64,000 bases of DNA from Gemmatimonadaceae bacterium (GTDB lineage Bacteria > Gemmatimonadota > Gemmatimonadetes > Gemmatimonadales > Gemmatimonadaceae). Location: contig DASXKV010000032.1 in assembly GCA_036496605.1 (NCBI GenBank), positions 186,001-250,000 on the forward strand. The letters are read 5' to 3'. The translations under genes and the position numbers were made by a program. Of this stretch, positions 1 through 64,000 are shown piece by piece (position 1 is the stretch's first letter; each line of letters begins with the position of its first letter). The notes beneath the pieces are model-generated. The model searched no databases. It had not been told where the DNA came from and worked only from the letters and a program-made list of their open reading frames with translations.

Positions 1-317
1 CCTGGCGATTTGGGTAGTGGAGGGCACCGACTCGCGAAACCAGTTCGCGCGTCGTTCGGTCTACAGAATCCCGATCATGAGGTGCGTATAAAATGCCGCG
101 TCGTTCGTTCGCCTGTGGCGACGGGATCGACGCGCTTCTTCGCCTTCATTTCTTCAAAACTGATGCCGGACTCAGGCACTCTTCACCGCATTGTGATTCG
201 CGTGAACGTGAGGCCGAGCGCGAGCCGAAAAGCACATACAGATCCGCAAGAAGCGGGCGAGTTCGACCGCGGCGAGGCGCGCGCGGAAACTCGCGGCAGG
301 TAACGACGTTGCGCGGA
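1..317. other. Left edge, no recognised gene
   Basis: Open frames here (for example 10-303 on the plus strand) give Arg-rich, low-complexity translations with no recognisable motif. They look like shadows of GC-rich sequence. The stretch lies 3' of the minus-strand methyltransferase gene, so it may hold that gene's terminator or the end of a neighbour outside the window, but I see neither clearly. Confidence 0.5.
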
Positions 318-1532
318 CTATCGCTCGACGACAGGAGGCAGGTGCGTCGTCAATAACCGCACCTCGATTCCGCCATTTCGAGTACGCAGGCGCTCGCTCA
401 ATGGCAAACGCATCTCACGCTCGAGACGCGAATTCGCGGACATCATCGCGAGCTCCCATCCGGGACACTTTTTCCGCAGGATCTGGCCAAGTCGTGCGTA
501 CAGATCGCGCAGCCTTTCCGCCTCGCCAATACGAATGCCGTACGGCGGATTCGTTACGACATGTCCAGTCATCTCGTGCGGCGGCTCGATGGCCGAGACG
601 GCGCGCACCGTGAACTCGATGTCCCCTGTGACGCCGGCACGTTGGGCGTTCGCCCGTGCCGCCCCGATGGCGCCATCGTCACGGTCCGATGCCGAGATGG
701 CGACCGGTGATTTTGGAAGCGCATCACTGACCGCCTCCTCGCGAAGCTTCTCCCACATCGCTGATCGAACTTCGGGCCATGATAGGAAAGCGAAGCTCCG
801 AGTCAGACCGGGCGCCATTCGTCGCGCGAGGAGCGCCGCTTCGATTGGTATCGTGCCCGAACCGCAGAACGGATCGATGAGTGGTGTCGTTCCCGACCAA
901 TCGCTTGCGATGAGCATCGCCGCGGCGAGCGTCTCCCGCAGCGGCGCCTTCGCAACCTGCTGTCGATATCCGCGTTGATGCAGCAACGCGCCCGAGCTGT
1001 CTGCGCTCACCGTGAACGCATCGTCGACGACGCGAATCACGAATAGTTGAGCACGCGACCCCGGCACATCGTTCTCGTCGTCGCTCTGTGGTGCCTCGAG
1101 CGCGCTCACCTTGCCGAGGCGATGTTCGATCGCTTCGGCGAGGCGTTGCTCGATCGCGCCGGTGTGATAGAGACGGGACTTTCGACTCGTCACCCGAAAG
1201 GTCACCGCGCTGCCGCCCGAGACGAAGCGCTCCCACGGTATGGCGCGTGCCAGACGCTCGAGCTCGTGGAAGGCACGGGCGCGAAAGCTGGCCACTCTCA
1301 CGATCACTCGGCTGGCTGTGCGCAGCCACAGATTTGCTCGCGCGATCGACTCGATCGGTCCGGAGAATGCGACGCCGCCGCCCCCATTCTCCGCGCGCGG
1401 CGTGAGCCCGAGAGCCTCGAGCTCCGCGGCGACTACCGGCTCGAGTCCCGGTGCCGCCGCGGCGTACGCCTCGAGCGTTCTCGCGGACTTACTTCGCGTC
1501 GCCGACGGCGCGGGCTTTTGGCGCTGCGGCAT
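318..1532 (-). CDS. THUMP-domain class I RNA methyltransferase (RlmL/Trm14-like)
   Basis: Predicted SAM-dependent methyltransferase acting on structured RNA, most likely 23S rRNA guanine-N2 methylation as in RlmL. The 404-residue product has an N-terminal THUMP-type RNA-binding region (about residues 20-170). A Rossmann methyltransferase domain of the UPF0020 type follows, with the motif FCGSGT near residue 220 and the catalytic NPPYG near residue 329. The length matches the stand-alone N-terminal half of E. coli RlmL, without the C-terminal RlmK half. The start codon ATG at 1532 lies 44 bases inside the 3' end of msrQ, which suggests translational coupling in a minus-strand operon msrP-msrQ-methyltransferase. 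The family is clear; the exact target base is inference. Confidence 0.85.
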   Translation of the reverse strand: MPQRQKPAPSATRSKSARTLEAYAAAAPGLEPVVAAELEALGLTPRAENGGGGVAFSGPIESIARANLWLRTASRVIVRVASFRARAFHELERLARAIPWERFVSGGSAVTFRVTSRKSRLYHTGAIEQRLAEAIEHRLGKVSALEAPQSDDENDVPGSRAQLFVIRVVDDAFTVSADSSGALLHQRGYRQQVAKAPLRETLAAAMLIASDWSGTTPLIDPFCGSGTIPIEAALLARRMAPGLTRSFAFLSWPEVRSAMWEKLREEAVSDALPKSPVAISASDRDDGAIGAARANAQRAGVTGDIEFTVRAVSAIEPPHEMTGHVVTNPPYGIRIGEAERLRDLYARLGQILRKKCPGWELAMMSANSRLEREMRLPLSERLRTRNGGIEVRLLTTHLPPVVER

Positions 1533-2199
1533 CAGTCAGGATGCTCGATCGTGTTGGCGCGCGTTGGGTTCGGCGTCCACGTAATCGGAGCGGCCCCACG
1601 TAGCGCTCCCACAAACGGAAGCCAAGCAACATCACGAACACGAACAGGTAAACGAGCGGGAACAACGTGTCCTTCTTCACGGCCCACAAATAATGCACCG
1701 TGCCCGTTATCGCAGACACGTAGATGATTCGATGAAGCTGTGCCCAGCGCGCTCCGCCGAGACGGCGCACCGAGCCCTTCGTAGACGTGAGGGCGAGCGG
1801 CACCAAGAGTACGAACGTCGTCATCCCGATGAGTATGTACTTATGCTTGGCAATCTCGCCGCCCATCGCGCGCCAGTCGAAGAACCAATCGACGCCGACC
1901 CACATGCTCAGGTGCACGCAAGCGTAGAAGAACGTGAAGAGCCCGAACATGCGGCGATATTTCGCGAGCGCGCCAACGCCGAGCAGCTCTCGCACGGGCG
2001 TCACCGCGAGCGTTATCGCCAGGAACCGAAGTGTCCACAGGCCTGTGAAGATCTCCGCCTCGCGAACAGGATCGGCGCCTAACGCCTCCGGCCGGTCGTG
2101 CGTGACACCCCAGAAATTCCAGGCGAGCAGCGCCGCCGGCACGAGGCAGAGCACGAACACCGCCGGCTTGAGGCGGCCCAACACACTCGCGGACTTCAC
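1489..2199 (-). CDS. msrQ: Heme-binding subunit of protein-methionine-sulfoxide reductase
   Basis: MsrQ (YedZ) is an inner-membrane b-type cytochrome of the ferric-reductase-like transmembrane family. It passes electrons from the quinone pool or flavin reductase to periplasmic MsrP. The 236-residue protein shows about six hydrophobic helices with His residues placed as in the family (for example in ACVHLSMW and WAQLHRIIYVSAITGTVHY). GTG at 2199 is the chosen start. It lies 26 bases after the msrP stop, so the two form the usual msrPQ pair. The 3' end overlaps the downstream methyltransferase gene by 44 bases. Confidence 0.93.
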   Translation of the reverse strand: MKSASVLGRLKPAVFVLCLVPAALLAWNFWGVTHDRPEALGADPVREAEIFTGLWTLRFLAITLAVTPVRELLGVGALAKYRRMFGLFTFFYACVHLSMWVGVDWFFDWRAMGGEIAKHKYILIGMTTFVLLVPLALTSTKGSVRRLGGARWAQLHRIIYVSAITGTVHYLWAVKKDTLFPLVYLFVFVMLLGFRLWERYVGPLRLRGRRTQRAPTRSSILTDAAAPKARAVGDAK

Positions 2200-2225
2200 G
2201 CTCGAGAAATCAATCGTCGGATGAC

Positions 2226-3170
2226 TCAGTAATTCTTCCTGAGATCCATCCCCGAGTACATGCTGGCTACCTGCTCAGCGTAGCCGTTGAACATGAGCGT
2301 ACGCCGGCGTCGGAATTCGCCGATCCGCCGCTCTGTTGCCTGCGACCAGCGCGGATGATCCACCTCCGGATTCACATTGGCGTAGAAGCCGTACTCGTCG
2401 GGCGCGGCGATGTTCCACGTCGTCTCCGGCTGCTTGTCGACGAAAGCGATCTTCACGATCGACTTGATGCCCTTGAAGCCATACTTCCAGGGCACGATCA
2501 GCCGAATCGGCGCTCCGTCCTGATTCGGTAGTGGCTTTCCGTAGAGGCCCGTCGCCATCAGCGTCAGATCGTTCATCGCCTCGTCCATGCGAAGGCCCTC
2601 CACGTACGGCCACTGCAGAATCGGTCGTCGTTGCCCCGGCATCTCGTTCGGCCGAGAGACGGTCGTGAACGCGACGTACTTTGCCGACGGCGCGGGCTCG
2701 AACCGGCGGATCATCTCGGCGAGCGGAATCCCTTGCCAGGGAATGACCATCGACCACGCCTCGACGCACCGAAGGCGGTAGGTGCGATCCACGATTTTGT
2801 GCGGCTTGATGAGATCCTCGAAGTGATAGTCGCCGGGCTTCTTGCACAGCCCTTCGACGCGCACCGACCACGGCATCGGATGAAACCCTGCAGAGTTGTC
2901 CTTCGGGTCCTCCTTGTCGGTGCCAAATTCGTAGTAGTTGTTGTACGAAGTGATCTGTTCGTACGTGTTCAGCTTGTCCTCCGGCTGTTGAGCGGAGTCC
3001 ACGGACACATCGCCGTCCGACGAGCCTCGCGCGTCCGAGTTGCACGCGAGGAGGCCGACCCCGGAAGCCCCGATGATTCCCGCTGCGACGAGAAAACGCC
3101 GCCGGTTGAAGTAGAGCTTCTCGTCAGTTATCTCCGACGACTTGATGTCGTCCGGGCGTCTGATCCACAT
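2226..3170 (-). CDS. msrP: Protein-methionine-sulfoxide reductase catalytic subunit
   Basis: MsrP (YedY) is a periplasmic molybdopterin enzyme that reduces methionine sulfoxides in exported proteins damaged by reactive oxygen or chlorine. The 314-residue product starts with a short cytoplasmic lead and a Tat signal containing NRRRFLVAAG near residue 23. The sulfite-oxidase-type fold follows, with the molybdenum-ligand Cys in LRCVEAWSM near residue 135. GLLAC in the signal region could look like a lipobox, but Tat export is the family norm. It is the first gene of a minus-strand operon with msrQ directly downstream. The divergent neighbour is recQ, and the shared 150-base spacer carries inverted repeats. 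Confidence 0.94.
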   Translation of the reverse strand: MWIRRPDDIKSSEITDEKLYFNRRRFLVAAGIIGASGVGLLACNSDARGSSDGDVSVDSAQQPEDKLNTYEQITSYNNYYEFGTDKEDPKDNSAGFHPMPWSVRVEGLCKKPGDYHFEDLIKPHKIVDRTYRLRCVEAWSMVIPWQGIPLAEMIRRFEPAPSAKYVAFTTVSRPNEMPGQRRPILQWPYVEGLRMDEAMNDLTLMATGLYGKPLPNQDGAPIRLIVPWKYGFKGIKSIVKIAFVDKQPETTWNIAAPDEYGFYANVNPEVDHPRWSQATERRIGEFRRRRTLMFNGYAEQVASMYSGMDLRKNY

Positions 3171-3251
3171 CGTTGACCTCCGTGCGCGTGCAAGCCTCGA
3201 ACTCAGAGGAAGATACTGCTTCGGCCGACGTCCGGTTCCTGATGTCGATCA

Positions 3252-3288
3252 AGCAATTTAGCAATTGCTCAGCACGCTGACTGCTGAG
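3252..3288. promoter_or_regulatory. Overlapping inverted repeats in the msrP-recQ divergent spacer
   Basis: AGCAATT (3252-3258) pairs with AATTGCT (3263-3269) around a 4-base loop. CTCAGC (3268-3273) pairs with GCTGAG (3283-3288). The two hairpins overlap and exclude each other. The patch is AT-richer than its surroundings and lies between divergent genes, so an operator or promoter region is plausible. No known binding-site consensus was recognised. Confidence 0.35.
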
Positions 3289-3320
3289 AAATCGGAACAA
3301 TTCGTGCCCAAGATGTTTTC

Positions 3321-4814
3321 ATGTCCAATACATCTCGGGCCCGGGCTCGCGAGATACTTGTCGCGCGCTTCGGCCACCGTGACTTTCAGACAGGACAGTG
3401 GGAGCCGATCAGGGCCGCGCTCGCGGGACATGATGCGCTCGTCGTCATGCCGACGGGAAGCGGAAAATCACTCATCTACCAACTACCAGCTTTGATGCTC
3501 GAGGGGCTGACGGTCGTCGTCAGCCCCCTGATTGCATTGATGAAGGATCAGCAGGATAAGCTCACGGCGTGCGGCGTCGACGCACTTGCGATGCACTCGC
3601 ACCTCTCCGAATCCGAGGTACGCCAGCTGGAGCAGCGAGTACTCGATGGCGAGGGCGAAATTCTCTATCTGACGCCCGAGCGCTTCAAGGATCGCGATTT
3701 TTTCGAGAGACTGCTTTCTCGTTCAGTTAGCCTGTTCGTTGTCGACGAGGCGCACTGCGTCAGTCAGTGGGGACACGACTTTCGGCCGGACTATCTGATG
3801 CTCGGCTCGATCGTGAAGCGTCTTGGCCGTCCACCAATCCTCGCGCTGACCGCCACGGCGACGGAAGAAGTCCGCCGAGACATTGCGCGGCAGTTGGGCA
3901 TGAACGATCCGGTCGTGACCATCACGGGTTTTGCCCGGCCGAACCTCCGGTTCGAGATGCGACGCACAGTCAATCAACGGGAGAAAGATCAGGCGCTCCG
4001 CGGTCTACTGCGAGATGGCCCTGGCGTCGGCATTGTGTATGTCGCAACGGTCCGCGAAGCGGAGCGCTTGTACGAGGAGTTTCGCCATGACGTGAAGATT
4101 GGTCTCTACCATGGCAAGATGGCGGCGGCGGATCGAAAGGACATGCAAGATCGATTCATGGCCGATGAGTTCAAGGCGATCATCGCCACGAACGCGTTCG
4201 GACTTGGCATCGACAAGAGCGACATCCGCTTCATCATTCATTACCACTTTCCGGGGAGCGTCGAGTCGTACTACCAGGAGGCCGGACGCTCCGGCCGCGA
4301 CGGCGACCCCGCGACGTGCACCGTGCTTTATCGTGTCGAGGACAGCCGGGTACAGTCCTATTTTCTCGGCGGAAAGTATCCCGACGTCGAGGAAGCGGCG
4401 CGCGTTGCCATCACGCTCGAGCAGTCTCCGCTCAGAGAGCAGGTCCATCTCGATGATCTCGCGGACAAGTCGGGCGTACCGAGACGCAAGGCGCGAATCG
4501 TCCTCGTTCTCCTCAAGCGACACGGGCTCGTTCGCGAGTATCGCGGCGGCAGCTGGGAACGGCTCTCGATCGAGCGCCTCACCTCGATTGACCTGAGCGC
4601 CGACCTCACCGACTACGAAGCGCGACGGATGCAGGATCGGGCGAAGCTTCGGGCCATGGTGCAATACTGCCAGACCGCGCAGTGTCGCACGCGCTTTATC
4701 CTCGAGTATTTCGGTGAAGAGGTCGAGCCGGATTGGGAGTGCGGTAACTGCGACGCGTGTGATGCGATGTCGAAGTGGCGCATCCGGAAGGGAGAGGTCG
4801 CCGTGGGGGTGTAG
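3321..4814 (+). CDS. recQ: ATP-dependent DNA helicase RecQ
   Basis: A 3'-5' superfamily 2 helicase that unwinds forks and recombination intermediates. The 497-residue protein has Walker A (MPTGSGKS) near residue 46, DEAH at about 141-144 followed by the aromatic-rich CVSQWGHDFRPDY loop, and ATATEE (motif III). The conserved helicase C half ends with a motif VI of the type YYQEAGRSGRDG. A C-terminal zinc-binding Cys set (CRTRF ... CGNCDAC) is present near residues 450-480. There is no HRDC domain, so this is a short RecQ. It is monocistronic by spacing, and ATG at 3321 is the first in-frame start. Confidence 0.93.
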   Translation: MSNTSRARAREILVARFGHRDFQTGQWEPIRAALAGHDALVVMPTGSGKSLIYQLPALMLEGLTVVVSPLIALMKDQQDKLTACGVDALAMHSHLSESEVRQLEQRVLDGEGEILYLTPERFKDRDFFERLLSRSVSLFVVDEAHCVSQWGHDFRPDYLMLGSIVKRLGRPPILALTATATEEVRRDIARQLGMNDPVVTITGFARPNLRFEMRRTVNQREKDQALRGLLRDGPGVGIVYVATVREAERLYEEFRHDVKIGLYHGKMAAADRKDMQDRFMADEFKAIIATNAFGLGIDKSDIRFIIHYHFPGSVESYYQEAGRSGRDGDPATCTVLYRVEDSRVQSYFLGGKYPDVEEAARVAITLEQSPLREQVHLDDLADKSGVPRRKARIVLVLLKRHGLVREYRGGSWERLSIERLTSIDLSADLTDYEARRMQDRAKLRAMVQYCQTAQCRTRFILEYFGEEVEPDWECGNCDACDAMSKWRIRKGEVAVGV

Positions 4815-4894
4815 ACCGCTCGGTGCATCGCGCGTAGGCTTGTGGATCGGCAGTCACATCGTTGACGCCCCCCTGCCTCCGTCCGTTCACCGAT

Positions 4895-6034
4895 ATGCAC
4901 CCCGATCAGTTCCTCGATCGAATTCTCTTTGACAACTCGATGCGTCAGTGGCTGACAGCATGTGCTGTCACGCTGGCGTCGTTTTTTGCGCTCTTGGTCA
5001 TTCGCTTTCTGCTTGTTGGGCGGTTAGGAGCGATCGCAAAGCGCACGACGACCGAAGTAGACGATGTTCTCGTCGAACTGGTGGCGCGGACGAAGCCGTA
5101 CTTCCTCGCCGCCGCCGCCCTCGTCTTCGGCTCGCACTTTCTCGTTCTGCCGCCGACGTTGGACAGGTATTTCGACGCGACGTTTGCGCTCGTGCTGCTC
5201 CTGCAGTGCGGGTTGTGGGGCGCCGGGGCCGTCGATCTCTGGATTCAGCGCCGAGCCGATCTCAAGGCGACGCGCTCGGACGTCGCAAGCGTTACGACGA
5301 TTCGCGCACTCGGCATCGGCGGGAAGCTGGTGCTGTGGGTAATCGTGTTCATCACGGCGCTCGACAAGTTCGGCGTCAACGTCAGCACGCTGGTGACGGG
5401 ACTCGGCATCGGCGGCGTCGCGATCGCGCTCGCCGTACAAAATGTGCTCGGTGATCTCTTCGCCGCGCTCTCGATCGTCTTCGACAAGCCGTTCGACGTC
5501 GGCGATTCGATCGCCGTCGATCAGATGCAGGGCACCGTCGAGCGGATCGGCCTCAAAACGACGCGCGTTCGCAGCGTAAGTGGTGAGCAAATCATCATCT
5601 CGAACAGCGAGCTGCTCAAGAGCCGTATCCGGAACTACAAACGTCAGCTCGACCGGCGCGTCGTGTTCACCACGGACATCACCTATGACACCGCGCCCGA
5701 GACCGTCGCGCGGATCCCAGGTATGATCCGCGAAGTGGTGTCGACCCAGCAGCCGGTGCGCTTCGACCGGAGTCACTTTACTGCGTATACGGACTCCGCG
5801 CTTCGCATCGAGACGGTGTACTACGTCCTCGACGCGGACTACTCACGCTATCTCGACATTCAGCAAACGATAAACCTCGAGCTATTACGTCGTTTCAACG
5901 CCGAGAAAATCGAATTCGCCTTCCCAACGCGTTCGGTGGTGCTCGAGGGAGCGCAGTTGTTGCCAACCGCCAGCCACCAACCACCAACTCAGAGCAGCGA
6001 TCGGATCCAGCCGCCGTCCACCGCGATCGACTGA
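4895..6034 (+). CDS. Small-conductance mechanosensitive channel (MscS family)
   Basis: An inner-membrane channel that releases solutes on hypo-osmotic shock. The 379-residue protein has N-terminal membrane helices and then the Gly/Ala-rich pore helix (LVTGLGIGGVAIALAVQNV). The MscS beta domain follows with FDKPFDVGD and the IIISNSEL signature. ATG at 4895 is preferred over an upstream in-frame TTG at 4862, which would add 11 unconserved residues. The last 23 or so residues (PTASHQPPTQ...) are translated from a GGTGG-type repeat and from the antisense of the convergent SDR gene. The native end was probably earlier, and the two genes now overlap by 46 bases. Confidence 0.9.
   Translation: MHPDQFLDRILFDNSMRQWLTACAVTLASFFALLVIRFLLVGRLGAIAKRTTTEVDDVLVELVARTKPYFLAAAALVFGSHFLVLPPTLDRYFDATFALVLLLQCGLWGAGAVDLWIQRRADLKATRSDVASVTTIRALGIGGKLVLWVIVFITALDKFGVNVSTLVTGLGIGGVAIALAVQNVLGDLFAALSIVFDKPFDVGDSIAVDQMQGTVERIGLKTTRVRSVSGEQIIISNSELLKSRIRNYKRQLDRRVVFTTDITYDTAPETVARIPGMIREVVSTQQPVRFDRSHFTAYTDSALRIETVYYVLDADYSRYLDIQQTINLELLRRFNAEKIEFAFPTRSVVLEGAQLLPTASHQPPTQSSDRIQPPSTAID
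5963..5988 (-). repeat. GTTGGTGG-type repeat, copy at the SDR stop codon
   Basis: Read on the minus strand this is a run of GTTGGTGG, TTGGTGGCTGG and CGGTTGG units. It begins at the base after the stop codon of the minus-strand SDR gene. It belongs to the same family as the copies near 15160-15208, 39176-39297 and 63217-63262. This copy has no obvious second arm; on the plus strand it is translated as the tail of the MscS protein. Confidence 0.5.
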
Positions 6035-6780
6035 CCGGTAATGTACGACGCCTGCTCCGAGGCGAGGAACGTCGCGAGCGCTGCGAACTCGTGCGGCTCG
6101 CCGAGTCGTCGCATCGGAATCTGCGCTTCGATGCGACGCGAGACGTCATCAACGCTGATGCCTTCCCGCGACGCCGTCGCCGTGTTCAGCTGCTCCACAC
6201 GCTCGGTGCGCGTGTAGCCGGGCAACATCGAGTTGACGGTCACGCCGTAGGGTGCGACCTCGTTCGCCAGCGTGCGTGCGAATCCCGTTACGGCGGCGCG
6301 AATGCTGTTCGAGAGCATCAAGCCATCGACCGGCTGCTTGACGGCGATCGACGTGACGTGGAGTATGCGCCCCCACCGGCGTTCCTTCATGTCCGGCAAC
6401 ACCAAGCGCGTGAGCTCGACCGCGCTCCGCAACGTCAGCTCGACCGCCTCTTGCCAGATCTTCCACGCATGCGTCTCGAAAGGCCCGGAGGGTGGACCGC
6501 CGGCATTCGTGACGAGAATGTCGACGTGTCCCAACCGTTTTCGCGCGTGTTGCCACACACGGGTGATTCCCTCTTCGGTCGAGACGTCGGCGGCGACCGC
6601 GTCGACTTCCACACCGGTGCGTTCCACGATCGCATGTCGCGCTTTGTCGAGCGCGTCCGCGCCACGAGCGCAGATGACGAGCGACGCGCCCTCCGCGGCG
6701 AGCGCTTCCGCGATCGCCCGACCAAGCCCGCGACTGGCCGCGGCGACGAGCGCGGTCTTGCCGCGTAGTCCGAGATCCAT
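5989..6780 (-). CDS. SDR-family oxidoreductase with atypical active site
   Basis: A short-chain dehydrogenase/reductase of 263 residues, cytoplasmic, annotated in related genomes as 3-oxoacyl-ACP-reductase-like. The nucleotide-binding motif AASRGLGRAIA is near residue 14, NAGGPP near 90, and the C-terminal GQSIAVDGGW is typical. The usual catalytic Tyr-x3-Lys is not seen: the aligned position reads SNSIR in LMLSNSIRAAV. This marks a known divergent SDR subgroup rather than a classical reductase, so substrate and even activity are uncertain. The cupin gene lies 28 bases upstream on the same strand, suggesting a two-gene operon. Confidence 0.85.
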   Translation of the reverse strand: MDLGLRGKTALVAAASRGLGRAIAEALAAEGASLVICARGADALDKARHAIVERTGVEVDAVAADVSTEEGITRVWQHARKRLGHVDILVTNAGGPPSGPFETHAWKIWQEAVELTLRSAVELTRLVLPDMKERRWGRILHVTSIAVKQPVDGLMLSNSIRAAVTGFARTLANEVAPYGVTVNSMLPGYTRTERVEQLNTATASREGISVDDVSRRIEAQIPMRRLGEPHEFAALATFLASEQASYITGQSIAVDGGWIRSLL

Positions 6781-6808
6781 AGCTGACGATGCCTAACGTC
6801 GCGGCGCG

Positions 6809-7204
6809 TTAGCGCCGGAGATAGGAATCGGTCTTGTTCAACCAATCCTCGCGCGGCGGCGAAAACACGTCGACGTCCAATGTATCCTCGAGCGCCTCGG
6901 CCTTATGCGGCACATTCGAAGGAATGTGCAGCACTTCGCCCGCGCGGACGACGATTTCTTCCTTCTCATCGTCGCCGATCCAGAAGTGGAGCGCGCCCTC
7001 GAGGATATATGTGAGCTGCTCGTTTTCGTGGCTGTGCTTCGGCACCACGCAGCCTTTCTTCAGGTAAACGTGGGCGAGCATCATCCGGTCTCCGGTAATG
7101 AGGCGGCGGTCCAACATCGCCGACACTTTCTCTCGTGGCAGCTCCTCCCAGCGGTACCAGGTAACGGAGCGCGTCTGTGCAGTACGATCGGATGATGTAG
7201 GCAT
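6809..7204 (-). CDS. Cupin-domain protein
   Basis: A single small beta-barrel cupin of 131 residues, cytoplasmic. The metal-binding motif 1 (PKHSHENEQLTYILEG) supplies His, His and Glu, and motif 2 (HIPSNVPHKAEA) supplies the last His. A mononuclear metal site is therefore likely. Such proteins act as isomerases, dioxygenases or ligand sensors, and nothing here decides between these. It is the first gene of a likely operon with the downstream SDR. ATG at 7204 is the start. Confidence 0.85.
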   Translation of the reverse strand: MPTSSDRTAQTRSVTWYRWEELPREKVSAMLDRRLITGDRMMLAHVYLKKGCVVPKHSHENEQLTYILEGALHFWIGDDEKEEIVVRAGEVLHIPSNVPHKAEALEDTLDVDVFSPPREDWLNKTDSYLRR

Positions 7205-7408
7205 GAAAAGTCGCTAAACGGTTGACGGATTCAGCGCGGTTGCGACCGCTCGTTAACCGATAATGCAAGCGGGACGCAATGGCTACTGCGCGACGTCAAT
7301 CACGGGGCCCGCATCGTCGCCTCGGGTTTGGGGCTTGACGAGAACAGGCACGGGATAAACATTCGTCTTTTGTTCCGCCCTTCCGCCCGCCCACCACGAG
7401 CGACCCGT

Positions 7409-7723
7409 ATGATGACGCAGTCCGATCCGGGCCCGATGCCGCCTAACGAGATCGCTCAGGACACGGTGGATGCCGTTCGGCGCGCGCTCGAACGTCACGT
7501 CAACACGGCCGACGCGGAGCCCGCACCGGAGCTCCGGGCCGCGTTGCACAGCCTGGCGCGTGAGGCGCGGCAGAAAAGTATCAGCCCAGAGCACCTCCTC
7601 GTCGCTCTCAAGAATATCTGGCGCGCACTGCCCGACGTCGAGCACGCGCGTACTGAGGACGAGCAGACACGCATCCTCCAACGCGTCGTCGCCGTCTGCA
7701 TCAAAGAGTACTTTGCGGACTGA
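7409..7723 (+). CDS. Conserved-looking small helical protein, function unknown
   Basis: A 104-residue soluble, mostly helical protein (for example ELRAALHSLAREARQKSISPEHLLVALKNIW). No family was recognised. The plus strand is preferred over a longer minus-strand frame across the same bases because its codons show the G/C third-position pattern of the neighbours and the reading is less Arg-rich. Two ATGs stand in tandem at 7409 and 7412. The gene ends 9 bases before the convergent osmC stop. A GCCTAACG octamer lies inside it. Confidence 0.6.
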   Translation: MMTQSDPGPMPPNEIAQDTVDAVRRALERHVNTADAEPAPELRAALHSLAREARQKSISPEHLLVALKNIWRALPDVEHARTEDEQTRILQRVVAVCIKEYFAD

Positions 7724-7732
7724 GCGCCGCAC

Positions 7733-8161
7733 TCAACTCGTGAGTTTGGCGTCGAGCTCGATCGGCACATTGCCCTTCAGCACTTGCGAGATCGGACAGC
7801 CGTCTTTCGTCGCCTCGGCGATCTTCTTGAATTCGGCGCCGTCGATCTTCGGCACGGAAGCGCGCACCTCGAGGCGCATCTTCGTCACCTTGAAGCCCTC
7901 ACCGACTTTCTCGATCGTGCACTGCGCGGTCGTGTCGACGCTGGTTGGCGGATGGCCAGCGCGTTCGAGACCAGCGCTCAGCGCCATGCTGTAGCACGCT
8001 GCCTCGGCAGCCGCGAGCAATTCTTCAGGATTCGATCCGGTCGCATTCTCGAAGCGCGATCCGAACGAGTATGAGCCACCGAGTCCCGTCTGGCCCTTGA
8101 AGCTTCCCGTGCCTCCTTTGAGCCCGCCCTTCCATGTCGCGCTTGCGGTCCGCGTTGGCAT
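7733..8161 (-). CDS. OsmC/Ohr-family peroxiredoxin
   Basis: A thiol peroxidase that reduces organic hydroperoxides; the 142-residue length is typical of OsmC. The two reactive Cys are in place: one in EAACYSMALSAGLERAG near residue 55, the other in TKDGCPISQVL near residue 125. ATG at 8161 gives the usual start (MPTRTASATWKGGLKGGTG). It faces the divergent sufE-like gene across a 103-base spacer that may carry both promoters. Confidence 0.92.
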   Translation of the reverse strand: MPTRTASATWKGGLKGGTGSFKGQTGLGGSYSFGSRFENATGSNPEELLAAAEAACYSMALSAGLERAGHPPTSVDTTAQCTIEKVGEGFKVTKMRLEVRASVPKIDGAEFKKIAEATKDGCPISQVLKGNVPIELDAKLTS

Positions 8162-8264
8162 GACTTGAGATCTCCCGTATCAGTGGTGACAATCCTTCCG
8201 CCTACAGAATAACTACCCGACGCCCGCGCTTGACCGCCATCGCCGAGCGAACTTTTATCCTCAT

Positions 8265-8729
8265 ATGCCAGAGGTATCCGCTACGGACGGCGCCAGCGCG
8301 CTTCCGCCTTCGATCGCGCGCGTGCTCCGCTACTTTCAGTCGCTCGGCCGAGAGGAGAAGATGCAAGCGCTCGTCGGCTACTCGAAGCGGCTCGAGCCGA
8401 TACCTGAGCGATTTCGCGAGCTCGACCGCGACGCGTTCAGCGTCCCGGAGTGTCAGACTCGTGTCGATCTCTTTCCCGAGTTCCACGACGGGACGATGCA
8501 TTACTACGCGGACCTCAATGTTCGCCAATCGCCGACAATCGCTGCCTTTCTGGCGATTCTTTTTTCGGCGATCAACGATCAACCGCCCTCGACAGTCCTC
8601 GCGATTCCGGATGATTTCGCGCGACAGGTGATGGAGGGAATCGGCCTTGCCGGACGCGAGGTTGGACTGACCGCGATGTTGCTCCGGATCAAGCGCTACG
8701 CGAAGCAGGCCGCCGCGGCCGCTGCCTAA
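8265..8729 (+). CDS. SufE-family cysteine desulfuration protein
   Basis: SufE accepts persulfide sulfur from the cysteine desulfurase SufS for Fe-S cluster assembly. The 154-residue protein shows the SufE layout: an N-terminal helix ending in YSKRLEPIPE, the acceptor Cys in VPECQTRVDL near residue 66, then a helical C-terminal half. No sufS or sufBCD gene is nearby, so it is a stand-alone copy. The stop codon TAA is part of a GCCTAACG octamer. The next gene starts 30 bases on and may be co-transcribed. Confidence 0.85.
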   Translation: MPEVSATDGASALPPSIARVLRYFQSLGREEKMQALVGYSKRLEPIPERFRELDRDAFSVPECQTRVDLFPEFHDGTMHYYADLNVRQSPTIAAFLAILFSAINDQPPSTVLAIPDDFARQVMEGIGLAGREVGLTAMLLRIKRYAKQAAAAAA

Positions 8730-8759
8730 CGAATCCGCGGCATCTCATACTCTCGAGAC

Positions 8760-9773
8760 GTGAACGAAGCCGAACTCGACGAATTGCTCTCGACGCCGCG
8801 CGCCGCGACGGTAGAAGTGCTGCGTAACTCGCCCGGTGACATCGTCGTTCTCGGCGCTGGAGGCAAGATGGGACCGACGGTCGCGCGGATGGCGGGCCGC
8901 GCAGCCGCTCAGGTCGGCGATGGCCGCCAAGTGTATGCCGTCTCTCGATTCTCTTCGCCCGATGTCGCGCGCGTACTCGGCGGCGCCGGTATCGAGACCG
9001 TCGCTTGCGATCTGCTCGATCGTGATGCCGTTGCCGCGCTGCCAGATGCGCCTAACGTGATCTTCATGGCGGGGCAGAAATTCGGTACCAACGCGGCTCC
9101 GGGGACCACGTGGGCGATGAACACCATCATTCCGTCGATTTGCGCCGAGCGATACCGCGGTGCGCATGTCGTGGCGTTCTCCACTGGGAACGTCTATCCG
9201 CTCACCGCCGTTGTGGCCGGCGGCGCGCGCGAAGACGATCCAGTGGGTCCAGTCGGCGAATATGCCACCTCGGCACTCGGCCGTGAACGCGTGCTCGAGT
9301 TTTATTCCGAGCGCAATCGGACGCCCGTGTCGATCATCAGGCTGAACTACGCCATCGATCTGCGTTACGGCGTGCTCGCCGACATCGGTCTCCGTGTCTG
9401 GCACGAGCAGCCCGTCCCGCTCGCCATGGGGCATGTGAACGTCATCTGGCAAGGTGACGCGAGCCGCATTGCGATCGAATCGCTCGCGTTCGCGGCGACG
9501 CCACCGTTCATCGTCAATGTCACGGGCATCGACACCCTTGCCGTGCGCGACATCGCGCACGCCTTCGGCGCGGCCTTTGGAAAGGCAGTTCGTTTTCGCG
9601 GAAAGGAGAGTGCCGACGCTCTGCTCAGCAACACGGATCGGATGCGCGCCAGCTTCTCACCACCCGAGATCGGCCTCGAGACGATGATCGAATGGATCGC
9701 GGACTGGATTCGCGGTGACGGTCCGATGTTGGGCAAGCCCACGCACTTCGAGGAGCGGGCGGGCAAGTTCTGA
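8760..9773 (+). CDS. NAD(P)-dependent epimerase/dehydratase-like protein
   Basis: An extended SDR of 337 residues. A Rossmann fold opens with VLGAGGKMGPTVARMAG near residue 30, and FMAGQKF and FSTGNVYP correspond to the central strands. The usual YxxxK is replaced by the region GEYATSALGRERV, so catalysis is uncertain. Start GTG at 8760 has no strong competitor. A DapA-like gene follows after 7 bases, which indicates an operon. A shared role in sugar-acid or carbohydrate catabolism is inference only. Confidence 0.75.
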   Translation: MNEAELDELLSTPRAATVEVLRNSPGDIVVLGAGGKMGPTVARMAGRAAAQVGDGRQVYAVSRFSSPDVARVLGGAGIETVACDLLDRDAVAALPDAPNVIFMAGQKFGTNAAPGTTWAMNTIIPSICAERYRGAHVVAFSTGNVYPLTAVVAGGAREDDPVGPVGEYATSALGRERVLEFYSERNRTPVSIIRLNYAIDLRYGVLADIGLRVWHEQPVPLAMGHVNVIWQGDASRIAIESLAFAATPPFIVNVTGIDTLAVRDIAHAFGAAFGKAVRFRGKESADALLSNTDRMRASFSPPEIGLETMIEWIADWIRGDGPMLGKPTHFEERAGKF

Positions 9774-9780
9774 ATCTCGA

Positions 9781-10833
9781 ATGGTATCTACGCGCGAATA
9801 CCTGCGTTCGGGCGTCGTCGTCCCGGCCCATCCGTTGGCGCTCTCCGCGCGCCGAACGCTCGACGAGAAACGTCAGCGTGCGTTGACGCGCTACTACATC
9901 GATGCTGGCGCGGGCGGCATCGCTGTCGGCGTGCACACGACGCAATTCGCCATTCGCGATTCACAGTACGGGCTCTATCGCCCCGTGCTCGAGCTCGCAG
10001 CCGAGACCGCGAACCGGGCGCTCGCGGCGGGCCCCCAGCGTCCGTTCATCAAGGTTGCTGGAATCTGTGGCCACACAGCGCAGGCGCTGAGCGAGGCGCA
10101 GATCGCTGCCGCGTTAGGCTACGACATCGGGCTGCTCAGCCTCGGTGACTGGCGGCGCGAAGACGAGGGCGAGTTGATCCTCCACTGCCGCGAGATTGCC
10201 GAAGTAATTCCGCTCTTCGGGTTCTACCTGCAACCGGCCGTGGGCGGACGCGTATTGAGCTACGCATTCTGGCGCGAGTTCGCGGAGGTAGCGAACGTGT
10301 GGGCGATCAAGATCGCGCCATTCAACCGGTATCAGACGCTCGACGTTGTGCGCGCGGTCGCCGACGCAGGCCGCGACGATATCGCGCTGTACACGGGGAA
10401 CGACGACAACATTGTTTTAGATTTGCTCACGCCATTTCCGGTCATGACACGCGGGGAACGCACCGTTCGCTGGATTGACGGTGGACTGCTCGGTCAGTGG
10501 GCCTGCTGGACGCGAGCCGCGGTGCAGCTGCTCGAGCGCGCAAAGGCGGCGCGGGCGTCGAGCTCGATCGACCGGGTATGGCTCGAGCAGGCCGCGGCGC
10601 TGACGGATGCGAACGGCGCCATTTTCGACGTCGCGCACGCGTTTCAGGGTTGTATCCCCGGCATTCACGACATTCTACGCCGCCAGGGATTACTCCGCGG
10701 CGCCTGGTGTCTCGATCCGCACGAGCAACTCTCCCCCGGTCAGGCGGACGAGATCGATCGCGTTTGTCGCCAGTATCCCGAGCTCAACGACGACGCCTTC
10801 GTGGAGGAGCATCTCGCACGCTGGCTCGACTGA
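9781..10833 (+). CDS. Dihydrodipicolinate synthase (DapA)-family aldolase/lyase-like protein
   Basis: A TIM-barrel protein of 350 residues related to the DapA/N-acetylneuraminate lyase superfamily. Visible are YYIDAGAGGIAVGVHTTQF near the N-terminus and the presumed Schiff-base Lys in NVWAIKIAPFNRY. ATG at 9781 is chosen; an upstream in-frame ATG at 9715 lies inside the preceding gene and adds an unrelated Arg/Ser-rich stretch. The tight link to the preceding epimerase-like gene suggests one catabolic unit. The barrel is longer than classical DapA (about 290 residues), so true DapA function is unlikely. Confidence 0.75.
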   Translation: MVSTREYLRSGVVVPAHPLALSARRTLDEKRQRALTRYYIDAGAGGIAVGVHTTQFAIRDSQYGLYRPVLELAAETANRALAAGPQRPFIKVAGICGHTAQALSEAQIAAALGYDIGLLSLGDWRREDEGELILHCREIAEVIPLFGFYLQPAVGGRVLSYAFWREFAEVANVWAIKIAPFNRYQTLDVVRAVADAGRDDIALYTGNDDNIVLDLLTPFPVMTRGERTVRWIDGGLLGQWACWTRAAVQLLERAKAARASSSIDRVWLEQAAALTDANGAIFDVAHAFQGCIPGIHDILRRQGLLRGAWCLDPHEQLSPGQADEIDRVCRQYPELNDDAFVEEHLARWLD

Positions 10834-10838
10834 TGTGA

Positions 10839-11333
10839 CTAGACGCCGAGGAGGTCTCCGATCCACGTCGTGCCCGCGGGCGCCTCGAATCGCGAGCGCC
10901 ATTCCGCCGCTGTCGCCAAGCTCGTGTCGAACACTGGCGTATCGCCGGTCAGCGTGTGCCTCTTCGCGAGGTCCGGGAGTCGATCGCGCGTAGCGCACTG
11001 GACACGTCCCGACTTGTCGCGATAGAAAACGCGGCCGCCGCCGAGGAGGCGGGTTTCGAGCGGACGCTCGATCGCCTGGAGCACCCGAAACAGCCCGTCG
11101 ATCGAGCAGCCCGACGCGCTCTCGACCGTGCTGTCAACACCGATAGTGAGTAAGTGCTCATCGCGCCAATCTCGGGCGCAGGTGAGAGGAACGCCGTGCG
11201 CTTTCCATTGAGCGAGGAACCGGTCGACTTCGGCGAGTAGACGTTCGGCGTCGTTGCCAGTCAGAGCGCGGTCGCTGCCGAAGACCCAGACACGCGACTC
11301 CTCGGGAAGCGAATCGAAGGAAACGATGGGCAT
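10839..11333 (-). CDS. Conserved hypothetical protein with SGCSID motif
   Basis: A soluble 164-residue protein. It resembles a family known to me mainly from Bacteroidetes, often mislabelled ABC transporter ATPase. Shared traits are the start P-x-x-SFDSLPEESRVWVFGSDR, the midsection QWKAHGVPL and the SGCSIDGLFRVLQAI motif with its single conserved Cys. No Walker motif is present. Function is unknown. ATG at 11333 is preferred over 11366. The start faces the antiporter gene across 86 bases. Confidence 0.7.
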   Translation of the reverse strand: MPIVSFDSLPEESRVWVFGSDRALTGNDAERLLAEVDRFLAQWKAHGVPLTCARDWRDEHLLTIGVDSTVESASGCSIDGLFRVLQAIERPLETRLLGGGRVFYRDKSGRVQCATRDRLPDLAKRHTLTGDTPVFDTSLATAAEWRSRFEAPAGTTWIGDLLGV

Positions 11334-11419
11334 GAGCGAAAGATACAAGCAGTACGCCGTCGTCATCTATGTGGCCCTGGACATGCCGCGTATGTTGAGC
11401 GTCTCGTCGGCCATTCAGG

Positions 11420-13048
11420 ATGCTCGAGCACTTTCCCGCGACACTCGCACTCATCGGTATCGTCGTTCTCGTGTCGTCCCTCCTTTCCGGGTGGGTCGAT
11501 CGAACTGGCTTGCCGCAAGTCGCGATCTTCCTCCTCCTCGGTCTGATCCTCGGACCGTTCGGGCTCGGGCTGCTCGACCTCAATCTGCATTCTCCGTCGC
11601 TGCAGGTGATCGCGACGCTCGCGCTCGTTCTCGTCCTCTTCAGCGACGCCATCGGCGTCGACGTCAGCGAGGCGCGCTCGAACAGGAGACTCGCGTTGTT
11701 CGTGCTCGGGCCTGGGACGTTGCTTCCCGCCATTCTGATTTCGGCGGGGGCCTGGTTCCTCCTGGACCTCTCTCTTCCGGCCGCACTCATTCTCGGCGCT
11801 GCGCTCGCGTCGACCGATCCGGTGCTGTTACGCGCGCTCGTGCGGCGCCCAGAGCTTCCCGCCGACGCGCGCATTGCTCTTCGCCTCGAGAGTGGTATGA
11901 ACGATGTCGTGCTCCTTCCGATCGTCGTGCTCTCCATTCTCGCGCTCCAGGTGCGTTCGGGCGCAGCGTCGGCGGACATTGGACGCCGCTTGCTCGGACT
12001 GTTCCTGCTCGGGCCAGCGCTCGGTGCGTTGATCGGCTGGGCCGCTATCACGCTGCTCGAGCAGATTCGTCGGCGGTTCGGCGTTAGGCGCGACTACGAG
12101 TCGCTCTACGCACTGGGCGTCGCTTTCACCGCTTTCGCCGCAGCCGAGGGAGCCGGCGGCAGCGGATTTCTCGCCGCGTTCACGGCCGGCCTCGTGATCG
12201 CGTCCCTCGATGTCGAGCTCTGCGACTGCTTCTTCGACTACGGCGAAGCGAGCGCGGAGATGTTCCTGCTCCTCACCTTCGTCGCCTTCGGCGCGTCGCT
12301 CATCTGGATTGGACTTTCGGTCATCGATCTACGGTCACTGCTCTTCGCCGTCTTTGCGCTTGTTGTGCGGACCGCAGTGCTGTTGCCGGTGCTCCGCCAC
12401 GCCGGCGTGACGAACGCCACGCGAAGACTCATTGCCTGGTTCGGACCGCGCGGCTTGAGCACGCTGCTGCTCGTGCTGCTCGCAGTATTCGCTGGCGTTC
12501 CGGGAGCAGAGCGGCTGTTCGCGATTGCGTGCCTCGTCGTGCTGCTCTCCGTTGCGTTGCATGGCGGCGGCATCGTTCTCTTGCTCCGCCGGCGCGAATT
12601 TTCCGTGCCCGCCGAGAATCAGAGTAGTGCTCGGCGCGCTCCGCTGCCGACAATCGAGCTGCGCGCGCCGCCATCGGCCTTTCTCGGACCGACGCCAGAG
12701 CGCATAACGATTGGCGAGTTGCGGGAACTGTGGGCTCGGCACGCGCCCGTTGTCTTGATCGACGGTCGCTCGGATCGGACCTATCGGAACGACGGGCTGC
12801 GCGCTCGCGGCGCACTGCGCGTCCCGCCTGACGACGCGGTGCGCGCTGCGCGCGCACTCCGCCTCGAGCAGCACGCAACGCTGGTCGTCTACTGTGCCTG
12901 AGTGGACGAGGCGACGAGCGCCCGTGTGGCGCGCGAGCTTCGCGATGCCGGCTGGCCGCAGTCGCGCGCGCTGGTCGGGGGATGGCGTGCCTGGCTGGAG
13001 GCCGGCCTTCCCGTTGAGCCTAGAGAAGACGTGGTACCGTCGAGTTGA
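11420..13048 (+). CDS. Na+/H+ antiporter-rhodanese fusion with in-frame TGA (candidate selenoprotein)
   Basis: The first 410 or so residues form a CPA-type cation:proton antiporter with about 12 membrane helices, including ASTDPVLLRAL and RLESGMNDV. A cytoplasmic rhodanese-like domain follows (VLIDGRSDRTYRN). The frame meets TGA at 12899-12901, right after VVYCA. In the same frame, translation would continue VDEATSARVARELRDAG ... LVGGWRAWLEAGLP to a TGA at 13046-13048, which is exactly the missing C-terminal half of a rhodanese domain. The TGA falls where homologues have the second Cys of a YCxCPxEAT-like loop. Readthrough as selenocysteine (542 residues in total), a pseudogene stop, or re-initiation at GTG 12902 are the options. 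The downstream part keeps coding character and ends 46 bases before the convergent gene. Confidence 0.75.
12915..12935 (+). promoter_or_regulatory. Possible bacterial SECIS hairpin after the in-frame TGA
   Basis: GCGCC (12918-12922) pairs with GGCGC (12928-12932) around the loop CGTGT. After one A-G mismatch, two more pairs (C12915-G12935, G12916-C12934) extend the stem. The loop begins 22 bases after the TGA and has G as its second base. This fits the general bSECIS description (apical loop 16-37 bases after UGA, G among the first two loop bases). GC-rich DNA makes chance hairpins common, so this is supportive only. Confidence 0.4.
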
Positions 13049-13094
13049 GTCATCGGCGATACCACGTTTCACGTCTGCTGACTTTGCCTTGCTG

Positions 13095-14471
13095 TCAGCG
13101 CCTGGTTGTCTGTCCGGAGGGCATTGGTGGTAGCGGTGGCGCGGCGACTGGCGGCGGGCCGCCGGCGTTCGTCGCTGGCACTGCTCCATCCAAAATTCCG
13201 CCTCTCGAGACCAGCTGCGCCGCAAGAACGGTCTGGATCACGCTCGCGATGTTCGCCGTCGTTGCCTGTGGGGCGCCGCCGTCACCGTTGCCGCCCGTAA
13301 TGGTTATAAGTTTCGCCTCCGATAGGGCACCGGCGATCGCGGGCGCGATCTGCGGAAGCATCTCGATCTGGCGGTAGCGGAAGTACGATTCCCCGCCCGC
13401 CTTGATCGCGTCGTTTACGTGCTGGATCGCCTCCGCTTGTGCCTCGGCGATGCGGCGAATACGAATTGCCTCGGCCTCGGCCGCGGCCGTCGCCTCGATT
13501 CGGACCCGTTCGGCGTCCGCTTTCGCTTGCGCGATTTGCGTCGCGTCCAGCTCGGCCTCTCGCTGAACGCCCTGCGCCTGTTGGCGCAAGGCCTCGGCCT
13601 GTGCAACCAGCGCTGCGTTCGACGCCTTCGTCTGCTCGAGCTCACGCTGCTTGTCGGAGATCGCGCGCTCGGCTTCGAGCTGCGCTTCCTTCGCGCGACG
13701 CGACTGCTGCGCGGAAACGATGTCGGCGTTCGCCTGTGCCTCGGCGGCCGACATGCGCCGCCGCGCCTCGGCCACCTCGGACTGCACGACCTTGATGTTG
13801 AGTGAATTGAAAATCAACCCGAGGTCCGTGAGCTCGCGCGAGCACGCCTTCCGAATGATCACCGCGAGCGGGTCGTCTTCGTCTTCCTGGACCGCGGCGG
13901 GGAACGCGAGCGCCTGCGGTTTCGCCAAGGTGAGCGACGTGGCGGGAGCGACGCCAGTGGTCTCCGGCAGCGCGCGCGACGGCACCGTCTTCGCCGAGAA
14001 AAGCTGATCGTGCGTGAGTAGGTTGATTGCGCGTCGGCCCGAGCTCGAAAGCAGATCGGTGAGTGTGCTCATCTGATCCGAATCCGGCTTCGCGAAGAAG
14101 CGATTGGCGGCCGTCCGGACCATCACGTCGGAGTCACCGACCGAGACGATGGCGCTCGCCAGCACGCGAATCTTGATCGGCTGCGGCCGTCCGGTCTCGT
14201 CGACGTCCGCTGTCTGATCGGTGATGTCGAGGTCGACGTTGATCACCTTGCTCGAGATGGTTGTACCGGTCGTGAGCAAAGGGATCTCCTTCGACTTGCC
14301 AGGGCCGCGATAAATGACGGTGCCGCCGGTGATCCAGCTGACGAGGCGAATTGTGCCCGCATCGACGTCGCGGAGAAATGCGGCAACGATCGTGGGTATG
14401 ACCACGAAGAGGAGAAGCAGCGCGCCCGCGCCGATGAACAACGGATTGGTAATGATGGTGTGAAGATCCAT
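13095..14471 (-). CDS. SPFH/band 7 (flotillin-like) membrane protein
   Basis: A 458-residue flotillin-type scaffold. An N-terminal membrane helix (about residues 10-30) precedes an SPFH domain. A long Ala/Glu/Gln-rich coiled coil follows (about 225-360, AEAQANADIVSAQQSRRAKEAQLEAERA). The C-terminus is Pro-rich and ends PPLPPMPSGQ. Flotillins organise detergent-resistant membrane microdomains and oligomerise through the coiled coil. An NfeD-like gene lies 75 bases upstream on the same strand, the usual SPFH-NfeD pairing. It is convergent with the antiporter-rhodanese gene. Confidence 0.88.
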   Translation of the reverse strand: MDLHTIITNPLFIGAGALLLLFVVIPTIVAAFLRDVDAGTIRLVSWITGGTVIYRGPGKSKEIPLLTTGTTISSKVINVDLDITDQTADVDETGRPQPIKIRVLASAIVSVGDSDVMVRTAANRFFAKPDSDQMSTLTDLLSSSGRRAINLLTHDQLFSAKTVPSRALPETTGVAPATSLTLAKPQALAFPAAVQEDEDDPLAVIIRKACSRELTDLGLIFNSLNIKVVQSEVAEARRRMSAAEAQANADIVSAQQSRRAKEAQLEAERAISDKQRELEQTKASNAALVAQAEALRQQAQGVQREAELDATQIAQAKADAERVRIEATAAAEAEAIRIRRIAEAQAEAIQHVNDAIKAGGESYFRYRQIEMLPQIAPAIAGALSEAKLITITGGNGDGGAPQATTANIASVIQTVLAAQLVSRGGILDGAVPATNAGGPPPVAAPPLPPMPSGQTTRR

Positions 14472-14546
14472 GACGCTACCTTCGCCGAGGCGAAATGAAG
14501 ACTACCGGCAGTTACCCCTCGCCGGTGAAAAGAAATGAGAAAGTGC

Positions 14547-15155
14547 TCAAACCAGACGGACGATACAACGATTGCGTTCGGCATCTACCTCGTCGATACG
14601 CACCGGATCCCCAGCGCGCACGCGAATTCCTGACTCCTTATCTTCGCGGCGCAGCGTGCCTAGCAACTGCACGATCTGACCGTCCAGCTCGAGGGCCACG
14701 AGTCCATTGCCCTGCGCGTCGAAGCTCGTTGCCGCACGTGCCTCGTCGCCAATGCAACTCTCCAGTGTTAAGGCCGGCGCCGATTCGAAGCGAAACAGGA
14801 AATTCCAAAACGGCCTGGTAATACCGAACTCGAAGACAATACCGCCCGCCACCGATACAGGAAGGAGAAGCGCACCCGGTAGCATCGACTGAAGGATCAG
14901 ACCAACGGCGCCGAATCCCACGAGGATGCTGAAAATCGGCCGTGGAGACAACAGAGCCCAGAGCGCACGGGTTCCGCCGCCACGCGTCGATCCCCCACGG
15001 AAGCCATCACGGATCCCTCCCGCATGATGGCCGACGTGTGAGCTCTGCGAGGCGTGAGCTCCGTGATGCCCTCCGACGGCGTGGGCGAAACCACTCAATG
15101 CCATGATGCTCAGACCGGCGGCACCGAGGGCGAGTGAGAATTCGTAAATGGTCAT
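14547..15155 (-). CDS. NfeD-like membrane protein partnered with the SPFH gene
   Basis: A 202-residue protein with an N-terminal membrane helix and a His/Gly/Ser-rich stretch (residues 27-60, GGHHGAHASQSSHVGHHAGG). Two closely spaced helices follow (LLSPRPIFSILVGFGAVGLILQ and LPGALLLPVSVAGGIVFEFG), then a C-terminal beta-barrel region (GLVALELDGQIVQLLGTL ... GDPVRIDEVDAE) that resembles the OB-fold of NfeD proteins. ATG at 15155 is chosen; the ATG at 15194 lies in a hairpin repeat. The His-rich loop could bind metal, which is inference. Operon with the flotillin-like gene. Confidence 0.75.
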   Translation of the reverse strand: MTIYEFSLALGAAGLSIMALSGFAHAVGGHHGAHASQSSHVGHHAGGIRDGFRGGSTRGGGTRALWALLSPRPIFSILVGFGAVGLILQSMLPGALLLPVSVAGGIVFEFGITRPFWNFLFRFESAPALTLESCIGDEARAATSFDAQGNGLVALELDGQIVQLLGTLRREDKESGIRVRAGDPVRIDEVDAERNRCIVRLV

Positions 15156-15159
15156 GTTG

Positions 15160-15208
15160 GTGGGTCGTTGGTGGCTGGTGATCGTACTGACCATCAGCCA
15201 CCAACCAC
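15160..15208 (-). repeat. GTTGGTGG-type hairpin repeat upstream of the nfeD-like gene
   Basis: GTTGGTGGCTGGTGAT (15167-15182) and ATCAGCCACCAAC (15193-15205) form a stem with a 10-base loop. On the minus strand the repeat lies 3 bases after the stop of a probable prohibitin remnant (stop 15212-15214). It reaches to just upstream of the nfeD-like start. Same family as the copies at 5963-5988, 39176-39297 and 63217-63262. Confidence 0.6.
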
Positions 15209-15211
15209 CGG

Positions 15212-15382
15212 CTACGGTTTGGCAAGTTGTATCAGTGGCGTGGCCGAGCCGCTGACTTGCGGCATCTGGCCATTCCAGCGCTTCGCCATCTCGTATTGTA
15301 CTAGCGTGCCGTGAGGCTGCGCGAGAGAAGTCTCGTCATGACGAGTCGCGCGAGGCGGCAGTTTCAGTTGACGAGACGGGAC
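15212..15382 (-). pseudogene. Probable C-terminal remnant of a prohibitin/SPFH protein
   Basis: An open stretch of 56 codons read on the minus strand ends in the segment YEMAKRWNGQMPQVSGSATP, then LIQLAKP and TAG at 15212. The pattern K-W-x-G-x-x-P-Q-V-x-G-x-x-x-P-L-I resembles the end of bacterial prohibitin-family proteins. Upstream a TGA (15383-15385) closes the frame and no other frame continues the similarity. It lies directly upstream of an NfeD-flotillin pair, so loss of a third SPFH gene is plausible. The match is from memory of the family, and codons such as CTA and GTA are unusual for this genome. Confidence 0.35.
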
Positions 15383-15569
15383 TCACAGAGGACCGCGTGC
15401 ATCCCAAGGCGCGTCACGAGCTTGCGACGCGCGTGATGTTTAACGTCCATTGTTATGTTTGCTTTCGATTGCAAGCCTGTGCAGCCATCGGGCGGACTTG
15501 CTTTGCGTTCTCCTCCATCGTAGCTCTTGCCCACGACGTGCTGTCGTGACGCCCCCTCCGACCTCACAA
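15383..15569. other. Spacer upstream of the amidase gene
   Basis: With the repeat and remnant before it, this completes a 414-base stretch without an intact gene (15156-15569). No promoter or operator consensus is clear. A small minus-strand frame across it (15364-15585) gives no recognisable protein. The amidase promoter should lie here. Confidence 0.4.
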
Positions 15570-17378
15570 ATGATGACGCAATCAACGACTTACGACCGAC
15601 GCGCCTTCATGGCGTACTTCGGCTCGATCGGCCTCGGCTCGACCCTGCTCCCCGGCGTGCTCTGGGCACGACTACAGCAGGAACAAGAACCCGAGATCTC
15701 GAAGGAGATGATCGCCTCCGCCGAACAAATCGCCGGAATTCATTTGACCGACGACGAGCGCGCCGACATCACCCGTGGACTTCAGCAAACTCGTACCGCC
15801 ATCGAGGCGCTGCACAAGGCGCCGCTCGATATGTCCGTCTTCCCGGCGATCGTGTTCGATCCGGTGCCGCCAGGTGAGAAGCTTTCAGCGAAGGTACACT
15901 CCGCACCGGTGCGCTCGCGCAAACCCGTCATGGCGCGGCCGGGAAACCTCGACGAGCTGGCGTTCGCGCCGGTGACGCAGCTCTCCGAGCTCGTTCGCAC
16001 GCGCAAAGTGAAGCCGAGCGAGCTGACCGAGATGTACCTCGCGCGACTCAAGCGCTTCGACACACAGCTCCATTGTGTCATCACGCTCACCGAAGATCGT
16101 GCACGCGCCCAGGCGAAAGCGGCCGACGACGACATCGCCCGCGGCAAGTATCGTGGTCCGCTGCACGGAATTCCCTGGGGCGCGAAGGACCTGCTCGCGG
16201 TGAAGGGCTACCCGACGACGTGGGGAGCCGGTTTGTACAAGAACCAGACCTTCGATTACGATGCGACAGTCGTTAGGCGACTCGACGACGCGGGCGCCAT
16301 TCTCCTCGCCAAGCTGACGCTTGGCGCGCTCGCGCAGGGCGACCGTTGGTATGCCGAGCGCACGCGCAATCCGTGGAATCCGGAGACGGGCTCCAGTGGC
16401 TCCTCCGCCGGTCCGGCATCCGCAACCGCGGCGGGATTGGTAGGCTTTTCGATCGGGTCCGAGACCAATGGCTCCATCACCTCGCCGTCGCGAACATGCG
16501 GACTGAGTGGCTTCCGTCCGACCTTCGGCCGCGTACCACGCACGGGAGCGATGGCGCTCTCCTGGACGATGGACAAGCTTGGTCCGATCTGCCGCAGCGC
16601 TGAAGATTGCGCACTCGTGTTCGACGCCATCCAGGGACCGGATGGTCTCGACTACTCGGTGAAGAACTATCCATTCAACTGGAACGCGAACCTCAAACCG
16701 TCGCAGCTACGCATCGCCTACATCAAATCGCACTTCGAGGGGGCGCGGCAGGATGGAACGCCGTTCCGCAACGAGGAGGCGCTGAACGTACTCAAAGTGC
16801 TCGAATCGTTAGGCGTGAAGCTCACGCCCATCGACGAGCCCACGCCGAACTCTGGCTTCCTGGCCCAGCTCACGCTCAATGCCGAGTGCGGCGCCGCCTT
16901 CGAGGCCGACACGCTCAACGGCAAGATCAGCGAGCTCGAGCCGTACAGCACCTGGCCCAACACGTTCAGGGCCGCTCAGTTCCTGCCGGCGGTGGATTAT
17001 GTGAACGCTCAACGCGCGCGCACGAAGCTCTGCAAGGACTGGTGGGATTTGTTCCAGACTCACGACGTGATTCTCACGCCGCGCGAGAACACCTCCGTGA
17101 CGAACATCACCGGTACGCCATCGATCGTCGTACCGACGGGATTCGCGGTGCCGCAGCCGGGAGGGTTTGGGGGCGGTCGCGGGGGTCCGCCACCCCTCAC
17201 GCACAACGATTCGTTGCGCGCCGAGACGTTGCGGCCGCCTCCGCCGTCGAAGACGCCCCTTCCTACGTGGATCTACATCATGGGTCCGATTTACCAGGAT
17301 GAGAAAATACTCGCCGTCGCCCACGCGTTTCAGAGCGCAACGGACTTTCATCTGAAGCGACCACCGTCTTTCGCCTGA
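15570..17378 (+). CDS. Amidase-signature enzyme with Tat-like signal
   Basis: Hydrolyses an amide bond through the Ser-cisSer-Lys triad; substrate unknown. The 602-residue product begins with a Tat-like signal (YDRRAFMAYFGSIGLGS) and a 120-residue pre-domain. The amidase core follows, with the catalytic Lys in HGIPWGAKDLLAVKGYP and the Gly/Ser-rich GSSGSSAGPASA. The nucleophile Ser is in GFSIGSETNGSITSPS. A Gly/Pro-rich insert (PGGFGGGRGGPP) lies near the C-terminus. Tandem ATGs at 15570 and 15573 give the short start; the upstream in-frame extension from 15450 does not look coding. A GatA role is unlikely given the export signal and absence of gatC/gatB. Confidence 0.88.
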   Translation: MMTQSTTYDRRAFMAYFGSIGLGSTLLPGVLWARLQQEQEPEISKEMIASAEQIAGIHLTDDERADITRGLQQTRTAIEALHKAPLDMSVFPAIVFDPVPPGEKLSAKVHSAPVRSRKPVMARPGNLDELAFAPVTQLSELVRTRKVKPSELTEMYLARLKRFDTQLHCVITLTEDRARAQAKAADDDIARGKYRGPLHGIPWGAKDLLAVKGYPTTWGAGLYKNQTFDYDATVVRRLDDAGAILLAKLTLGALAQGDRWYAERTRNPWNPETGSSGSSAGPASATAAGLVGFSIGSETNGSITSPSRTCGLSGFRPTFGRVPRTGAMALSWTMDKLGPICRSAEDCALVFDAIQGPDGLDYSVKNYPFNWNANLKPSQLRIAYIKSHFEGARQDGTPFRNEEALNVLKVLESLGVKLTPIDEPTPNSGFLAQLTLNAECGAAFEADTLNGKISELEPYSTWPNTFRAAQFLPAVDYVNAQRARTKLCKDWWDLFQTHDVILTPRENTSVTNITGTPSIVVPTGFAVPQPGGFGGGRGGPPPLTHNDSLRAETLRPPPPSKTPLPTWIYIMGPIYQDEKILAVAHAFQSATDFHLKRPPSFA

Positions 17379-17397
17379 CGGATCTCGTTGTCATAGA

Positions 17398-17430
17398 CCC
17401 CCTCGGCGAGATCGACTTCGCCGGGGGTTT
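17398..17430 (+). terminator. Hairpin terminator after the amidase gene
   Basis: CCCCCTCGGCGA (17398-17409) pairs, with a small bulge, with TTCGCCGGGGG (17417-17427), followed by TTTG. It lies 19 bases after the amidase stop codon. The T-run is short. Confidence 0.65.
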
Positions 17431-17691
17431 GTCGTTTGGCCTGGTCCGCATAACGAATGACCGGCGCTCATGTGGCACATGCGATCGCGTCAACGAGCAG
17501 CGAATGACGCGCACACGCTGTCCGCGGCTGGGAATCCACTGTTCGAATCCGGACAGTAGACCGAGTTGCTTACAAAAGTCAGACAGCACGCCTGCAACGC
17601 TTCGCGAGATTACCCTGTCAAACTGGTGTCAGCGCGGCAGAATTCAGCCGCAGAAGTGCGAAACTTGGGACGCGTCGTCACGGTACGGTAA

Positions 17692-17717
17692 TGATCGATT
17701 GATGATCGATCGATCGC
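17692..17717. promoter_or_regulatory. ATCGAT-rich palindromic patch upstream of the LytS/LytTR pair
   Basis: The bases around 17692-17717 hold repeated GATCGAT and ATCGATC units that form several overlapping palindromes. They lie about 40 bases upstream of the kinase start. An operator for the LytTR regulator encoded next is possible but not shown. Confidence 0.25.
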
Positions 17718-17756
17718 ATAAAGCCCACGCTGATTCTTTCGACCTGCAGAGGTTCG

Positions 17757-19022
17757 ATGTTCCTCACGGGCGCGGCTGGCAGACGATCTCGAAGCGGGCA
17801 CGAGCTACGGCGGGTTCCTCCGCCGACCACGCCCGCAACACTGGCTGATGGACTCGCGAAGACCGGAGAATATTCGATCTTCGGACTGACTCGGGCCGGA
17901 GAGCCCCCGATCAGCCGCGAACGCCGCGCGAGTTTCGCGCTGATCATCTTCGCCATCGCAACCATCATCGCCGTTCTCTACTCGCTCGAACGGTATTTCT
18001 ATCGGCGATTGCTCGGGCAAGAGGTTTCGCTGGGTCAGCTTGTCCCCGCCGAGCTTGTTTTCACGTATCTGTGGGCACTGTTGACCCCACTCGTGATGTG
18101 GACGGGCCGTCGCTTCCCGGTGTGGGGAACGCATCACGGCAGCGACGGGCGCACCACCCTTCGCAATTGGATCTTTCAGCTCGTCGCCGTCGTCTCGTTC
18201 GTCATTCTGCACGTCGCCCTGTTCACGGCGGCGTCGTTGCTCCTTGGCGATGTGTCGACGGCCATTCCACTCTCCCGGCTATTCACCGGCTATCTGGCGT
18301 CGTGGTTCACGCTCGACTCCATCGTTTATTGTACGCTGCTCGCCGTGTACCACGCGCTGGTGTACTACCGCGTCTCGCAAGACCGCGCCCTGCGCGCCTC
18401 ACAGCTCGAGGCGCGGCTGGCCCAGGCGCAGTTGCAGGTGCTTCGCATGCAGCTGCAGCCACACTTTCTGTTCAACACGCTGCATACGATCTCGGCGCTG
18501 ATGCACAAGGACGTGAAACGGGCCGACTCCATGATCGCAGCATTGAGCGATTTGCTGCGCATGTCGTTGCGAAGCGTTGGCGTCCAGGAGGTGGAGCTGC
18601 GCGAGGAAATCGACTTCCTCCAGCGATACCTCGAGATCATGAGTCTGCGATTCGGCGATCGCCTAACGGTGACGCTTGATATCGAAGCGGAAGTCCTCGA
18701 CGCGCGCGTGCCGACGCTCGTGTTGCAGCCATTGGTCGAGAATGCGCTCCGTCACGGATTCGGCGACGGTATGCGGGCCGGCCACGTACGCGTGAAGGTG
18801 GCACCGGACGGGGATATGCTGCATTGCGAGGTCGTCGACAATGGACGCGGCATTCCGCTGTCGGGCCCTCGCGAAGGCGTGGGCATCAGTAACACCCGCG
18901 CACGATTGCGCCACCTGTACGGCGAACGGTTCTCTCTCGAGCTCCTGGCGAACCCGGGCGGCGGTGCCCGCGTGTCGCTCGCAATTCCATATCATTCCCT
19001 CGAACGGACGGCGGCCGATTGA
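17757..19022 (+). CDS. LytS/YehU-type sensor histidine kinase
   Basis: A membrane sensor kinase of the His_kinase (PF06580) family, 421 residues. Four hydrophobic segments lie at about residues 60-205. The phosphoacceptor region has the hallmark MQLQPHFLFNTLHTISALMH near residue 240. The HATPase domain follows with LVLQPLVENALRHGFGDG and DNGRGIPLSG. The signal sensed is unknown. The 3' end overlaps the response-regulator start by 4 bases, so the pair is co-translated. ATG at 17757 is the only good upstream start; the first 50 residues are basic and poorly structured. Confidence 0.9.
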   Translation: MFLTGAAGRRSRSGHELRRVPPPTTPATLADGLAKTGEYSIFGLTRAGEPPISRERRASFALIIFAIATIIAVLYSLERYFYRRLLGQEVSLGQLVPAELVFTYLWALLTPLVMWTGRRFPVWGTHHGSDGRTTLRNWIFQLVAVVSFVILHVALFTAASLLLGDVSTAIPLSRLFTGYLASWFTLDSIVYCTLLAVYHALVYYRVSQDRALRASQLEARLAQAQLQVLRMQLQPHFLFNTLHTISALMHKDVKRADSMIAALSDLLRMSLRSVGVQEVELREEIDFLQRYLEIMSLRFGDRLTVTLDIEAEVLDARVPTLVLQPLVENALRHGFGDGMRAGHVRVKVAPDGDMLHCEVVDNGRGIPLSGPREGVGISNTRARLRHLYGERFSLELLANPGGGARVSLAIPYHSLERTAAD

Positions 19023-19828
19023 TTACCGATCTCAACAAAATCCGCGTCGCGATCGTCGACGACGAAGAGCTCGCGCGTGAGCGCATGCGCGCACTACTCT
19101 CGGAGCACAACGACATCGAAGTCGTTGCCGAGTGCGCCGACGGCGCCGAGGCACTGCGCGCCATCGACGACAAGAATCCTGATCTCGTTTTTCTCGACGT
19201 TCAAATGCCCGACGTCGATGGATTCGAGGTCGTCGAGGCGCTCGAGCGCGGCGATCCCGAGGCGCCTCAAGGCACTGGCGTCAAGGCGCCAGCAATCGTG
19301 TTCGTCACCGCACACGACGATCACGCCCTCAAGGCTTTCGAGATCCACGCGCTCGACTTTCTTCTCAAGCCTTTCGACGAAGCACGATTCGAGAAGACGC
19401 TCTCGCGTGCACGACGGCACGTGCGACAGTCGCGCGACACGGTCGATGCTCGCCTGTTGGCCCTACTCGAGGATCTGCGTACCGAACGTCGTGGACAGCG
19501 ACACTCCGATCGCCTGATCGTCAAATCGGGCGGTCGCGTGTTCTTCCTGAGGACCGAAGAGATCGACTGGGTCGAGGCAGCGGGCAACTACGTTCGTCTG
19601 CATGCGCGTAGCGAATCGCATCTGCTCCGTGAAAGCATGAAGAACATGGAAGGTCGTCTCGATCCGAACACGTTCGTGCGGATCCATCGTTCGGCCATCG
19701 TGAACATCGATCGCGTAAAAGAGCTCGAGCCCTGGTTCCACGGTGAGTACATCGTCATCATGCGCGACGGCACCCGATTGACGGCAAGTCGCGTGTACTC
19801 GGATCGGCTGAGCGCGCTAATCGAGTAG
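19019..19828 (+). CDS. LytTR-family response regulator
   Basis: A DNA-binding response regulator of 269 residues. The receiver domain (1-125) has the acidic pair DDEE and the phospho-acceptor Asp in LVFLDVQMPDVDG. A C-terminal LytTR domain follows (about 165-265, FLRTEEIDWVEAAGNYVRLHA and RIHRSAIVNIDRVKELEPW). The partner is the overlapping LytS-type kinase. Start TTG at 19019 overlaps the kinase stop. It ends 5 bases before a convergent gene. Receiver loop residues GDPEAPQGTGVKAP form a small insert. Confidence 0.92.
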   Translation: MITDLNKIRVAIVDDEELARERMRALLSEHNDIEVVAECADGAEALRAIDDKNPDLVFLDVQMPDVDGFEVVEALERGDPEAPQGTGVKAPAIVFVTAHDDHALKAFEIHALDFLLKPFDEARFEKTLSRARRHVRQSRDTVDARLLALLEDLRTERRGQRHSDRLIVKSGGRVFFLRTEEIDWVEAAGNYVRLHARSESHLLRESMKNMEGRLDPNTFVRIHRSAIVNIDRVKELEPWFHGEYIVIMRDGTRLTASRVYSDRLSALIE

Positions 19829-19833
19829 AGTGG

Positions 19834-20805
19834 CTAGACCTGAGGCGCTAGGGGCTGTGATTTCGCTGGACTGGCCCCTAACGCCAGCTCCTGTCGCAGC
19901 GACTGCTCGAGCGTGGGATGAGCGAATTCGAAACCCGCCTTCACCAGACGACGGGGGTGGACGCGCTGGCTGCCGAGTAAGGTCTCACGCCCCATCTCGC
20001 CGAAGACGAGACTGATCGCGCTCGCAGGAACGGGAAGGAGTGTCGGCCGACCGAGGACGCGCGCTAGGGTCGTCACGAAGTCCGCGTTAGGCACGGGGTT
20101 GGGCGCGACGAGATTGACCGGACCCGCAACGTCGGCGGCGAGCGCGAATTCAACGGCAGCAATCCAGTCCTCGAGTCCGATCCAACTCATCCACTGAGTC
20201 CCCAATCCGATTCGCCCGCCAATCCCAAGCTTGAAGGGCAGAAGCAGCTTCGCGAGCGCACCGCCGCTGGGATTCAGCACAATGCCCGTGCGTATGAGCA
20301 CGACCCGAATTCCGGCCAGGCGGGCCGGTTCCGTCGATTGCTCCCACGCAGAGGCAACGTCGGCGAGGAACCCCGTTCCGATCGCGCTCTCCTCGTCGAG
20401 CTCCTCGTCGCCACGATCGCCGTAGACCCCAATCGCGGATCCGCTGACGAATACTGTCGGCGGATGCTCGAGGCGCGCGATCGCGTTCGCAAGGACCGTT
20501 GTCGATGTGACTCGGCTGTCGCGAATCTCTCGTTTCCGCCTGTGTGTCCAGCGTCGGGCGATCTGCGCGCCGGCGAGATTCACGATCGCGTCGACACCGT
20601 TCAGTGCGGCGATGTCGATCTCTCCCTTATCCGGTCGCCATGAGACGTCGGGAGGAGTAGCGCGCTCGCTTCGACGGAGGCGTTGAACGGTCATGCCCTC
20701 TCGCTGCAGTTGCGCGGCGAGCGCGGCGCCCAGGAACCCAGAGGCTCCGCTGATGGCAATGCGCCGAGTCGACTGGTCTGGCTCGCGACGGTGCGAATAC
20801 GTCAT
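19834..20805 (-). CDS. TIGR01777-family epimerase (YfcH-like)
   Basis: An atypical extended SDR of 323 residues, cytoplasmic. Family marks are ISGASGFLGAALAAQLQ near residue 20, VNLAGAQIARRWTHRRKREIRDSRV and FVSGSAIGVYGDRGDEELDE. The C-terminal DUF1731-like end GSQRVHPRRLVKAGFEFAHPTLEQ is also present. The physiological substrate is not established for the family. It is convergent with the LytTR gene at 5 bases and is followed on its 5' side by the minus-strand FlgM-like gene. Confidence 0.9.
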   Translation of the reverse strand: MTYSHRREPDQSTRRIAISGASGFLGAALAAQLQREGMTVQRLRRSERATPPDVSWRPDKGEIDIAALNGVDAIVNLAGAQIARRWTHRRKREIRDSRVTSTTVLANAIARLEHPPTVFVSGSAIGVYGDRGDEELDEESAIGTGFLADVASAWEQSTEPARLAGIRVVLIRTGIVLNPSGGALAKLLLPFKLGIGGRIGLGTQWMSWIGLEDWIAAVEFALAADVAGPVNLVAPNPVPNADFVTTLARVLGRPTLLPVPASAISLVFGEMGRETLLGSQRVHPRRLVKAGFEFAHPTLEQSLRQELALGASPAKSQPLAPQV

Positions 20806-20843
20806 GGCCGTAAGCTATTACGGCCAGACTCTGCTACCGCGAG

Positions 20844-21068
20844 CTAATACTCCGACAACGAGTCACTCTGGACGATGCGGCGAGCAAGCTCAGTCGCTAC
20901 TCGGGGCGAAGCGTAGTATCCGACAAGCACTCGGCGCCGGATGAGCTCGAGCCTGATCGGAAGAGTGTCGTTCCCTTCCGTGCCGCCTGTGGCAGGCGAC
21001 CATTGGGCCCCGTGGCTGAAGGTCTCGTCCACGTCCGCAGTGATAAAGGGCGAGAAGCCTATCGTCAT
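20844..21068 (-). CDS. FlgM-like anti-sigma-28 factor (putative)
   Basis: A 74-residue protein. Its second half, RLELIRRRVLVGYY ... RVATELARRIVQS, matches the FlgM pattern of an amphipathic helix, a G-x-Y turn and a helix that clamps sigma-28. The N-terminal half is flexible, as in FlgM. A sigma-28-type factor is encoded 1.9 kb away, which fits. No flagellar gene is present, so the pair may control something else. A short gene with no other supporting motif; the call rests on pattern and context. Confidence 0.6.
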   Translation of the reverse strand: MTIGFSPFITADVDETFSHGAQWSPATGGTEGNDTLPIRLELIRRRVLVGYYASPRVATELARRIVQSDSLSEY

Positions 21069-21241
21069 CGCAACCTCATAGCTACAGTATCGGGAGCGGC
21101 CGCGGATTCTTTAGAGCGTTCTCGGCCGCCTCGTCCTTTCACCGGACCGTAGGTGAACAGTGACGTTTCTGCATCAGGTATCCGAGTATCGGCGGGGATT
21201 GCTCCCGCGCCAGTGAGAGGACCAGTCGTTCCGGGACGACG

Positions 21242-22654
21242 ATGGCGACGATTCTGTACGTCGATGATGACCCGACTATCGGTCTGCTGCTCGAGGACAC
21301 ACTCCTCCGCGCGGGGCACAAGGCCATCGGGGCGCGCAGCGTACCGCAGGCACTACAAGCTCTCTCGTATGGCGACATCGAGCTGATCATTTCGGATTTC
21401 AAGATGCCCGGAATGACGGGTCTCGAGCTCCTCGCGCATCTTCGCGATGAGGGCTATGAAATCCCACTCGTCATGGTGACGGGATACGCCTCGATCGAGC
21501 ACGCCGTGCAGGCCATCAAGGCAGGGGCCGCCGATTACATAACGAAACCCGTCCGGCCCGAACAGCTCGAGCACGCGGTGACCAAAGCTCTGCAAGTGGC
21601 TCGACTGCGAAGAGAGAACAACGTCCTGCGGCACGAAGTGATGGCGCTACGCAACGAGCGGCAGATCATCGGCGAGAGCGCAGTTATGCGGCGTCTGTTG
21701 CAAACAGTTGCGACGGCGGCGCCCACTCGAGCCACCGTGCTCCTCCAGGGAGAGTCGGGAACTGGCAAGGAGCTCGTAGCCCGGGCAATCCACGACCAGA
21801 GCGAGCGAGCGGAAGGTCCGTTCATCAAGCTGAATTGCGCTGCGCTGCCTGAGGGACTCGTCGAAAGTGCGCTCTTCGGTCACGAGCGCGGGGCATTCAC
21901 CGGCGCTATCAAGCGCGTGGCCGGTGCATTCGAGCGCGCACACGGTGGAACGCTGCTGCTCGACGAGATCTCCGAGATGCGGCTCGATCTTCAGGCAAAG
22001 CTTCTGCGCGTTTTGCAGGAGCAGGAGTTCGAGCGCGTCGGAGGGACATCATCGATCAAGGTCGACGTCCGCATCATCGCAACCACGAACCGCGATCTCG
22101 CCACGGAAGCCGAAGCCGGCCGCTTTCGCCGCGATCTCTTTTTCCGCCTCAGCGTGATTCCAATCGAAATACCGCCGCTTCGTCAGCGTTCCGAGGATGT
22201 TCCGCTTCTGGCCTATCGGTTCGCCGCGCACTCGGCGACCGAGACGAAGAAGGAGTTTGCGGGAATCTCATTGGATGCGCTGGCCCTGCTGCAGCGATAC
22301 GACTGGCCGGGAAATGTGCGGGAGCTGCAGCACGCGATCGAACGAGCAGTCATTCTGGCAAGCGGGCCGATGCTACTGCCGACGCACTTCGAGGGTCAGC
22401 GATTCGGTCTCATACAAAAAGCGAGCTCCGCTCGAGAGGTGGGGCTTCGGATCCACGCGTTGGAGACCAACGGCTCTGACCCCAGTGATCTCGAGCGAGT
22501 CGTACTGAACTCATTCGACCTCGGCGCGGCCGAGACGCAGTTGATCGTCCGAGCGCTCGAGGCGACAGAGGGGAATCGCACGCGCGCGGCCGAATTGCTG
22601 GGGCTGAGCGTGCGTACCTTGAGAAACAAACTGAATGCGCTGCCGAGGAGCTGA
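21242..22654 (+). CDS. NtrC-family sigma-54-dependent response regulator
   Basis: A 470-residue activator. The receiver domain (1-120) has DDD near the start and the phospho-acceptor Asp in LIISDFKMPGMTG. The AAA+ domain (about 140-375) has Walker A GESGTGKE, the sigma-54 contact loop GAFTGA in HERGAFTGAIKR, and Walker B LLLDEISEM. A C-terminal Fis-type helix-turn-helix is present (EGNRTRAAELLGLSVRTLRNKL). It should drive sigma-54 promoters on phosphorylation. No partner kinase adjoins it. Divergent from the flgM-like gene, monocistronic, with a strong terminator downstream. Confidence 0.93.
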   Translation: MATILYVDDDPTIGLLLEDTLLRAGHKAIGARSVPQALQALSYGDIELIISDFKMPGMTGLELLAHLRDEGYEIPLVMVTGYASIEHAVQAIKAGAADYITKPVRPEQLEHAVTKALQVARLRRENNVLRHEVMALRNERQIIGESAVMRRLLQTVATAAPTRATVLLQGESGTGKELVARAIHDQSERAEGPFIKLNCAALPEGLVESALFGHERGAFTGAIKRVAGAFERAHGGTLLLDEISEMRLDLQAKLLRVLQEQEFERVGGTSSIKVDVRIIATTNRDLATEAEAGRFRRDLFFRLSVIPIEIPPLRQRSEDVPLLAYRFAAHSATETKKEFAGISLDALALLQRYDWPGNVRELQHAIERAVILASGPMLLPTHFEGQRFGLIQKASSAREVGLRIHALETNGSDPSDLERVVLNSFDLGAAETQLIVRALEATEGNRTRAAELLGLSVRTLRNKLNALPRS

Positions 22655-22700
22655 CCCGTCGAGAACCCGAACAGCTGCTCTAGAAGAGCGAGTTCGGGGG

Positions 22701-22724
22701 CGGGCGCTGTCGCGCCCGTTTTTT
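22701..22724 (+). terminator. Strong Rho-independent terminator after the NtrC-type gene
   Basis: CGGGCGC (22701-22707) pairs with GCGCCCG (22712-22718) around a TGTC loop and is followed by six T residues. It lies 46 bases after the stop codon. Confidence 0.85.
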
Positions 22725-23008
22725 CCTTCAGGACCCAGGATAACCAACACTACCCGGCAATTTCTGCCGTAGGGAAAATTCTGCCTAGTTTACGCCGCAC
22801 GACGTACGTTCGGCGGAGAGCTGCAACTGGTGGCTCTGGCAGCGATCGCAAGTTGTTGACTTACAGTTGATTAGTCGCACTCATGCCAACCGAAGCCGCG
22901 TTAGCCTTGGCGGCAAGAATCGCCGGTCTAATAGTGGAGCACGGTTTGCCTTTAGAGGCGCGGACGATCGAGACGGGCCCTTCCCCTCCGTTCACGAGGA
23001 TCTCCGCG

Positions 23009-23761
23009 ATGTCTCCCTCCCTCTCTTATTCTCTCCGGCTGTCGAGCCAAACCGCCGACGCAAGCGTGTCGGTGCTGACCGAACAGCACGTGGGTCTCGT
23101 GCACCATGTCGCGCGTCAGCTCTCACGGCGCCTGCACGACAAGGTCGACCTCGATGAGCTCGTGAGTGCCGGCGCGGTAGGGCTGATGCAGGCGGCGGCG
23201 AGCTATGAACCCGCACGAGGTCTCACGTTCAGCACCTACGCTGTTCCGCGCATCCGTGGCTCGATGCTGGACGAGTTGCGACGACACGACTTCATGTCGC
23301 GCGGCGCGCGCCGCAAGGCGCGATCGATAACCGCAGCGCGCGAGGCACTCCTCCATCGATTGGGTCGAGAGGCCAAGTCGTCGGAAGTCGCGATGGAACT
23401 CAACGTCAGCGTCGACACGCTGCGTCAGTGGGAGATGGACGTCGACGGCGCAATCGAAGTGTCGCTCGACGTCGCACCACGCGCGCTCCGTGACGAGGGA
23501 CAGCTCACCGCCGCGGGCGCGATCGCGGACGAGAGCGCACCGGGCGCGGATGAGCGCCTTGGCCAGGAGGAGGAGGTCGCACTGCTTGGCCTGGCGATTC
23601 GCGGGCTGCGACCGCAGGAGCGCACTGTGTTGGCGCTCTACTTCTACGAGGAGCTCACGCTTCAGGAGATCGCGCGAGTTCTGGGACTATCTGCGTCGCG
23701 GATCTCGCAGATTAGGGGCGAAGCGCTCACTAAGCTTCGCGTTCAGATGAGAGCAGATTGA
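23009..23761 (+). CDS. Sigma-28/FliA-type RNA polymerase sigma factor
   Basis: A group 3 sigma factor that redirects RNA polymerase to flagellar-type promoters. Region 2 reads LVHHVARQL ... DLDELVSAGAVGLMQAAASYEP and TFSTYAVPRIRGSMLDELRR. Region 3 (ARRKARSITAAREALLHRLGRE) and region 4 (LTLQEIARVLGLSASRISQIRGEALTKL) follow. ATG at 23009 gives 250 residues, the normal FliA length; the frame is open from an ATG at 22883, which would add 42 unconserved residues. No chemotaxis or flagellar gene adjoins it. The nearby FlgM-like gene is the likely antagonist. Confidence 0.88.
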   Translation: MSPSLSYSLRLSSQTADASVSVLTEQHVGLVHHVARQLSRRLHDKVDLDELVSAGAVGLMQAAASYEPARGLTFSTYAVPRIRGSMLDELRRHDFMSRGARRKARSITAAREALLHRLGREAKSSEVAMELNVSVDTLRQWEMDVDGAIEVSLDVAPRALRDEGQLTAAGAIADESAPGADERLGQEEEVALLGLAIRGLRPQERTVLALYFYEELTLQEIARVLGLSASRISQIRGEALTKLRVQMRAD

Positions 23762-24022
23762 TGCTGAAGCGCAGGACTAGCTTCCCCGCGACCGAAAATC
23801 CCGCCGCTGGCTGACGACGCAATCAAGTGAGGCGCAGCTGACACCGACGCGCGAACGACAGACGCCGTCGCTCAGTTGCGCTTTGCATTCGCTGCGTCTC
23901 AATCGATTGCGCTCTCCGGCAGTTGCCAATCACTCCGCCAGTTCCACGTATTGCCGGGAACGCCACCTACTCGTCCGGGGTTGGTGGTTCCGTCTACCGC
24001 ATCGTCCAGTACAGGATCGTAC

Positions 24023-24595
24023 ATGCTGCTCGTACATGTCTTGCCGTTTGTCGTGAGTGTCGTCGTCGGGGCTTCGGATTCGACGTTGGCGCGAGATACG
24101 TCGTTGACGTTTCTCGTGCCCCCGTTAGTTGTCGCGGACACGCCGCGCGTTCGTCCGCGAGCGATTGAAATCAGCGATTGGTACGGGCGTCGCCTGACCA
24201 TTCATCGCACGCTCAGCTACACCGTGATCCCAATCTTCGCCGCACAGTGGTTCGCCGGCGAGCGGATTTACAAGCACGGAAACGAGGCTCCTGACTGGGC
24301 GAAGACGACGCATCGCGCTGGAGCGACCGCACTCGCGGGTATCTTCACAGTCAATACAGTCACTGGACTGTGGAATCTCTGGGACTCGCGAAGTACTCCG
24401 AACGGTCGCGCGCTGCGATACTTTCACGCGTTGACGATGCTCGTGGCGGACGCGGGCTTCACCTACGCGGGTGTGAAGCTGTCGAAGGACGCCGAGACGG
24501 ACTTCAACAAGCGACGCGAGCACCGCACGATCGCGATCTCATCGATGGCGGTGACGGTTGTGAGTGCGTTGGCGATGAAGCTGTATAACAAGTAG
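24023..24595 (+). CDS. Small polytopic membrane protein with conserved-looking His residues
   Basis: A 190-residue membrane protein with a hydrophobic N-terminus and about four further helices (IHRTLSYTVIPIFAAQW, HRAGATALAGIFTVNTVTG, YFHALTMLVADAGFTYAG, IAISSMAVTVVSALAMK). His residues sit at the helix ends, in IHRT, THRA, FHAL and EHRT, the spacing expected of a cytochrome b561-like bis-heme protein. The heme call is inference; no family was recognised outright. ATG at 24023 is chosen over the upstream frame. It is followed at once by a second membrane protein and two Rieske genes, suggesting a membrane redox unit. Confidence 0.65.
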   Translation: MLLVHVLPFVVSVVVGASDSTLARDTSLTFLVPPLVVADTPRVRPRAIEISDWYGRRLTIHRTLSYTVIPIFAAQWFAGERIYKHGNEAPDWAKTTHRAGATALAGIFTVNTVTGLWNLWDSRSTPNGRALRYFHALTMLVADAGFTYAGVKLSKDAETDFNKRREHRTIAISSMAVTVVSALAMKLYNK

Positions 24596-24596
24596 C

Positions 24597-25118
24597 ATGC
24601 TCCTGGAATCAGCCGCCGCGCCAACGACCGTGGCACTCGCGCGCCTGTTCGAACCGTGGGCGCATCTCTACGCCGATTCGAAGTTGATCGCGACCGTGGT
24701 GACCTTTGGCCACATCGCCTCGCTGCTCATGGCCGGCGGATTGGCGGTTGCGACGGACCGTGCGACGCTGCGTGCGTTGCGCCTCGCCGCCGCCGAACGC
24801 GGACGGCATCTCCTGGAGCTGTCTGGCGTCCACCAGCTCGTCGTTGGCGGCCTCGTGCTCTCGGTCTCAACGGGGCTGCTGTTGTTCGCCTCCGATGTGG
24901 AAACCTTTCTGCGTTCGTGGGTCTTCTGGTTGAAAATGGGAATGATCTGTGTGCTGCTCGGAAACGGATTCGCGATGACTCGCGCCGAAAAGGCGCTCCG
25001 CGCAGACGCGGCCGAGAGCTCGCCAGCGTGGACGCGTCTGCGTCGGACGGCGCTCACGAGCGTTGCGCTGTGGTACGCCATCACCCTCGCCGGCGTCGCG
25101 TTGGCCAATATTGCCTAG
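24597..25118 (+). CDS. Membrane protein of unknown function
   Basis: A 173-residue protein with about four membrane helices (LIATVVTFGHIASLLMAGGLA, VHQLVVGGLVLSVSTGLLLFA, SWVFWLKMGMICVLLGNGFAM, ALTSVALWYAITLAGVALA). His residues in TFGHIAS and SGVHQL could be heme or metal ligands. ATG at 24597 follows the upstream stop by one base, so translation is coupled. Position between the first membrane protein and two Rieske genes points to a role in electron transfer. I do not recognise the family with certainty; it resembles small DUF2214/DUF6644-like membrane proteins. Confidence 0.65.
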   Translation: MLLESAAAPTTVALARLFEPWAHLYADSKLIATVVTFGHIASLLMAGGLAVATDRATLRALRLAAAERGRHLLELSGVHQLVVGGLVLSVSTGLLLFASDVETFLRSWVFWLKMGMICVLLGNGFAMTRAEKALRADAAESSPAWTRLRRTALTSVALWYAITLAGVALANIA

Positions 25119-25158
25119 CGCCGCCCTGGCACGTCCGATACGATCGGCAGGAGCATCG

Positions 25159-25704
25159 ATGAATCGTCGTGATGTGAAAGATGAGCAGAGTATGAATTCG
25201 TGCACCGAGTGTCCATTGGGCGAGGTTCTGGAGCGCCGCCGCTTTCTGCGCGACGCCGCGCTGGCTGCGGTGGGTATCTTCGCCGCGCTTGGCGCCGTCA
25301 CCTCCGACGCGCGTGCGCTGCCGGTGCGTTTCGCGTCCTCGTTGCCGGTGTCGGCGCGTGCCGACGAGCGCACATATCCGATACCTAACGAGGACGGCGC
25401 CATGATCGACCGGGAGGAATCGTTGATCGTCGTGCGCTGGCAGGGAACGGTCTACGTCTTCTCGCTCGCGTGTCCGCATCAGAACACGGCGCTCAAATGG
25501 GAGCAGCGCGAAGCGCAGTTCCAGTGCCCCAAGCATCACTCAAAGTATCGCCCAGACGGCTCCTTCATCGAGGGACGTGCAACCCGCGGCATGGATCGAT
25601 TCGCGGTACGCCGCAACGGCGACAACGTCGTGGTCGATCTCGACAAACTGTATCAACAGGACAAGGACGCCGCGGAGTGGAAAGGGGCGTTCATTCAGGC
25701 TTGA
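25159..25704 (+). CDS. Tat-exported Rieske [2Fe-2S] protein
   Basis: A 181-residue iron-sulfur protein. A Tat signal contains LERRRFLRDAALAAVGIFAA. The Rieske domain has ligands Cys and His in ACPHQN and Cys and His in CPKHHSKY, a high- or mid-potential cluster. There is no second Cys pair for the disulfide of cytochrome bc1-type Rieske proteins. Start ATG at 25159 has AGGAG 6 bases upstream; the unusual N-terminus before the signal is Cys-bearing (SCTECPLGEV). Follows two membrane proteins and precedes a second Rieske gene by 12 bases. Confidence 0.88.
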   Translation: MNRRDVKDEQSMNSCTECPLGEVLERRRFLRDAALAAVGIFAALGAVTSDARALPVRFASSLPVSARADERTYPIPNEDGAMIDREESLIVVRWQGTVYVFSLACPHQNTALKWEQREAQFQCPKHHSKYRPDGSFIEGRATRGMDRFAVRRNGDNVVVDLDKLYQQDKDAAEWKGAFIQA

Positions 25705-25716
25705 CGAAGGAGCCTC

Positions 25717-26175
25717 ATGTCGTGTGCGAATTGTTTAAGTAGGCGCGCGTTTCTGGCGAAGGGCGCGGCGGCGGCGGCGGCCGCCGCACTCGTCGCAGGG
25801 TGCGGCAACGGCGTGTTCGGTCCACCCCTGCCGTCGCACTCCGCCGGCGGCGTCCCCTCGGGCACGCTGACGATCAAGGTTTCTGATCACACTGAGCTCG
25901 CCTCCGTCGGCACGCTCGTGCAGTTCGGCGAACGCGCCGTCAAGCGAGTCGACACAATGTCGTTCTTTGCGTTGTCGCTGATCTGCACTCATCAAGGGTG
26001 CGACACAGCCGTGCAGCCGACGAACATCATCGAATGCCCCTGTCATCATTCGCGTTTCAACCCTGACGGGACGGTGATCAATGGGCCGGACAACTCCGCG
26101 CCCACATCGATCAACCCGCTCGCGACGATCCCCACCTCGTATAACCCTCAAACCGACGAGTTGACGATCGGCTAG
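25717..26175 (+). CDS. Second Rieske [2Fe-2S] protein, Tat lipoprotein-like
   Basis: A 152-residue protein. The N-terminal signal (CLSRRAFLAKGAAAAA...LVAGC) combines a twin Arg with a lipobox Cys near residue 29, so export and lipid anchoring are likely. The Rieske domain shows CTHQGCD and CPCHHSRF. Here each ligand motif carries an extra Cys, so a stabilising disulfide is possible, as in bc-type Rieske proteins. AAGGAG stands 4 bases before the ATG. Last gene of the four-gene membrane/Rieske unit. Confidence 0.88.
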   Translation: MSCANCLSRRAFLAKGAAAAAAAALVAGCGNGVFGPPLPSHSAGGVPSGTLTIKVSDHTELASVGTLVQFGERAVKRVDTMSFFALSLICTHQGCDTAVQPTNIIECPCHHSRFNPDGTVINGPDNSAPTSINPLATIPTSYNPQTDELTIG

Positions 26176-26301
26176 CCCGTCCTCACGCCACGCGCGAAAA
26201 AGTGTGACGCGCGGTGTTGCTTCGGAGAGCAAGAAGGGGCAGTGTTCGCGTCCCCTCGCGCTCGCCGGTCTCCTTCCGTTCCCCACCGCCCCTCGTCAGA
26301 C

Positions 26302-26955
26302 ATGCTCCTCGGCGTTGCCGGGATGGTCGGAACCGGAAAGACGACCCTTTCCCGAGCACTAGCAGCCAGATTCGGCCTTCAGCTCGCGCTCGAGAGTGTC
26401 GACGCAACCAACCCATGGCTCGAGCACTTCTACGGCGAGCCCGAGGGCATGCGCACGTACGGGTTGCATCTCCAGCTTCACTTTCTTGCCTCGCGCTTCG
26501 CAGCTATGCGGCGCATCCGCAGCGCGGGCGGTGGCTGGGTGCTCGACCGGACCTGGTACGAAGATGCTGAAGTGTTTGCGCGTGGCTTGTACGAGCAACG
26601 ATTGATGACGGCGGCCGAGTGGGACCTCTACGCTCGGCTCTATGGCGAGCTCCTACACTCGCCCGCAGCTCGGCCGCCGCGGCTGCTCGTGTACCTCCAT
26701 GCGCCCCTGTCTACGGTTCTCGACCGCATCGCCGATCGTGGGCGTCCGAAGGAGCGCGATACGAGCGTCGAATACTGGACGGCACTGCACACGCGGTACG
26801 CTGACTGGATTGCGGGTTTCCATCGCTGTCCCGTCCTCGCAATCGATGTTCGCGAGTACGACATCATCGCGGATCCGACGGCGATCGATGACATCGCTAT
26901 GCAAGTGCGTGAGGGACTGGAGGGCGAGATTCCGCAATTCGAGCTCAGTGTCTAA
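26302..26955 (+). CDS. Deoxynucleoside kinase (deoxyadenosine/deoxyguanosine kinase family)
   Basis: Phosphorylates deoxynucleosides for salvage. The 217-residue protein has a P-loop at the N-terminus (GVAGMVGTGKTTLSRAL). The DRTWYEDAEVFAR motif of the dNK family lies near residue 80, and the lid-region Arg residues are in RIADRGRPKERDT. ATG at 26302 sets the P-loop at the usual distance from the N-terminus; the frame upstream to 26242 is basic and unconserved in look. The stop overlaps a TCTAACGAG sequence. Whether it belongs with the following gas vesicle genes is not clear; 186 bases separate them. Confidence 0.88.
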   Translation: MLLGVAGMVGTGKTTLSRALAARFGLQLALESVDATNPWLEHFYGEPEGMRTYGLHLQLHFLASRFAAMRRIRSAGGGWVLDRTWYEDAEVFARGLYEQRLMTAAEWDLYARLYGELLHSPAARPPRLLVYLHAPLSTVLDRIADRGRPKERDTSVEYWTALHTRYADWIAGFHRCPVLAIDVREYDIIADPTAIDDIAMQVREGLEGEIPQFELSV

Positions 26956-27032
26956 CGAGAATACAGAGTCACGCTGGTATGACAGCAAGTCTCATCAGGA
27001 AGGTGACGAAGGACACTGGGCGTTGCTTCCCG

Positions 27033-27062
27033 TTGGCCGAAGTTTGTACTCGCCCATATATT
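27033..27062 (+). promoter_or_regulatory. Candidate promoter of the gas vesicle cluster
   Basis: TTGGCC (27033-27038) and TATATT (27057-27062) are spaced by 18 bases and resemble -35 and -10 elements. They lie 79 bases upstream of the first gvp start. The leader contains a hairpin, CCGACC (27066-27071) with GGTCGG (27081-27086). Consensus match is partial. Confidence 0.35.
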
Positions 27063-27141
27063 CTCCCGACCTTGCGGCAGGGTCGGCTCAGGATCGGCCA
27101 GCGCCCTGCTTGACGTACAAGCATCCCAGTGCCAGCGAATC

Positions 27142-27948
27142 ATGGCTGATTTGCAAACCTCCCCGACGGACGTTGTAACCGCCGGCGTCGCACCCGACGT
27201 CGGTAAATACGTGTACTGCATCATTCGCAGCGATCGCCTGCGTGAGTTCGGGGCGATCGGGATCGGTGGTGGACAGCGCGTATACACGGTGGCCTTTCAC
27301 GATCTCGCGGCGGTCGTGAGCGATACTCCGATCGTCATCTACGATCCGACGCGCGAGAACGTACTCGCTCACGAGTTCGTGAACGAGACCGTGATGAAAG
27401 AGCACACCGTGATTCCCATGTCTTTCGGCACGGTGTTTCGATCGGAAGACGACGTTACCGAACTACTGCGCTCGACCTATCAAGCGTTCAGCGATGTTCT
27501 CAGCAAGATGCAGGACAAGATCGAGTTCGGGCTGAAAGTGTTGTGGGACCGAGAGAAGGTCATCGCCAACATCGAGCGAGAGAACGACGAGATCCGAAGG
27601 TTGAAGGACGAGATCAGTCGACACACCGCATCATCGACATACTTCGCTCGCATGCAGCTCGGCCGCCTGATCGACTCCGCACTCGAGGAAATCGGCCAAC
27701 GCTACGTGAACGACATTCACGATCAGATCAAGCCCGTTGCCGTCGCAAGCCGCAGCAACAAGCCGATCGGCGATCGAATGATCCTCAACGCGGCGTTCCT
27801 CGTCGATCGAGCGCAGGAGTTTGCCTTCGACGAGCGCGTAAAGGAGACGAGCCGAAAGTACGAGGAGTTGTTGACGTTCAAGTACTCGGGCCCTTGGCCC
27901 CCGTACAACTTTGTGAATATCAAGCTGAAGTTAGAGAAGGCGGACTGA
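27142..27948 (+). CDS. Gas vesicle protein GvpF/GvpL family, copy 1
   Basis: GvpF/L proteins are minor components or assembly factors that bind GvpA during gas vesicle nucleation. This 268-residue copy has the family N-terminal half beginning KYVYCIIRSDRLREFG. It continues with LAAVVSDTPIVIYDPTRENVLAHEFVNE and IPMSFGTVF, and ends in the family motif SGPWPPYNFVNIKLK. A coiled-coil-like helix (about 130-165) separates the halves. First gene of the gvp cluster, with gvpG 8 bases downstream. Confidence 0.92.
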   Translation: MADLQTSPTDVVTAGVAPDVGKYVYCIIRSDRLREFGAIGIGGGQRVYTVAFHDLAAVVSDTPIVIYDPTRENVLAHEFVNETVMKEHTVIPMSFGTVFRSEDDVTELLRSTYQAFSDVLSKMQDKIEFGLKVLWDREKVIANIERENDEIRRLKDEISRHTASSTYFARMQLGRLIDSALEEIGQRYVNDIHDQIKPVAVASRSNKPIGDRMILNAAFLVDRAQEFAFDERVKETSRKYEELLTFKYSGPWPPYNFVNIKLKLEKAD

Positions 27949-27956
27949 CCTCCCGC

Positions 27957-28268
27957 ATGGGGCTGCTCTCGAACATCCTTTTCTTTCCCGTTACCGGCCC
28001 CGTTGCGGGTGTCCGGTGGGCGTTAGGAAAGGTTCAGGCCGTTGTGGAGGAGGAGTTGACGGACGACTCGGCCGTGAAGCAGCAGCTCATGGAACTGCAG
28101 ATGCTGGTCGAGCTCGGAGACATCGACGATGCCGAGTACGTGCGGCGCGAAGCGGCACTGATGCAGCGACTGCGCGAAGTGCGCGAGTGGCGTGAGCGTC
28201 TGGGAAAGGGCGTCTCGGGAGGCCCGGTTCGCGTCGCGCGCGACGAGGACGAAGGCGCAAAGGGGTGA
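27957..28268 (+). CDS. gvpG: Gas vesicle protein GvpG
   Basis: A 103-residue helical protein of the GvpG family, an essential minor assembly factor in gas vesicle formation. The N-terminal motif GLLSNILFFPVTGPVAGVRW is characteristic. A Glu-rich helical part follows (QLMELQMLVELGDIDDAEYVRREAALM). ATG at 27957 stands 8 bases after the first gvpF/L gene. The end overlaps the next start in a GTGA, so the ATPase is translated by coupling. Confidence 0.9.
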   Translation: MGLLSNILFFPVTGPVAGVRWALGKVQAVVEEELTDDSAVKQQLMELQMLVELGDIDDAEYVRREAALMQRLREVREWRERLGKGVSGGPVRVARDEDEGAKG

Positions 28269-30262
28269 GCGCTGATCGAGCGCCGAGCCGTCCCGCGATA
28301 GACGAATTTCTCGAGAGACTGCCCGGCCTCGCCCTCATCGTCGGTAAAGGCGGAGTCGGAAAGACCACATGCGCAATTGGTATTGCCGCACGGCTTGCCG
28401 CCGCAGGGAACCGGACCCTCCTCGTCGCCACGGATCCCGCCGGTTCACTCGGTCCCGCCCTCGAAACGACGCTCGTCCCTGGAGAAGCCAGCGCTGTCCT
28501 CGGCGCGAATGGGCTGTCGGCGATGCAACTCGATCCGGCTTCCGCACGGGCAGCGTTTCTCCAGCGGTGGCGAGAGGTCTTGGTCACGATCATCGATCGT
28601 GGGACCTACCTCGACTCGGAGGAGATCCGAGGTCTCGTCGACACATCATTTCCCGGCGCAGACGAGATCTTCGGTCTGCTCGTTCTGACGCAGCTGTTGA
28701 GCGCCGACGCGCCGCAACGATGGAGTCGATTCGCTGTCGATACGGCGCCGACCGGGCACACGCTTCGTCTCCTCGCGCTGCCTGACACCTTCGCCGCGAT
28801 GATTTCGCTGCTCGATTCGATGCAGGCGAAGCATCGGTTCATGGTGAGCGCGCTGACGCACCGTTACCGACGGGACGCGGCGGACGACTTTCTGGACGAG
28901 ATGCGGCGCACGCTTGGCGAATTGCGAGAAGCGTTAGGCAATTCGGAACGAGCGGGCGCGGTGCTGGTGACGCGGTCGGAGCGCGTCGTCGTGAACGAAA
29001 CGGTGCGATATGCACAGGCGCTGCGGGGGCTCGGGATCTCTATTGTCGCGGTTGTCGTGGACTCGATGGAGGGAGCGATTTCAGAGGATGCGGTCGCGAT
29101 GGCAGAGCTGTCGGAGATCGCGCCGGCGGGTGGTTTGTTCGGGCTGCCGCGCGTCGAGCCGCCGCCGATCGGCCTGAGGGCGTGTTCGTTAGCGTTAGGC
29201 GCGCTGACTCCGCTTGGAGTGGCTGCCGGCCGTCGGAAATCGATGGTGGGTGCGAGAGAACGCTTTCGGAACGAACATCGATCGAAGGTAGATTCGAAGG
29301 CGGGGGGGCCCCCCAGCGCCGGGCCCGACAGCGCCGGCCAGAGGAAACGCATCCTCCGCCTGCTGCGCACTCTCACAATTGTCGGCGGCAAGGGGGGTGT
29401 CGGTAAGACGACAGTCTCCTGTGCCCTCGCAATCATCTCCGCTCTCGAAGGCGCCAAGGGAGTTGACGACACACTGCTCGTCTCGACGGATCCCGCGCCA
29501 TCCATCGGTGACGCTCTTGGAATCACTGGCACGCCCTGGGCACACAAAGGGCCGGAGTCCCTGAACACTGCACCCGGGCTACATGTATGGCAAATGGATG
29601 CCGGGAGCGGCTTCGACGAGCTCCGTGATCGCTATCGCCATCGTGTCGACAGCTTCTTCGATGCAATTACCGGCGGCAGCGTCGATATCGCACACGATCG
29701 CGCCATTCTACGTGACCTGTTGTCGCTCGCTCCACCTGGCATCGATGAGCTCTACGCGCTCGCGTCACTGGGTGAGTTGCTCGAAGCAGGACGCTACGCC
29801 CGCGTCATTATCGATCCCGCTCCTACGGGACACTTGATGCGGCTCCTCGAGTTGCCGTCACTGGCTCTCGAATGGAGTCATCGCTTGATGCGTCTCATCA
29901 TGAAGTACAGAGAAGTCGCTGGACTGGTAGACGCGGCGCAGGATCTCGTGACCTTCAGTCGACGGACGCGCACACTGGATCGATTGCTCCACGATTCGAC
30001 AAGAGCCGGCGCCGTGCTGGTCTCGCTCGACGAGCCAGCGGTGACCGCCGAGACACAGCGATTGTCGGCGGCACTTGGCGCAACGGGAATCGCGATCCTT
30101 GGGGAAGTTCGCAATCGTGTGGCTGCGAGCTCCCATACCTCAGTGGCTCCGGAGCAATTGGCACGCGTGGTTTTCTTCGCTCCCGAGATGGATCCACCTC
30201 CGATTGGCGTTGCCGCGATTCGCGACTGGTGCGAACGTTGGCAGCGAGAAGATTCGCGTTAA
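28265..30262 (+). CDS. Tandem ArsA/Get3-like ATPase within the gas vesicle cluster
   Basis: A 665-residue protein of two SIMIBI-class ATPase domains. Half 1 has the deviant Walker A VGKGGVGKTT at about residue 26 and ATDPAGSLG. Half 2 has VGGKGGVGKTT near residue 374 and STDPAPSIGDALG. Each half carries the DTAPTGHTLRLL or DPAPTGHLMRLL switch motif of ArsA/Get3. No Cys triad for arsenite and no CxxC for zinc is evident. Arsenic genes are absent, so a Get3-like chaperone role for hydrophobic Gvp proteins is a better guess (inference). The inter-domain linker (about residues 325-365) is coded across a G7C6 run at 29302-29314. Start GTG overlaps gvpG. Confidence 0.88.
   Translation: MSADRAPSRPAIDEFLERLPGLALIVGKGGVGKTTCAIGIAARLAAAGNRTLLVATDPAGSLGPALETTLVPGEASAVLGANGLSAMQLDPASARAAFLQRWREVLVTIIDRGTYLDSEEIRGLVDTSFPGADEIFGLLVLTQLLSADAPQRWSRFAVDTAPTGHTLRLLALPDTFAAMISLLDSMQAKHRFMVSALTHRYRRDAADDFLDEMRRTLGELREALGNSERAGAVLVTRSERVVVNETVRYAQALRGLGISIVAVVVDSMEGAISEDAVAMAELSEIAPAGGLFGLPRVEPPPIGLRACSLALGALTPLGVAAGRRKSMVGARERFRNEHRSKVDSKAGGPPSAGPDSAGQRKRILRLLRTLTIVGGKGGVGKTTVSCALAIISALEGAKGVDDTLLVSTDPAPSIGDALGITGTPWAHKGPESLNTAPGLHVWQMDAGSGFDELRDRYRHRVDSFFDAITGGSVDIAHDRAILRDLLSLAPPGIDELYALASLGELLEAGRYARVIIDPAPTGHLMRLLELPSLALEWSHRLMRLIMKYREVAGLVDAAQDLVTFSRRTRTLDRLLHDSTRAGAVLVSLDEPAVTAETQRLSAALGATGIAILGEVRNRVAASSHTSVAPEQLARVVFFAPEMDPPPIGVAAIRDWCERWQREDSR
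29302..29314. repeat. G7C6 homopolymer pair in the ATPase linker
   Basis: Seven G then six C residues in the codons for Ala-Gly-Gly-Pro-Pro, between the two ATPase domains. The run is self-complementary and slippage-prone. The frame is intact in this sequence. Confidence 0.8.
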
Positions 30263-30289
30263 GGCTCGAGTTCCCTTTTCTCAAATCTG

Positions 30290-31129
30290 ATGGCGCGTCC
30301 CTCCCCATCTTTCTCGGATATCTGGTACGTCTATGGCGTCGTTCCTGCAGCGTTCGACGTGACCCGCGCGCCGACTGGCTTGGACGACACCGATGTCGAG
30401 CTGTGTGCTGACGGCGATCTCGCGGCGCTGGTGTCGCGACTCGACGGAGAGCAATATGCGCCGGCAGCCGTCGAGCATGCGACGGAAGACGTGGAATGGC
30501 TCGCGCCGCGAGCGGTTGCGCACGACCGCGTGTTGATCTGGGCGAGCGACCAGGGTCCGGTGGTGCCGCTTCCGCTCTTCTCTCTGTTCAGTGGTGCACC
30601 GGCAGTTCAAAAGATGCTGATCGAACGAGGGTCACAACTCTCGTCGGCGCTGGACCGCGCCGGGTCTGGACGTGAGTACGCGTTGCGCGTCTATCGCATC
30701 GACTCCGAGCTCGCGAAGTCGGCAGTGGATTTCAGTCCGCGACTTGCCGAGCTGCGCGACGCCGCGGCGGCGGCCACGCCCGGTCAGCGATACCTCATCG
30801 AGCGCAAGCTCGAAACGGAACGGAAGCAGGAGCTCCTCGCCATCGGCGCCAGGGTCGCCCGCGATATCGTCGCCGCGCTCCGACCCGTCGCTGTGGGCTC
30901 GACCGAGACTCGTATCCCGCCTCGCGCCAGTCATGGCGGTGCGGAGGCGGCGCTGATCCTCGATGCCGCGTTTCTGGTCGCCGCGGGCGAGCTGGAACGG
31001 TTCCAGCGAGTGCTTACCGATCTTGTCAGCCGTCACTCGTCCCGGGGGTTTCGGTTCGACTTTACCGGTCCATGGCCGCTATATCACTTCGTTCAAAGCC
31101 AGCCCGCATCCAGTGACGACGACGCCTAA
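30290..31129 (+). CDS. Gas vesicle protein GvpF/GvpL family, copy 2
   Basis: A 279-residue GvpF/L paralogue. It begins with IWYVYGVVPAAF, carries RAVAHDRVLIWASDQGPVVPLPLFSLF in place of the usual IPMRFGTVF segment, and ends in DFTGPWPLYHFVQ. The middle is helical and charged (QRYLIERKLETERKQELLAIGARVA). ATG at 30290 stands 27 bases after the ATPase gene. Its end overlaps the following gvpJ-like start by 17 bases. The divergence from copies 1 and 3 suggests distinct positions in the assembly complex. Confidence 0.87.
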   Translation: MARPSPSFSDIWYVYGVVPAAFDVTRAPTGLDDTDVELCADGDLAALVSRLDGEQYAPAAVEHATEDVEWLAPRAVAHDRVLIWASDQGPVVPLPLFSLFSGAPAVQKMLIERGSQLSSALDRAGSGREYALRVYRIDSELAKSAVDFSPRLAELRDAAAAATPGQRYLIERKLETERKQELLAIGARVARDIVAALRPVAVGSTETRIPPRASHGGAEAALILDAAFLVAAGELERFQRVLTDLVSRHSSRGFRFDFTGPWPLYHFVQSQPASSDDDA

Positions 31130-31367
31130 CGACTCGGACGACGATGAGCTGTCCGACCGCCAGCTCGCGCTTGGCGATTTGCTCAATCGCGTTCTCGACA
31201 AGGGCGTCGTCATTTCGGGCCACGTGACGATCTCGATTGCCGACATCGATTTGCTGGCGTTGGATCTCAAGCTCATCCTGACTTCCGTGCAAACGGCGCT
31301 CGAGCGCTACGATTCCGCAGAGCATGGCGACGTATCTCTACTGCGTTCTGGCTCCGCCAAAGACTGA
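31113..31367 (+). CDS. GvpJ-like gas vesicle protein (GvpA family), copy 1
   Basis: An 84-residue member of the GvpA/GvpJ family. The core LGDLLNRVLDKGVVISGHVTISIADIDLLALDL has the family helix-strand-strand pattern, with charged ends unlike GvpA itself. Such minor paralogues shape or cap the vesicle. GTG at 31113 is the only start that keeps the acidic N-terminus (TPNDSDDDELSDRQ); it overlaps the upstream gene by 17 bases, and its end overlaps the next start by 44. A GCCTAACG octamer lies at its start. Confidence 0.83.
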   Translation: MTTTPNDSDDDELSDRQLALGDLLNRVLDKGVVISGHVTISIADIDLLALDLKLILTSVQTALERYDSAEHGDVSLLRSGSAKD

Positions 31368-32034
31368 GGATTTTCCCACCGGCCTGACCGGGATCGCCGG
31401 TGCAGCCGTCCGTGCAATCACCACACGCGCGGGCGCGGGCCTCGAGGCATGGGTGGCGACTGTCGACGAATCGAAACTCCGCGCGAGCGGCAGCGCGCTC
31501 GCGCGGCTCGCGCTGCTGCATAACGAGGTGATCGAGGCCGCGCTGGCGACGCGGCGCACACCGCTCCCGACTCGCTTCGGTTCCTGCTTCGCTGACGACG
31601 AGGCTTGCCTCGCCGACCTCTCGGCGCGTGAGGACGAGTTATTTGAGCGCTTGGAGCGAGTCGCCGACGCGATCGAGATGTCGGTGCTTCTCGTCCCGAT
31701 CGAAGGTGCGGTTCCATGGCCGGCCGCCCTTCCACGGGGGGAGGAACCTTCTGCAGGTCGACGCTACCTCGAGGTAGTGCGCGAGCGTACACGAGCCGCG
31801 GACGAACGTCGCGCGGCCGCTGATGCCCTGACCGATCGCGTAACGGTCGCGGTGTCGGAGGTCGCCAGGGATGAGCGCCGGTCCCTTTCCAAAGAACCGG
31901 TTGCGATTGCGCATCTCGTGCGGCGGGCAGATCTCGAGCACTATCGACGGGCGCTCGCTGGCGTGAATGCGGGTCCGTCGCTCAGAATCGTCGTCGCGGG
32001 ACCGCGCGCGCCGTATAGTTTTGCGTCAGATTAG
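31324..32034 (+). CDS. Gas vesicle protein GvpF/GvpL family, copy 3
   Basis: A 236-residue GvpF/L paralogue. It has the N-terminal strand MATYLYCVLAPP, the central TPLPTRFGSCFADDEACLADL (the family's IPMRFGTVF region) and a shortened C-terminal motif IVVAGPRAPYSFASD. It is shorter than copies 1 and 2. The gene sits inside the run of overlapping gvp genes, with its first 44 bases inside the gvpJ-like gene, and is followed by gvpK after 17 bases. Confidence 0.87.
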   Translation: MATYLYCVLAPPKTEDFPTGLTGIAGAAVRAITTRAGAGLEAWVATVDESKLRASGSALARLALLHNEVIEAALATRRTPLPTRFGSCFADDEACLADLSAREDELFERLERVADAIEMSVLLVPIEGAVPWPAALPRGEEPSAGRRYLEVVRERTRAADERRAAADALTDRVTVAVSEVARDERRSLSKEPVAIAHLVRRADLEHYRRALAGVNAGPSLRIVVAGPRAPYSFASD

Positions 32035-32051
32035 CATGGCGTGCGCTCGGC

Positions 32052-32450
32052 ATGATTCTGGCAGCCCGAACCGCAATGAGTGAACGCGACGATCCCCTCG
32101 CCGCGCCGAAGGAACCAAGCGGCCACAATGCGATAGGTCCGGCTTCCTCTCCGGATCTAGCGCTGGAAGCGCTTGCTCGTGCATTGCCTGACCGCATCAA
32201 CGCCGACCCAGAACACGTCGAAAACGGCCTTGCGCGACTCGTGCTGACCGTGATAGAACTGCTGCGGGAAATTCTCGAGCATCAAGCCATCCGTCGCATG
32301 GATGGCGGCACGTTGTCGGACGAACAAGTCGAACGTCTCGGGCTCTCGCTCCTGAAGCTCAACGAGCGAATGGGGGAGCTCAAGACGACATTCGGACTCA
32401 CCGACGAGGATCTGAATATCGACCTCGGGCCGTTGGGCCGACTTCGTTAA
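32052..32450 (+). CDS. gvpK: Gas vesicle protein GvpK
   Basis: A small helical assembly factor of the GvpK family, 132 residues from ATG 32052 or 124 from ATG 32076 (MSERDDP), which is equally likely. The conserved part is RINADPEHVENGLARLVLTVIELLREILEHQAIRRMDGGTLSD. It continues with EQVERLGLSLLKLNERM and the C-terminal DLNIDLGPLGRL. It lies between gvpF/L copy 3 and the second gvpJ-like gene. Confidence 0.92.
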   Translation: MILAARTAMSERDDPLAAPKEPSGHNAIGPASSPDLALEALARALPDRINADPEHVENGLARLVLTVIELLREILEHQAIRRMDGGTLSDEQVERLGLSLLKLNERMGELKTTFGLTDEDLNIDLGPLGRLR

Positions 32451-32524
32451 TGACGAGAGGGCCGCGCGAGCTCACTGGCGCGTTCATCTCGACCGAGGAG
32501 AACTCGACTCACGAGGATCGCTGA

Positions 32525-32842
32525 TTGCCCGAGTTCGTTAATCCATCTCGCTCGCACGGCCTGGTAGACATTCTCGACCGCGTCCTTGACAAGGGCCTGG
32601 TCGTCGCCGGCGATATCAAAATCAATCTCGCGAATGTCGAGCTGCTGACGATTCAGGTGCGGCTCCTTGTCTGCTCCATCGATAAGGCCGAACAAATCGG
32701 TCTGAACTGGTGGCGTAGCGATCCGCGCCTCACGACTGGCTCGCCTTACGCCGCCCTGCGACCCGGGCAGCTCGAGGAACGTCTCGATCGGATCGAGCGT
32801 ACGCTCGAAGGACTCGCGAAGAAGAGAGGATCGAAGGGGTGA
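32525..32842 (+). CDS. GvpJ-like gas vesicle protein (GvpA family), copy 2
   Basis: A 105-residue GvpA-family paralogue. The core [44 protein letters not shown] is followed by a helical charged tail (LEERLDRIERTLEGLAKK). An inserted linker (NWWRSDPRLTTGS) separates the two. It is closer to GvpJ/GvpM than to GvpA. Start TTG at 32525 has no better in-frame alternative. 91 bases separate it from gvpA, the widest gap within the cluster, so gvpA could have an extra promoter there. Confidence 0.85.
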   Translation: MPEFVNPSRSHGLVDILDRVLDKGLVVAGDIKINLANVELLTIQVRLLVCSIDKAEQIGLNWWRSDPRLTTGSPYAALRPGQLEERLDRIERTLEGLAKKRGSKG

Positions 32843-32933
32843 GGCGTTGCCGCCGAACCCGAACACTCTCAAACGAACCGAGAATTGCGTTACCAACCCC
32901 CCGCTCGTCATCTAGCCCCCAACCCTCTCCTCC

Positions 32934-33236
32934 ATGGCCGTCGAACGCACGCCTAGCGGCAGTTCACTCATTGATGTTCTCGACCGTGTACTGGACAAAG
33001 GCATCGTCATCGACGCGTGGGTACGCGTCTCGCTCGTCGGCATCGACCTGGTGACGGTCGAGGCTCGTATCGTCGTGGCATCGATCGACACGTACCTCAA
33101 GTACTCGGAGGCAGTCGGCATCACGTCGCCCGTATCCCGTCCGCGTGAGCTTGGGGCGAGCGAGATGTCGGAGCTCGAACGCGTGCAGCGTGAGAACGCG
33201 GAGCTGAGACGTCGGCTTGAACAGCAGAACGCGTGA
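32934..33236 (+). CDS. gvpA: Gas vesicle structural protein GvpA
   Basis: The major rib-forming shell protein. The first 70 residues are close to textbook Gvp[41 protein letters not shown] and [20 protein letters not shown]. The product is 100 residues, longer than the 70-75 of minimal GvpA. The extra tail ends in a charged helix ([20 protein letters not shown]) that could form a coiled coil. Only one canonical gvpA is present. Its last 20 bases overlap the start of the downstream histidine kinase gene. Confidence 0.95.
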
Positions 33237-35493
33237 GCTCGAAGGATTGATCGGCGCGACGGAAGTCGCCGATCGGACGGTGGCGAGCGTTTTGTCGGCG
33301 CTCGCCGAGGCACCCGATTTCTCTTCGGCCGCGTCGTTTCTCCTCGCGCAGGTGCTCGACCTTGCAGACGTAGAACGCGGGCACATGCTGCGCCTCGATA
33401 CGGCGCAGGAGTCGTTGATTTCAGTCTCGAGCATCGGCTACGACTCGCCGCCTCACGCGGCGATCTCGATTGGCGATCTCTCGAATCCGCTTGTGATTTG
33501 CGCGCTCACCCTTGCGCCAGTCACCGGTGGCGGCCGGTCGAGCATTCGTGCCTTCGTTTCGATGGCTCGCTGGACCGCGCTGCCGATGCCGCAAGCGCGA
33601 GTGCGCGGGTCGCTGCCCGTGATGTCGCTCCCGCACGCTCAAGAGATTGTGGGAGAAGGCGAGGTCCGACTGCTCGCGTCCGTCGAACGGCGCCTCGCAA
33701 GTGCGCCGGGCGGCGTGATCGTCATCGACGGTGCCGTTTCCGAGCGCGTCATCGGATCGGTGACCACGCTCGTTATGCTGGCAGGCCCGATCATCGCTCG
33801 CCTCGCCTCGCTGCAGGAATCGCGCGACTCGATCGAGCGACTCTCGCAGCAGCGCGATCGTCTCACGTTGATGGTCGATTCGCTTCCCGATCCGGTCGTC
33901 ATCACCAACGCCACGAACGACATCATTGCTCAGAATTCGCGCGCGGAGCGACTGCTCAACGGGAAGGACGGCGATTCGAGCGGTCGCCGCCGCGCGATCG
34001 AGCTGAATAACCTGCTGTTCACGTCGTTTCTGGCGAAGGCGGTGATGACGGGCGGCCAGGCCAGTGGACCGCGCGAGTTGAATCTCGTCGACCCGGACGA
34101 AGGAAATGATCTCCTGTTCGAAGTACTGGCACACCCGCTGAGCGAACGCGTCGGACCCGACGACGCCGTTCTCTCGGTCTTGCGCGACGTCACGGACCTG
34201 CGACGCGCTTCCAACGAGCTCGAACGACAGGTACAACGCGTTCGGCTCGCCGAGATGAAAGCCTCGTCGGAGCGCGACCGACTGAATCTGATTCTCGAGA
34301 ACGTCGCCGATCCCATTCTCGTAACCGACGAGCGCGCGAACATCATCCTGATGAATGATCAGGCAGAGCAGTTGTTCCAGGCGAGCGAGATCCAACAGCG
34401 CAGTCGGAGACAACTGCAAGCGGTTCGCGGCAACGACACGAAGTTCACGTCATTCATCTCCGACTTCGCGCTGCTCGACGCGCGCGCGCGGCGCGAGCGC
34501 ATCGCGCTCGTCCATCCGCTCACCGGCAGCCAGCTGCCCGTGGAAGTGGTTTCCGGGAAGATTCTCAACGAGCGCGGCGAGCCGATCGCCATCGTCTCCG
34601 TGCTGCACGATCGCACCAAGGAGGTCGAGATCGAGCGGCTTTATGAAACGCTCAAGACGATGAACAGCGAGCTCGAGGAGCGGATCAGAGCGGCGACCGC
34701 CGATCTCGCGGAACAAAACGCGCGACTCCAATGGCAGTCACAGGAGGTCGAGCGCGCCAATCGGCTGAAGTCGGAGTTTCTCGCAAGCATGTCGCACGAG
34801 CTCCGCACGCCGATCAACGCTCTCATCGGCTACTCGGCACTTCTCATCGACGGCGTGCTCGGCGACATCAATGACCGCCAGCGCGACGCACTGCGCCGCA
34901 GCCGCGCGGCCGCCGAGCACCTGCTCGCGCTGATCAACGACATCCTCGATCTCGCGAAGATCGAAGCCGGGAAGATGCCGTTACACCTCGAGGACGTCGA
35001 GCTCCGCGACGTCATTGCGGAGGTCGCGCAGCAGATCGAACCGATGGTCCGCAAGAAGAGCCTGGAGTTCGTCGTCGACATCGGGCTCGAATGTCCAGCG
35101 CTGCATACCGATCGGACGAAGGTGCGTCAGGTATTGCTCAACTTGTTGTCGAACGCGGTGAAGTTCACGAACAAGGGACGCGTTGCCGTCGTTGCACGCT
35201 GCGCCGACACTGGCGACGGCGTGCGCATCGATGTCGTCGACACCGGCATCGGCATTCGCGAGAAGGATCTCCAGGCGATCTGGGAAGATTTCCGCCAGGT
35301 CGACCAATCACGCACGCGCGAGTTCGGCGGAACGGGACTCGGGTTGAGCATCACGCGAAAGTTGCTCGACCGTCTCGGCGGCACGGTTAGCGTGCGGAGC
35401 AATTACGGCGACGGGAGCGTTTTTTCCGTGATGCTCCCGCAGCGAACGCCGTCATCGGCAGGAGAGGAATTGGTCATCGGCCGGTCGGTCTGA
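33217..35493 (+). CDS. Cytoplasmic GAF-PAS-PAS sensor histidine kinase coupled to gvpA
   Basis: A 758-residue kinase without membrane helices. A GAF-like domain lies at about residues 10-200 and two PAS domains at about 215-330 ([22 protein letters not shown]) and 345-460 ([22 protein letters not shown]). A coiled coil follows (about 465-525). The HisKA domain has [20 protein letters not shown] and the HATPase has [16 protein letters not shown] and [13 protein letters not shown]. Start TTG at 33217 lies inside gvpA; a later TTG at 33247 is the alternative. The overlap suggests co-expression with gas vesicle genes. It could regulate them or simply share the transcript. No receiver domain is fused. 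Confidence 0.88.
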
Positions 35494-35572
35494 GGCAGGC
35501 CTGACAATTTGCTGACAGGTACGCCGGACGCCGGATCGCATATTTCGGGGCGACTTTCCGTTCGGTCTGTCC

Positions 35573-37336
35573 GTGACTCGTGTGACGCGTATGCCTAACG
35601 TTTTCTCGCGATCGTCTGGCCGTGCACGTCGTGGCGTGCCGACCCTGGCCATTTTGCTCGCCGCCTTGGCGGTCGTGTCGGCGCTGGTATTTCAGGCCTT
35701 CCGCGCCGAACAGGACCAGCGCGCGACGGCGTCGCGGGCGCTCCACGAATACGCAGGCTTCGCCGCCTGGGAATTCGCGTCGAATATGAAGGAGGAGATG
35801 TGGCTCTCGATGACGGAGCTGCTGCGTCCCGCGGAGCAGCTCGATCCGCCGCAGCCAGGTGCTGACCTTCCATCTCCCGGTATTCTCGTCGCACAGAATC
35901 GCCACATTGAGCATTGCAACGACTGCGCGGCGCCGATCCCCGCGTCGTACTACTTCCGGCTCGATTTGAACGACAGCGCGCTGACGACGGTTCTCAGCGA
36001 TGGCAATGTCGCGCGCGAGCCGGAGCGCCTCGAACGATCCTGGCTGCGCGATACGATCACGCGCCACGCCATCCGCGTGTTCAAGATGAACTGGCGCGTT
36101 GCCACTGTCGTCGGTGAGGTCGACGGACGCCGCCTAACGGTGTCGTACACGGTCGTTCGCGATACGCTGGGCCGACCAGTTGCCGCGTTCGGCGTCGTGA
36201 GCGAATCGAAACGGTATGTCGCCGCCTTTGCGGCGAATCTCGCCAAATGGGAACTGCTCCCGCCATCACTGGCCAAGCAGGCCGGTGACGACCATCTGGT
36301 GGCAATCACCGTCCGAGACGAAAAAAACAACGTTCTGTACCGATCACCGTGGCAGTTCGGCGATCAGTACAGCGCGGAGTACGAGCAACAGAAGAACGTC
36401 GCCGGATTCTCCGTCGAGGCATCACTCAAGCCGGGAGTCGCTGGAAGGCTCATCCTCGGCGACTCTTATCGATTTCCCGTTCTCCTCGCGCTGCTCGTGA
36501 TCACGGCTGCTCTCGTCGCAATTGCCTTCCGGCAGTTGCGACGCGAGGCAGCGCTGGCTCGGCTCCGAGCCGACTTCGTGTCGAGCGTCTCGCACGAGCT
36601 ACGGACGCCGCTCGCACAGATCCGCATGTTCGCCGAGCTGCTGCGCATGGGATGGATTCGCTCGACGCAGGAGCATACGCGTTCGCTCGACATCATCGAT
36701 CAGGAAGCCCGGCGCCTCGGCCATCTCGTCGACAAGGTGCTTTGCTTCGACCGTCTCGAGCGTGGTGAGAATACGCTTATGCCCGAGCAGACGGAGCTCG
36801 CGCCGCTCGTTCGGGAAGTGCTCGAGGCGTTCGCGCCGCTCGCGAACGCGCGGCACGTGCAAGTGAGCGTGCGGCTCGACGACGACGTCGTCGCGGAGGT
36901 GGATCGCGGCGCGATGCGTCAGGTCCTCATCAATCTGCTCGACAACGCTGTGAAGTACGGGCCGTCCGGTCAGACCATTTCCGTGGGACTCGAGCGTGTC
37001 GGCGACGGTCGCTCGGCGCGGATGTGGGTCGAGGATGAGGGACCGGGAATTCCCCCGTCCGAACGCGAGCGGATCTGGGAGCCATTCCACCGTCTCGACC
37101 GAGATGCCAATTCCGCCATCGCGGGCAGCGGAATTGGCTTAGCGCTCGTGCTCAACTTGACCGCCGCGCACGGCGGCCGTGTTTTCGTCGACGAAGGCGC
37201 TACCGCCGGTTCGCGCTTCACCATCGAGATCCCCTGCGCAGCGCAGCCGTACTCGCGCACGCCGGCGGCCGCCACCGTCTCGAGCGCCTCCGCCTCATAC
37301 AGCGGCGTCGCAGAGCATCTCGTCACCAGACAATGA
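35573..37336 (+). CDS. Membrane sensor histidine kinase
   Basis: A 587-residue kinase with an N-terminal helix (TLAILLAALAVVSALVFQA), a periplasmic sensor part of about 255 residues and a second helix near 303-320 (LLALLVITAALVAIAF). The HisKA domain reads ADFVSSVSHELRTPLAQIRM, and the HATPase has LINLLDNAVKYGPSG and IAGSGIGLALVLNLTAAHGG. The sensor part carries a Cys pair in IEHCNDCAAPIP that may bind heme or metal (inference). GTG at 35573 or ATG at 35591 may be the start. The last 4 bases overlap the regulator gene. Confidence 0.9.
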   Translation: MTRVTRMPNVFSRSSGRARRGVPTLAILLAALAVVSALVFQAFRAEQDQRATASRALHEYAGFAAWEFASNMKEEMWLSMTELLRPAEQLDPPQPGADLPSPGILVAQNRHIEHCNDCAAPIPASYYFRLDLNDSALTTVLSDGNVAREPERLERSWLRDTITRHAIRVFKMNWRVATVVGEVDGRRLTVSYTVVRDTLGRPVAAFGVVSESKRYVAAFAANLAKWELLPPSLAKQAGDDHLVAITVRDEKNNVLYRSPWQFGDQYSAEYEQQKNVAGFSVEASLKPGVAGRLILGDSYRFPVLLALLVITAALVAIAFRQLRREAALARLRADFVSSVSHELRTPLAQIRMFAELLRMGWIRSTQEHTRSLDIIDQEARRLGHLVDKVLCFDRLERGENTLMPEQTELAPLVREVLEAFAPLANARHVQVSVRLDDDVVAEVDRGAMRQVLINLLDNAVKYGPSGQTISVGLERVGDGRSARMWVEDEGPGIPPSERERIWEPFHRLDRDANSAIAGSGIGLALVLNLTAAHGGRVFVDEGATAGSRFTIEIPCAAQPYSRTPAAATVSSASASYSGVAEHLVTRQ

Positions 37337-38139
37337 GCATTTTCGTACGAGGTGCAGACGTCCGGCGCGAGCGCATTTTATCTCGCGACGATTCCTCCTT
37401 CGCCCCGCAGATGGCCGACGCGCGACCGAATGCTCAGTTTGGTTCGACGGTGCTGGTCGTCGAGGACAATCCGGACCTCGCCTACGGCCTCCGCAACAGT
37501 CTCGAGATCGCCGGCTACACCGTCGCTGTTGCCGAGGATGGATTCTCGGGCGTCGAGCAGGCGCGAGAGCTCGATCCAGATCTCATCGTGCTCGATCTGA
37601 TGCTCCCCGGGATGGATGGCTACCGCGTCCTGCGGACGCTTCGCGATGAGGGACGCGCCGTGCCGGTTCTCATTCTCACGGCGCGCGGCGAGGAGGCGGA
37701 CAAGGTTCTGGGCTTTCGCCTCGGCGCGGACGATTATGTCACGAAACCCTTCGGCGTGCTCGAGCTGCTCGCACGCATCGAGGCGTTGATCCGGCGGACA
37801 CGACATTGGCGAGGTGTGGCGACCGCGCCGGCGACGCCGGTCATCGAGCGCTTCGGCGACGTCGAGGTCGACGTCAGTGCTCGGACGGTGCGACGTCTCG
37901 GTGAGCGTGTCGAGCTTACCCCGAAGGAGTTCGATCTGTTGATCGCTCTTCTCCGCCGTCAGGGTCGGGTTACGAGCCGGAACGAGCTGCTGCGGGCCGT
38001 TTGGGGCTACAGCGCGTCGGTCGTGAGTCGAACTGTCGACACGCACGTCGCCGAGCTGCGACGCAAACTGGAGCCCGACGCGGCAGAGCCGAGGCACATC
38101 CTCACCGTGTGGAAAGTCGGGTACAAGTTCCAGCCGTAA
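37333..38139 (+). CDS. OmpR/PhoB-family response regulator
   Basis: A 268-residue transcriptional regulator. The receiver domain has VVEDNPDLAYGLRNSL and the phospho-acceptor Asp in IVLDLMLPGMDGYRVL, and a Lys-Pro switch in DDYVTKPFG. The winged-helix output domain reads ELTPKEFDLLIALLRRQGRVTSRNELLRAVWG and ends RHILTVWKVGYKFQP. ATG at 37333 overlaps the kinase stop; a later ATG at 37411 would trim a 26-residue unconserved lead. Partner of the upstream membrane kinase. Confidence 0.93.
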   Translation: MSIFVRGADVRRERILSRDDSSFAPQMADARPNAQFGSTVLVVEDNPDLAYGLRNSLEIAGYTVAVAEDGFSGVEQARELDPDLIVLDLMLPGMDGYRVLRTLRDEGRAVPVLILTARGEEADKVLGFRLGADDYVTKPFGVLELLARIEALIRRTRHWRGVATAPATPVIERFGDVEVDVSARTVRRLGERVELTPKEFDLLIALLRRQGRVTSRNELLRAVWGYSASVVSRTVDTHVAELRRKLEPDAAEPRHILTVWKVGYKFQP

Positions 38140-38306
38140 AGAAAGCTGAGCGCTTCGCGTCACAGCGAACTAGCGCTCTTCGCGCGTGTAATAAGGGATC
38201 GTTGCGGTAGTTGTGTCATTCCAGGTAGCGCCGCGATGAAGAGATCTCTCCGATCGCTGGCCGGAGTGACGGCACTGACCCTTAAGCACGTAGCGGAGAA
38301 ATTCCT

Positions 38307-39176
38307 TTGCTCGTTTCCAGAATTCCATCACGCCAGACAGTAGCGGTGATTCTGTGTGTGGTCGGCGGAATTACGGCCTGCTCGGATCAGAAGCGCAACG
38401 CATCGGCAGACTCGGACCTTTCGCGCGATCTCCAGCTCGCAGGGCAAGTAGCCGCGCAGCCTCAGCCGACTTTTCAGGACACGGCGCTGAGTCCGCGGAC
38501 CGCGCCCATCCGGGCGTCTGCACCGGCAAAGACGCCCACGCCGACGCGCACGGCTCGCAGAGAACGGATGTCGCCGGCTCAGACGCCGTTGGACGCGACA
38601 CCGCATGCTCAGGTTGCGGCACCACTTCCGGCCCCTGGCCCAGCGCCGGCGGCCACGCCAACGCGTCAGATCGGCTCGGGCACGGGCATCGACATGACAT
38701 CCGGCGGCCGAGTTTGCACCGAGACCAACCGGCCGGGCGATAAGATCGTTGCTACGGTCGACTCGCCAGTGAACGGCACAAACGGCGCTGTCATTCCGGC
38801 GGGCTCGAAGGTCGTGTTAGAGGTCGCTTCGGTAACGCCAGGCGATCAGGCCCAGATTCTCTTCCGAGTGCGTTCGGTATACGTCAACGACTCGTCGTAC
38901 AGCATTGCCGGCGACGTTTCGCCGAGCACGCCTTTGGAGCGCGTGAAAGTCCCGAATCCGGACGCCAATGCGGATAAGAAGAAGGTCATTGGCGGCGCGA
39001 TTGCGGGCGCGATTCTCGGTCAGATAATCGGCCACAATACCAAGGGCACTGTGATCGGCGCCGCGACAGGAGCGGCGGCCGGCGCCGTCGCCGCGAAGGC
39101 GACGGAAAAATACGAGTCCTGTCTGCCAGCCGGTGCATCGTTGCACATGACTTTGGCGCAGGCAGTGGTGATGTAG
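38307..39176 (+). CDS. Lipoprotein with C-terminal glycine zipper
   Basis: A 289-residue predicted outer-membrane-type lipoprotein. The signal ends in VVGGITAC, a lipobox. A Pro/Ala/Thr-rich linker follows (residues 45-125). A folded middle domain (GGRVCTETNRPGDKIVATVD ... VIPAGSKVVLEVASV) resembles the TrbI/VirB10-like beta fold, weakly. The C-terminal glycine zipper is GGAIAGAILGQIIGHNTKGTVIGAATGAAAGAVAA. A Cys pair (about 132 and 269) could bridge. TTG at 38307 is the start. Its TAG stop abuts the hairpin repeat at 39176. Function unknown. Confidence 0.75.
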   Translation: MLVSRIPSRQTVAVILCVVGGITACSDQKRNASADSDLSRDLQLAGQVAAQPQPTFQDTALSPRTAPIRASAPAKTPTPTRTARRERMSPAQTPLDATPHAQVAAPLPAPGPAPAATPTRQIGSGTGIDMTSGGRVCTETNRPGDKIVATVDSPVNGTNGAVIPAGSKVVLEVASVTPGDQAQILFRVRSVYVNDSSYSIAGDVSPSTPLERVKVPNPDANADKKKVIGGAIAGAILGQIIGHNTKGTVIGAATGAAAGAVAAKATEKYESCLPAGASLHMTLAQAVVM

Positions 39177-39297
39177 TTGGTGGCTGGTGGTTGGTCGTGG
39201 GCGGTTGGTGGCTGGTGGTTGGTCGTGGGAGGTTGGTCCCTGGGTGGTTGCTGGCCGTTAGTTCCTAACCACCAACGACCAAGCACCAGCCACCAAC
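39176..39297 (+). repeat. GTTGGTGG-type repeat with two tandem units and an inverted arm
   Basis: Two nearly identical 26-base units (39176-39201 and 39204-39229) contain GTTGGTGGCTGGTGGTTGG. A third partial unit follows. A complementary arm at 39268-39297 (CCACCAACGACCAAGCACC...) can pair with either unit. The first unit starts on the last base of the upstream stop codon. The G-rich strand has many GG runs and could also form two-tier quadruplexes. It may act as terminator or mRNA-stabilising hairpin. Confidence 0.75.
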
Positions 39298-39367
39298 GTC
39301 ATCACGAGACACGACGACGTTCCATTTTTCCTAGCGCGGAAGTCGGACGCCGGGCAGCTTTCCTGAT

Positions 39368-42300
39368 ATGCCGAAGCGCCCGCTGGTGTCGCCCGTTCTC
39401 GAGCCTTTCCATCCTCTCGTTAGAGAGTGGTTTCGCGAGACCCTCGGCGCGCCTAGCGCGCCGCAGGAGCAGGGCTGGCCGGCAATTGCGAGCGGTGAGC
39501 ATACGCTCATTCTCGCACCGACCGGGACGGGCAAGACGCTCACCGCGTTCCTCTGGGAACTAAACAACCTCATTGTCGACGGGAGTGTCGAGCCGCTCGC
39601 GAACGCCGTTCACATTCTCTACATCTCGCCGCTCAAGGCGCTCAACAACGACATCCAGCGCAACCTCGAGCGGCCGCTGACTGAGCTGAAGCAACGGTTC
39701 GCCACCGCGGGTGAGTCCTTCCCCGAGATTCGCGTTGCGGTACGCACCGGCGACACGCCCGCGTCTGCGCGTGCGCGCATGATCCGGAAGTCGCCTCATG
39801 TACTGATCACGACGCCCGAGTCCCTGCACATAATGCTGACGACGGTGCGCGGGCGAGGGATGTTCTCGGCAGTTCGGGCGGTGATCGTGGACGAGATCCA
39901 CGCCATCGCCGGTACAAAGCGCGGCGTTCACCTCGCGCTCACGCTCGAGCGACTCGAGCGGCTGTGCGAGCAGAGTCCTCAACGAATCGGTCTCTCCGCT
40001 ACGCAACGGCCACTCGACGAGATCGCGCGCTTCCTCGGCGGTTGCCGCGACGGCCGGTTCCGTCCCGTCACGATCGTCGACTGCGGACTCGTGAAGCGCA
40101 CCGAGATCATCGTCGAATCGCCGGTCGAGGATCTGGGACATGTTCCGGGCGGCACCATCTGGCCCTCAGTTGCACCGCTCGTGCTGCGCTACATGCGTAG
40201 CGCGCGCACAACCATCGTTTTCGTCAACAATCGCGCTCAGGCGGAGAAGATGGCCGCGCGCGTCAATGCGCTCGCTGGCGAGGAGCTCGCACTACCATAT
40301 CACGGCTCACTCTCGCGCGAGCGGCGCTTTCTACTCGAAGGAGCGCTCAAGGCCGGTAAGCTCAAGGCGCTCGTAAGCACGAGCTCACTCGAGCTTGGCA
40401 TCGACATCGGCTCAGTCGATCTCGTTCTGCAATTGCAGAGTCCTAAGCGCGTCTCGACGGCGTTGCAGCGTGTGGGCCGGGCCGGACATACGCTGGAGGC
40501 AGTGAGTCGCGGCGTTTTCGTGCCAACATTTCGCGATGATGCCGCCGAGACGCTGGCGATAATGCGAGGGATGAGGAGCGGCGACGTCGAGCCAACGCGC
40601 GTCGTGCAGAATGCTCTCGACGTACTTGCGCAGGGCGTGGTTGCCGCCGTCGCGATCGACGACGACTGGACGAGCAAGGATCTCTTCGAGCTCGTCAGGC
40701 AGGCGTACCCATATCACGCCCTCACTCGCGCCGCATTCGACGAGGTGCTGGCAATGCTCGCGGGCAAGTATCCGTCCGACGTCGCGGGGGAACTCGAGGC
40801 GCGCATGGTCTGGGATCGAACGAATGACCGCCTAACGCCGCTCCGGAGCGCGCGACTCGTCGCGGTCGTCAATGGTGGTACCATCCCCGACCGTGGACTA
40901 TACGCGGTGAATCTTCCCGACCGCACCCGGCTCGGGGAGCTCGACGAGGAGTTCGTGCACGAGACGCGAATCGGCGATGTCTTTCAGCTCGGCTCGTCGA
41001 CTTGGCGGGTCAACGCGATCGAGCACGATCGTGTCATCGTCACACCGGCACCCGGCGCGCCCGCGCGAATGCCTTTCTGGCATGGAGAATACGCGGCGCG
41101 CTCGGCGCACCTCGCACCGCGTGTCGGTGTCTTGCGACGGCGACTCGACGAGGCACGGACAGAAGCAGACACCGCCGAGATCGCAAAGGAGTACGAGTGT
41201 GATCTTGCGACTGCTCAGTCGCTAGTCGAATACGTCCACCAGCAGCGCCACGCCACCGGTGTGGTGCCTGACGACAAGCTTCTCGTCGTCGAACACTTTC
41301 GGGACGAGACGAACGCGGTGCGCATCGTCCTTCACGCGCCGTTCGGCGGACGTGTCAACGCACCCTGGGGAATGGTACTCGCCGCTCGTGTGCGTGACGC
41401 GCTCCATCGCAATGGCGCACGACGCACCTCGCGTACGGACGTCCAGGTTCAGACGACCGACGACGGGATCATGCTCCGCCTCCCCGATCTCAACGGTCCC
41501 GTTCCGCTGGATGCCTTGCGCCTTCTCACGCCTGGGGACGCGGAGCGCTGCGTCCTCGAGGAAATCGGAGATTCTTCGCTGTTCGGAGCGCGCTTTCGCA
41601 TGAATGCCGCCCGCGCATTGCTGCTGCCGCGCGGCAATCCGCGCCGGCGCATGCCGCTCTGGCTCCAGCGACTCAAGGCGCAGGATCTGCTGCAGACAGT
41701 GCGCGAATTTCCGTCCTTTCCGATCCTCGTGGAGACGTATCGCGACGTGCTGCAGGACGCATTCGACATGCCGGCGCTCGCGGAGGTGCTGCGCGCGCTG
41801 CAGTCGGGCGCCATCGAGATGCGCGACGTCGAGACGGCAGTCCCGTCGCCGTTCGCGGCGACGTTGCAGTTCGGCTTCGTGATGGATTGGATGTACGCGG
41901 ACGACACGCCGCGCGCCGAGCAGCGCGCCGCGATGTTATCGCTCGATCGAGGGCTGCTCGACGAACTTCTGGGCACCGATGGTCTTGCGGCGGACGAAGG
42001 CACGCTCCGCTCGCTCGAGGAACTCCTCGCCGTTCGCCGCGGGACGGCGTTGACGCGTCGCGCGCGGACGGCCGACGAGCTCGCGATTCTCCTCGATCGC
42101 GCTGGCGACCTCACTATCGCGGAGTTGCGCGAACGGATCGTGACGGAAGGAGTGATGGGTGAACCGATCCGCGAGCTGCTCGAGAGCGGAAGAGCGGTGG
42201 GCTTGGCAATCCCGTTAGGCAACGGCTGGACGCAACAACGGATCATTCTCACGGATGCCTACCCGCGCTACGTGGCTTCCTTCGGAGAAGCGGCGATGAT

Positions 42301-44044
42301 CATGGTGGGGGCGGGGCCGGAGCTCGCGGAGACGCCAGCAACGGTTGCCATCCCGGAGTCACTGCGCCGCGCCACCGTAACCCGCGGTGCCGCGCGACGC
42401 GAGCTCCTCGCTCGATTTGTCGCGCTCAATGGCCCTCTCTCCATCGAAGACGTCCGGCAGCGCTACGATCTCGAGGTCGAAACTGTTGCTCGACAGCTGG
42501 ACGAGTGGACTGCTGCCGGCAAGCTGGTACGCGGCAATTTTGCGATCGGCGAAGGCCAACCGCCGGCGCAGCGATGGGTCTCGCGTCGTCTGCTCGAGCA
42601 GGCACGTCGTCGGGAGCTCGCCACCGCCAGACGACAGGTCGAAGCCGTCGGCATCGAAGCCTTCGCGCATTTTCTGCAGCGCTGGCAGCACCTGGAACCC
42701 GCGTCCCAGCTGGACGGCGCAGACGGCACGAGTGCGGTGATTCGCCAGATGTACGGCATCGCGCGACCGGCGGATGCGTGGGAGCGCGAGTACCTGCGCC
42801 AACGCGTGAATGGATACGACGCTGAGGCAATCTCGCGGCTCTTTGCCGCTGGTGAGGCCGTGTGGGTGGGCGGCTCCGCCACCACCGCGAGTGACGAGAG
42901 CGCGACGCTCGCCCAGCTCCGGTTCGTTAGGCGTGGAAGCGGGCGCGCGTGGCTCGTGGAGCCGGTAGATGGCGGGCCAACGCTGACCGAAAACGCCGAG
43001 CGGCTATATCAGGCGCTCCGGACCGAAGGAGCATCGTTCTTCGATGACCTCGTGCGTTCGACGCAGCTCGGAGGGCGGGCCACGCGCGACGGCCTCAAGG
43101 AACTCGTCGGCGCGGGACTCGTCACGAACGATACGATGGAATCCCTGCGTCACGTCGTGCGCTGGCGGCCCTTCCTATCGGCGCGCATTCGCAGGCAACC
43201 CGATCCGACACGTTGGCTTCCGGCGGATTTCTCACCTTCGGCGAACCGACCGGTGGTGCAGCGGCGCCCGAACCTGCGGCGTCTCCCGAAGTGGAGGCCG
43301 CCGACTGAGGGGCGACCGGATCCGGGCTCCGCAACGTGGCCTGGCCGCTGGGCACTCCTACGAACAAGCGGAATTCTTGGGGTATCCGACGACGAGAGCG
43401 TTCTCGCCGAAGTCGTCGCGCGGCAATGGCTCGACCGCTATGGGGTCGTGACGCGTGACTGGTGGAAGCGGGAGCGACCGACCGTTTCGTGGCGCGCCAT
43501 CTATCGGGAGCTCAAGCGACTCGAATTTCGCGGTGACGTGCGGCGAGGGTACTTCGTGCGCGGCCTGGCCGGTGCTCAATTCGCGCTGCCAGCGGCCGTC
43601 GAGCTGCTGCGTACCAGTGGAAAGGCGAGCGCGAACGCCGAGGAGGCGAGCAGCGCGTCGCCGATCGTGATAATGGCCTCGAGTGATCCTGCGAACCCGT
43701 ACACGCTGCCTGGCACCGCCGTTGCCGAAAGTCGCTCGCTGGAGTTGGCACGGCGACGGAGCAGAGGGGCATTGCTCGCGACGCGCGCCGGTGAGGTACT
43801 TCTCGTCGCCGAAGCGCGAGGGCGCCGCCTAACGATCAAGTCCGGCGCGAGCCTCGCCGATGTGACGGACGCGGCGCGAGCGCTCGTGAGACGGTTGGCC
43901 GAGACGAGCGACGGGCGCCGCGATCCGATGATCGAGACCGTCGACGGTGTGCCCGCCGCAGGAAGCGCCTACGCCGCCGCGTTCACCACCGCTGGGTTCC
44001 GAGCCAGTTCGGGCGGATTCCGATACTATGCGCCGCCGCGATGA
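39368..44044 (+). CDS. lhr: Lhr-type large ATP-dependent helicase
   Basis: A superfamily 2 DNA helicase of 1558 residues, as in full-length bacterial Lhr. Walker A LAPTGTGKTLTAFLWEL is near residue 50, the DEAH-box variant VIVDEIHAIAG near 175, and motif VI LQRVGRAGH near 370. Winged-helix and beta-barrel Lhr-core regions follow to about 900. The long C-terminal half contains further winged-helix-like segments (RRELLARFVALNGPLSIEDVRQRY). Lhr takes part in repair, including of crosslinks. ATG at 39368 precedes the usual PLVREWFRETLGAPSAPQEQGWPAI start. Monocistronic by spacing. Confidence 0.93.
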   Translation: MPKRPLVSPVLEPFHPLVREWFRETLGAPSAPQEQGWPAIASGEHTLILAPTGTGKTLTAFLWELNNLIVDGSVEPLANAVHILYISPLKALNNDIQRNLERPLTELKQRFATAGESFPEIRVAVRTGDTPASARARMIRKSPHVLITTPESLHIMLTTVRGRGMFSAVRAVIVDEIHAIAGTKRGVHLALTLERLERLCEQSPQRIGLSATQRPLDEIARFLGGCRDGRFRPVTIVDCGLVKRTEIIVESPVEDLGHVPGGTIWPSVAPLVLRYMRSARTTIVFVNNRAQAEKMAARVNALAGEELALPYHGSLSRERRFLLEGALKAGKLKALVSTSSLELGIDIGSVDLVLQLQSPKRVSTALQRVGRAGHTLEAVSRGVFVPTFRDDAAETLAIMRGMRSGDVEPTRVVQNALDVLAQGVVAAVAIDDDWTSKDLFELVRQAYPYHALTRAAFDEVLAMLAGKYPSDVAGELEARMVWDRTNDRLTPLRSARLVAVVNGGTIPDRGLYAVNLPDRTRLGELDEEFVHETRIGDVFQLGSSTWRVNAIEHDRVIVTPAPGAPARMPFWHGEYAARSAHLAPRVGVLRRRLDEARTEADTAEIAKEYECDLATAQSLVEYVHQQRHATGVVPDDKLLVVEHFRDETNAVRIVLHAPFGGRVNAPWGMVLAARVRDALHRNGARRTSRTDVQVQTTDDGIMLRLPDLNGPVPLDALRLLTPGDAERCVLEEIGDSSLFGARFRMNAARALLLPRGNPRRRMPLWLQRLKAQDLLQTVREFPSFPILVETYRDVLQDAFDMPALAEVLRALQSGAIEMRDVETAVPSPFAATLQFGFVMDWMYADDTPRAEQRAAMLSLDRGLLDELLGTDGLAADEGTLRSLEELLAVRRGTALTRRARTADELAILLDRAGDLTIAELRERIVTEGVMGEPIRELLESGRAVGLAIPLGNGWTQQRIILTDAYPRYVASFGEAAMIMVGAGPELAETPATVAIPESLRRATVTRGAARRELLARFVALNGPLSIEDVRQRYDLEVETVARQLDEWTAAGKLVRGNFAIGEGQPPAQRWVSRRLLEQARRRELATARRQVEAVGIEAFAHFLQRWQHLEPASQLDGADGTSAVIRQMYGIARPADAWEREYLRQRVNGYDAEAISRLFAAGEAVWVGGSATTASDESATLAQLRFVRRGSGRAWLVEPVDGGPTLTENAERLYQALRTEGASFFDDLVRSTQLGGRATRDGLKELVGAGLVTNDTMESLRHVVRWRPFLSARIRRQPDPTRWLPADFSPSANRPVVQRRPNLRRLPKWRPPTEGRPDPGSATWPGRWALLRTSGILGVSDDESVLAEVVARQWLDRYGVVTRDWWKRERPTVSWRAIYRELKRLEFRGDVRRGYFVRGLAGAQFALPAAVELLRTSGKASANAEEASSASPIVIMASSDPANPYTLPGTAVAESRSLELARRRSRGALLATRAGEVLLVAEARGRRLTIKSGASLADVTDAARALVRRLAETSDGRRDPMIETVDGVPAAGSAYAAAFTTAGFRASSGGFRYYAPPR

Positions 44045-44066
44045 TGAGTCTTTAAACACCATTACA

Positions 44067-44537
44067 ATGTCCGAGACACAGGCCTTGGCGAATCGACTCG
44101 AGCGGACGTTCATCGGTCCCATGTGGCATGGCCCGGCCCTGGCGGAGGTGCTCGGCGGCGTAACACACGAACAAGCGATGGAGCGACCGGTGGCGTCTGC
44201 TCACACGATCTGGGAGCTCGTGCTCCACATCATCACCTGGGTCGACATACCGCACGAGCGACTGGGCGGTGCCCCTCGCAAGGACGTTGTGACGGACGAA
44301 GACTGGCCGTCTCCACCCAGGGTCGCGACCGAAGACGCGTGGACGGCCGCGCTGACGCGGCTCGAGGAGCGACATCGTGCGCTCGCATCAACCGTCAAGG
44401 CCATGGGCGACGACCAGCTCGACGAGAAAGTCGTTGGCCACGACTACACCGTCCGTGTCATGCTCGACGGCGTCGTCGAGCATGGGACGTATCACGGCGG
44501 GCAGATCGCGCTGCTCAAGAAACTCGTCGCGTGCTGA
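44067..44537 (+). CDS. DinB-family protein
   Basis: A four-helix metal-binding fold of 156 residues. The His triad of DinB/YfiT proteins is visible: SAHTIWELVLHIITW near residues 37-51 and VEHGTYHGGQIALLK near the C-terminus. Members include thiol-dependent S-transferases and many proteins of unknown role. It ends 10 bases before the convergent Rieske-FAD gene. ATG at 44067 follows an AT-rich stretch (CTTTAAACACCATTACA) that may be part of its promoter. Confidence 0.85.
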   Translation: MSETQALANRLERTFIGPMWHGPALAEVLGGVTHEQAMERPVASAHTIWELVLHIITWVDIPHERLGGAPRKDVVTDEDWPSPPRVATEDAWTAALTRLEERHRALASTVKAMGDDQLDEKVVGHDYTVRVMLDGVVEHGTYHGGQIALLKKLVAC

Positions 44538-44547
44538 TCTGGACCCA

Positions 44548-46095
44548 TTAGCTCTGACGCTCCATCGCGATTTCCGCGTCGAGGCTGGCCTTATCGCGGA
44601 AGATCGTTGCGACAGCACGGGTTTTGTCGCCCTCGATGAAGTGCACGGCAACGTCGCGGTCCTTCGCGACGCCGTCCACGTCAACGCGATCCCACCGTTC
44701 GGCATGTCCGACGTAGTTGATCGAGACGTCGTAATGTGCGCTCCAGAAAAAGGGCACCTGCTCGAATCGCTCCCGCGCGCCGAGGACGTTTCGTGCCGCG
44801 GCCTGACCCATCCGCTCGGCGACCACCCAGTGCTCGACCCGGATAAGCGCGCCGCTGTGCGGGTCTGGCCATCGCGCAATATCCCCCGCTGCATAGACGC
44901 GCGGCGCGCTCGTCTCAAGATATTCATTGACGACGACGCCCTTGTCGATGCGGAGCCCGGCGTCCTGCGCCAGTTGAAGGCGCGGGCGCACGCCCACACC
45001 GATGACGACGAGATCCGCGGCCAGCCGCTCGCCGTTGGCGAGCGTCACCGCCGCACGCTCGATCTTCGTCGCTGTTTGCTGGAGATGAAATACGACGCCG
45101 TGCTCTTCGTGCAGCGCCTTGATGAATTGACCGAGATCGCGACCCATGACGCGCTCGAGCGGCAGCGCCTCGGGCGCAACGACGTCGACCGAGCAGCGTG
45201 GATTGCGCGTCCGAAGCGACGCCGCTACCTCGAGCCCGATGAAGCTCGCGCCGATCACCACTGCGTGCGTGGCGCGCTCGCTCGCGGCGATGATCGCGCG
45301 GCTGTCGCGCAGCGATCGCAGATAGTGCACGTGCGGCAGGTCGGCACCGGGCGTCGTTGAGCGAACGGGCTCGGCGCCCGTTGCAAGAATCAGCGCGTCG
45401 TAGCCGATTGGCGGCGCGCCGTCGACATGAACCATGCGTGCCGACGTATCGAGCTTGGTCGCGCGCGAACGCCGCACCGCCACCCGATGTTCGTCATAGA
45501 ACCCGGGCGGACGGATCGGGATCCACTCCTCGGGCGCGTTCCCGGCAAGATAGTCCTTCGAGAGATTGGGCCGGTCATACGGCGAACCGTCGTCCTCGTC
45601 GATGATCGTTACGTCGCCACGAAAACCACACCGACGCAGCATCTCGGCCGCCGCCGTGCCCGCGGCACCGGCGCCGACGATTATGACTTTGCTCAACTCT
45701 TTGCTGGCGGGCGCATTGGGGTAACTCGGCGCCAGCGGATCCCGATCGATCTTGTCGCCGACGACAATTCGCCCGCCTCGCCGCTCGACCCGCCAGCACG
45801 AAACAGGATTGAGCGCGGGGGCGCGAAGCGCTTCGCCATTCCGCAGACTGAAACAAGCGTGATGCCAGGGGCAACGAACCGTGTCGTCGACGAGCTCGCC
45901 CTCGGCGAGCGGCCCGCCGTAATGCGTGCACGTCGCGCCAATCGCGAAATACTCGTCCGCCACACGAGCGAGCAGGACCTGCTCTCCATTCGCGTGACCG
46001 AGCAGCTTGTAGCCGTCCTTCAACGCGTCTGCGTCGATCCCCGTTGCCAGATCGGGTCCGTTGAGCTTCGTTGCCGTTCCTTCCGCCGTCGCCAT
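44548..46095 (-). CDS. Rieske-fused FAD-dependent NAD(P)H oxidoreductase (AIFM3-like)
   Basis: A 515-residue enzyme. An N-terminal Rieske domain (about 10-115) has CTHYGGPL and CPWHHACF as [2Fe-2S] ligands. A pyridine nucleotide-disulfide reductase follows, with FAD motif VIIVGAGAAGTAAAEML near residue 130, NAD motif HAVVIGASFIGLEVAASL near 265 and APRVYAAGDIARW near 400. The C-terminal reductase domain matches ferredoxin reductase/AIF-type proteins. It likely moves electrons from NAD(P)H to a partner redox protein. ATG at 46095 has a strong GGAGGGAGG ribosome site, and the frame upstream is discarded. Two DinB-fold genes flank it. Confidence 0.92.
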   Translation of the reverse strand: MATAEGTATKLNGPDLATGIDADALKDGYKLLGHANGEQVLLARVADEYFAIGATCTHYGGPLAEGELVDDTVRCPWHHACFSLRNGEALRAPALNPVSCWRVERRGGRIVVGDKIDRDPLAPSYPNAPASKELSKVIIVGAGAAGTAAAEMLRRCGFRGDVTIIDEDDGSPYDRPNLSKDYLAGNAPEEWIPIRPPGFYDEHRVAVRRSRATKLDTSARMVHVDGAPPIGYDALILATGAEPVRSTTPGADLPHVHYLRSLRDSRAIIAASERATHAVVIGASFIGLEVAASLRTRNPRCSVDVVAPEALPLERVMGRDLGQFIKALHEEHGVVFHLQQTATKIERAAVTLANGERLAADLVVIGVGVRPRLQLAQDAGLRIDKGVVVNEYLETSAPRVYAAGDIARWPDPHSGALIRVEHWVVAERMGQAAARNVLGARERFEQVPFFWSAHYDVSINYVGHAERWDRVDVDGVAKDRDVAVHFIEGDKTRAVATIFRDKASLDAEIAMERQS

Positions 46096-46212
46096 GAGCC
46101 CCCTCCCTCCTCCGAAGAATCGTCGCCGCATTGGCGTGATTCGCCGCGACAATCATACCTTGTGACTTCGACGAATCGGACCTCCGCGGCAACCCGCAAC
46201 CGAGATCGCTTT

Positions 46213-46752
46213 ATGAACCCCGACGAATCACTCCGCTATCCCACGGGCCGATTTCAGCGCCCTTCGCGCGCGCTGGAGACCAGCGAGCGCCGTCAGATGA
46301 TCGATACGATCGCGCGAGCGCCCAGCGACTTTCGCGGCGCGATCAAGGGATTGTCCGACGCGCAACTCAACACGCCCTACCGGCCTGGTGGCTGGACAGT
46401 GCGGCAGGTTGTGCACCACGTGCCGGACAGCCACATGAACGCGTTCATTCGCTTCAAACTAGCGCTCACCGAAGAGACGCCGACGATCAAGCCGTACGAC
46501 GAGACGGCCTGGGCAAAACTCTCCGACGCACGCGATACGCCGATCGAGACCTCGCTCACGTTGTTGACGGCGCTTCACGAGCGCTGGGTCCGGCTCCTCG
46601 AGGCGATGGCACCGAGCGAGTTCGAACGAAAGCTCAGTCACCCGGAATGGGACGCTCCCCTCTCACTCGATTCCATGTTGGCGCTGTACGCCTGGCACGG
46701 ACCACATCATACGGCGCACATCACCAGCCTGAGGCAGCGAATGGGCTGGTGA
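46213..46752 (+). CDS. YfiT/BstA-like DinB-fold putative thiol S-transferase
   Basis: A 179-residue protein matching the YfiT family, whose Bacillus member transfers bacillithiol. It has the family start YPTGRFQRP, the segment QLNTPYRPGGWTVRQVVHHVPDSHMNAFIRFKLAL, and the His cluster LYAWHGPHHTAHITSL near the end, which gives the His-rich metal site. Whether this organism makes bacillithiol cannot be told here. ATG at 46213. It is divergent from the Rieske-FAD gene, and the 117-base spacer may hold both promoters. Confidence 0.9.
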   Translation: MNPDESLRYPTGRFQRPSRALETSERRQMIDTIARAPSDFRGAIKGLSDAQLNTPYRPGGWTVRQVVHHVPDSHMNAFIRFKLALTEETPTIKPYDETAWAKLSDARDTPIETSLTLLTALHERWVRLLEAMAPSEFERKLSHPEWDAPLSLDSMLALYAWHGPHHTAHITSLRQRMGW

Positions 46753-46856
46753 GGGGAAGGTGCTCGGTGCCAGGGTGTTAGGTGTTCACGCGATAGCAGC
46801 TGGCGGCCACTCTAGCCCTATCCGCTAGCCCCTTTCCGGTCGTATCATCGACCGCG

Positions 46857-49136
46857 ATGTCTACTGAGCAGCTACGCGCTAGCCGATCGATACGGCGGGA
46901 GCGCCTCACACTTCAGGCAGTGGAGGCCCTTGCCCAACGCTTGCTCGGTCCCGACCGCGGAACGGCGCGGCGCGTCAGTGACTCTGCCGGGCGCGAGCTG
47001 CAGCGTCTCGATCGAGAATGCGATTTCACGACTTCGGCGCGAGCGGCGTTCCAGGACTTGCTCGGCTGGACGGGTCAGTCGACGATACATCCCATCTCGC
47101 TCCCAGCCAACGACCAACCCTTCTGGTTTCGCGGATCGCACTCTCTCGCGAATTACCAGTCACGTCCGGAACTACCGACAACCGCTGGCGTCGTCGTCAT
47201 CGGCGCGGGATTGACGGGCGCATCCGCGGCGTACCATCTCGTCGAAGCGTTAGGCGAGCGGACAAGCGTCGTCGTCGTCGATCAGGGGGATCCCGCCGGC
47301 GAAGCCAGCGGCCGCAATGGCGGCAACTTCGAGCTCATCCCGGAGAATTCAATCGGCGTCTATGAAGGATTGGCACGCGAACGGCTCGCGTTTTTGCGTC
47401 GTCGTTATGCTAGGCTACCCGTCGAGGTCGTCCAGGCGGAAAGCGAACGGCAGGCATCGCTGGTGCTTGGCTTGTCGCTCCGGAATCGTGACCTGCTCAA
47501 GCAAATCATCCTGCGCGAGCGCATCGAGTGTGATTTCGCGCCGCGCGGCTGGCTTCATCTCGCCAGCACCGAAGAGGAGGAACAGGGCATCTGCGACGAG
47601 GTGATGCTCGCGGCCCAGCACGGTCAACGGATCGAGCTCTGGTCGCGGCGCAAGATTCGGCGGGAGCTTGGCTTCGAGAACGAGTACCTCGGCCGATTCA
47701 TTCCCGGCGACGGCACATATCATCCGTTCAAGTATGTCTGCGGGTTGCTGCGTGCCGCGCTCCGACCCGGTGTCGAGCTGTACACGCGGTGTCGTGTGCG
47801 TCGAGTGATGTCGCCGGCGGCTGACCGGCACGAGGTCATCACGGAACGAGGAACCATCATCGCGCGATACGTCGTCGTCGCGACGAACGCGTTCACCAGC
47901 CATCTCTTTCCCGAGCTGAGCGCGATTCGCCCACATCAGAGTCAGGTGCAAGTCACGGAGCTGGCGCCGGACCGCGCGCGGGGACGCGTGGTGACGTGTG
48001 AGCACGGGCCAGCGTTCTTCAATCAACCACGGACCGGAGCACGCAATGGATTCGCGCCATTGCTGCTGGGTGGGGGTGCCGATCGGCCGATGACGAGTCC
48101 GTCGTCGCGGCGCCGATCGTCGCGCGTGCACAACGAATTGCTCGGCATCCGGGATCGCTACTATCCGGAGCTGCAGGGACGGCCGCCCTCGGCGGAGTGG
48201 GTCGGACCAATGGCGTTTACGCCCGACCAACTACCGGCGATCGGCTTCCTCCGACCCGGCGTGATCGTTGCCGCCGGATACAACGGCTACGGCGGAAGCT
48301 ACACGACGGCGGCGGGACTCGCCGTGGCGCAGATGGCAGTGACGGGCAGTGCTCCGGATTGGGTGCCCGCGGACGTCTTCTCGCCGCATCGCCTAACGAC
48401 GAGCGAACCAGTGTTCATGACCGAACGCGACGGACTGTGGCGCATCGCGGCGTCACTCTGCCGGCAGCTCAAGGCGGTGAGCCGCCAGATTTCCGAAGCG
48501 TTGACGCTGCGCGGCGCGGAGACGGCTTCGGCGGTCCCTCGACAGATGGCGCCGCGCGTCTCGCGCATGGTGCGCGTAGTCGGTACGGAAAGCACGGCGG
48601 CCGAGTCCATCGCGCCTGAGCTTCTCGTGGCATTTCCGGCGTTCAGGAGTCTCACCGTCGATGAAGTGAGTGAGCTGCTCCGATCGATGCAGCGCTGGGA
48701 CCTCGGGAGCGGGACGCTTCTCTTCAAGGAAGGCGATGAAGGACACACGTGCTTTGTCGTCGTGCGCGGAGTGGTCGACCTCAGCGTGAAGGTCCGCGGC
48801 CAGCCGCAACTCCTTGCGCAGCTCGGGCCGGGAAGCATTTTCGGCCAGTCGAGTCTCATCGATTCCGAACCGCGTTCGGCGAGCTGTTCCGTCCGCCGCG
48901 ACGCCGTTCTCGCCGAGATCGACTCCGTATCGTGTGAGCGTTTACTGAACAATCGCAGCGCGCTGGCGCTGAAGCTGCTGGGCGCTTTGAATCAGGGGCT
49001 CGTCGCGGCGTTGCGCAGCGCCGATCGCCAGTTGATGCGACTCAACGCGGATCGCGACGGCCCATGGGAGCCGGGTGCCGGTGAGGCCGACTTCGCGCCC
49101 GAACCGCTCGTCGGCGGAGCGCCGGCGGACGACTAG
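46857..49136 (+). CDS. FAD-dependent amine/amino-acid oxidoreductase fused to a cyclic nucleotide-binding domain
   Basis: A 759-residue fusion. After a 100-residue lead without a known motif comes a DAO-type FAD domain: GVVVIGAGLTGASAAYHLVE near residue 121, EASGRNGGNFELI near 150 and YGGSYTTAAGLAVAQM near 480. The C-terminal 150 residues form a CRP-like cNMP domain (LLFKEGDEGHTCFVVVRGVVDL ... FGQSSLIDSEPRSASCSVRR). The phosphate-binding cassette GQSSLIDSEPRSAS lacks the usual R-[ST]-A in perfect form, so ligand identity is open. The stop overlaps the convergent yceI-like gene by 4 bases. Confidence 0.85.
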   Translation: MSTEQLRASRSIRRERLTLQAVEALAQRLLGPDRGTARRVSDSAGRELQRLDRECDFTTSARAAFQDLLGWTGQSTIHPISLPANDQPFWFRGSHSLANYQSRPELPTTAGVVVIGAGLTGASAAYHLVEALGERTSVVVVDQGDPAGEASGRNGGNFELIPENSIGVYEGLARERLAFLRRRYARLPVEVVQAESERQASLVLGLSLRNRDLLKQIILRERIECDFAPRGWLHLASTEEEEQGICDEVMLAAQHGQRIELWSRRKIRRELGFENEYLGRFIPGDGTYHPFKYVCGLLRAALRPGVELYTRCRVRRVMSPAADRHEVITERGTIIARYVVVATNAFTSHLFPELSAIRPHQSQVQVTELAPDRARGRVVTCEHGPAFFNQPRTGARNGFAPLLLGGGADRPMTSPSSRRRSSRVHNELLGIRDRYYPELQGRPPSAEWVGPMAFTPDQLPAIGFLRPGVIVAAGYNGYGGSYTTAAGLAVAQMAVTGSAPDWVPADVFSPHRLTTSEPVFMTERDGLWRIAASLCRQLKAVSRQISEALTLRGAETASAVPRQMAPRVSRMVRVVGTESTAAESIAPELLVAFPAFRSLTVDEVSELLRSMQRWDLGSGTLLFKEGDEGHTCFVVVRGVVDLSVKVRGQPQLLAQLGPGSIFGQSSLIDSEPRSASCSVRRDAVLAEIDSVSCERLLNNRSALALKLLGALNQGLVAALRSADRQLMRLNADRDGPWEPGAGEADFAPEPLVGGAPADD

Positions 49137-49795
49137 CGTTCGCCGCCGGCCGCGCTGGCGATCGTCGACGCGCGATCGACGAGGAGATCGAACTTCACAA
49201 CAATTCGATTCTCCGTACGCAGCACACCGAAGAGCACCTTCGGCGGCGTGATGCCGTAATCGGTCATAAGGATCGGGAGCGCTCCTTGGGCGCGCAACGA
49301 TCCATCGCGCTGCTCCTGTACCTCGACTGGAACGCGCACGAGGCGCTCGCGTCCGGCAACGCGCAGCGTGCCCTGCATAACGAGTGAATGTTCCGGGTCA
49401 CCCGGCTCGCGCGTGACAATGTCGAACTTGCCAACGATCTGGCGGCAGTCCGGCTCGTCGTCGGCGCGGAGCGCTTTGTACATGATATTGTCCATCTGGC
49501 TGCGGCCGCAGGTCAGCGCGTACGCCGGCACGCGGACCTGAACGCCGCGCACGCGCTCAATTGAAGTCGCGCCGCCGTGCGCGTCGGCGTCGAGGTCAAT
49601 CGAGGCATCGAGCGACGTGGCATCGCAGCGCCAGTCGCGCACGTTCGAGCTGCCCTCGAGCCATAATCGGCTATCGGGGCGCACGCTGAGTCGCAGCGGC
49701 ATTGCACCGAGGCTTGATTCCTTGAAGGATTGTGCGCGAAGAACGGAGCCGCTGATCGCTACGAATATGAGGCTCGTGAGGACGATTCGCTTCAT
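49133..49795 (-). CDS. YceI-family exported protein
   Basis: A 220-residue periplasmic lipocalin-like protein. The Sec signal (MKRIVLTSLIFVAISGSVLRAQ) is followed by a YceI domain: SRLWLEGSSNVRDWRCDATS near residue 45 and QGALPILMTDYGITPPKVLFGVLR near the end. YceI proteins bind polyisoprenoids, and some are induced by acid or base stress. ATG at 49795 starts the signal peptide; the longer frame to 49906 is not convincing. Convergent 4-base overlap with the DAO-cNMP fusion. Confidence 0.88.
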   Translation of the reverse strand: MKRIVLTSLIFVAISGSVLRAQSFKESSLGAMPLRLSVRPDSRLWLEGSSNVRDWRCDATSLDASIDLDADAHGGATSIERVRGVQVRVPAYALTCGRSQMDNIMYKALRADDEPDCRQIVGKFDIVTREPGDPEHSLVMQGTLRVAGRERLVRVPVEVQEQRDGSLRAQGALPILMTDYGITPPKVLFGVLRTENRIVVKFDLLVDRASTIASAAGGER

Positions 49796-50165
49796 GCTAC
49801 CTTCTCGGGCGCTGGCGTCAACAACGTCGGGTCTCCTGCGGGCGCCTTTGCCCTGCTCGTCTGAGTGTCGGTTCGCGGCGTGAATCTTTACAGCGATATA
49901 AGGCAATGCGAGTGCCGCGGAGCGTCGCCATTCATCGTGACCACTACAATTGGACGATTTGACAACGGCGACGTATCCGCGCTGTCACCTCCTGGTCGTG
50001 ATATTCGTCACATGAGATGCATCTCGCTCGTGATGCGGGCGAATCGTGCTTTAACGTTCGATCGCGTAAGGCGTCCTCCATGGGCGCGCCGCATGTCCGT
50101 CCTCCCCGGCGCGTTCTCTCTCGCGGAGAGGACGGACGACCGTCGTCAGTGCAGGAGGATTGCTT
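49796..50165. other. 370-base spacer with leader hairpin
   Basis: No gene was recognised. The region must carry the promoters of the divergent yceI-like and repeat-protein genes. AT-rich stretches occur near 49890-49900 and 49945-49970. A strong inverted repeat lies at 50095-50137. Confidence 0.5.
50095..50137 (+). promoter_or_regulatory. Ten-base-pair inverted repeat in the leader of the D-R-R-D repeat gene
   Basis: GTCCGTCCTC (50095-50104) pairs perfectly with GAGGACGGAC (50128-50137) across a 23-base loop. It ends 28 bases before the ATG and about 13 bases before the AGGAGG ribosome site. It could act as an attenuator or operator. Confidence 0.45.
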
Positions 50166-50654
50166 ATGAGAAGCGTCTCGTCAGCTTTGGTGACCTTGGC
50201 ACTCGTTATGCTCGCCGGTGCGAGTGCCACCGCGCAAACCCCAACGCAGGCCGGGATACCGGCGGTGCGGCCCGACTCGGCACACAGACGCGACGTGCGC
50301 CATGACAGACGTGACGTGCGCGGCGATCGCCGCGACATTCGTCAGGATCGGCGCGACGTCGGGCAGGACAGGGGCGACACCCGTCACGATGCGCGGGATC
50401 TGTCCAAGGACCGCCGCGATATCCGGCAGGACCGCCGCGAGCTTCGTGAAGCGAAGCGAGAGGGTGATGCCGCGGAGGTCAAGAAGGACTCGCGCGATCT
50501 GCGGCAGGATCGCCGAGATGTCAAGCACGACGACACCGATCTGCATCATGACCGCTCGGATGTGCGGCAGGATCGGCGCGATGTGCGGCACGATCGGCGT
50601 GATGTGCGCCAGGATCGGCGTGACATCCGCAAGGACAAGAAGGAAAAGCCGTAA
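50166..50654 (+). CDS. Secreted D-R-R-D-x-R heptad-repeat protein, function unknown
   Basis: A 162-residue protein with a Sec signal (about residues 1-24, ending ATAQ) followed by some 15 imperfect repeats of DRRDVRQ/DRRDIRK type. The mature protein is an extreme polyampholyte, rich in Asp and Arg with few hydrophobic residues, and is probably one long charged helix or a disordered chain. A KREGDAAEVKKDS segment breaks the repeats near residue 105. ATG at 50166 lies after AGGAGG. The DNA repeat unit is about 21 bases. Followed by a strong terminator. No family was recognised beyond annotation-level resemblance to DRR-repeat proteins. Confidence 0.75.
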   Translation: MRSVSSALVTLALVMLAGASATAQTPTQAGIPAVRPDSAHRRDVRHDRRDVRGDRRDIRQDRRDVGQDRGDTRHDARDLSKDRRDIRQDRRELREAKREGDAAEVKKDSRDLRQDRRDVKHDDTDLHHDRSDVRQDRRDVRHDRRDVRQDRRDIRKDKKEKP

Positions 50655-50678
50655 GACAGGATGCCGCAAGGAAACAAC

Positions 50679-50712
50679 GAGAGCCCACGCGATGATGCGT
50701 GGGCTCTCAGTG
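50679..50712. terminator. Strong bidirectional hairpin between convergent genes
   Basis: GAGAGCCCACGC (50679-50690) pairs perfectly over 12 bases with GCGTGGGCTCTC (50697-50708) around GATGAT. It lies between the stop of the repeat-protein gene (50654) and the end of the minus-strand debranching enzyme gene (50733). A short T-rich tail (AGTGTTT) follows on the plus strand. Confidence 0.8.
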
Positions 50713-50732
50713 TTTATGCTCTACTCAACCCT

Positions 50733-52865
50733 TCAGGATGCCGCCGCTACCGTTTCCTCAGCGGCCAGTGCCGGCTCGACGGGCATCGGCTCTCGCGGCT
50801 CGACGGCAGTTTTTACCCAGGATCGCAGTACCTCGGCGACGCTCCACGCTTGCGCGACGCAGCCACGCGGCATGTAGGGTGGCGCCGCGTCGAAGATCTC
50901 GCCGATCGTCCCGAGTCCGAAGTAATCGAGCGCCGCAATGCATCCATCGAGGAAATGGCGTGCACCCGGCGCGTCGTCGGGATGCACCTTGAGCCACGCA
51001 TCGATCCAAGGTCCAATCAGCCACGCCCACACCGTGCCTTGATGGTACGCGGCGTCACGCGCGCGCAGATCGCCAAAGTAACGCTCCTTGTAATCAGGAT
51101 CGCCCGGCGCGAGCGAACGCAGGCCGACGGGCGTCAGCAAGCGCTTGTGCACGACGTCGAGCACCGCTTCCCATCGCGATCGATCCAGAATCGGATGGTC
51201 AAGTGAAATGGCGAAGATCTGATTCGGCCGACAATGCCGCGAATCCCCGTTCTCCCCGTCGACGACGTCGTAGAGATATCCAAGGTCGTCGCTCCAGAAA
51301 CGCTTGTTGAACGACACACGCGCGCGCTCGGCGGCATCCGCGACCTTCGTCGCGAAGCTGTCGTGCTCGCGCTCTTCATCGAGCCATTGCGCGAGCAAGC
51401 GAAGTGCGTTGTACCAGAGGGCGTTGATCTCGACCGCTTTCCCGCGACGCGGCGTCACGACCCAGTCGTCGACTTTCGCATCCATCCAGGTCAGCTGATA
51501 GCCCTCCGCACCCTGCAAGAGCAGTCCGTCCGCGGGATCGACACGAATGCCGAACTTGGTTCCGCGCAGGTGATGCTCGATGATCGATTGCAGCGTCGGC
51601 AGTGCCCTAACGAGAGTGCGACGGTCGTCGGTCACGTCAACGTAGCGGTGCAAGGCATGGAAGAACCAGAGCGTTGCGTCGGCGGTGTGGTACAGTCCTT
51701 CGTTGCTCCCGTCAGGGAACATGTTCGGGATCAAGCCGTCGCGAACATACTGCTCGAACGTGCGGAGGATGAATCCCGCCTCGCGGTGACGTCCCGTCAC
51801 CAGTGTCAGCCCCTCGAGGCTGATCATCGTATCGCGCCCCCAGTCGGTGAACCAGTGATAGCCTGCGACCACCGAGCGGATCTCGTCGCCCGTCGCCGCC
51901 GCGCGCGTGCTGTCGACGAGGCGGTACGCCGGCGTGAAGATGAACTGATCGGCAGCGAGCACGAGTTCCGCCGCGACTTCGTCCGCGGTCTCGGGATGCG
52001 TCGCGATCGCCGCGTCGAGCAGGCGACGCCGCCGCTCCTCCTCGCACGCGAGCGCCTCGGTCGGCGGCAGCGCCGACATCACCAGCTCAGTTTCCGCCGA
52101 TGCAACGAGCGTCACTGGTTCGTTAGGCACGAGCTCGATCTCGAAGTGCCCCGGAGCCCACAAGGTTCCGCGGAACTCGTACCCGCGCTCCTCCTCGACC
52201 GGGTACAGGAATTCGCTCGTCACACGTTCTTCATGAACGAACGATGCCGTCGCGCCATCGATCCGCATGCGCAATGGCGGAAAAGCCGTATCGCCGGAAT
52301 CGAACACGTAATAGCCAGCGGACTGCGACAACGCATAGCGCGTCTTGATCGGCAGGTTGACCGGCGCCTCGTATGACCGAAAGTGCAGCGCCGGATGGAG
52401 CTCGAGTTGGACCGGACCCTCCCATTTCGTTAGGCAATAGCGGATGTAAATCGTGTTTTGCTTGTGTGGCATCACGATCCGCTTCTCGATGCGTGCGCCG
52501 GCCCACTCATACTCCCAGATCGGGAGCCCCGCCTCGAGTCGGAATTCGGCGAGCCGGCGTGCCACATCACGATCAAGACGGCCAGCCACTCGCTCCTCTC
52601 CGCCCAGTGGCGTCGGCGTCCCGCCGGCGACACATGCTCGCTCGCTCAAATGGTTGAGCATCACAAGGCGGCCGATGGGATTCGGCAGCGCGGCAACGAG
52701 CAATCCGTGGTAACGGCGCGTGTTGACGCCGGCGACGGTGCCCGACGCATAGCCACTCAGACCATTCGTGACGAGCCATTCGGAATCGAGAAGCGTCTTC
52801 CCACCGTCGTCCTCTTCGCGCGGCACAACCAAGGGCCGCGCGATCCTATCCAGCAGTCGTCTCAT
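50733..52865 (-). CDS. Glycogen debranching enzyme (amylo-alpha-1,6-glucosidase type)
   Basis: Releases alpha-1,6-linked glucose at glycogen branch points. The 710-residue protein has the N-terminal GDE domain (LVTNGLSGYASGTVAGVNTRRYHGLLVAALPNP). The (alpha/alpha)6-barrel glucosidase domain follows (YHWFTDWGRDTMISLEGLTL near residue 340, NALWYNALRLL near 480, YHQGTVWAWLIGPWIDAWL near 610). The start ATG at 52865 is chosen over an upstream frame to 53207 that is treZ antisense-like noise. It overlaps the treZ end by 20 bases, so the two are translationally coupled. Context is glycogen-to-trehalose turnover. Confidence 0.92.
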   Translation of the reverse strand: MRRLLDRIARPLVVPREEDDGGKTLLDSEWLVTNGLSGYASGTVAGVNTRRYHGLLVAALPNPIGRLVMLNHLSERACVAGGTPTPLGGEERVAGRLDRDVARRLAEFRLEAGLPIWEYEWAGARIEKRIVMPHKQNTIYIRYCLTKWEGPVQLELHPALHFRSYEAPVNLPIKTRYALSQSAGYYVFDSGDTAFPPLRMRIDGATASFVHEERVTSEFLYPVEEERGYEFRGTLWAPGHFEIELVPNEPVTLVASAETELVMSALPPTEALACEEERRRRLLDAAIATHPETADEVAAELVLAADQFIFTPAYRLVDSTRAAATGDEIRSVVAGYHWFTDWGRDTMISLEGLTLVTGRHREAGFILRTFEQYVRDGLIPNMFPDGSNEGLYHTADATLWFFHALHRYVDVTDDRRTLVRALPTLQSIIEHHLRGTKFGIRVDPADGLLLQGAEGYQLTWMDAKVDDWVVTPRRGKAVEINALWYNALRLLAQWLDEEREHDSFATKVADAAERARVSFNKRFWSDDLGYLYDVVDGENGDSRHCRPNQIFAISLDHPILDRSRWEAVLDVVHKRLLTPVGLRSLAPGDPDYKERYFGDLRARDAAYHQGTVWAWLIGPWIDAWLKVHPDDAPGARHFLDGCIAALDYFGLGTIGEIFDAAPPYMPRGCVAQAWSVAEVLRSWVKTAVEPREPMPVEPALAAEETVAAAS

Positions 52866-54882
52866 ATCTGGCTTTCCACTGTGTACGGGCTTCTTTCTCG
52901 GATGTCGGCAGACACGGTGCTGGCGGTGCTCCGGCTTTTGCCACCGCCGCGAGCAGGACGGTAGACTCCGGCGGAAGTACCCAGCCGCAATTATCGCTGT
53001 CGAGCGCTGGTGTACCGCAACCCCCGTACACGGGATCCTCCGAAGACCACAACACCCGCCACACCATTCCACGAGGTGGCGCCACGAGCGGATCGGCGAG
53101 CGGCTCAGGCTGCAAACGCTGGCCCATGTTGACGACAAGGAGTCGATCGAGCTCCCGCCGCTCGCCGAAGTAGCGCAGGACGAAGGCTCGCTCACCGACC
53201 ACCGCACCGTCGATGGCGCGCGACAGCACTCCGCCGTCGCGGTTTTCCGGATCCTTCACGGCCTGACCGCGGAGCGTCTCGTCCATGCGCCGCAGTCGGA
53301 TGAGATCCCGCACGAGGGCGAGATGACACGCGCGACCGCCCTCCGCTCGCTCCGACCAGTCCAGCTTGCACTGCACGAAGGTCTCCTCGCTCGAGGGATC
53401 CGTGAGTCGCGAGGTGACCTCCGGTGTCGCGACGTGCGCGAATTGACCGAGGAACTCGGCGCGACCTTGCCGCACGAGCGTGGCCAGGCTGGGATTGTGA
53501 TCGGCGAAATAGAGAAACGGCGCCGATGCGAGAAACTCCTGACCCTGAAAGAGCATCGGTGTCTGAGGGAGCAACAGCAAAAGCGCCACCATCGCGCGAT
53601 AACGACTGGGCGACGTCAATCGATGCACGCGAATGCCGAACGCCGAATTCGCGACCTGATCGTGATTCTGTATGAAGTTGATAAACTGCGACGGCGCGAC
53701 GTCGAACGCGGGCGTGCCGCGACGTGCGCGCTGCCAGCGATACCACTCACCTTGATAAAGAAATCCGTACTTCGCCGTGGAGACGAACTCCTGCGCGGTG
53801 CCGCGATAACCGCTGTAGTACGCTTCGTCTCGCCCGGTGAGAGCCACCGTCGCGGCGTGATGAAAGTCGTCGTTCCAGAGCGCATCGAGCCCATAGCCGT
53901 CCTGCGCGCGCCGGCGAAAGAGCATCGCATCCTGCGGCTCGTTCTCGGCGACCACGATCGTCCTCCTGCCACGCGCACTCTCGCGCACGCACTCACTGAT
54001 GACCGCGACGATATGCGGCGTCGACGTGTCGAAGATTTGTTGTGTAGCGTCGAGCCGCAGCCCATCGAAGTGGAATTCGTCGATCCAGTACGCCGCGTTC
54101 ATCACGAACAGCTCGCGCACCGCCGCTGACTCGTCGCCGTCGAAATTCAACGCCTCGCCCCACTCAGTGTTGCCCTTGAAGTAGTGTTTACTAAACTCTT
54201 TCAGGTAATTACCGTCCGGACCGAGGTGGTTGTAAACCACGTCGAGAATGACGCCCAGACCATGCGCGTGCGCTGCGTCGACGAACGCCCGGAGATCGTC
54301 CGGAGCACCGTACAGGTGCGACGGTGCGAAGAGCGACACGCCGTCGTATCCCCAGCCGAAGCGACCGGGGAACTCCGCCACGGGCATCATCTCGATGATG
54401 CTGACGCCGATGTCGACCAGCTCCGCCAGATGCGCTGCCGCCGCGGCATACGTGCCTTCTCGCGTGAAGGTCCCCACGTGAAGCTCGTAGATGACCGCGC
54501 CGGGAAGCATCGGCCCGCGCCACCCGCCATCACTCCACGCAAAGCGCCGCGCATCGACGACTTGCGAGGGGCCGTGAGGGCCAGCGGGTTGAAAGCGCGA
54601 GATCGGATCGGGAAAGTCGCCGCTGCCCTCCAATCGAAACTTGTAAAGCGTGCCTGCGGCTGCGCTCGATAGAGACCCAGAGAAGTAGCCGTTGCCTTCA
54701 CCTTCGAGCTCCGACACCACGATCGTGTCGCCAGACCGGTTCAACTCCACAAATGAGACTGCGGAGCGCTGCGGCGCCCACACTCGAACGTGAACGCTCT
54801 CATCGGGTGCGATCTCAACTCCGATGGGATAGTGTCGCCACCCTGGGAGCTCTGCCGCGACCGTTGTATTCGGATCTGCCAT
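52846..54882 (-). CDS. treZ: Malto-oligosyltrehalose trehalohydrolase
   Basis: A GH13 enzyme that frees trehalose from maltooligosyltrehalose made by TreY. The 678-residue protein has an N-terminal CBM48-like domain (VRVWAPQRSAVSFVEL). The barrel motifs are YELHVGTFTREGTYAAAA, GVILDVVYNHLGPDGNYL, FHFDGLRLDATQQIFD (nucleophile Asp) and FIQNHDQVAN. ATG at 54882 precedes MADPNTTVAAELPGWRHYP. No treY is in the window, but the coupled debranching enzyme supports a glycogen/trehalose unit. GlgB, a relative, is excluded by the length and the QNHDQVAN motif. Confidence 0.92.
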   Translation of the reverse strand: MADPNTTVAAELPGWRHYPIGVEIAPDESVHVRVWAPQRSAVSFVELNRSGDTIVVSELEGEGNGYFSGSLSSAAAGTLYKFRLEGSGDFPDPISRFQPAGPHGPSQVVDARRFAWSDGGWRGPMLPGAVIYELHVGTFTREGTYAAAAAHLAELVDIGVSIIEMMPVAEFPGRFGWGYDGVSLFAPSHLYGAPDDLRAFVDAAHAHGLGVILDVVYNHLGPDGNYLKEFSKHYFKGNTEWGEALNFDGDESAAVRELFVMNAAYWIDEFHFDGLRLDATQQIFDTSTPHIVAVISECVRESARGRRTIVVAENEPQDAMLFRRRAQDGYGLDALWNDDFHHAATVALTGRDEAYYSGYRGTAQEFVSTAKYGFLYQGEWYRWQRARRGTPAFDVAPSQFINFIQNHDQVANSAFGIRVHRLTSPSRYRAMVALLLLLPQTPMLFQGQEFLASAPFLYFADHNPSLATLVRQGRAEFLGQFAHVATPEVTSRLTDPSSEETFVQCKLDWSERAEGGRACHLALVRDLIRLRRMDETLRGQAVKDPENRDGGVLSRAIDGAVVGERAFVLRYFGERRELDRLLVVNMGQRLQPEPLADPLVAPPRGMVWRVLWSSEDPVYGGCGTPALDSDNCGWVLPPESTVLLAAVAKAGAPPAPCLPTSEKEARTQWKARYETTAG

Positions 54883-55112
54883 AACAATGGCAATCCGGGC
54901 AGGATCGGTACCACGGCTCAGCCATGGTTGAGAGCTGGTCGGACACGTGCAACACAAGGCGAAATTTCATGTTAAGTTGATGTGATCTTTCTCACACTGC
55001 ACGTGACTCGCTTCACAGCGCGGGCGTCTCTCCATTGCGGGGACGACGTAGGCTAAGCCGTCCGCTCTTTCGCTCCCCACCGATCCGCCATATCTCTTGG
55101 GGACCGCGACAT

Positions 55113-57680
55113 ATGCCTCAACAGACTCCTTCGACCTCCTCTGCGCCAACCATTCTTCAGCCTCCCGATCAGAAAAACTCGGGGGCGAGCTTGGACGTTG
55201 AGCGGGCTGATCAGTTAGAGGCCCTGCGTCAGGCGGTAGGGAGTGCCTTCGCGGTGATCGCTTTGCTCGGAAGCGATCTCGACGAACAAAGTGAATGGGG
55301 CAGTGCCGCGTTTCTCGCTTGCGAGGAGGCCACGGGCTCCCTCGTCGTCGTCGCTCTAAACGAACGTCTCGGGCCGGGCATAGGCTACGATGTAACGCTT
55401 TGGCGATCCCTTGAGGAATCGCTACCAGGTCCGACAAGTTGGTGCACGCAGTGCGGTGCCGAAGTGCAAGGATGGACCCGATACTGTTCATGTGGTGCGG
55501 ACCTCTCGGGTATCGCGCCGGGTACGGAGGACGCGCGGCAGGAATTGTTGGAGCAGGTCCGCCAGTCTGTCGCGGGCGAATTCGAGTTACTCGGCAGTTT
55601 GCCATATGCAGGTGGTGGTGGACCGGCATACTTTGCGCGACGAACCGAAGGTCACGCTGTCGTGGCCCTTCGTATGCACGGGGACGGCACGTTCGATGAC
55701 GGCACTCAACGCATCTCTCTTTCGCTTTCTGAGCCACTGGGTGAGATGAGTGATAGCGCGTCTTCGGTAGTGGGCCGGTCGCCGCACTCAGGGCCCGTTC
55801 GGTTCACCCCAGTAGACTCGATCAGTGTCGTGAGCGACGAAACAGCAGCACGCGCGGTGAGCGGAAAAAACAGTCGTGCCGCCGGTGCACAAACCGGCGA
55901 CACAACGCTTGGCGTGAGTGTCATTGGCTCGGGCGGCCTTGCGCGACAGCCGACTCCCGGTGAGGGAGAGGCGGTCGCCATCGCGAAGGTTTGCCCGCAA
56001 TGCGGCGTCGAGTACGACACGGCCTCGCGCTTCTGCCCAAACGACGGGACTCCGCTCCGACCCAAGGGATCGGCAGATCCGTTCGTGGGCCGCGTTCTCG
56101 CCGAGCGCTACCACATGCTCAAGCGGCTTGGCGAAGGTGGTATGGGCACGGTGTATCTCGCCGAGCACGTCAAGATGAACCGCCAGTGCGCGGTGAAGGT
56201 CATGAATGGGGCGTTGCTCAGCGATTCCGATTCCGCGCAGCGATTCGCGCGCGAGGCATCGAATGCAGCGCGGATCATCCATCCAAACGTCGCGGCGGTG
56301 TTCGACTATGGGGAGACCGACGGCGTCGTCTATCTCGTCATGGAGTATGTCGAAGGTGTGTCTCTCACGAGGCTGCTCGAGCGGGAGACGACACTGCAAC
56401 CTGCCCGGGCCGTCGACATCGCGCACCAGGTTGCCGAGGCATTGGTGGCAGCGCACGAGCTGGGCATCGTGCACCGGGACCTCAAGCCGGACAATATCAT
56501 CGTCGCGCCGGGCAAGAATGGGCGCGATATCGCGAAGGTCGTCGATTTCGGCATCGCAAAAGCGGTGGAGGAAGGGCCGACGGAATCACTGACGCGCACT
56601 GGCCTCGTGATCGGCACGCCGGAGTACATGAGCCCCGAGCAGTTGCTGGGCGATCCGGTAGACGCTCGAAGCGACATCTACAGCCTCGGCTGCATTTTCT
56701 ATCAAATGCTCACGGGCCGCCGCTCGTTCGACGAGCCGACTCGCGAGCAAATGATCAAGCGGCGCCTCACTGAGCGAGCTCCGCATGCGCGCGATCTCGT
56801 GCCCGAGTTGCCAAAGACGCTCGATCTCATCGTGGCGAGAATGCTCGCGCGAGCACCGCAGGATCGATACGCCACGGTGGCCGAAGTACGCGATCTGCTC
56901 ATTCCTGCGATCGCGCTCGAGGGTGGCTTCGACGATCCGAGTTGGCGTCCGGCGACGACGCGCAGCAATCCGACGGTGTTCATCCAGGCCGCCGAGCAGC
57001 CGACGCAGGAGATGACGCCGTATCCGGGCGTCGCGGCGCAGCGACCGCTCTGGCGAGGTCGCCGCGCCGTGGGCGTGGCCGCGATTGCCGTCGTGGCCGT
57101 CGGTATCACGGCGACCATGGTCACGCGCAGCATGCTGAATGCGCGCGAACGTGAGCAACAAGCGCGGATGCTGGAGCAGGCAGCGGCAAACAAGCCCGCG
57201 GTACCGGCTGTCGTGTTTACGGCGCCGCCGCCGACGGTGGCGCAGTTGCCGACCAGGACCGCTACCGCAGCCGCGATGAGGACAGCCGATACTGGATTGC
57301 CAGCCAGCAAGGCAGCGAGCAGCGGCGTGTCGTCGGAGCTCCAGCAGCCGATCGATTCGCTCAAGGCCGCGATCGAGTCACGGCTTCCGTCGAAGATGGC
57401 AGAGGTCTATCGCAATTACGATCAGGACGATCAGACGAAGAAGTACTTCAGGGTGATCATGGACAAGGCCGACTCAGTCCACGTGAAGTCGATTGTGTTT
57501 CAGAATTCCAACGTGACGAGGAACGCGGCCCAGGTGAATTACCGGATGATCATCAACGTCATCGCGAACCAGTCGAAGATGCCCACGGAAGTTCCGTCGA
57601 GCTGGCGCGCGGATCTGGTACGCGATGGACCGAAGCAACCGTGGCGAATAAAGCAGCTCACGCGCCACGTCGTGATGTAG
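55113..57680 (+). CDS. Membrane Ser/Thr protein kinase with two zinc ribbons
   Basis: An 855-residue Hanks-type kinase. A unique N-terminal domain (about 20-130) is followed by zinc ribbon 1 (CTQCGAEVQGWTRYCSCGADL, third pair CxC) and, near residue 295, zinc ribbon 2 (CPQCGVEYDTASRFCPNDG). The kinase domain spans about 330-600: GEGGMGTVYLAEH, VIHRDLKP-like VHRDLKPDN, DFGIAKA and GTPEYMSPEQLLG. One membrane helix lies near 680 (VGVAAIAVVAVGITATMV), then an Ala/Thr-rich linker and a C-terminal extracytoplasmic domain of about 130 residues. All catalytic residues are present. ATG at 55113 is chosen. Confidence 0.92.
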   Translation: MPQQTPSTSSAPTILQPPDQKNSGASLDVERADQLEALRQAVGSAFAVIALLGSDLDEQSEWGSAAFLACEEATGSLVVVALNERLGPGIGYDVTLWRSLEESLPGPTSWCTQCGAEVQGWTRYCSCGADLSGIAPGTEDARQELLEQVRQSVAGEFELLGSLPYAGGGGPAYFARRTEGHAVVALRMHGDGTFDDGTQRISLSLSEPLGEMSDSASSVVGRSPHSGPVRFTPVDSISVVSDETAARAVSGKNSRAAGAQTGDTTLGVSVIGSGGLARQPTPGEGEAVAIAKVCPQCGVEYDTASRFCPNDGTPLRPKGSADPFVGRVLAERYHMLKRLGEGGMGTVYLAEHVKMNRQCAVKVMNGALLSDSDSAQRFAREASNAARIIHPNVAAVFDYGETDGVVYLVMEYVEGVSLTRLLERETTLQPARAVDIAHQVAEALVAAHELGIVHRDLKPDNIIVAPGKNGRDIAKVVDFGIAKAVEEGPTESLTRTGLVIGTPEYMSPEQLLGDPVDARSDIYSLGCIFYQMLTGRRSFDEPTREQMIKRRLTERAPHARDLVPELPKTLDLIVARMLARAPQDRYATVAEVRDLLIPAIALEGGFDDPSWRPATTRSNPTVFIQAAEQPTQEMTPYPGVAAQRPLWRGRRAVGVAAIAVVAVGITATMVTRSMLNAREREQQARMLEQAAANKPAVPAVVFTAPPPTVAQLPTRTATAAAMRTADTGLPASKAASSGVSSELQQPIDSLKAAIESRLPSKMAEVYRNYDQDDQTKKYFRVIMDKADSVHVKSIVFQNSNVTRNAAQVNYRMIINVIANQSKMPTEVPSSWRADLVRDGPKQPWRIKQLTRHVVM

Positions 57681-57697
57681 AGAGCGGCAGCCGCTCG

Positions 57698-58270
57698 TCA
57701 GTTGCGCTTGCCCAATCGAACGTTCAGTTGGGTACTCACGGAATCGAGTAGCGCACCGTCGTAACCCACCTCCCACTCTTCGCCGCGCAGCCAATTCGCC
57801 TCCGCGTGCACTGTGAGTTGCTTCCAGATAGTGTCGCCGAGGAAGCGCAGGATGATGCGCGTGCGATAGCGAAGTTCGGGCACACTATCGCGCACGAGCG
57901 TCGATTGCCAGCGCGTCATCAGGAAACCCGCGTTCGGATCGCTGACGTCGACGGTGTACTTCTGCGTCAGGTAATCAGTCGCCATCCGAAAGGCTGCTTG
58001 CTTCGTGATCCCGTCGCGCACGCCGACCACTCGCATTGTTTTCGCGTCAGAAGTCGAGCGAACGAAGCTCGTCGGCGCGCCGTCACGCGATGTGAAGAGC
58101 GGCGCCGGCTCCGGCTCTGCTTTCGTCGCGGTCGCGGTCGGTGCAGGCGCCGTTTTCGGCACACGATGGAATGACGAGCACGCGCCAACGCTCAGCGCCA
58201 CCAAAGCAAGGCGTGAGAGCGAATTGCGCAGATCGGTATACCGGTCTGGAACTATGCTGCGATTGAACAT
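57698..58270 (-). CDS. Lipoprotein of unknown function
   Basis: A 190-residue protein with a signal ending in the lipobox LSVGAC. A Pro/Ala/Thr/Glu linker follows (KTAPAPTATATKAEPEPAP). The folded C-terminal domain (MRVVGVRDGITKQAAFRMATDYL ... WQSTLVRDSVPELRYRTRIILRF) looks like an alpha/beta fold seen in outer-membrane-associated lipoproteins, but no family is named. ATG at 58270. It is convergent with the kinase gene at 17 bases. Similar C-terminal folds make a LptE/BamC-like role conceivable; this is weak inference. Confidence 0.7.
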   Translation of the reverse strand: MFNRSIVPDRYTDLRNSLSRLALVALSVGACSSFHRVPKTAPAPTATATKAEPEPAPLFTSRDGAPTSFVRSTSDAKTMRVVGVRDGITKQAAFRMATDYLTQKYTVDVSDPNAGFLMTRWQSTLVRDSVPELRYRTRIILRFLGDTIWKQLTVHAEANWLRGEEWEVGYDGALLDSVSTQLNVRLGKRN

Positions 58271-58436
58271 GACCCTGCTTTCGACGACGACACGCATGCG
58301 GAGCTTCACCGGCGAACGAAGAGCGTCATCCGGCAAGAGACGAAATAGTGACGCAATACGAAGCACAAAGTAAGCGCGCGAACGCTCTTGCTCACTGTGT
58401 CAAATCAGGTGCCAGCTCCGAGAAACTCGGTCAAGG

Positions 58437-60152
58437 TCACTGCACGCACTGGCCGTGCGGATCGGGTTTTCGTTTGTCGACGACGAGCCGATGATCGAGA
58501 TTCGCCGCACGCACAGCGACATCGCGCACGAGCGTCGCTACGCGCGCGAGCTGGTCGTAATCGATGTACTCCGCCTCGTCGGTCACCTGGTGATAGTCGC
58601 GATGACCACCGGTAGAGAAGAAGACGATCGGTATGCCGTAGCGCGCATACTCGTAGTGATCGCTGCGGCAGTAGTACTGCTGCGGATGTCCGTTCGCGTC
58701 GTACTGATAGTCGAGGTGGAATGCCGTCGGCTCCGTCTTCGCGACGCTCTCGACAAGATCTCCGAGCTCCGTCGAGAGGCGACGCGAGCCAATGAGCTGG
58801 AGGTACCCGGGTCCACCCCCTTTCACGTCGTCGGCGCGACCGCGCCCGATCATGTCCATATTGAGCTCGGTCACGATCGAATCGCGCGGCACCGTTGGAT
58901 GATCGGTGAAGTATTCCGATCCCCAGAGACCTTCTTCTTCCCCTGCGTGCCAGATGAAGAGGATCGATCGCTTCGGCTTCACGCTCGCATTCACCAGTGA
59001 CTCGGCAATCTCGAGGAGCGCGACGGACCCGGAGCCGTCGTCGTCTGCGCCGTTGTAGATCGAGTCGCGGCGCGATGAATGGATACGGCGCAAGCTGTCC
59101 AGAATCGTGCGAATCCGCGTCGTCTCGTCGGCCTTGGGCGCACGCTCCGGATCGTCGGCACCGCCTGGACGAATGACAGTATTGAACGCGCGCAGCGAAT
59201 CGTGGTCGACAGGGTTGTGATCGAGGCCTATGTGATCGTTATGCGCGCCGATTGCGACATACTCGCCCTTGAGCGTGCGATCCGATCCTGGCAGGATGGC
59301 GACGACGTTGCGCGCCGGAGCGTGCGTATCGCTAAAACGCACGGATCCGCTGACGGTTTTCCCTGACAGTTTTCCCGGTGCCGTCCCTCGGATCGGCCCA
59401 GCGAGGAGCGATTCGGCCATCGCACGCGTGAGGTACATGAAGGCGGGCAACTCGGGTACTCGCGGCTCCGGTGTCTGGAGGTCGACCGATGGTTCGGAGA
59501 GCGCCTGACGTGCCTCCGGTTCCATCGCGTCGAGAGAGGCGATGGCGATGCCCGCCGCGTCGAGGTAGTAGCGCGTGAGCTGTGGTCGATTCGCTTGCCA
59601 CTGCGGCTGGCCATCCGGTCCGTTGGGCACAGCGATGACGACGAACTTTCTCGCAGCAGCCGCGGGAGAGATCCGAGTCGCCGTGTCGGCCCAAAACCCA
59701 CCGAAGACCACCGGTGCCTCGTTGAGCGCACGGACGTTCGGCCCGTTGTCGCGCGGCAGATAATCGATCCATGGCTTGAAGGTTGTGCCGCCGGCGGCGA
59801 GCGTCTGATCACCGGCAAGCGTGCGCTCGAAGACAGGAAGATTCTGGAAGAATCCGCCGCTATCGCCCGCCGGGACGAGTCCCAGCCGACGTACCTCGCG
59901 CTCGATGTAGGCAGTGGCGCGCTGATGTCCTTCGGTCCCAACGCGACGACCCTGCATCGAATCATCGGAGAAGATGTACAGACGCGTCATGAGATCCGAC
60001 GGCGTGATGTCAGCGGCCGTCGGTTGTGGAGCGTGCTTGAGCGGCAGTTCGCGCGTCGGTGCGCTCTGCGAGGACACGACACGCGGCGCGCTGAAAACGC
60101 CAGCGACCGCGATCACCACAGCGTAAGCGATTCGGGGACAAAGCAAAACCAT
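58437..60152 (-). CDS. Exported M28-family zinc aminopeptidase
   Basis: A 571-residue secreted metallopeptidase. A signal peptide (MVLLCPRIAYAVVIAVAGVF) precedes a PA-type insert domain and the M28 core. Zinc-site motifs are visible: GAHNDHIGLD near residue 295, NGADDDGSGSVALLEIA near 370, WHAGEEEGLWGSEYF near 405 and LNMDMIGRG near 435. A C-terminal SDHYEYARYGIPIVFFSTGGHRDYHQ supplies the last His. The long insertion between the first two motifs (about 310-365) is common in the family. It likely cleaves N-terminal residues from peptides outside the cytoplasm. Confidence 0.92.
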   Translation of the reverse strand: MVLLCPRIAYAVVIAVAGVFSAPRVVSSQSAPTRELPLKHAPQPTAADITPSDLMTRLYIFSDDSMQGRRVGTEGHQRATAYIEREVRRLGLVPAGDSGGFFQNLPVFERTLAGDQTLAAGGTTFKPWIDYLPRDNGPNVRALNEAPVVFGGFWADTATRISPAAAARKFVVIAVPNGPDGQPQWQANRPQLTRYYLDAAGIAIASLDAMEPEARQALSEPSVDLQTPEPRVPELPAFMYLTRAMAESLLAGPIRGTAPGKLSGKTVSGSVRFSDTHAPARNVVAILPGSDRTLKGEYVAIGAHNDHIGLDHNPVDHDSLRAFNTVIRPGGADDPERAPKADETTRIRTILDSLRRIHSSRRDSIYNGADDDGSGSVALLEIAESLVNASVKPKRSILFIWHAGEEEGLWGSEYFTDHPTVPRDSIVTELNMDMIGRGRADDVKGGGPGYLQLIGSRRLSTELGDLVESVAKTEPTAFHLDYQYDANGHPQQYYCRSDHYEYARYGIPIVFFSTGGHRDYHQVTDEAEYIDYDQLARVATLVRDVAVRAANLDHRLVVDKRKPDPHGQCVQ

Positions 60153-60340
60153 GTGTTACTCCACGGGCCAGTACAGAATCATGGAAAGTACATGTGCATT
60201 CGCCCGGGCAAACGTGAGTGCGCGTTCTGTCTTACGAAAGCCTTACCGAGAGTTCTGCCCGTCATTGCGCGACTGGGCATGCGGGCTAGTTTTCGCCCCG
60301 GCGCCGGATCGGCGCTCCACGCCTCGTTTCACCCGCCCGC

Positions 60341-61447
60341 ATGCGAATCAGCGTTCCAACTGAAACCGCCACTCGCGAACAGCGAGTGGCGCTGCCGCCG
60401 GATAGCGCGGGCCGCTTGGTGAAGTCGGGTCTCGAGGTAGTGGTGCAGAAGGGCGCAGGCCAACACGCTGGGTTTCGCGACGAGGCGTACACCGCAGTTG
60501 GCGCGCAAATCATCCCGGACGCGCGATCGGCGCTGACAAACGCGCAGGTGATCGTGAAGGTGCAGCCGCCGACCCTCGACGAGATCGGCCAGATCAGCGA
60601 GGGGACGGCGGTCATTTCACTCATGCGCCCCGGCAAGCACCAAGAGGTCGCTACAGCCCTCGCGAAGCGAAGTGTCGATTCGTTGGCGCTCGAGCTGGTT
60701 CCGCGTATCACGCGTGCGCAGTCGATGGATGTCCTGTCGTCGCAGAGCACCGTGGCCGGATACAAAGCCGTGCTCCTGGGAGCCGCGGAGTTGGGAAAGT
60801 TCCTGCCGATGTTGACGACGGCAGCCGGCAACATCTCGCCAGCTCGCGTGTTCGTGATCGGCGCGGGCGTTTCCGGGTTGCAAGCGATCGCGACGGCGCG
60901 CCGTCTCGGTGGGGTCGTTTCCGCATTCGACGTGAGACCGGCCGCGCGAGAGCAGGTGCAGAGCCTTGGCGCGACGTTCGTCGCTACGGAGTTGGTGAGC
61001 TCGTCAGCAGAGACAGCGGGCGGTTATGCGCGCGCGCAGACGAACGAGGAGCAGCAGCGTACCCTCGCCGCGATCGCGGGACACATCAAAGACGTCGATC
61101 TCGTGATTACGACGGCACAGATTCCCGGCCGGCCGGCGCCAACGCTGATCACGAGCGACATGGTGAAGACGATGCGCGCGGGAGCGGTGATTGTAGATCT
61201 CGCCGTCGAGTCGGGTGGCAATTGCGAGTTGTCGAAGCCGGGGGAAACGGTGCACGCGAACGACGTGGCGATCATGGGACCGGTGAATTTGCCGAGCAGT
61301 GTTCCTTTTCACGCAAGTCAGATGTTCGGTCGCAACATTCTGTCGCTACTGCAGCATCTGGTGAAGGATGGCGCGCTCGTGCTCGATCCGTCGGACGAAA
61401 TCACCGGCGCGATGCTGCTTGTCCATCAGGGCAAAGTGCTCAAGTAA
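60341..61447 (+). CDS. pntAA: NAD(P) transhydrogenase subunit alpha part 1
   Basis: The NAD(H)-binding dI component of proton-translocating transhydrogenase. The 368-residue protein has the N-terminal start RISVPTETATREQRVALPP, the hallmark RITRAQSMDVLSSQST near residue 125 and the NAD fold VFVIGAGVSGLQAIATARRLG near 175. It ends ITGAMLLVHQGKVLK. It is followed by pntAB and pntB with gaps of 23 bases each, the split three-gene arrangement. The enzyme makes NADPH from NADH at the expense of the proton gradient. Confidence 0.95.
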   Translation: MRISVPTETATREQRVALPPDSAGRLVKSGLEVVVQKGAGQHAGFRDEAYTAVGAQIIPDARSALTNAQVIVKVQPPTLDEIGQISEGTAVISLMRPGKHQEVATALAKRSVDSLALELVPRITRAQSMDVLSSQSTVAGYKAVLLGAAELGKFLPMLTTAAGNISPARVFVIGAGVSGLQAIATARRLGGVVSAFDVRPAAREQVQSLGATFVATELVSSSAETAGGYARAQTNEEQQRTLAAIAGHIKDVDLVITTAQIPGRPAPTLITSDMVKTMRAGAVIVDLAVESGGNCELSKPGETVHANDVAIMGPVNLPSSVPFHASQMFGRNILSLLQHLVKDGALVLDPSDEITGAMLLVHQGKVLK

Positions 61448-61470
61448 GGCTTCTCTCAACCGACCAGACG

Positions 61471-61794
61471 ATGCTCCTTCTCGAGCTCTATGTGTTCGTT
61501 CTCGCGGCCTTCACGGGATACATGGTGATCTCGAAAGTGCCGTCGCTGCTTCACACGCCGCTGATGGCGGCGACGAATGCGATTTCCGGTATCTCGCTCG
61601 TGGGATCGTTGATCGCCGCGGGGTCCGCACAGAGCCGCGTCGCGACGATTCTCGGATTCATCGCGGTGGTGGCCGCGACGTCGAACATCGTCGGTGGCTT
61701 TCTGATCACCGACCGAATGTTGCGGATGTTCAGGCGCGACACCGGTGGGATGAAGCGCGAAGCCGCCTCCGCGGCGCCGCCAGCACCGCGCTGA
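61471..61794 (+). CDS. pntAB: NAD(P) transhydrogenase subunit alpha part 2
   Basis: The small membrane component of the split transhydrogenase alpha subunit, 107 residues. Three helices carry the conserved VFVLAAFTGYMVISKVPSLLHTPLMAATNAISGI and IVGGFLITDRMLRMF. The C-terminal tail (GGMKREAASAAPPAP) is short. ATG at 61471 is chosen; the longer frame to 61222 is pntAA in another frame. It pairs with PntB in the proton channel. Confidence 0.95.
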   Translation: MLLLELYVFVLAAFTGYMVISKVPSLLHTPLMAATNAISGISLVGSLIAAGSAQSRVATILGFIAVVAATSNIVGGFLITDRMLRMFRRDTGGMKREAASAAPPAPR

Positions 61795-61817
61795 CCGACC
61801 GATACCCAGCCGGCGCA

Positions 61818-63203
61818 ATGCGCGACTACTTCATTCAAGGCTCGTACCTAACGGCATCGGTCCTGTTCATACTCGGGCTCCGCAGCCTAACGCGTCCCGA
61901 TCGAGCAAGACATGGCATGCTGCTCGCCGCCGCGGGAATGCTCTTCGCCGTCATCGGCACTCTCGTGAGCCACCAGATCGTGGACTACCGTTGGATCGCG
62001 GGCGGGCTCCTCCTCGGCGTCGTGATCGGATATCCCCTCGGCATGTGGGTGCCGATGACGGCGATGCCTCAGCGGATCGCGCTTTCGCTGACGTTCAGCG
62101 CACTCGCGGCGGCGCTGGTGGGCATCGCCGAGTACAACACTCGCATAACGAACAGTGAAGGGATACCGCGACCGATCATGGCCGCGCTAGGAATCGAGGT
62201 GCTGTTAGGCATGGTCACCGTCGGCGGAACGCTCATCGCCGCTGGCAAGTTGCAGGAGCTGATCACCTCGCGGCCGCTGACGTATCGCGGCCAGAATCTC
62301 GTGAATGCGCTGGTTTTTCTCGCGATGCTGACGCTATTCGGCATGCTCGTCGTACATCCCGAGCGGCAGGCGCTATTCTACGCGCTGATCGCGCTCGCGT
62401 TCGTGTTCGGGATCCTCCTCGTGATGCCGATCGGCGGCGCTGATATGCCAGTGGTTGTCGCCTTGCTGAACTCGTATTCGGGGTTGGCGTCGTGCGCGAC
62501 GGGTTTCGCGATCGGCAACGTGATCCTGATCATCAGCGGCTCGCTCGACGGATCGTCGGGATTCATCCTGTCTGTCCTGATGAGCAAGGCGATGAATCGC
62601 TCGTTCACGAACGTGCTGTTCGGCGCTTTTGGCTCGCAGGTGACGGCGGGAGGCAAGACTACGGAAGGGTTGAGCGCTCGCTCAACGAGCGTCGACGACG
62701 CAGCCGTGCAGCTGGCGTACGCGCAGCTCGTGATCGTGATCCCAGGCTATGGCATGGCGGTGGCCCAGGCGCAGCATCAGGTGCGCGAGTTGGCGGAGCT
62801 GATCGAGGCGCGTGGCGGCGAGGTGAAGTTCGCGGTCCATCCCGTGGCTGGCCGCATGCCCGGGCATATGAACGTTCTGTTGGCAGAGGCGAACGTGCCG
62901 TACGACAAGCTGTATGACATGGATGAGATAAACGGGGAGTTTGATCGTGCCGATGTTGCGCTCGTGATCGGCGCAAACGACGTCGTGAATCCGGCAGCGC
63001 GCACGGACAAGGCCTCTCCGATTTACGGCATGCCCATTCTCAACGCCGATCACGCAAAGAGCATCATCGTTCTGAAGCGCAGCATGGCCGCCGGTTTTGC
63101 TGGAATCGAGAACGAGCTGTTTTACAACCCGAAGACCTTGATGCTGTTCGGCGATGCCAAGAAGTCGCTCACAGGACTGGTGAGCGAGGTGAAGAACGTG
63201 TGA
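61818..63203 (+). CDS. pntB: NAD(P) transhydrogenase subunit beta
   Basis: The membrane and NADP(H)-binding (dII-dIII) subunit, 461 residues. About nine helices in the first 270 residues include LLVMPIGGADMPVVVALLNSYSGLA. The NADP domain near 300-461 has VIVIPGYGMAVAQAQHQVRELAEL, KFAVHPVAGRMPGHMNVLLAEANVPYD and DVALVIGANDVVNPAARTD. ATG at 61818. Third gene of the pntAA-AB-B operon. A hairpin repeat follows its stop. Confidence 0.95.
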   Translation: MRDYFIQGSYLTASVLFILGLRSLTRPDRARHGMLLAAAGMLFAVIGTLVSHQIVDYRWIAGGLLLGVVIGYPLGMWVPMTAMPQRIALSLTFSALAAALVGIAEYNTRITNSEGIPRPIMAALGIEVLLGMVTVGGTLIAAGKLQELITSRPLTYRGQNLVNALVFLAMLTLFGMLVVHPERQALFYALIALAFVFGILLVMPIGGADMPVVVALLNSYSGLASCATGFAIGNVILIISGSLDGSSGFILSVLMSKAMNRSFTNVLFGAFGSQVTAGGKTTEGLSARSTSVDDAAVQLAYAQLVIVIPGYGMAVAQAQHQVRELAELIEARGGEVKFAVHPVAGRMPGHMNVLLAEANVPYDKLYDMDEINGEFDRADVALVIGANDVVNPAARTDKASPIYGMPILNADHAKSIIVLKRSMAAGFAGIENELFYNPKTLMLFGDAKKSLTGLVSEVKNV

Positions 63204-63216
63204 TTCATAATTGGAG

Positions 63217-63262
63217 ATTGGTGGTTCGGATTTCACCAGCTACCAGGCACCAATCACCACTT
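63217..63262 (+). repeat. GTTGGTGG-type hairpin repeat after pntB
   Basis: TTGGTGGTT (63220-63228) is partly complementary to ACCAATCACC (63249-63258). The arms are less perfect than in the other copies. It lies 14 bases after the pntB stop and could terminate or stabilise the pnt transcript. Confidence 0.45.
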
Positions 63263-63333
63263 TGACCGCAAGCCTCGGATAGCCTGTCCGCGCAAGAACC
63301 CTAGCTTGCGCTCCAGTCCTTTCCGGAGCATCC

Positions 63334-64000
63334 ATGATGTTGACCATGCCTACGACGTTTCGCGCCGAGCCGGCGACTCCTGTCCTCGATGGTGATGAGG
63401 CGTGGCGCGCAATACAACGGCGCGATCCGCGGTTTGACGGCCGGTTCGTGTACGCGGTGCGATCCACGCGCATTTACTGCCGTCCGTCGTGTCCGTCGCG
63501 CAAACCGGCGCGAGCGCGCGTCACATTTTACAGCGCGCCATCCGCGGCCGAAGAGGCGGGCTATCGCGCGTGCCGGCGGTGTCATCCTCGTGAGGCACGG
63601 CTCGGCCCGGCGGCAATCGCAGTGGAACGAGCGCGGCTGTACATCGAAGAGCATCCGGATCAGCTCATCACTCTGGCGTCCCTGGCAGAGAACGTGGGTC
63701 TCAGCCCGTTTCATCTCCAGCGTATGTTCAAGCGGTTGCTCGGGGTTTCGCCACGCGAGTACCAGGACGGCCTGCGAGTGTCGCGTTTCAAGTCGCGGCT
63801 TCGCGCGGGCGACACGGTAAGTCGCGCGACCTACGAAGCGGGGTTCGGCTCGAGCAGCCGAGTCTACGAGCGGAGTGACAGAACGCTCGGTATGACCCCG
63901 GCTGCCTATCGACGCGGCGGCGCGGGCATGCACATCACGTACACGATCGTCGACTCACCGTTCGGCGGGCTACTCGTTGCCGCGACGGAACGCGGAGTCT
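63334..64000 (+). CDS. ada: Ada-type bifunctional DNA repair protein and regulator, 3' end cut by window
   Basis: The first 222 residues of a methylphosphotriester/O6-methylguanine transferase. The N-terminal Ada zinc domain has ligands in YCRPSCPSRKP and CRRCHP near residues 55 and 95. The methyl-acceptor Cys is the first of these. The AraC-type helix-turn-helix follows (LASLAENVGLSPFHLQRMFKRLLGVSPREYQ and AGFGSSSRVYERSD). The start of the Ogt methyltransferase domain (HITYTIVDSPFGGLLVAATERG) runs off the end. Tandem ATGs at 63334 and 63337, with a further ATG at 63346, are possible starts. Confidence 0.92.
   Translation, partial: MMLTMPTTFRAEPATPVLDGDEAWRAIQRRDPRFDGRFVYAVRSTRIYCRPSCPSRKPARARVTFYSAPSAAEEAGYRACRRCHPREARLGPAAIAVERARLYIEEHPDQLITLASLAENVGLSPFHLQRMFKRLLGVSPREYQDGLRVSRFKSRLRAGDTVSRATYEAGFGSSSRVYERSDRTLGMTPAAYRRGGAGMHITYTIVDSPFGGLLVAATERGV

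Follow-up and report, generated by a model that had tools for sequence, protein, structure and literature searches.

A CPA1-type antiporter fused to a predicted Cys-x-Sec rhodanese: a candidate selenoprotein family of mostly soil bacteria

Introduction

Rhodanese-like domains with a C-x-U motif are known from prokaryotic selenoproteins, where they are listed as form 3 of the domain and correspond to model NF041203 (rhodanese_LYCAU, ‘rhodanese-related (seleno)protein’; PMC13188914, Table 1). The same catalogue of 119 prokaryotic selenoprotein families, dated May 2026, names several transporter proteins or subunits predicted to contain selenocysteine (Sec), namely YeeE/YedE, SO_0444 Cu/Zn efflux, SaoB/SaoP/SaoX and E1-E2 cation ATPase (PMC13188914). 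Cation/proton antiporters and rhodanese fusions are both missing from this group. The words antiporter and exchanger are absent from the catalogue (PMC13188914), no antiporter occurred among the NCBIfam selenoprotein matches, and in a full-text literature collection that covers few subscription journals we found neither an antiporter selenoprotein nor a described antiporter-rhodanese fusion. The original prediction, which knew of no described antiporter selenoprotein, agrees with both the catalogue and the NCBIfam release searched.

Among solved antiporter folds, the protein described here is closest to PaNhaP (4cz8; E = 3e-11, TM-score 0.73 normalized by target), with which it shares the invariant ND motif, and MjNhaP1 (4czb), a CPA1 antiporter, is also among the best matches. 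The best antiporter model in NCBIfam is the NhaP2-like potassium/proton antiporter PRK05326 (E = 3e-41), although all matches to it stay far under their cut-offs (at best 141.6 vs. 355 bits). KefC (8by2, 8bxg) also gives a high fold match and invites a functional comparison, being an antiporter whose cytosolic regulatory domain responds to thiol metabolites. It is a CPA2 member in which sensing is the task of an RCK domain binding glutathione and its adducts; unlike the present protein, it has neither a rhodanese nor Sec.

The locus lies in a 64,000-nt stretch of Gemmatimonadaceae DNA, the whole of which is referred to as the window. Compared with NhaP and PRK05326 antiporters, its product adds a Cys-Asp-Cys (CDC) motif and a C-terminal rhodanese with a predicted Sec. 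The rhodanese shares fold and C-x-U motif with NF041203 (81.4 bits, E = 4e-23) but misses the 115-bit cut-off, as do seven tested relatives (68–99 bits), and it forms the tail of an antiporter of about 390 residues, whereas NF041203 is a free-standing model of 126 positions. The motif being that of CxU rhodaneses already on record, no novelty lies in the Sec-rhodanese half alone; what appears to be new is that it is joined to a CPA1 antiporter and accompanied by a conserved CDC motif. The locus adds a selenoprotein family missing from the catalogue and from the NCBIfam release searched, one that spans four or more phyla of predominantly soil bacteria.

Results

Gene architecture and domains

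The gene occupies positions 11420–13048 of the forward strand and is interrupted only once, by a TGA at 12899–12901 (residue 494). Read through this codon, it encodes 542 residues including Sec494, and its homologues are collinear over the full length. Taken as a stop, the TGA would end the gene at residue 493, with loss of the second half of the putative sensor domain. The Na_H_Exchanger membrane domain (PF00999, E = 4e-41; residues 18–390, positions 11471–12589) is of the CPA1/NhaP type, as judged from this match, its ND motif (N161-D162) and its NhaP fold match to 4cz8. Since E157 and N161-D162 of CPA1 proteins are invariant in the alignment of fusion proteins, cation/proton transport has likely been retained. 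The rhodanese domain (PF00581, E = 1e-6; residues 436–527, positions 12725–13000) runs unbroken across the TGA, which bears out the original prediction that an in-frame TGA interrupts a rhodanese whose frame continues to 13048.

An AlphaFold2 model, built from 42 aligned family members with the TGA treated as a residue, reached a mean pLDDT of 88.8 and a pTM of 0.85. The rhodanese was modelled as a complete, high-confidence fold across the TGA position (pLDDT of about 89), and uncertainty was confined to the tail and to a presumably flexible linker (residues 399–415, positions 12614–12664; pLDDT below 50). In the active-site loop, which reads C492-A-U494, the invariant Cys492 (TGT, 12893–12895) falls at the rhodanese catalytic position of 6mxv, and the loop is therefore of the C-x-U type. 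The original prediction had placed the TGA at the second Cys of the YCxCPxEAT-like loop of related fused rhodaneses; the alternation of Cys and TGA was upheld (see below), and the motif itself was refined to the known CxU rhodanese type. Neither a search of the 64,000-nt window against Rfam at gathering thresholds nor a search of a plasmid collection gave a match.

Conservation of the TGA codon

Homologues were gathered from whole genomes of relatives and from 48 named loci. The latter were found by six peptide patterns. Residue 494 lies outside five of these, and the remaining one admits no codon but Cys at that site; the search was hence not biased toward TGA. Among the 61 distinct homologues spanning the site, 55 carried TGA, six a Cys codon (TGT or TGC), and none any other codon, as anticipated for Sec in place of a loop Cys. 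TGA forms occur in Gemmatimonadota, Chloroflexota, Acidobacteriota and Myxococcota, isolates included, and one lies on the complete chromosome of Ktedonosporobacter rubrisoli (NZ_CP035758.1). Cys forms were found in Nitrospirota (Manganitrophaceae), Armatimonadota and one Chloroflexota bin. In a maximum-likelihood tree, the Cys state requires three changes, and the Chloroflexota Cys form is nested within a TGA clade (support 100/99), a position that fits a Sec-to-Cys conversion.

Downstream of the TGA, amino-acid identity to the nearest named relative was 79% over 48 codons, compared to 81% upstream, and changes in these codons fell mostly on third positions (22, vs. 9 and 3 at the other two). 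By this measure, the 48 codons evolve as coding sequence. The combined pattern of TGA conservation and downstream coding constraint is far beyond chance.

A conserved hairpin downstream of the TGA

The original prediction had also noted a hairpin loop 22 bases downstream, within the range published for bacterial SECIS elements. This loop (CGTGT, 12923–12927) follows a 21-nt spacer from the UGA and is closed by a GCGCC/GGCGC stem pairing 12918–12922 with 12928–12932; the putative SECIS core hence spans 12918–12932. Its fit to the published model and its conservation by covariation were both confirmed, with the conserved part of the stem amounting to just 5 bp. A hairpin of this kind, with 5 bp, a G[G/U] loop and 21-nt spacing, was present in 55 of 55 TGA genes. 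From these 55 ungapped sequences of 54 nt each, RNAalifold retrieved a single helix (columns 20–24 with 30–34), in which 99.6% of 270 cells were paired. Double changes affected three of the five stem pairs (CG to UA, GC to AU and CG to UA; 11 cells altogether). None of 500 shuffles matched the observed pairing, number of changed cells or covariation score, and controls slid along the sequence paired at 20–69%. At these positions, the six Cys genes paired at 50%, no more than shuffles did, and the hairpin was absent.

A hairpin arising as a mere by-product of coding constraint was ruled out by frozen synonymous choice at three codons after the TGA: in all 55 TGA genes, the Ser at +6 was encoded by AGY (21 expected from codon use elsewhere in these genes), the third base at +7 was C (19 expected), and the Arg at +8 was encoded by CGG or CGT (22 expected).

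The bacterial SECIS model calls for a loop of 3–9 nt, a stem of 4–16 bp, a spacing of 16–37 nt, a minimum free energy of at most –7.5 kcal/mol, and a G at the first or second loop position, in most cases preceding a G or U (PMC13188914). With loops of CGTGT, CGGGT, CGTGC or CGGGC and a constrained minimum free energy of –9.3 kcal/mol or lower, all 55 TGA genes fall within these bounds for loop, stem, G, spacing and energy.

Selenocysteine machinery

The genes whose presence the original prediction had named as its first check, selA, selB, selD and that for tRNA-Sec (selC), are all encoded in the window’s own genome, with selB scoring over its cut-off and tRNA-Sec bearing the anticodon TCA. Together with an in-frame UGA that aligns with the Cys of homologues, this is the pattern characteristic of a bacterial selenoprotein. 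Of the 42 genomes reached via named loci, 32 of the 36 with a TGA form and none of the six with a Cys form yielded a strong tRNA-Sec; if relatedness is ignored, the six Cys genomes would all come to lie among the ten lacking one with a probability of C(10,6)/C(42,6), about 4e-5. At least part of selA was found in 32 of 36 TGA-form vs. one of six Cys-form genomes. Among the window’s relatives, 22 of 23 TGA-form genomes had a strong tRNA-Sec, the exception being a fragmented assembly (G176). Neither tRNA-Sec nor selA was detected in two TGA-form genomes, a metagenome bin (L080) and Scytonema tolypothrichoides VB-61278 (L093). The gene of the latter groups within Oscillochloridaceae (Chloroflexota), and its contig may be a contamination.

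Inspection of the own genome revealed two further in-frame TGA codons. The selD gene is itself a Sec gene (ARCAG-U-AAKLG) and adjoins that for tRNA-Sec (contig C9:6983-8093; L018, L009). A second rhodanese with an in-frame TGA (VVYCWNFT-U-PTSSRAARAL; L126:1710-1712, contig C4:34048-34368) is accompanied by a GCCGCC/GGCGGC hairpin whose loop starts with CGTG, and in its UxxS motif it agrees with form 1 of the known rhodanese selenoproteins (PMC13188914).

Decoding of the UGA

Taken together, the UGA at 12899–12901 is almost certainly decoded as Sec, with support about as strong as comparative genomics permits, and 11420–13048 is very probably a selenoprotein gene. The genome-search, alignment and folding checks proposed with the original prediction all spoke for it. 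SelB bound at the hairpin at 12918–12932 would deliver Sec-tRNA-Sec to the UGA at 12899, giving a single 542-residue product composed of a CPA1-type antiporter and a C-terminal, cytosolic rhodanese.

Translation past the UGA could also be achieved by reading it as another amino acid, such as Trp or Gly, through code reassignment or programmed read-through, and the downstream protein is clearly translated somehow. Yet Cys is the only sense alternative at the site, and tRNA-Sec with its TCA anticodon, selA, selB and the SECIS-like hairpin are all present. Moreover, these genomes use TGA as an ordinary terminator, this gene included (13046–13048); as the homologues end variously in TGA, TAG or TAA, TGA is not generally reassigned. 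We consider such a reading very improbable.

Less probable still, the TGA may be a plain stop that leaves a truncated antiporter, the downstream half being either a decaying remnant or restarted at an overlapping GTG. The original prediction had listed re-initiation of this kind, and TGAGTG does occur in the window. However, the codon following the TGA is highly variable among homologues (CCA, ACG, CAG, CCG, CGG, GTG, AAG or CAC), and a restart at TGAGTG is rejected on these grounds. TGA is, in addition, the only stop codon seen at the site and Cys its only alternative, the downstream half remains under coding constraint, and the hairpin downstream of the TGA covaries.

A sequencing error or recent nonsense mutation, likewise raised at the outset and owing its only support to the draft state of the assembly, has a negligible probability given that the TGA is shared with 54 other distinct sequences, including the complete K. 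rubrisoli chromosome and the two nearest relatives (79–81% identity). For practical purposes, the comparative data exclude stop-restart, nonsense mutation and sequencing error alike.

Discussion

What the Sec-rhodanese might do for the antiporter is suggested by the pattern of conserved thiols. In 42 aligned fusion proteins, exactly four Cys/Sec columns are invariant: 268 and 270 in the antiporter, and 492 and 494 in the rhodanese. Cys268-Asp269-Cys270 (12221–12229) was conserved in 42 of 42 proteins, a figure to be read with the caveat that LDVELCDC was one of the six search patterns, so that CDC conservation in the named loci was partly selected for; relatives’ loci not chosen by this pattern also have CDC. 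Six rhodanese-free antiporters (L050, L051 and four nearby paralogues) lack the motif, and a more distant rhodanese-free antiporter (L048) has CSC in its place. Positive charges occur in the antiporter loops 142–154, 216–226, 324–335 and 388–392, and the helix order in the model and the positive-inside rule place the CDC motif, like the C-terminus, on the predicted cytosolic side.

The simplest joint reading of these features is, as a hypothesis, a thiol/selenol relay or switch between the rhodanese and the antiporter. On encountering an oxidant, electrophile or sulfane-sulfur/persulfide species, the C-x-U pair would react to form a selenenylsulfide or persulfide; this state would be passed to the antiporter, probably via C268-D-C270 at the cytosolic face, and cation/H+ exchange would thus be gated by the thiol-redox state of the cell. 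Such gating would broadly parallel that of KefC, a K+/H+ antiporter gated by glutathione, but would use another sensor. We regard redox gating by the C-x-U rhodanese as a serious proposal to which we give slightly less than even credence, and put forward more tentatively the wider reading of a widespread selenium-gated antiporter family, in which a Cys-x-Sec rhodanese acting as redox/persulfide sensor signals to an invariant Cys-Asp-Cys membrane switch.

The main rival to a redox switch is a membrane-tethered enzyme, a reading we consider quite possible, if short of probable. Here, the Sec-rhodanese would be an independent thiosulfate/persulfide sulfurtransferase or reductase, merely anchored at the membrane or handling transported sulfur or selenium species, and no gating would take place. 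In keeping with this, the rhodanese has a full fold that retains its catalytic Cys, comparable CxU rhodaneses occur as free-standing proteins (NF041203), and in Candidatus Manganitrophus the antiporter and a Cys-rhodanese are seemingly encoded in separate, overlapping frames. Against it, several phyla share both the fusion and the CDC motif of the antiporter, a joint conservation suggesting that the halves act on one another, and the ion-site residues E157, N161 and D162 are all invariant, pointing to transport having been kept.

The link to a CPA1 antiporter suggests a place for selenium chemistry in the control of ion homeostasis; if the selenium-gated family is real, this would amount to selenium-based control of ion and pH balance. 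The Cys forms from Nitrospirota, Armatimonadota and one Chloroflexota represent natural variants that offer ready comparisons, and the isolates Ktedonosporobacter rubrisoli and Dictyobacter aurantiacus make the selenoprotein claim testable.

As to genomic context, neither the window nor the regions flanking seven further loci revealed a conserved operon partner that would point to a pathway. In one genus group (g38; L104, L106, L107 and L112), a second CPA1 antiporter is encoded near the Sec antiporter, 27–30% identical and with neither CDC motif nor rhodanese match, and at L057, one of the named loci, an ORF of 387 aa stops 5 bases before the start of the Sec antiporter. Two relatives depart from the common architecture. 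On the complete Candidatus Manganitrophus chromosome, the two different overlapping frames of antiporter and Cys-form rhodanese (L090:4150-4576) reflect either a gene split or a frameshift. The homologue L045 (genome G063) has kept CDC, its match stops at query residue 464 and no rhodanese end was found; the frame beyond enters an unrelated, by eye oxidase-like coding sequence, as would result from truncation or rearrangement of the copy or from a join made in assembly.

Follow-up and report, generated by a model that had tools for sequence, protein, structure and literature searches.

To our knowledge, few Rieske proteins have been described outside bc-type complexes, arsenite oxidase and oxygenases, and those few are poorly understood. 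The four-gene unit reported here (genes A to D) lies in the window, which is the whole 64,000-nucleotide stretch of Gemmatimonadaceae DNA that was analysed, and it was compared with the closest described systems. As in the bc1 and b6f complexes, a membrane protein with paired His residues stands beside Tat-exported Rieske proteins, and the nearest Rieske chains of solved structure belong to this class (9rk3 for C, E 1.5e-12; 9rk4 for D, E 1.9e-8). Unlike those complexes, the unit lacks cytochrome b (PF00033) and cytochrome c1, carries two different Rieske proteins, and has small membrane proteins (A and B) with no detectable relationship to cytochrome b. Of the bc1/b6f Rieske marks (disulfide pair, Ser and Tyr), D has the disulfide pair and Ser but Phe for Tyr, and C has Ser and Tyr but no disulfide.

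Proteins of the b561 type have four helices with one conserved His on each, and the paired His residues hold two hemes. Protein A shares with this group (PF01292, PF03188 and CybB) the pattern of one invariant His per helix over four helices, but no significant match was obtained by profile comparison (hhalign) of A with CybB or with 30 Gemmatimonadota members of PF01292. MsrPQ is similar in joining a membrane b heme protein to a Tat-exported periplasmic partner; the partners of A and B differ in being two Rieske carriers, with no molybdenum enzyme. The small Rieske subunit of arsenite oxidase, AioB, is Tat-exported like C and matches it at E 6e-10, but the unit has no AioA-like enzyme and none of 46 C proteins has the disulfide Cys pair.

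The four genes run head to tail on the forward strand from 24023 to 26175, separated by gaps of 1, 40 and 12 bp (Table 1). The sequence-only reading had described a compact set in which two membrane proteins accompany two exported Rieske proteins, and all four ORFs proved to be as described. The second small membrane protein that it claimed is B, which has an invariant His/His/Lys set; both C and D begin with a twin-arginine N-terminus, followed in D by a lipobox; and the Cys difference between the two Rieske proteins is real. Its statement that cytochrome c1, cytochrome b and oxygenase components are missing also held for the unit, within which no ActABC subunits were found either.

Table 1. 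Coordinates of the four-gene unit and of other features.
Feature	Position	Strand	Description
Gene A	24023..24595	+	190 aa; signal-peptide-like N-terminus, four predicted membrane helices, candidate di-heme b membrane protein
Gene B	24597..25118	+	173 aa; small multi-helix membrane protein, remotely HemJ/CopD/DUF2214-like
Gene C	25159..25704	+	181 aa, alternative later start at 25192; Tat-exported Rieske protein without lipobox
CxxC (CTEC) before the twin-arginine motif of C	25201..25212	+	From sequence; by regex in 42/46 C homologues
Rieske cluster region of C, CPHQNTALKW...CPKHHSKY	25471..25548	+	Disulfide Cys absent, Ser and Tyr kept
Gene D	25717..26175	+	152 aa; Tat lipoprotein Rieske
CxxC (CANC) before the twin-arginine motif of D	25723..25734	+	From sequence; by regex in 23/44 D homologues
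Predicted lipid-carrying Cys29 of D	25801..25803	+	From sequence; lipobox VAGC, Gly at +2
Rieske cluster region of D, CTHQGC...CPCHHSRF	25984..26058	+	Disulfide pair and Ser present, Phe replaces Tyr
MsrP/MsrQ-like pair, presumed by eye	1492-3170	-	Tat-signal protein and small membrane protein
Gas vesicle gene (GvpL/GvpF) and ArsA-like ATPase	27142-32031		Just downstream of the unit; placement kept in L032, L033 and L038
Extra Rieske domain	45793-46023	-	In a 534-aa frame, 44551-46152
Second unit copy, other contig of the same genome	L086 7436-9275		D-A-C without B
Cupredoxin_1 near B	L062 7386-8513; L124 8015-9124; fragment L135 6339-6872		C absent
Tandem double Rieske D	L002 1180-2100; L043 5871-6737; L045 5134-5946; L052 5647-6570		

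Positions are those of the window except where a locus label (L) is given.

Both Rieske proteins matched PF00355 above its cut-off of 20.3 bits (C 35.4 bits, D 39.1 bits) and both contain the CxH...CxxH motif. Homologues were divided into C and D classes by the second motif box, so that the C figures for Lys/Arg, Ser, Tyr/Phe and the missing Cys pair are partly definitional. With that reading, the 46 C proteins all have the Tat motif and the Ser, 44 have the Tyr, 42 have a CxxC ahead of the twin-arginine motif, and none has a lipobox or a disulfide Cys pair. Among the 44 D proteins, the Tat motif was found in all, the lipobox in 42 (by regex), the CxxC in 23, the disulfide pair in 11, the Ser in 9 and the Tyr in 4. 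When 26 C proteins were aligned, no variation was seen in the two N-terminal Cys, the Ser or a GRATR motif. A Rieske domain tree (107 columns, quick method, motif columns included) recovered C as one clade (support 100) and placed D on one side (82), which points to two long-lived Rieske lineages that go with the set. Solitary Tat Rieske proteins related to C, with no conserved partner, were also seen (L171-L175 and L181-L185); mostly they have CPHRG as the first box, and CPKHKAR or CPKHxST as the second.

Of the 42 D proteins caught by the regex, 39 have Gly and 3 have Ser directly after the predicted lipid-carrying Cys, and none has Asp; the two D proteins outside the regex have Cys-Gly at the lipobox place by eye. 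By the E. coli sorting rule, a residue other than Asp after the lipid Cys favours the outer membrane, and the Gly or Ser of D would by that rule favour the same destination. The CxxC ahead of the twin-arginine motif would leave with the cleaved signal peptide in both classes. It was missing in three clear non-Rieske Tat proteins of the same loci, a small control.

In the yeast Rieske protein, loss of the Ser lowers the potential by 130 mV and loss of the Tyr by 65 mV, according to PMC12954380. Taken with the residues kept in each class, these effects suggest that the potential of C should be fairly constant and that of D variable. The D protein of the window, having both disulfide pair and Ser, belongs to a minority group of D proteins. 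The sequence-only reading had argued that the two proteins differ in extra Cys residues and hence probably in potential, which is only half borne out. The surroundings of the C cluster are nearly fixed, while the disulfide pair occurs in only 11 of 44 D proteins, and which of C or D has the higher potential therefore probably differs between species.

Eleven columns are invariant among 40 aligned homologues of A, and four of these are His (H61, H97, H135 and H167, kept in 40/40 and spaced by 36, 38 and 32 residues). Hydropathy predicts four helices, each bearing one of these His residues near its start. Helices 1 and 3 would start on one face of the membrane and helices 2 and 4 on the other, and the His pairs would thus hold one heme per face; the loop counts of positive charges conflict with the topology implied by the signal-peptide-like N-terminus. 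The best Pfam matches of A were weak and mostly sub-threshold: DUF4079 in 33 of the 40 members (best 5e-6), DUF420 in 13 and Ni_hydr_CYTB in 9, with the A protein of the window below the curated cut-offs for DUF4079 and DUF420. Profile comparisons of A with B and with HemJ were not significant. Structure models built from two-row alignments were poor (mean pLDDT 46 for A, and 57), and no match in the PDB fold searches reached E 0.001. Profile matches of A to the designed heme protein 4D2 were weak (E 0.001, no stretch passing alone) and were set aside. The description of A as a His-bearing b561-like membrane protein is thus borne out by its His pattern, which is that of a di-heme b561-like protein with putative heme ligands, and not by significant homology.

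Protein B has 14 invariant columns in 42 sequences, including two His, one Lys, an Asp-Arg pair and two Trp (H39, H79, K113, D54, R55, N123, G124, S155 and W159 were kept in 42/42). Conserved His is accordingly found in both membrane proteins across homologues, and the sequence-only reading, which hung on this, was not refuted. Weak family matches were obtained to DUF2214 (34 of the 42 members), DUF6644 (22), UPF0093/HemJ (22) and CopD (13). The B protein of the window was below the curated cut-offs throughout (18.1 bits against 34.2 for UPF0093), and no significant homology to PF01292 proteins was found. In a profile alignment with three HemJ proteins the Lys of B fell on the HemJ Lys, an alignment that was not significant (E 0.06). 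B differs from these families in its other conserved residues and in having a Rieske, or sometimes a cupredoxin, as its genomic partner. In two loci without C, B is followed downstream by a gene for a Cupredoxin_1 protein, at a distance of about 140 bp from the B domain in L062 and of 1.4 kb in L124, and a fragment of this family lies in L135; this fits a periplasmic carrier as the partner of B.

Across 298 Gemmatimonadota genomes, 111 copies of A were found in 89 genomes, 109 copies of C in 99 genomes (E 1e-25), and matches to B in 122 genomes (E 1e-3). Strong B matches, kept above a gap in the match list at about 1e-13, numbered 94 copies in 86 genomes. At least one of A, strong B and C is present in 106/298 genomes, roughly one in three. 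B lies within 3 kb on the same strand for 80 of 111 A copies, A likewise for 78 of 94 strong B copies, and C within 300 bp for 77 of 94 strong B copies. B precedes C in 79/79 linked cases and A precedes B in 74/78; 26 of the 109 C copies have no A or B nearby. When the neighbourhoods of 40 B matches, L002 and the window were scanned, A, B and one or two Rieske genes adjoined in nearly all loci, and no further gene family was common to them except among close kin. Other large neighbour clusters overlap the A-D genes and were read as shadow frames. The only gene that recurs behind the unit is dNK, in nine loci, and it was accordingly not taken as a partner. A scan of genome contigs with B yielded one relative, from a Gemmatimonadetes MAG. 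Tblastn searches of plasmids gave no match for A and, for C, one weak cyanobacterial Rieske as the sole match; A was not found in viral contigs.

Gene order was read in 82 segments of 78 loci, of which L103-L137 were picked mostly for a missing A or B partner, so that incomplete sets are over-counted in the tally. The commonest order was A-B-C-D (19 segments), followed by A only (12, with the contig ending near A in at least three), A-B-C (10), A-D (10), B only (8), A-D-B-C or A-DD-B-C (6), B-C (5) and A-C-D (2); ten further arrangements were seen once each. That A-D-B-C exists besides unattached A-D and B-C suggests that A pairs with D and B with C. L049 and L137 each carry both pairs, A-D and B-C, at separate places on a single contig; exceptions are L050 and L066, which have B with D, and the D-A-C copy without B in the window's own genome (L086). 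The genes are linked across relatives, a condition that the sequence-only reading had set, but the unit is modular, since A+D and B+C can each stand as a pair of their own. A strict complex of all four proteins is unlikely, given the A segments lacking a Rieske gene and the C copies distant from both other genes.

No PF00033 cytochrome b match was obtained in the window's genome (97.4% complete, 2.9% contaminated), nor in A or B. The genome has four strong COX1 genes and two NrfD genes, each NrfD operon (L099 and L100) also encoding a five-heme protein, a protein of about 1000 aa, a one-heme protein and a further ORF. We take these two operons to be alternative complex III (ACIII). When the NrfD/ActC protein of this genome was used as a query for this NrfD-type ACIII marker, 290 of the 298 genomes matched at 1e-10 (mostly with far lower values), including 89/89 A-positive genomes. 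PF00033 was matched in 49/89 A-positive genomes (38 of the 49 at about E 1e-28 or better) versus 108/209 A-negative genomes, a similarity which argues that A neither replaces nor follows bc1. According to PMC9426454, petB occurs in 23% of 326 genomes and ACIII, from KEGG annotation, in <10%, and poor annotation or novel complex III modules were suggested there. The near-universal occurrence of ActC favours the former over the latter, and indicates that these genomes do not lack complex III.

Because the unit combines two export-signalled Rieske proteins with a two-heme His pattern in A and a B tied to C, and coexists with ACIII, we propose tentatively, with somewhat less than even confidence, that A-D may be an accessory, modular electron relay from the membrane to the periplasm. 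A would hold two b hemes, one near each face of the inner membrane (bound by the His residues of helices 1 and 3 and of helices 2 and 4, respectively), and would conduct electrons across it. B would be a second, probably heme-binding membrane protein and the partner of C, a Rieske protein that would be released into the periplasm, while D would be a Rieske lipoprotein serving A. The presumed donor would be menaquinol, the presumed acceptors periplasmic one-electron carriers (a c-type cytochrome or a cupredoxin), and the flow would run outward beside ACIII, with A-D possibly in physical contact. The sequence-only reading had offered a minimal quinol-oxidising complex or a periplasmic electron relay. 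The relay option is retained; a stand-in for bc1 is not, since ActC accompanies A in every A-positive genome and A does not avoid cytochrome b.

The main rival to this relay reverses its purpose: electrons from the quinone pool or cytoplasm would keep targets in the periplasm or envelope reduced or handle superoxide, with the Rieske proteins as delivery carriers. E. coli CybB and MsrPQ are the models for such a role, and the superoxide oxidase CybB is laid out as a di-heme membrane protein without an enzyme subunit, as A may be. Most D clusters are without disulfide, Ser and Tyr, which suggests a low potential and hence a reducing role. Against it, C keeps the potential-raising Ser/Tyr pair (46/46 and 44/46), no reductase or other enzyme is conserved beside the unit, and A has no profile match to CybB; we regard the reductive version as unlikely, yet deserving of serious attention. 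An extension in the other direction, in which A would feed a soluble C and an outer-membrane-anchored D, so that electrons would reach the outer membrane through Rieske clusters replacing multiheme cytochromes, seems improbable. The CxxC before the twin-arginine motif would then serve as a cytoplasmic check of the loaded protein before export.

The remaining alternatives carry less weight. That B may be a HemJ-like protoporphyrinogen oxidase whose electrons A and the Rieske proteins drain, making A-D a unit for making or handling heme, would agree with the weak UPF0093 similarity in 22/42 B proteins, the aligned Lys, and the presence of true HemJ in only 3 of 41 relatives searched. The profile alignment is not significant (E 0.06), the conserved set of B, with its two His, is different, and most genomes, although presumably able to make heme, have no B; we give this reading little credence. 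Less credible still, and largely refuted, is that A-D would be the quinol:cytochrome c oxidoreductase that bc1-less Gemmatimonadota have been suspected to require. The lack of a PF00033 match in the window's genome and in 40/89 A-positive genomes, and the novel modules raised as a possibility in PMC9426454, speak for it; two ACIII-like operons in the same genome, ActC in 290/298 genomes and in all 89 with A, the absence of A from 209/298 genomes, and the lack of enrichment of A where cytochrome b is missing speak against it. A-D was on this account rejected as a complex III substitute, and the two operons together with ActC in all A-positive genomes favour the accessory relay. Finally, A, B and C each also occur alone, as they would in a chance run of unrelated small genes, but the order is conserved across many genera (79/79 for B before C, 74/78 for A before B) with no other conserved neighbour, and this linkage leaves chance grouping refuted, with scarcely any probability.

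Judged by titles and the starts of abstracts, no description of the A-D unit was found in the open-licence literature among the matches listed, and among these DUF4079 received only a passing mention in one paper. The nearest mention of Rieske in a Gemmatimonas paper was HucE of a hydrogenase cluster (PMC7784904). The A-D unit looks like an uncharacterised electron relay that works alongside the usual respiratory complexes. Members of two Rieske lineages and of their recurring membrane partners, themselves known only as DUFs, are present in roughly one in three of the genomes examined, and the findings correct the natural guess that these genomes lack complex III. The unit offers a small, defined test case of the minimum needed for electron transfer between a membrane and Rieske proteins, and it could give the DUF4079-like and DUF2214-like proteins a function.
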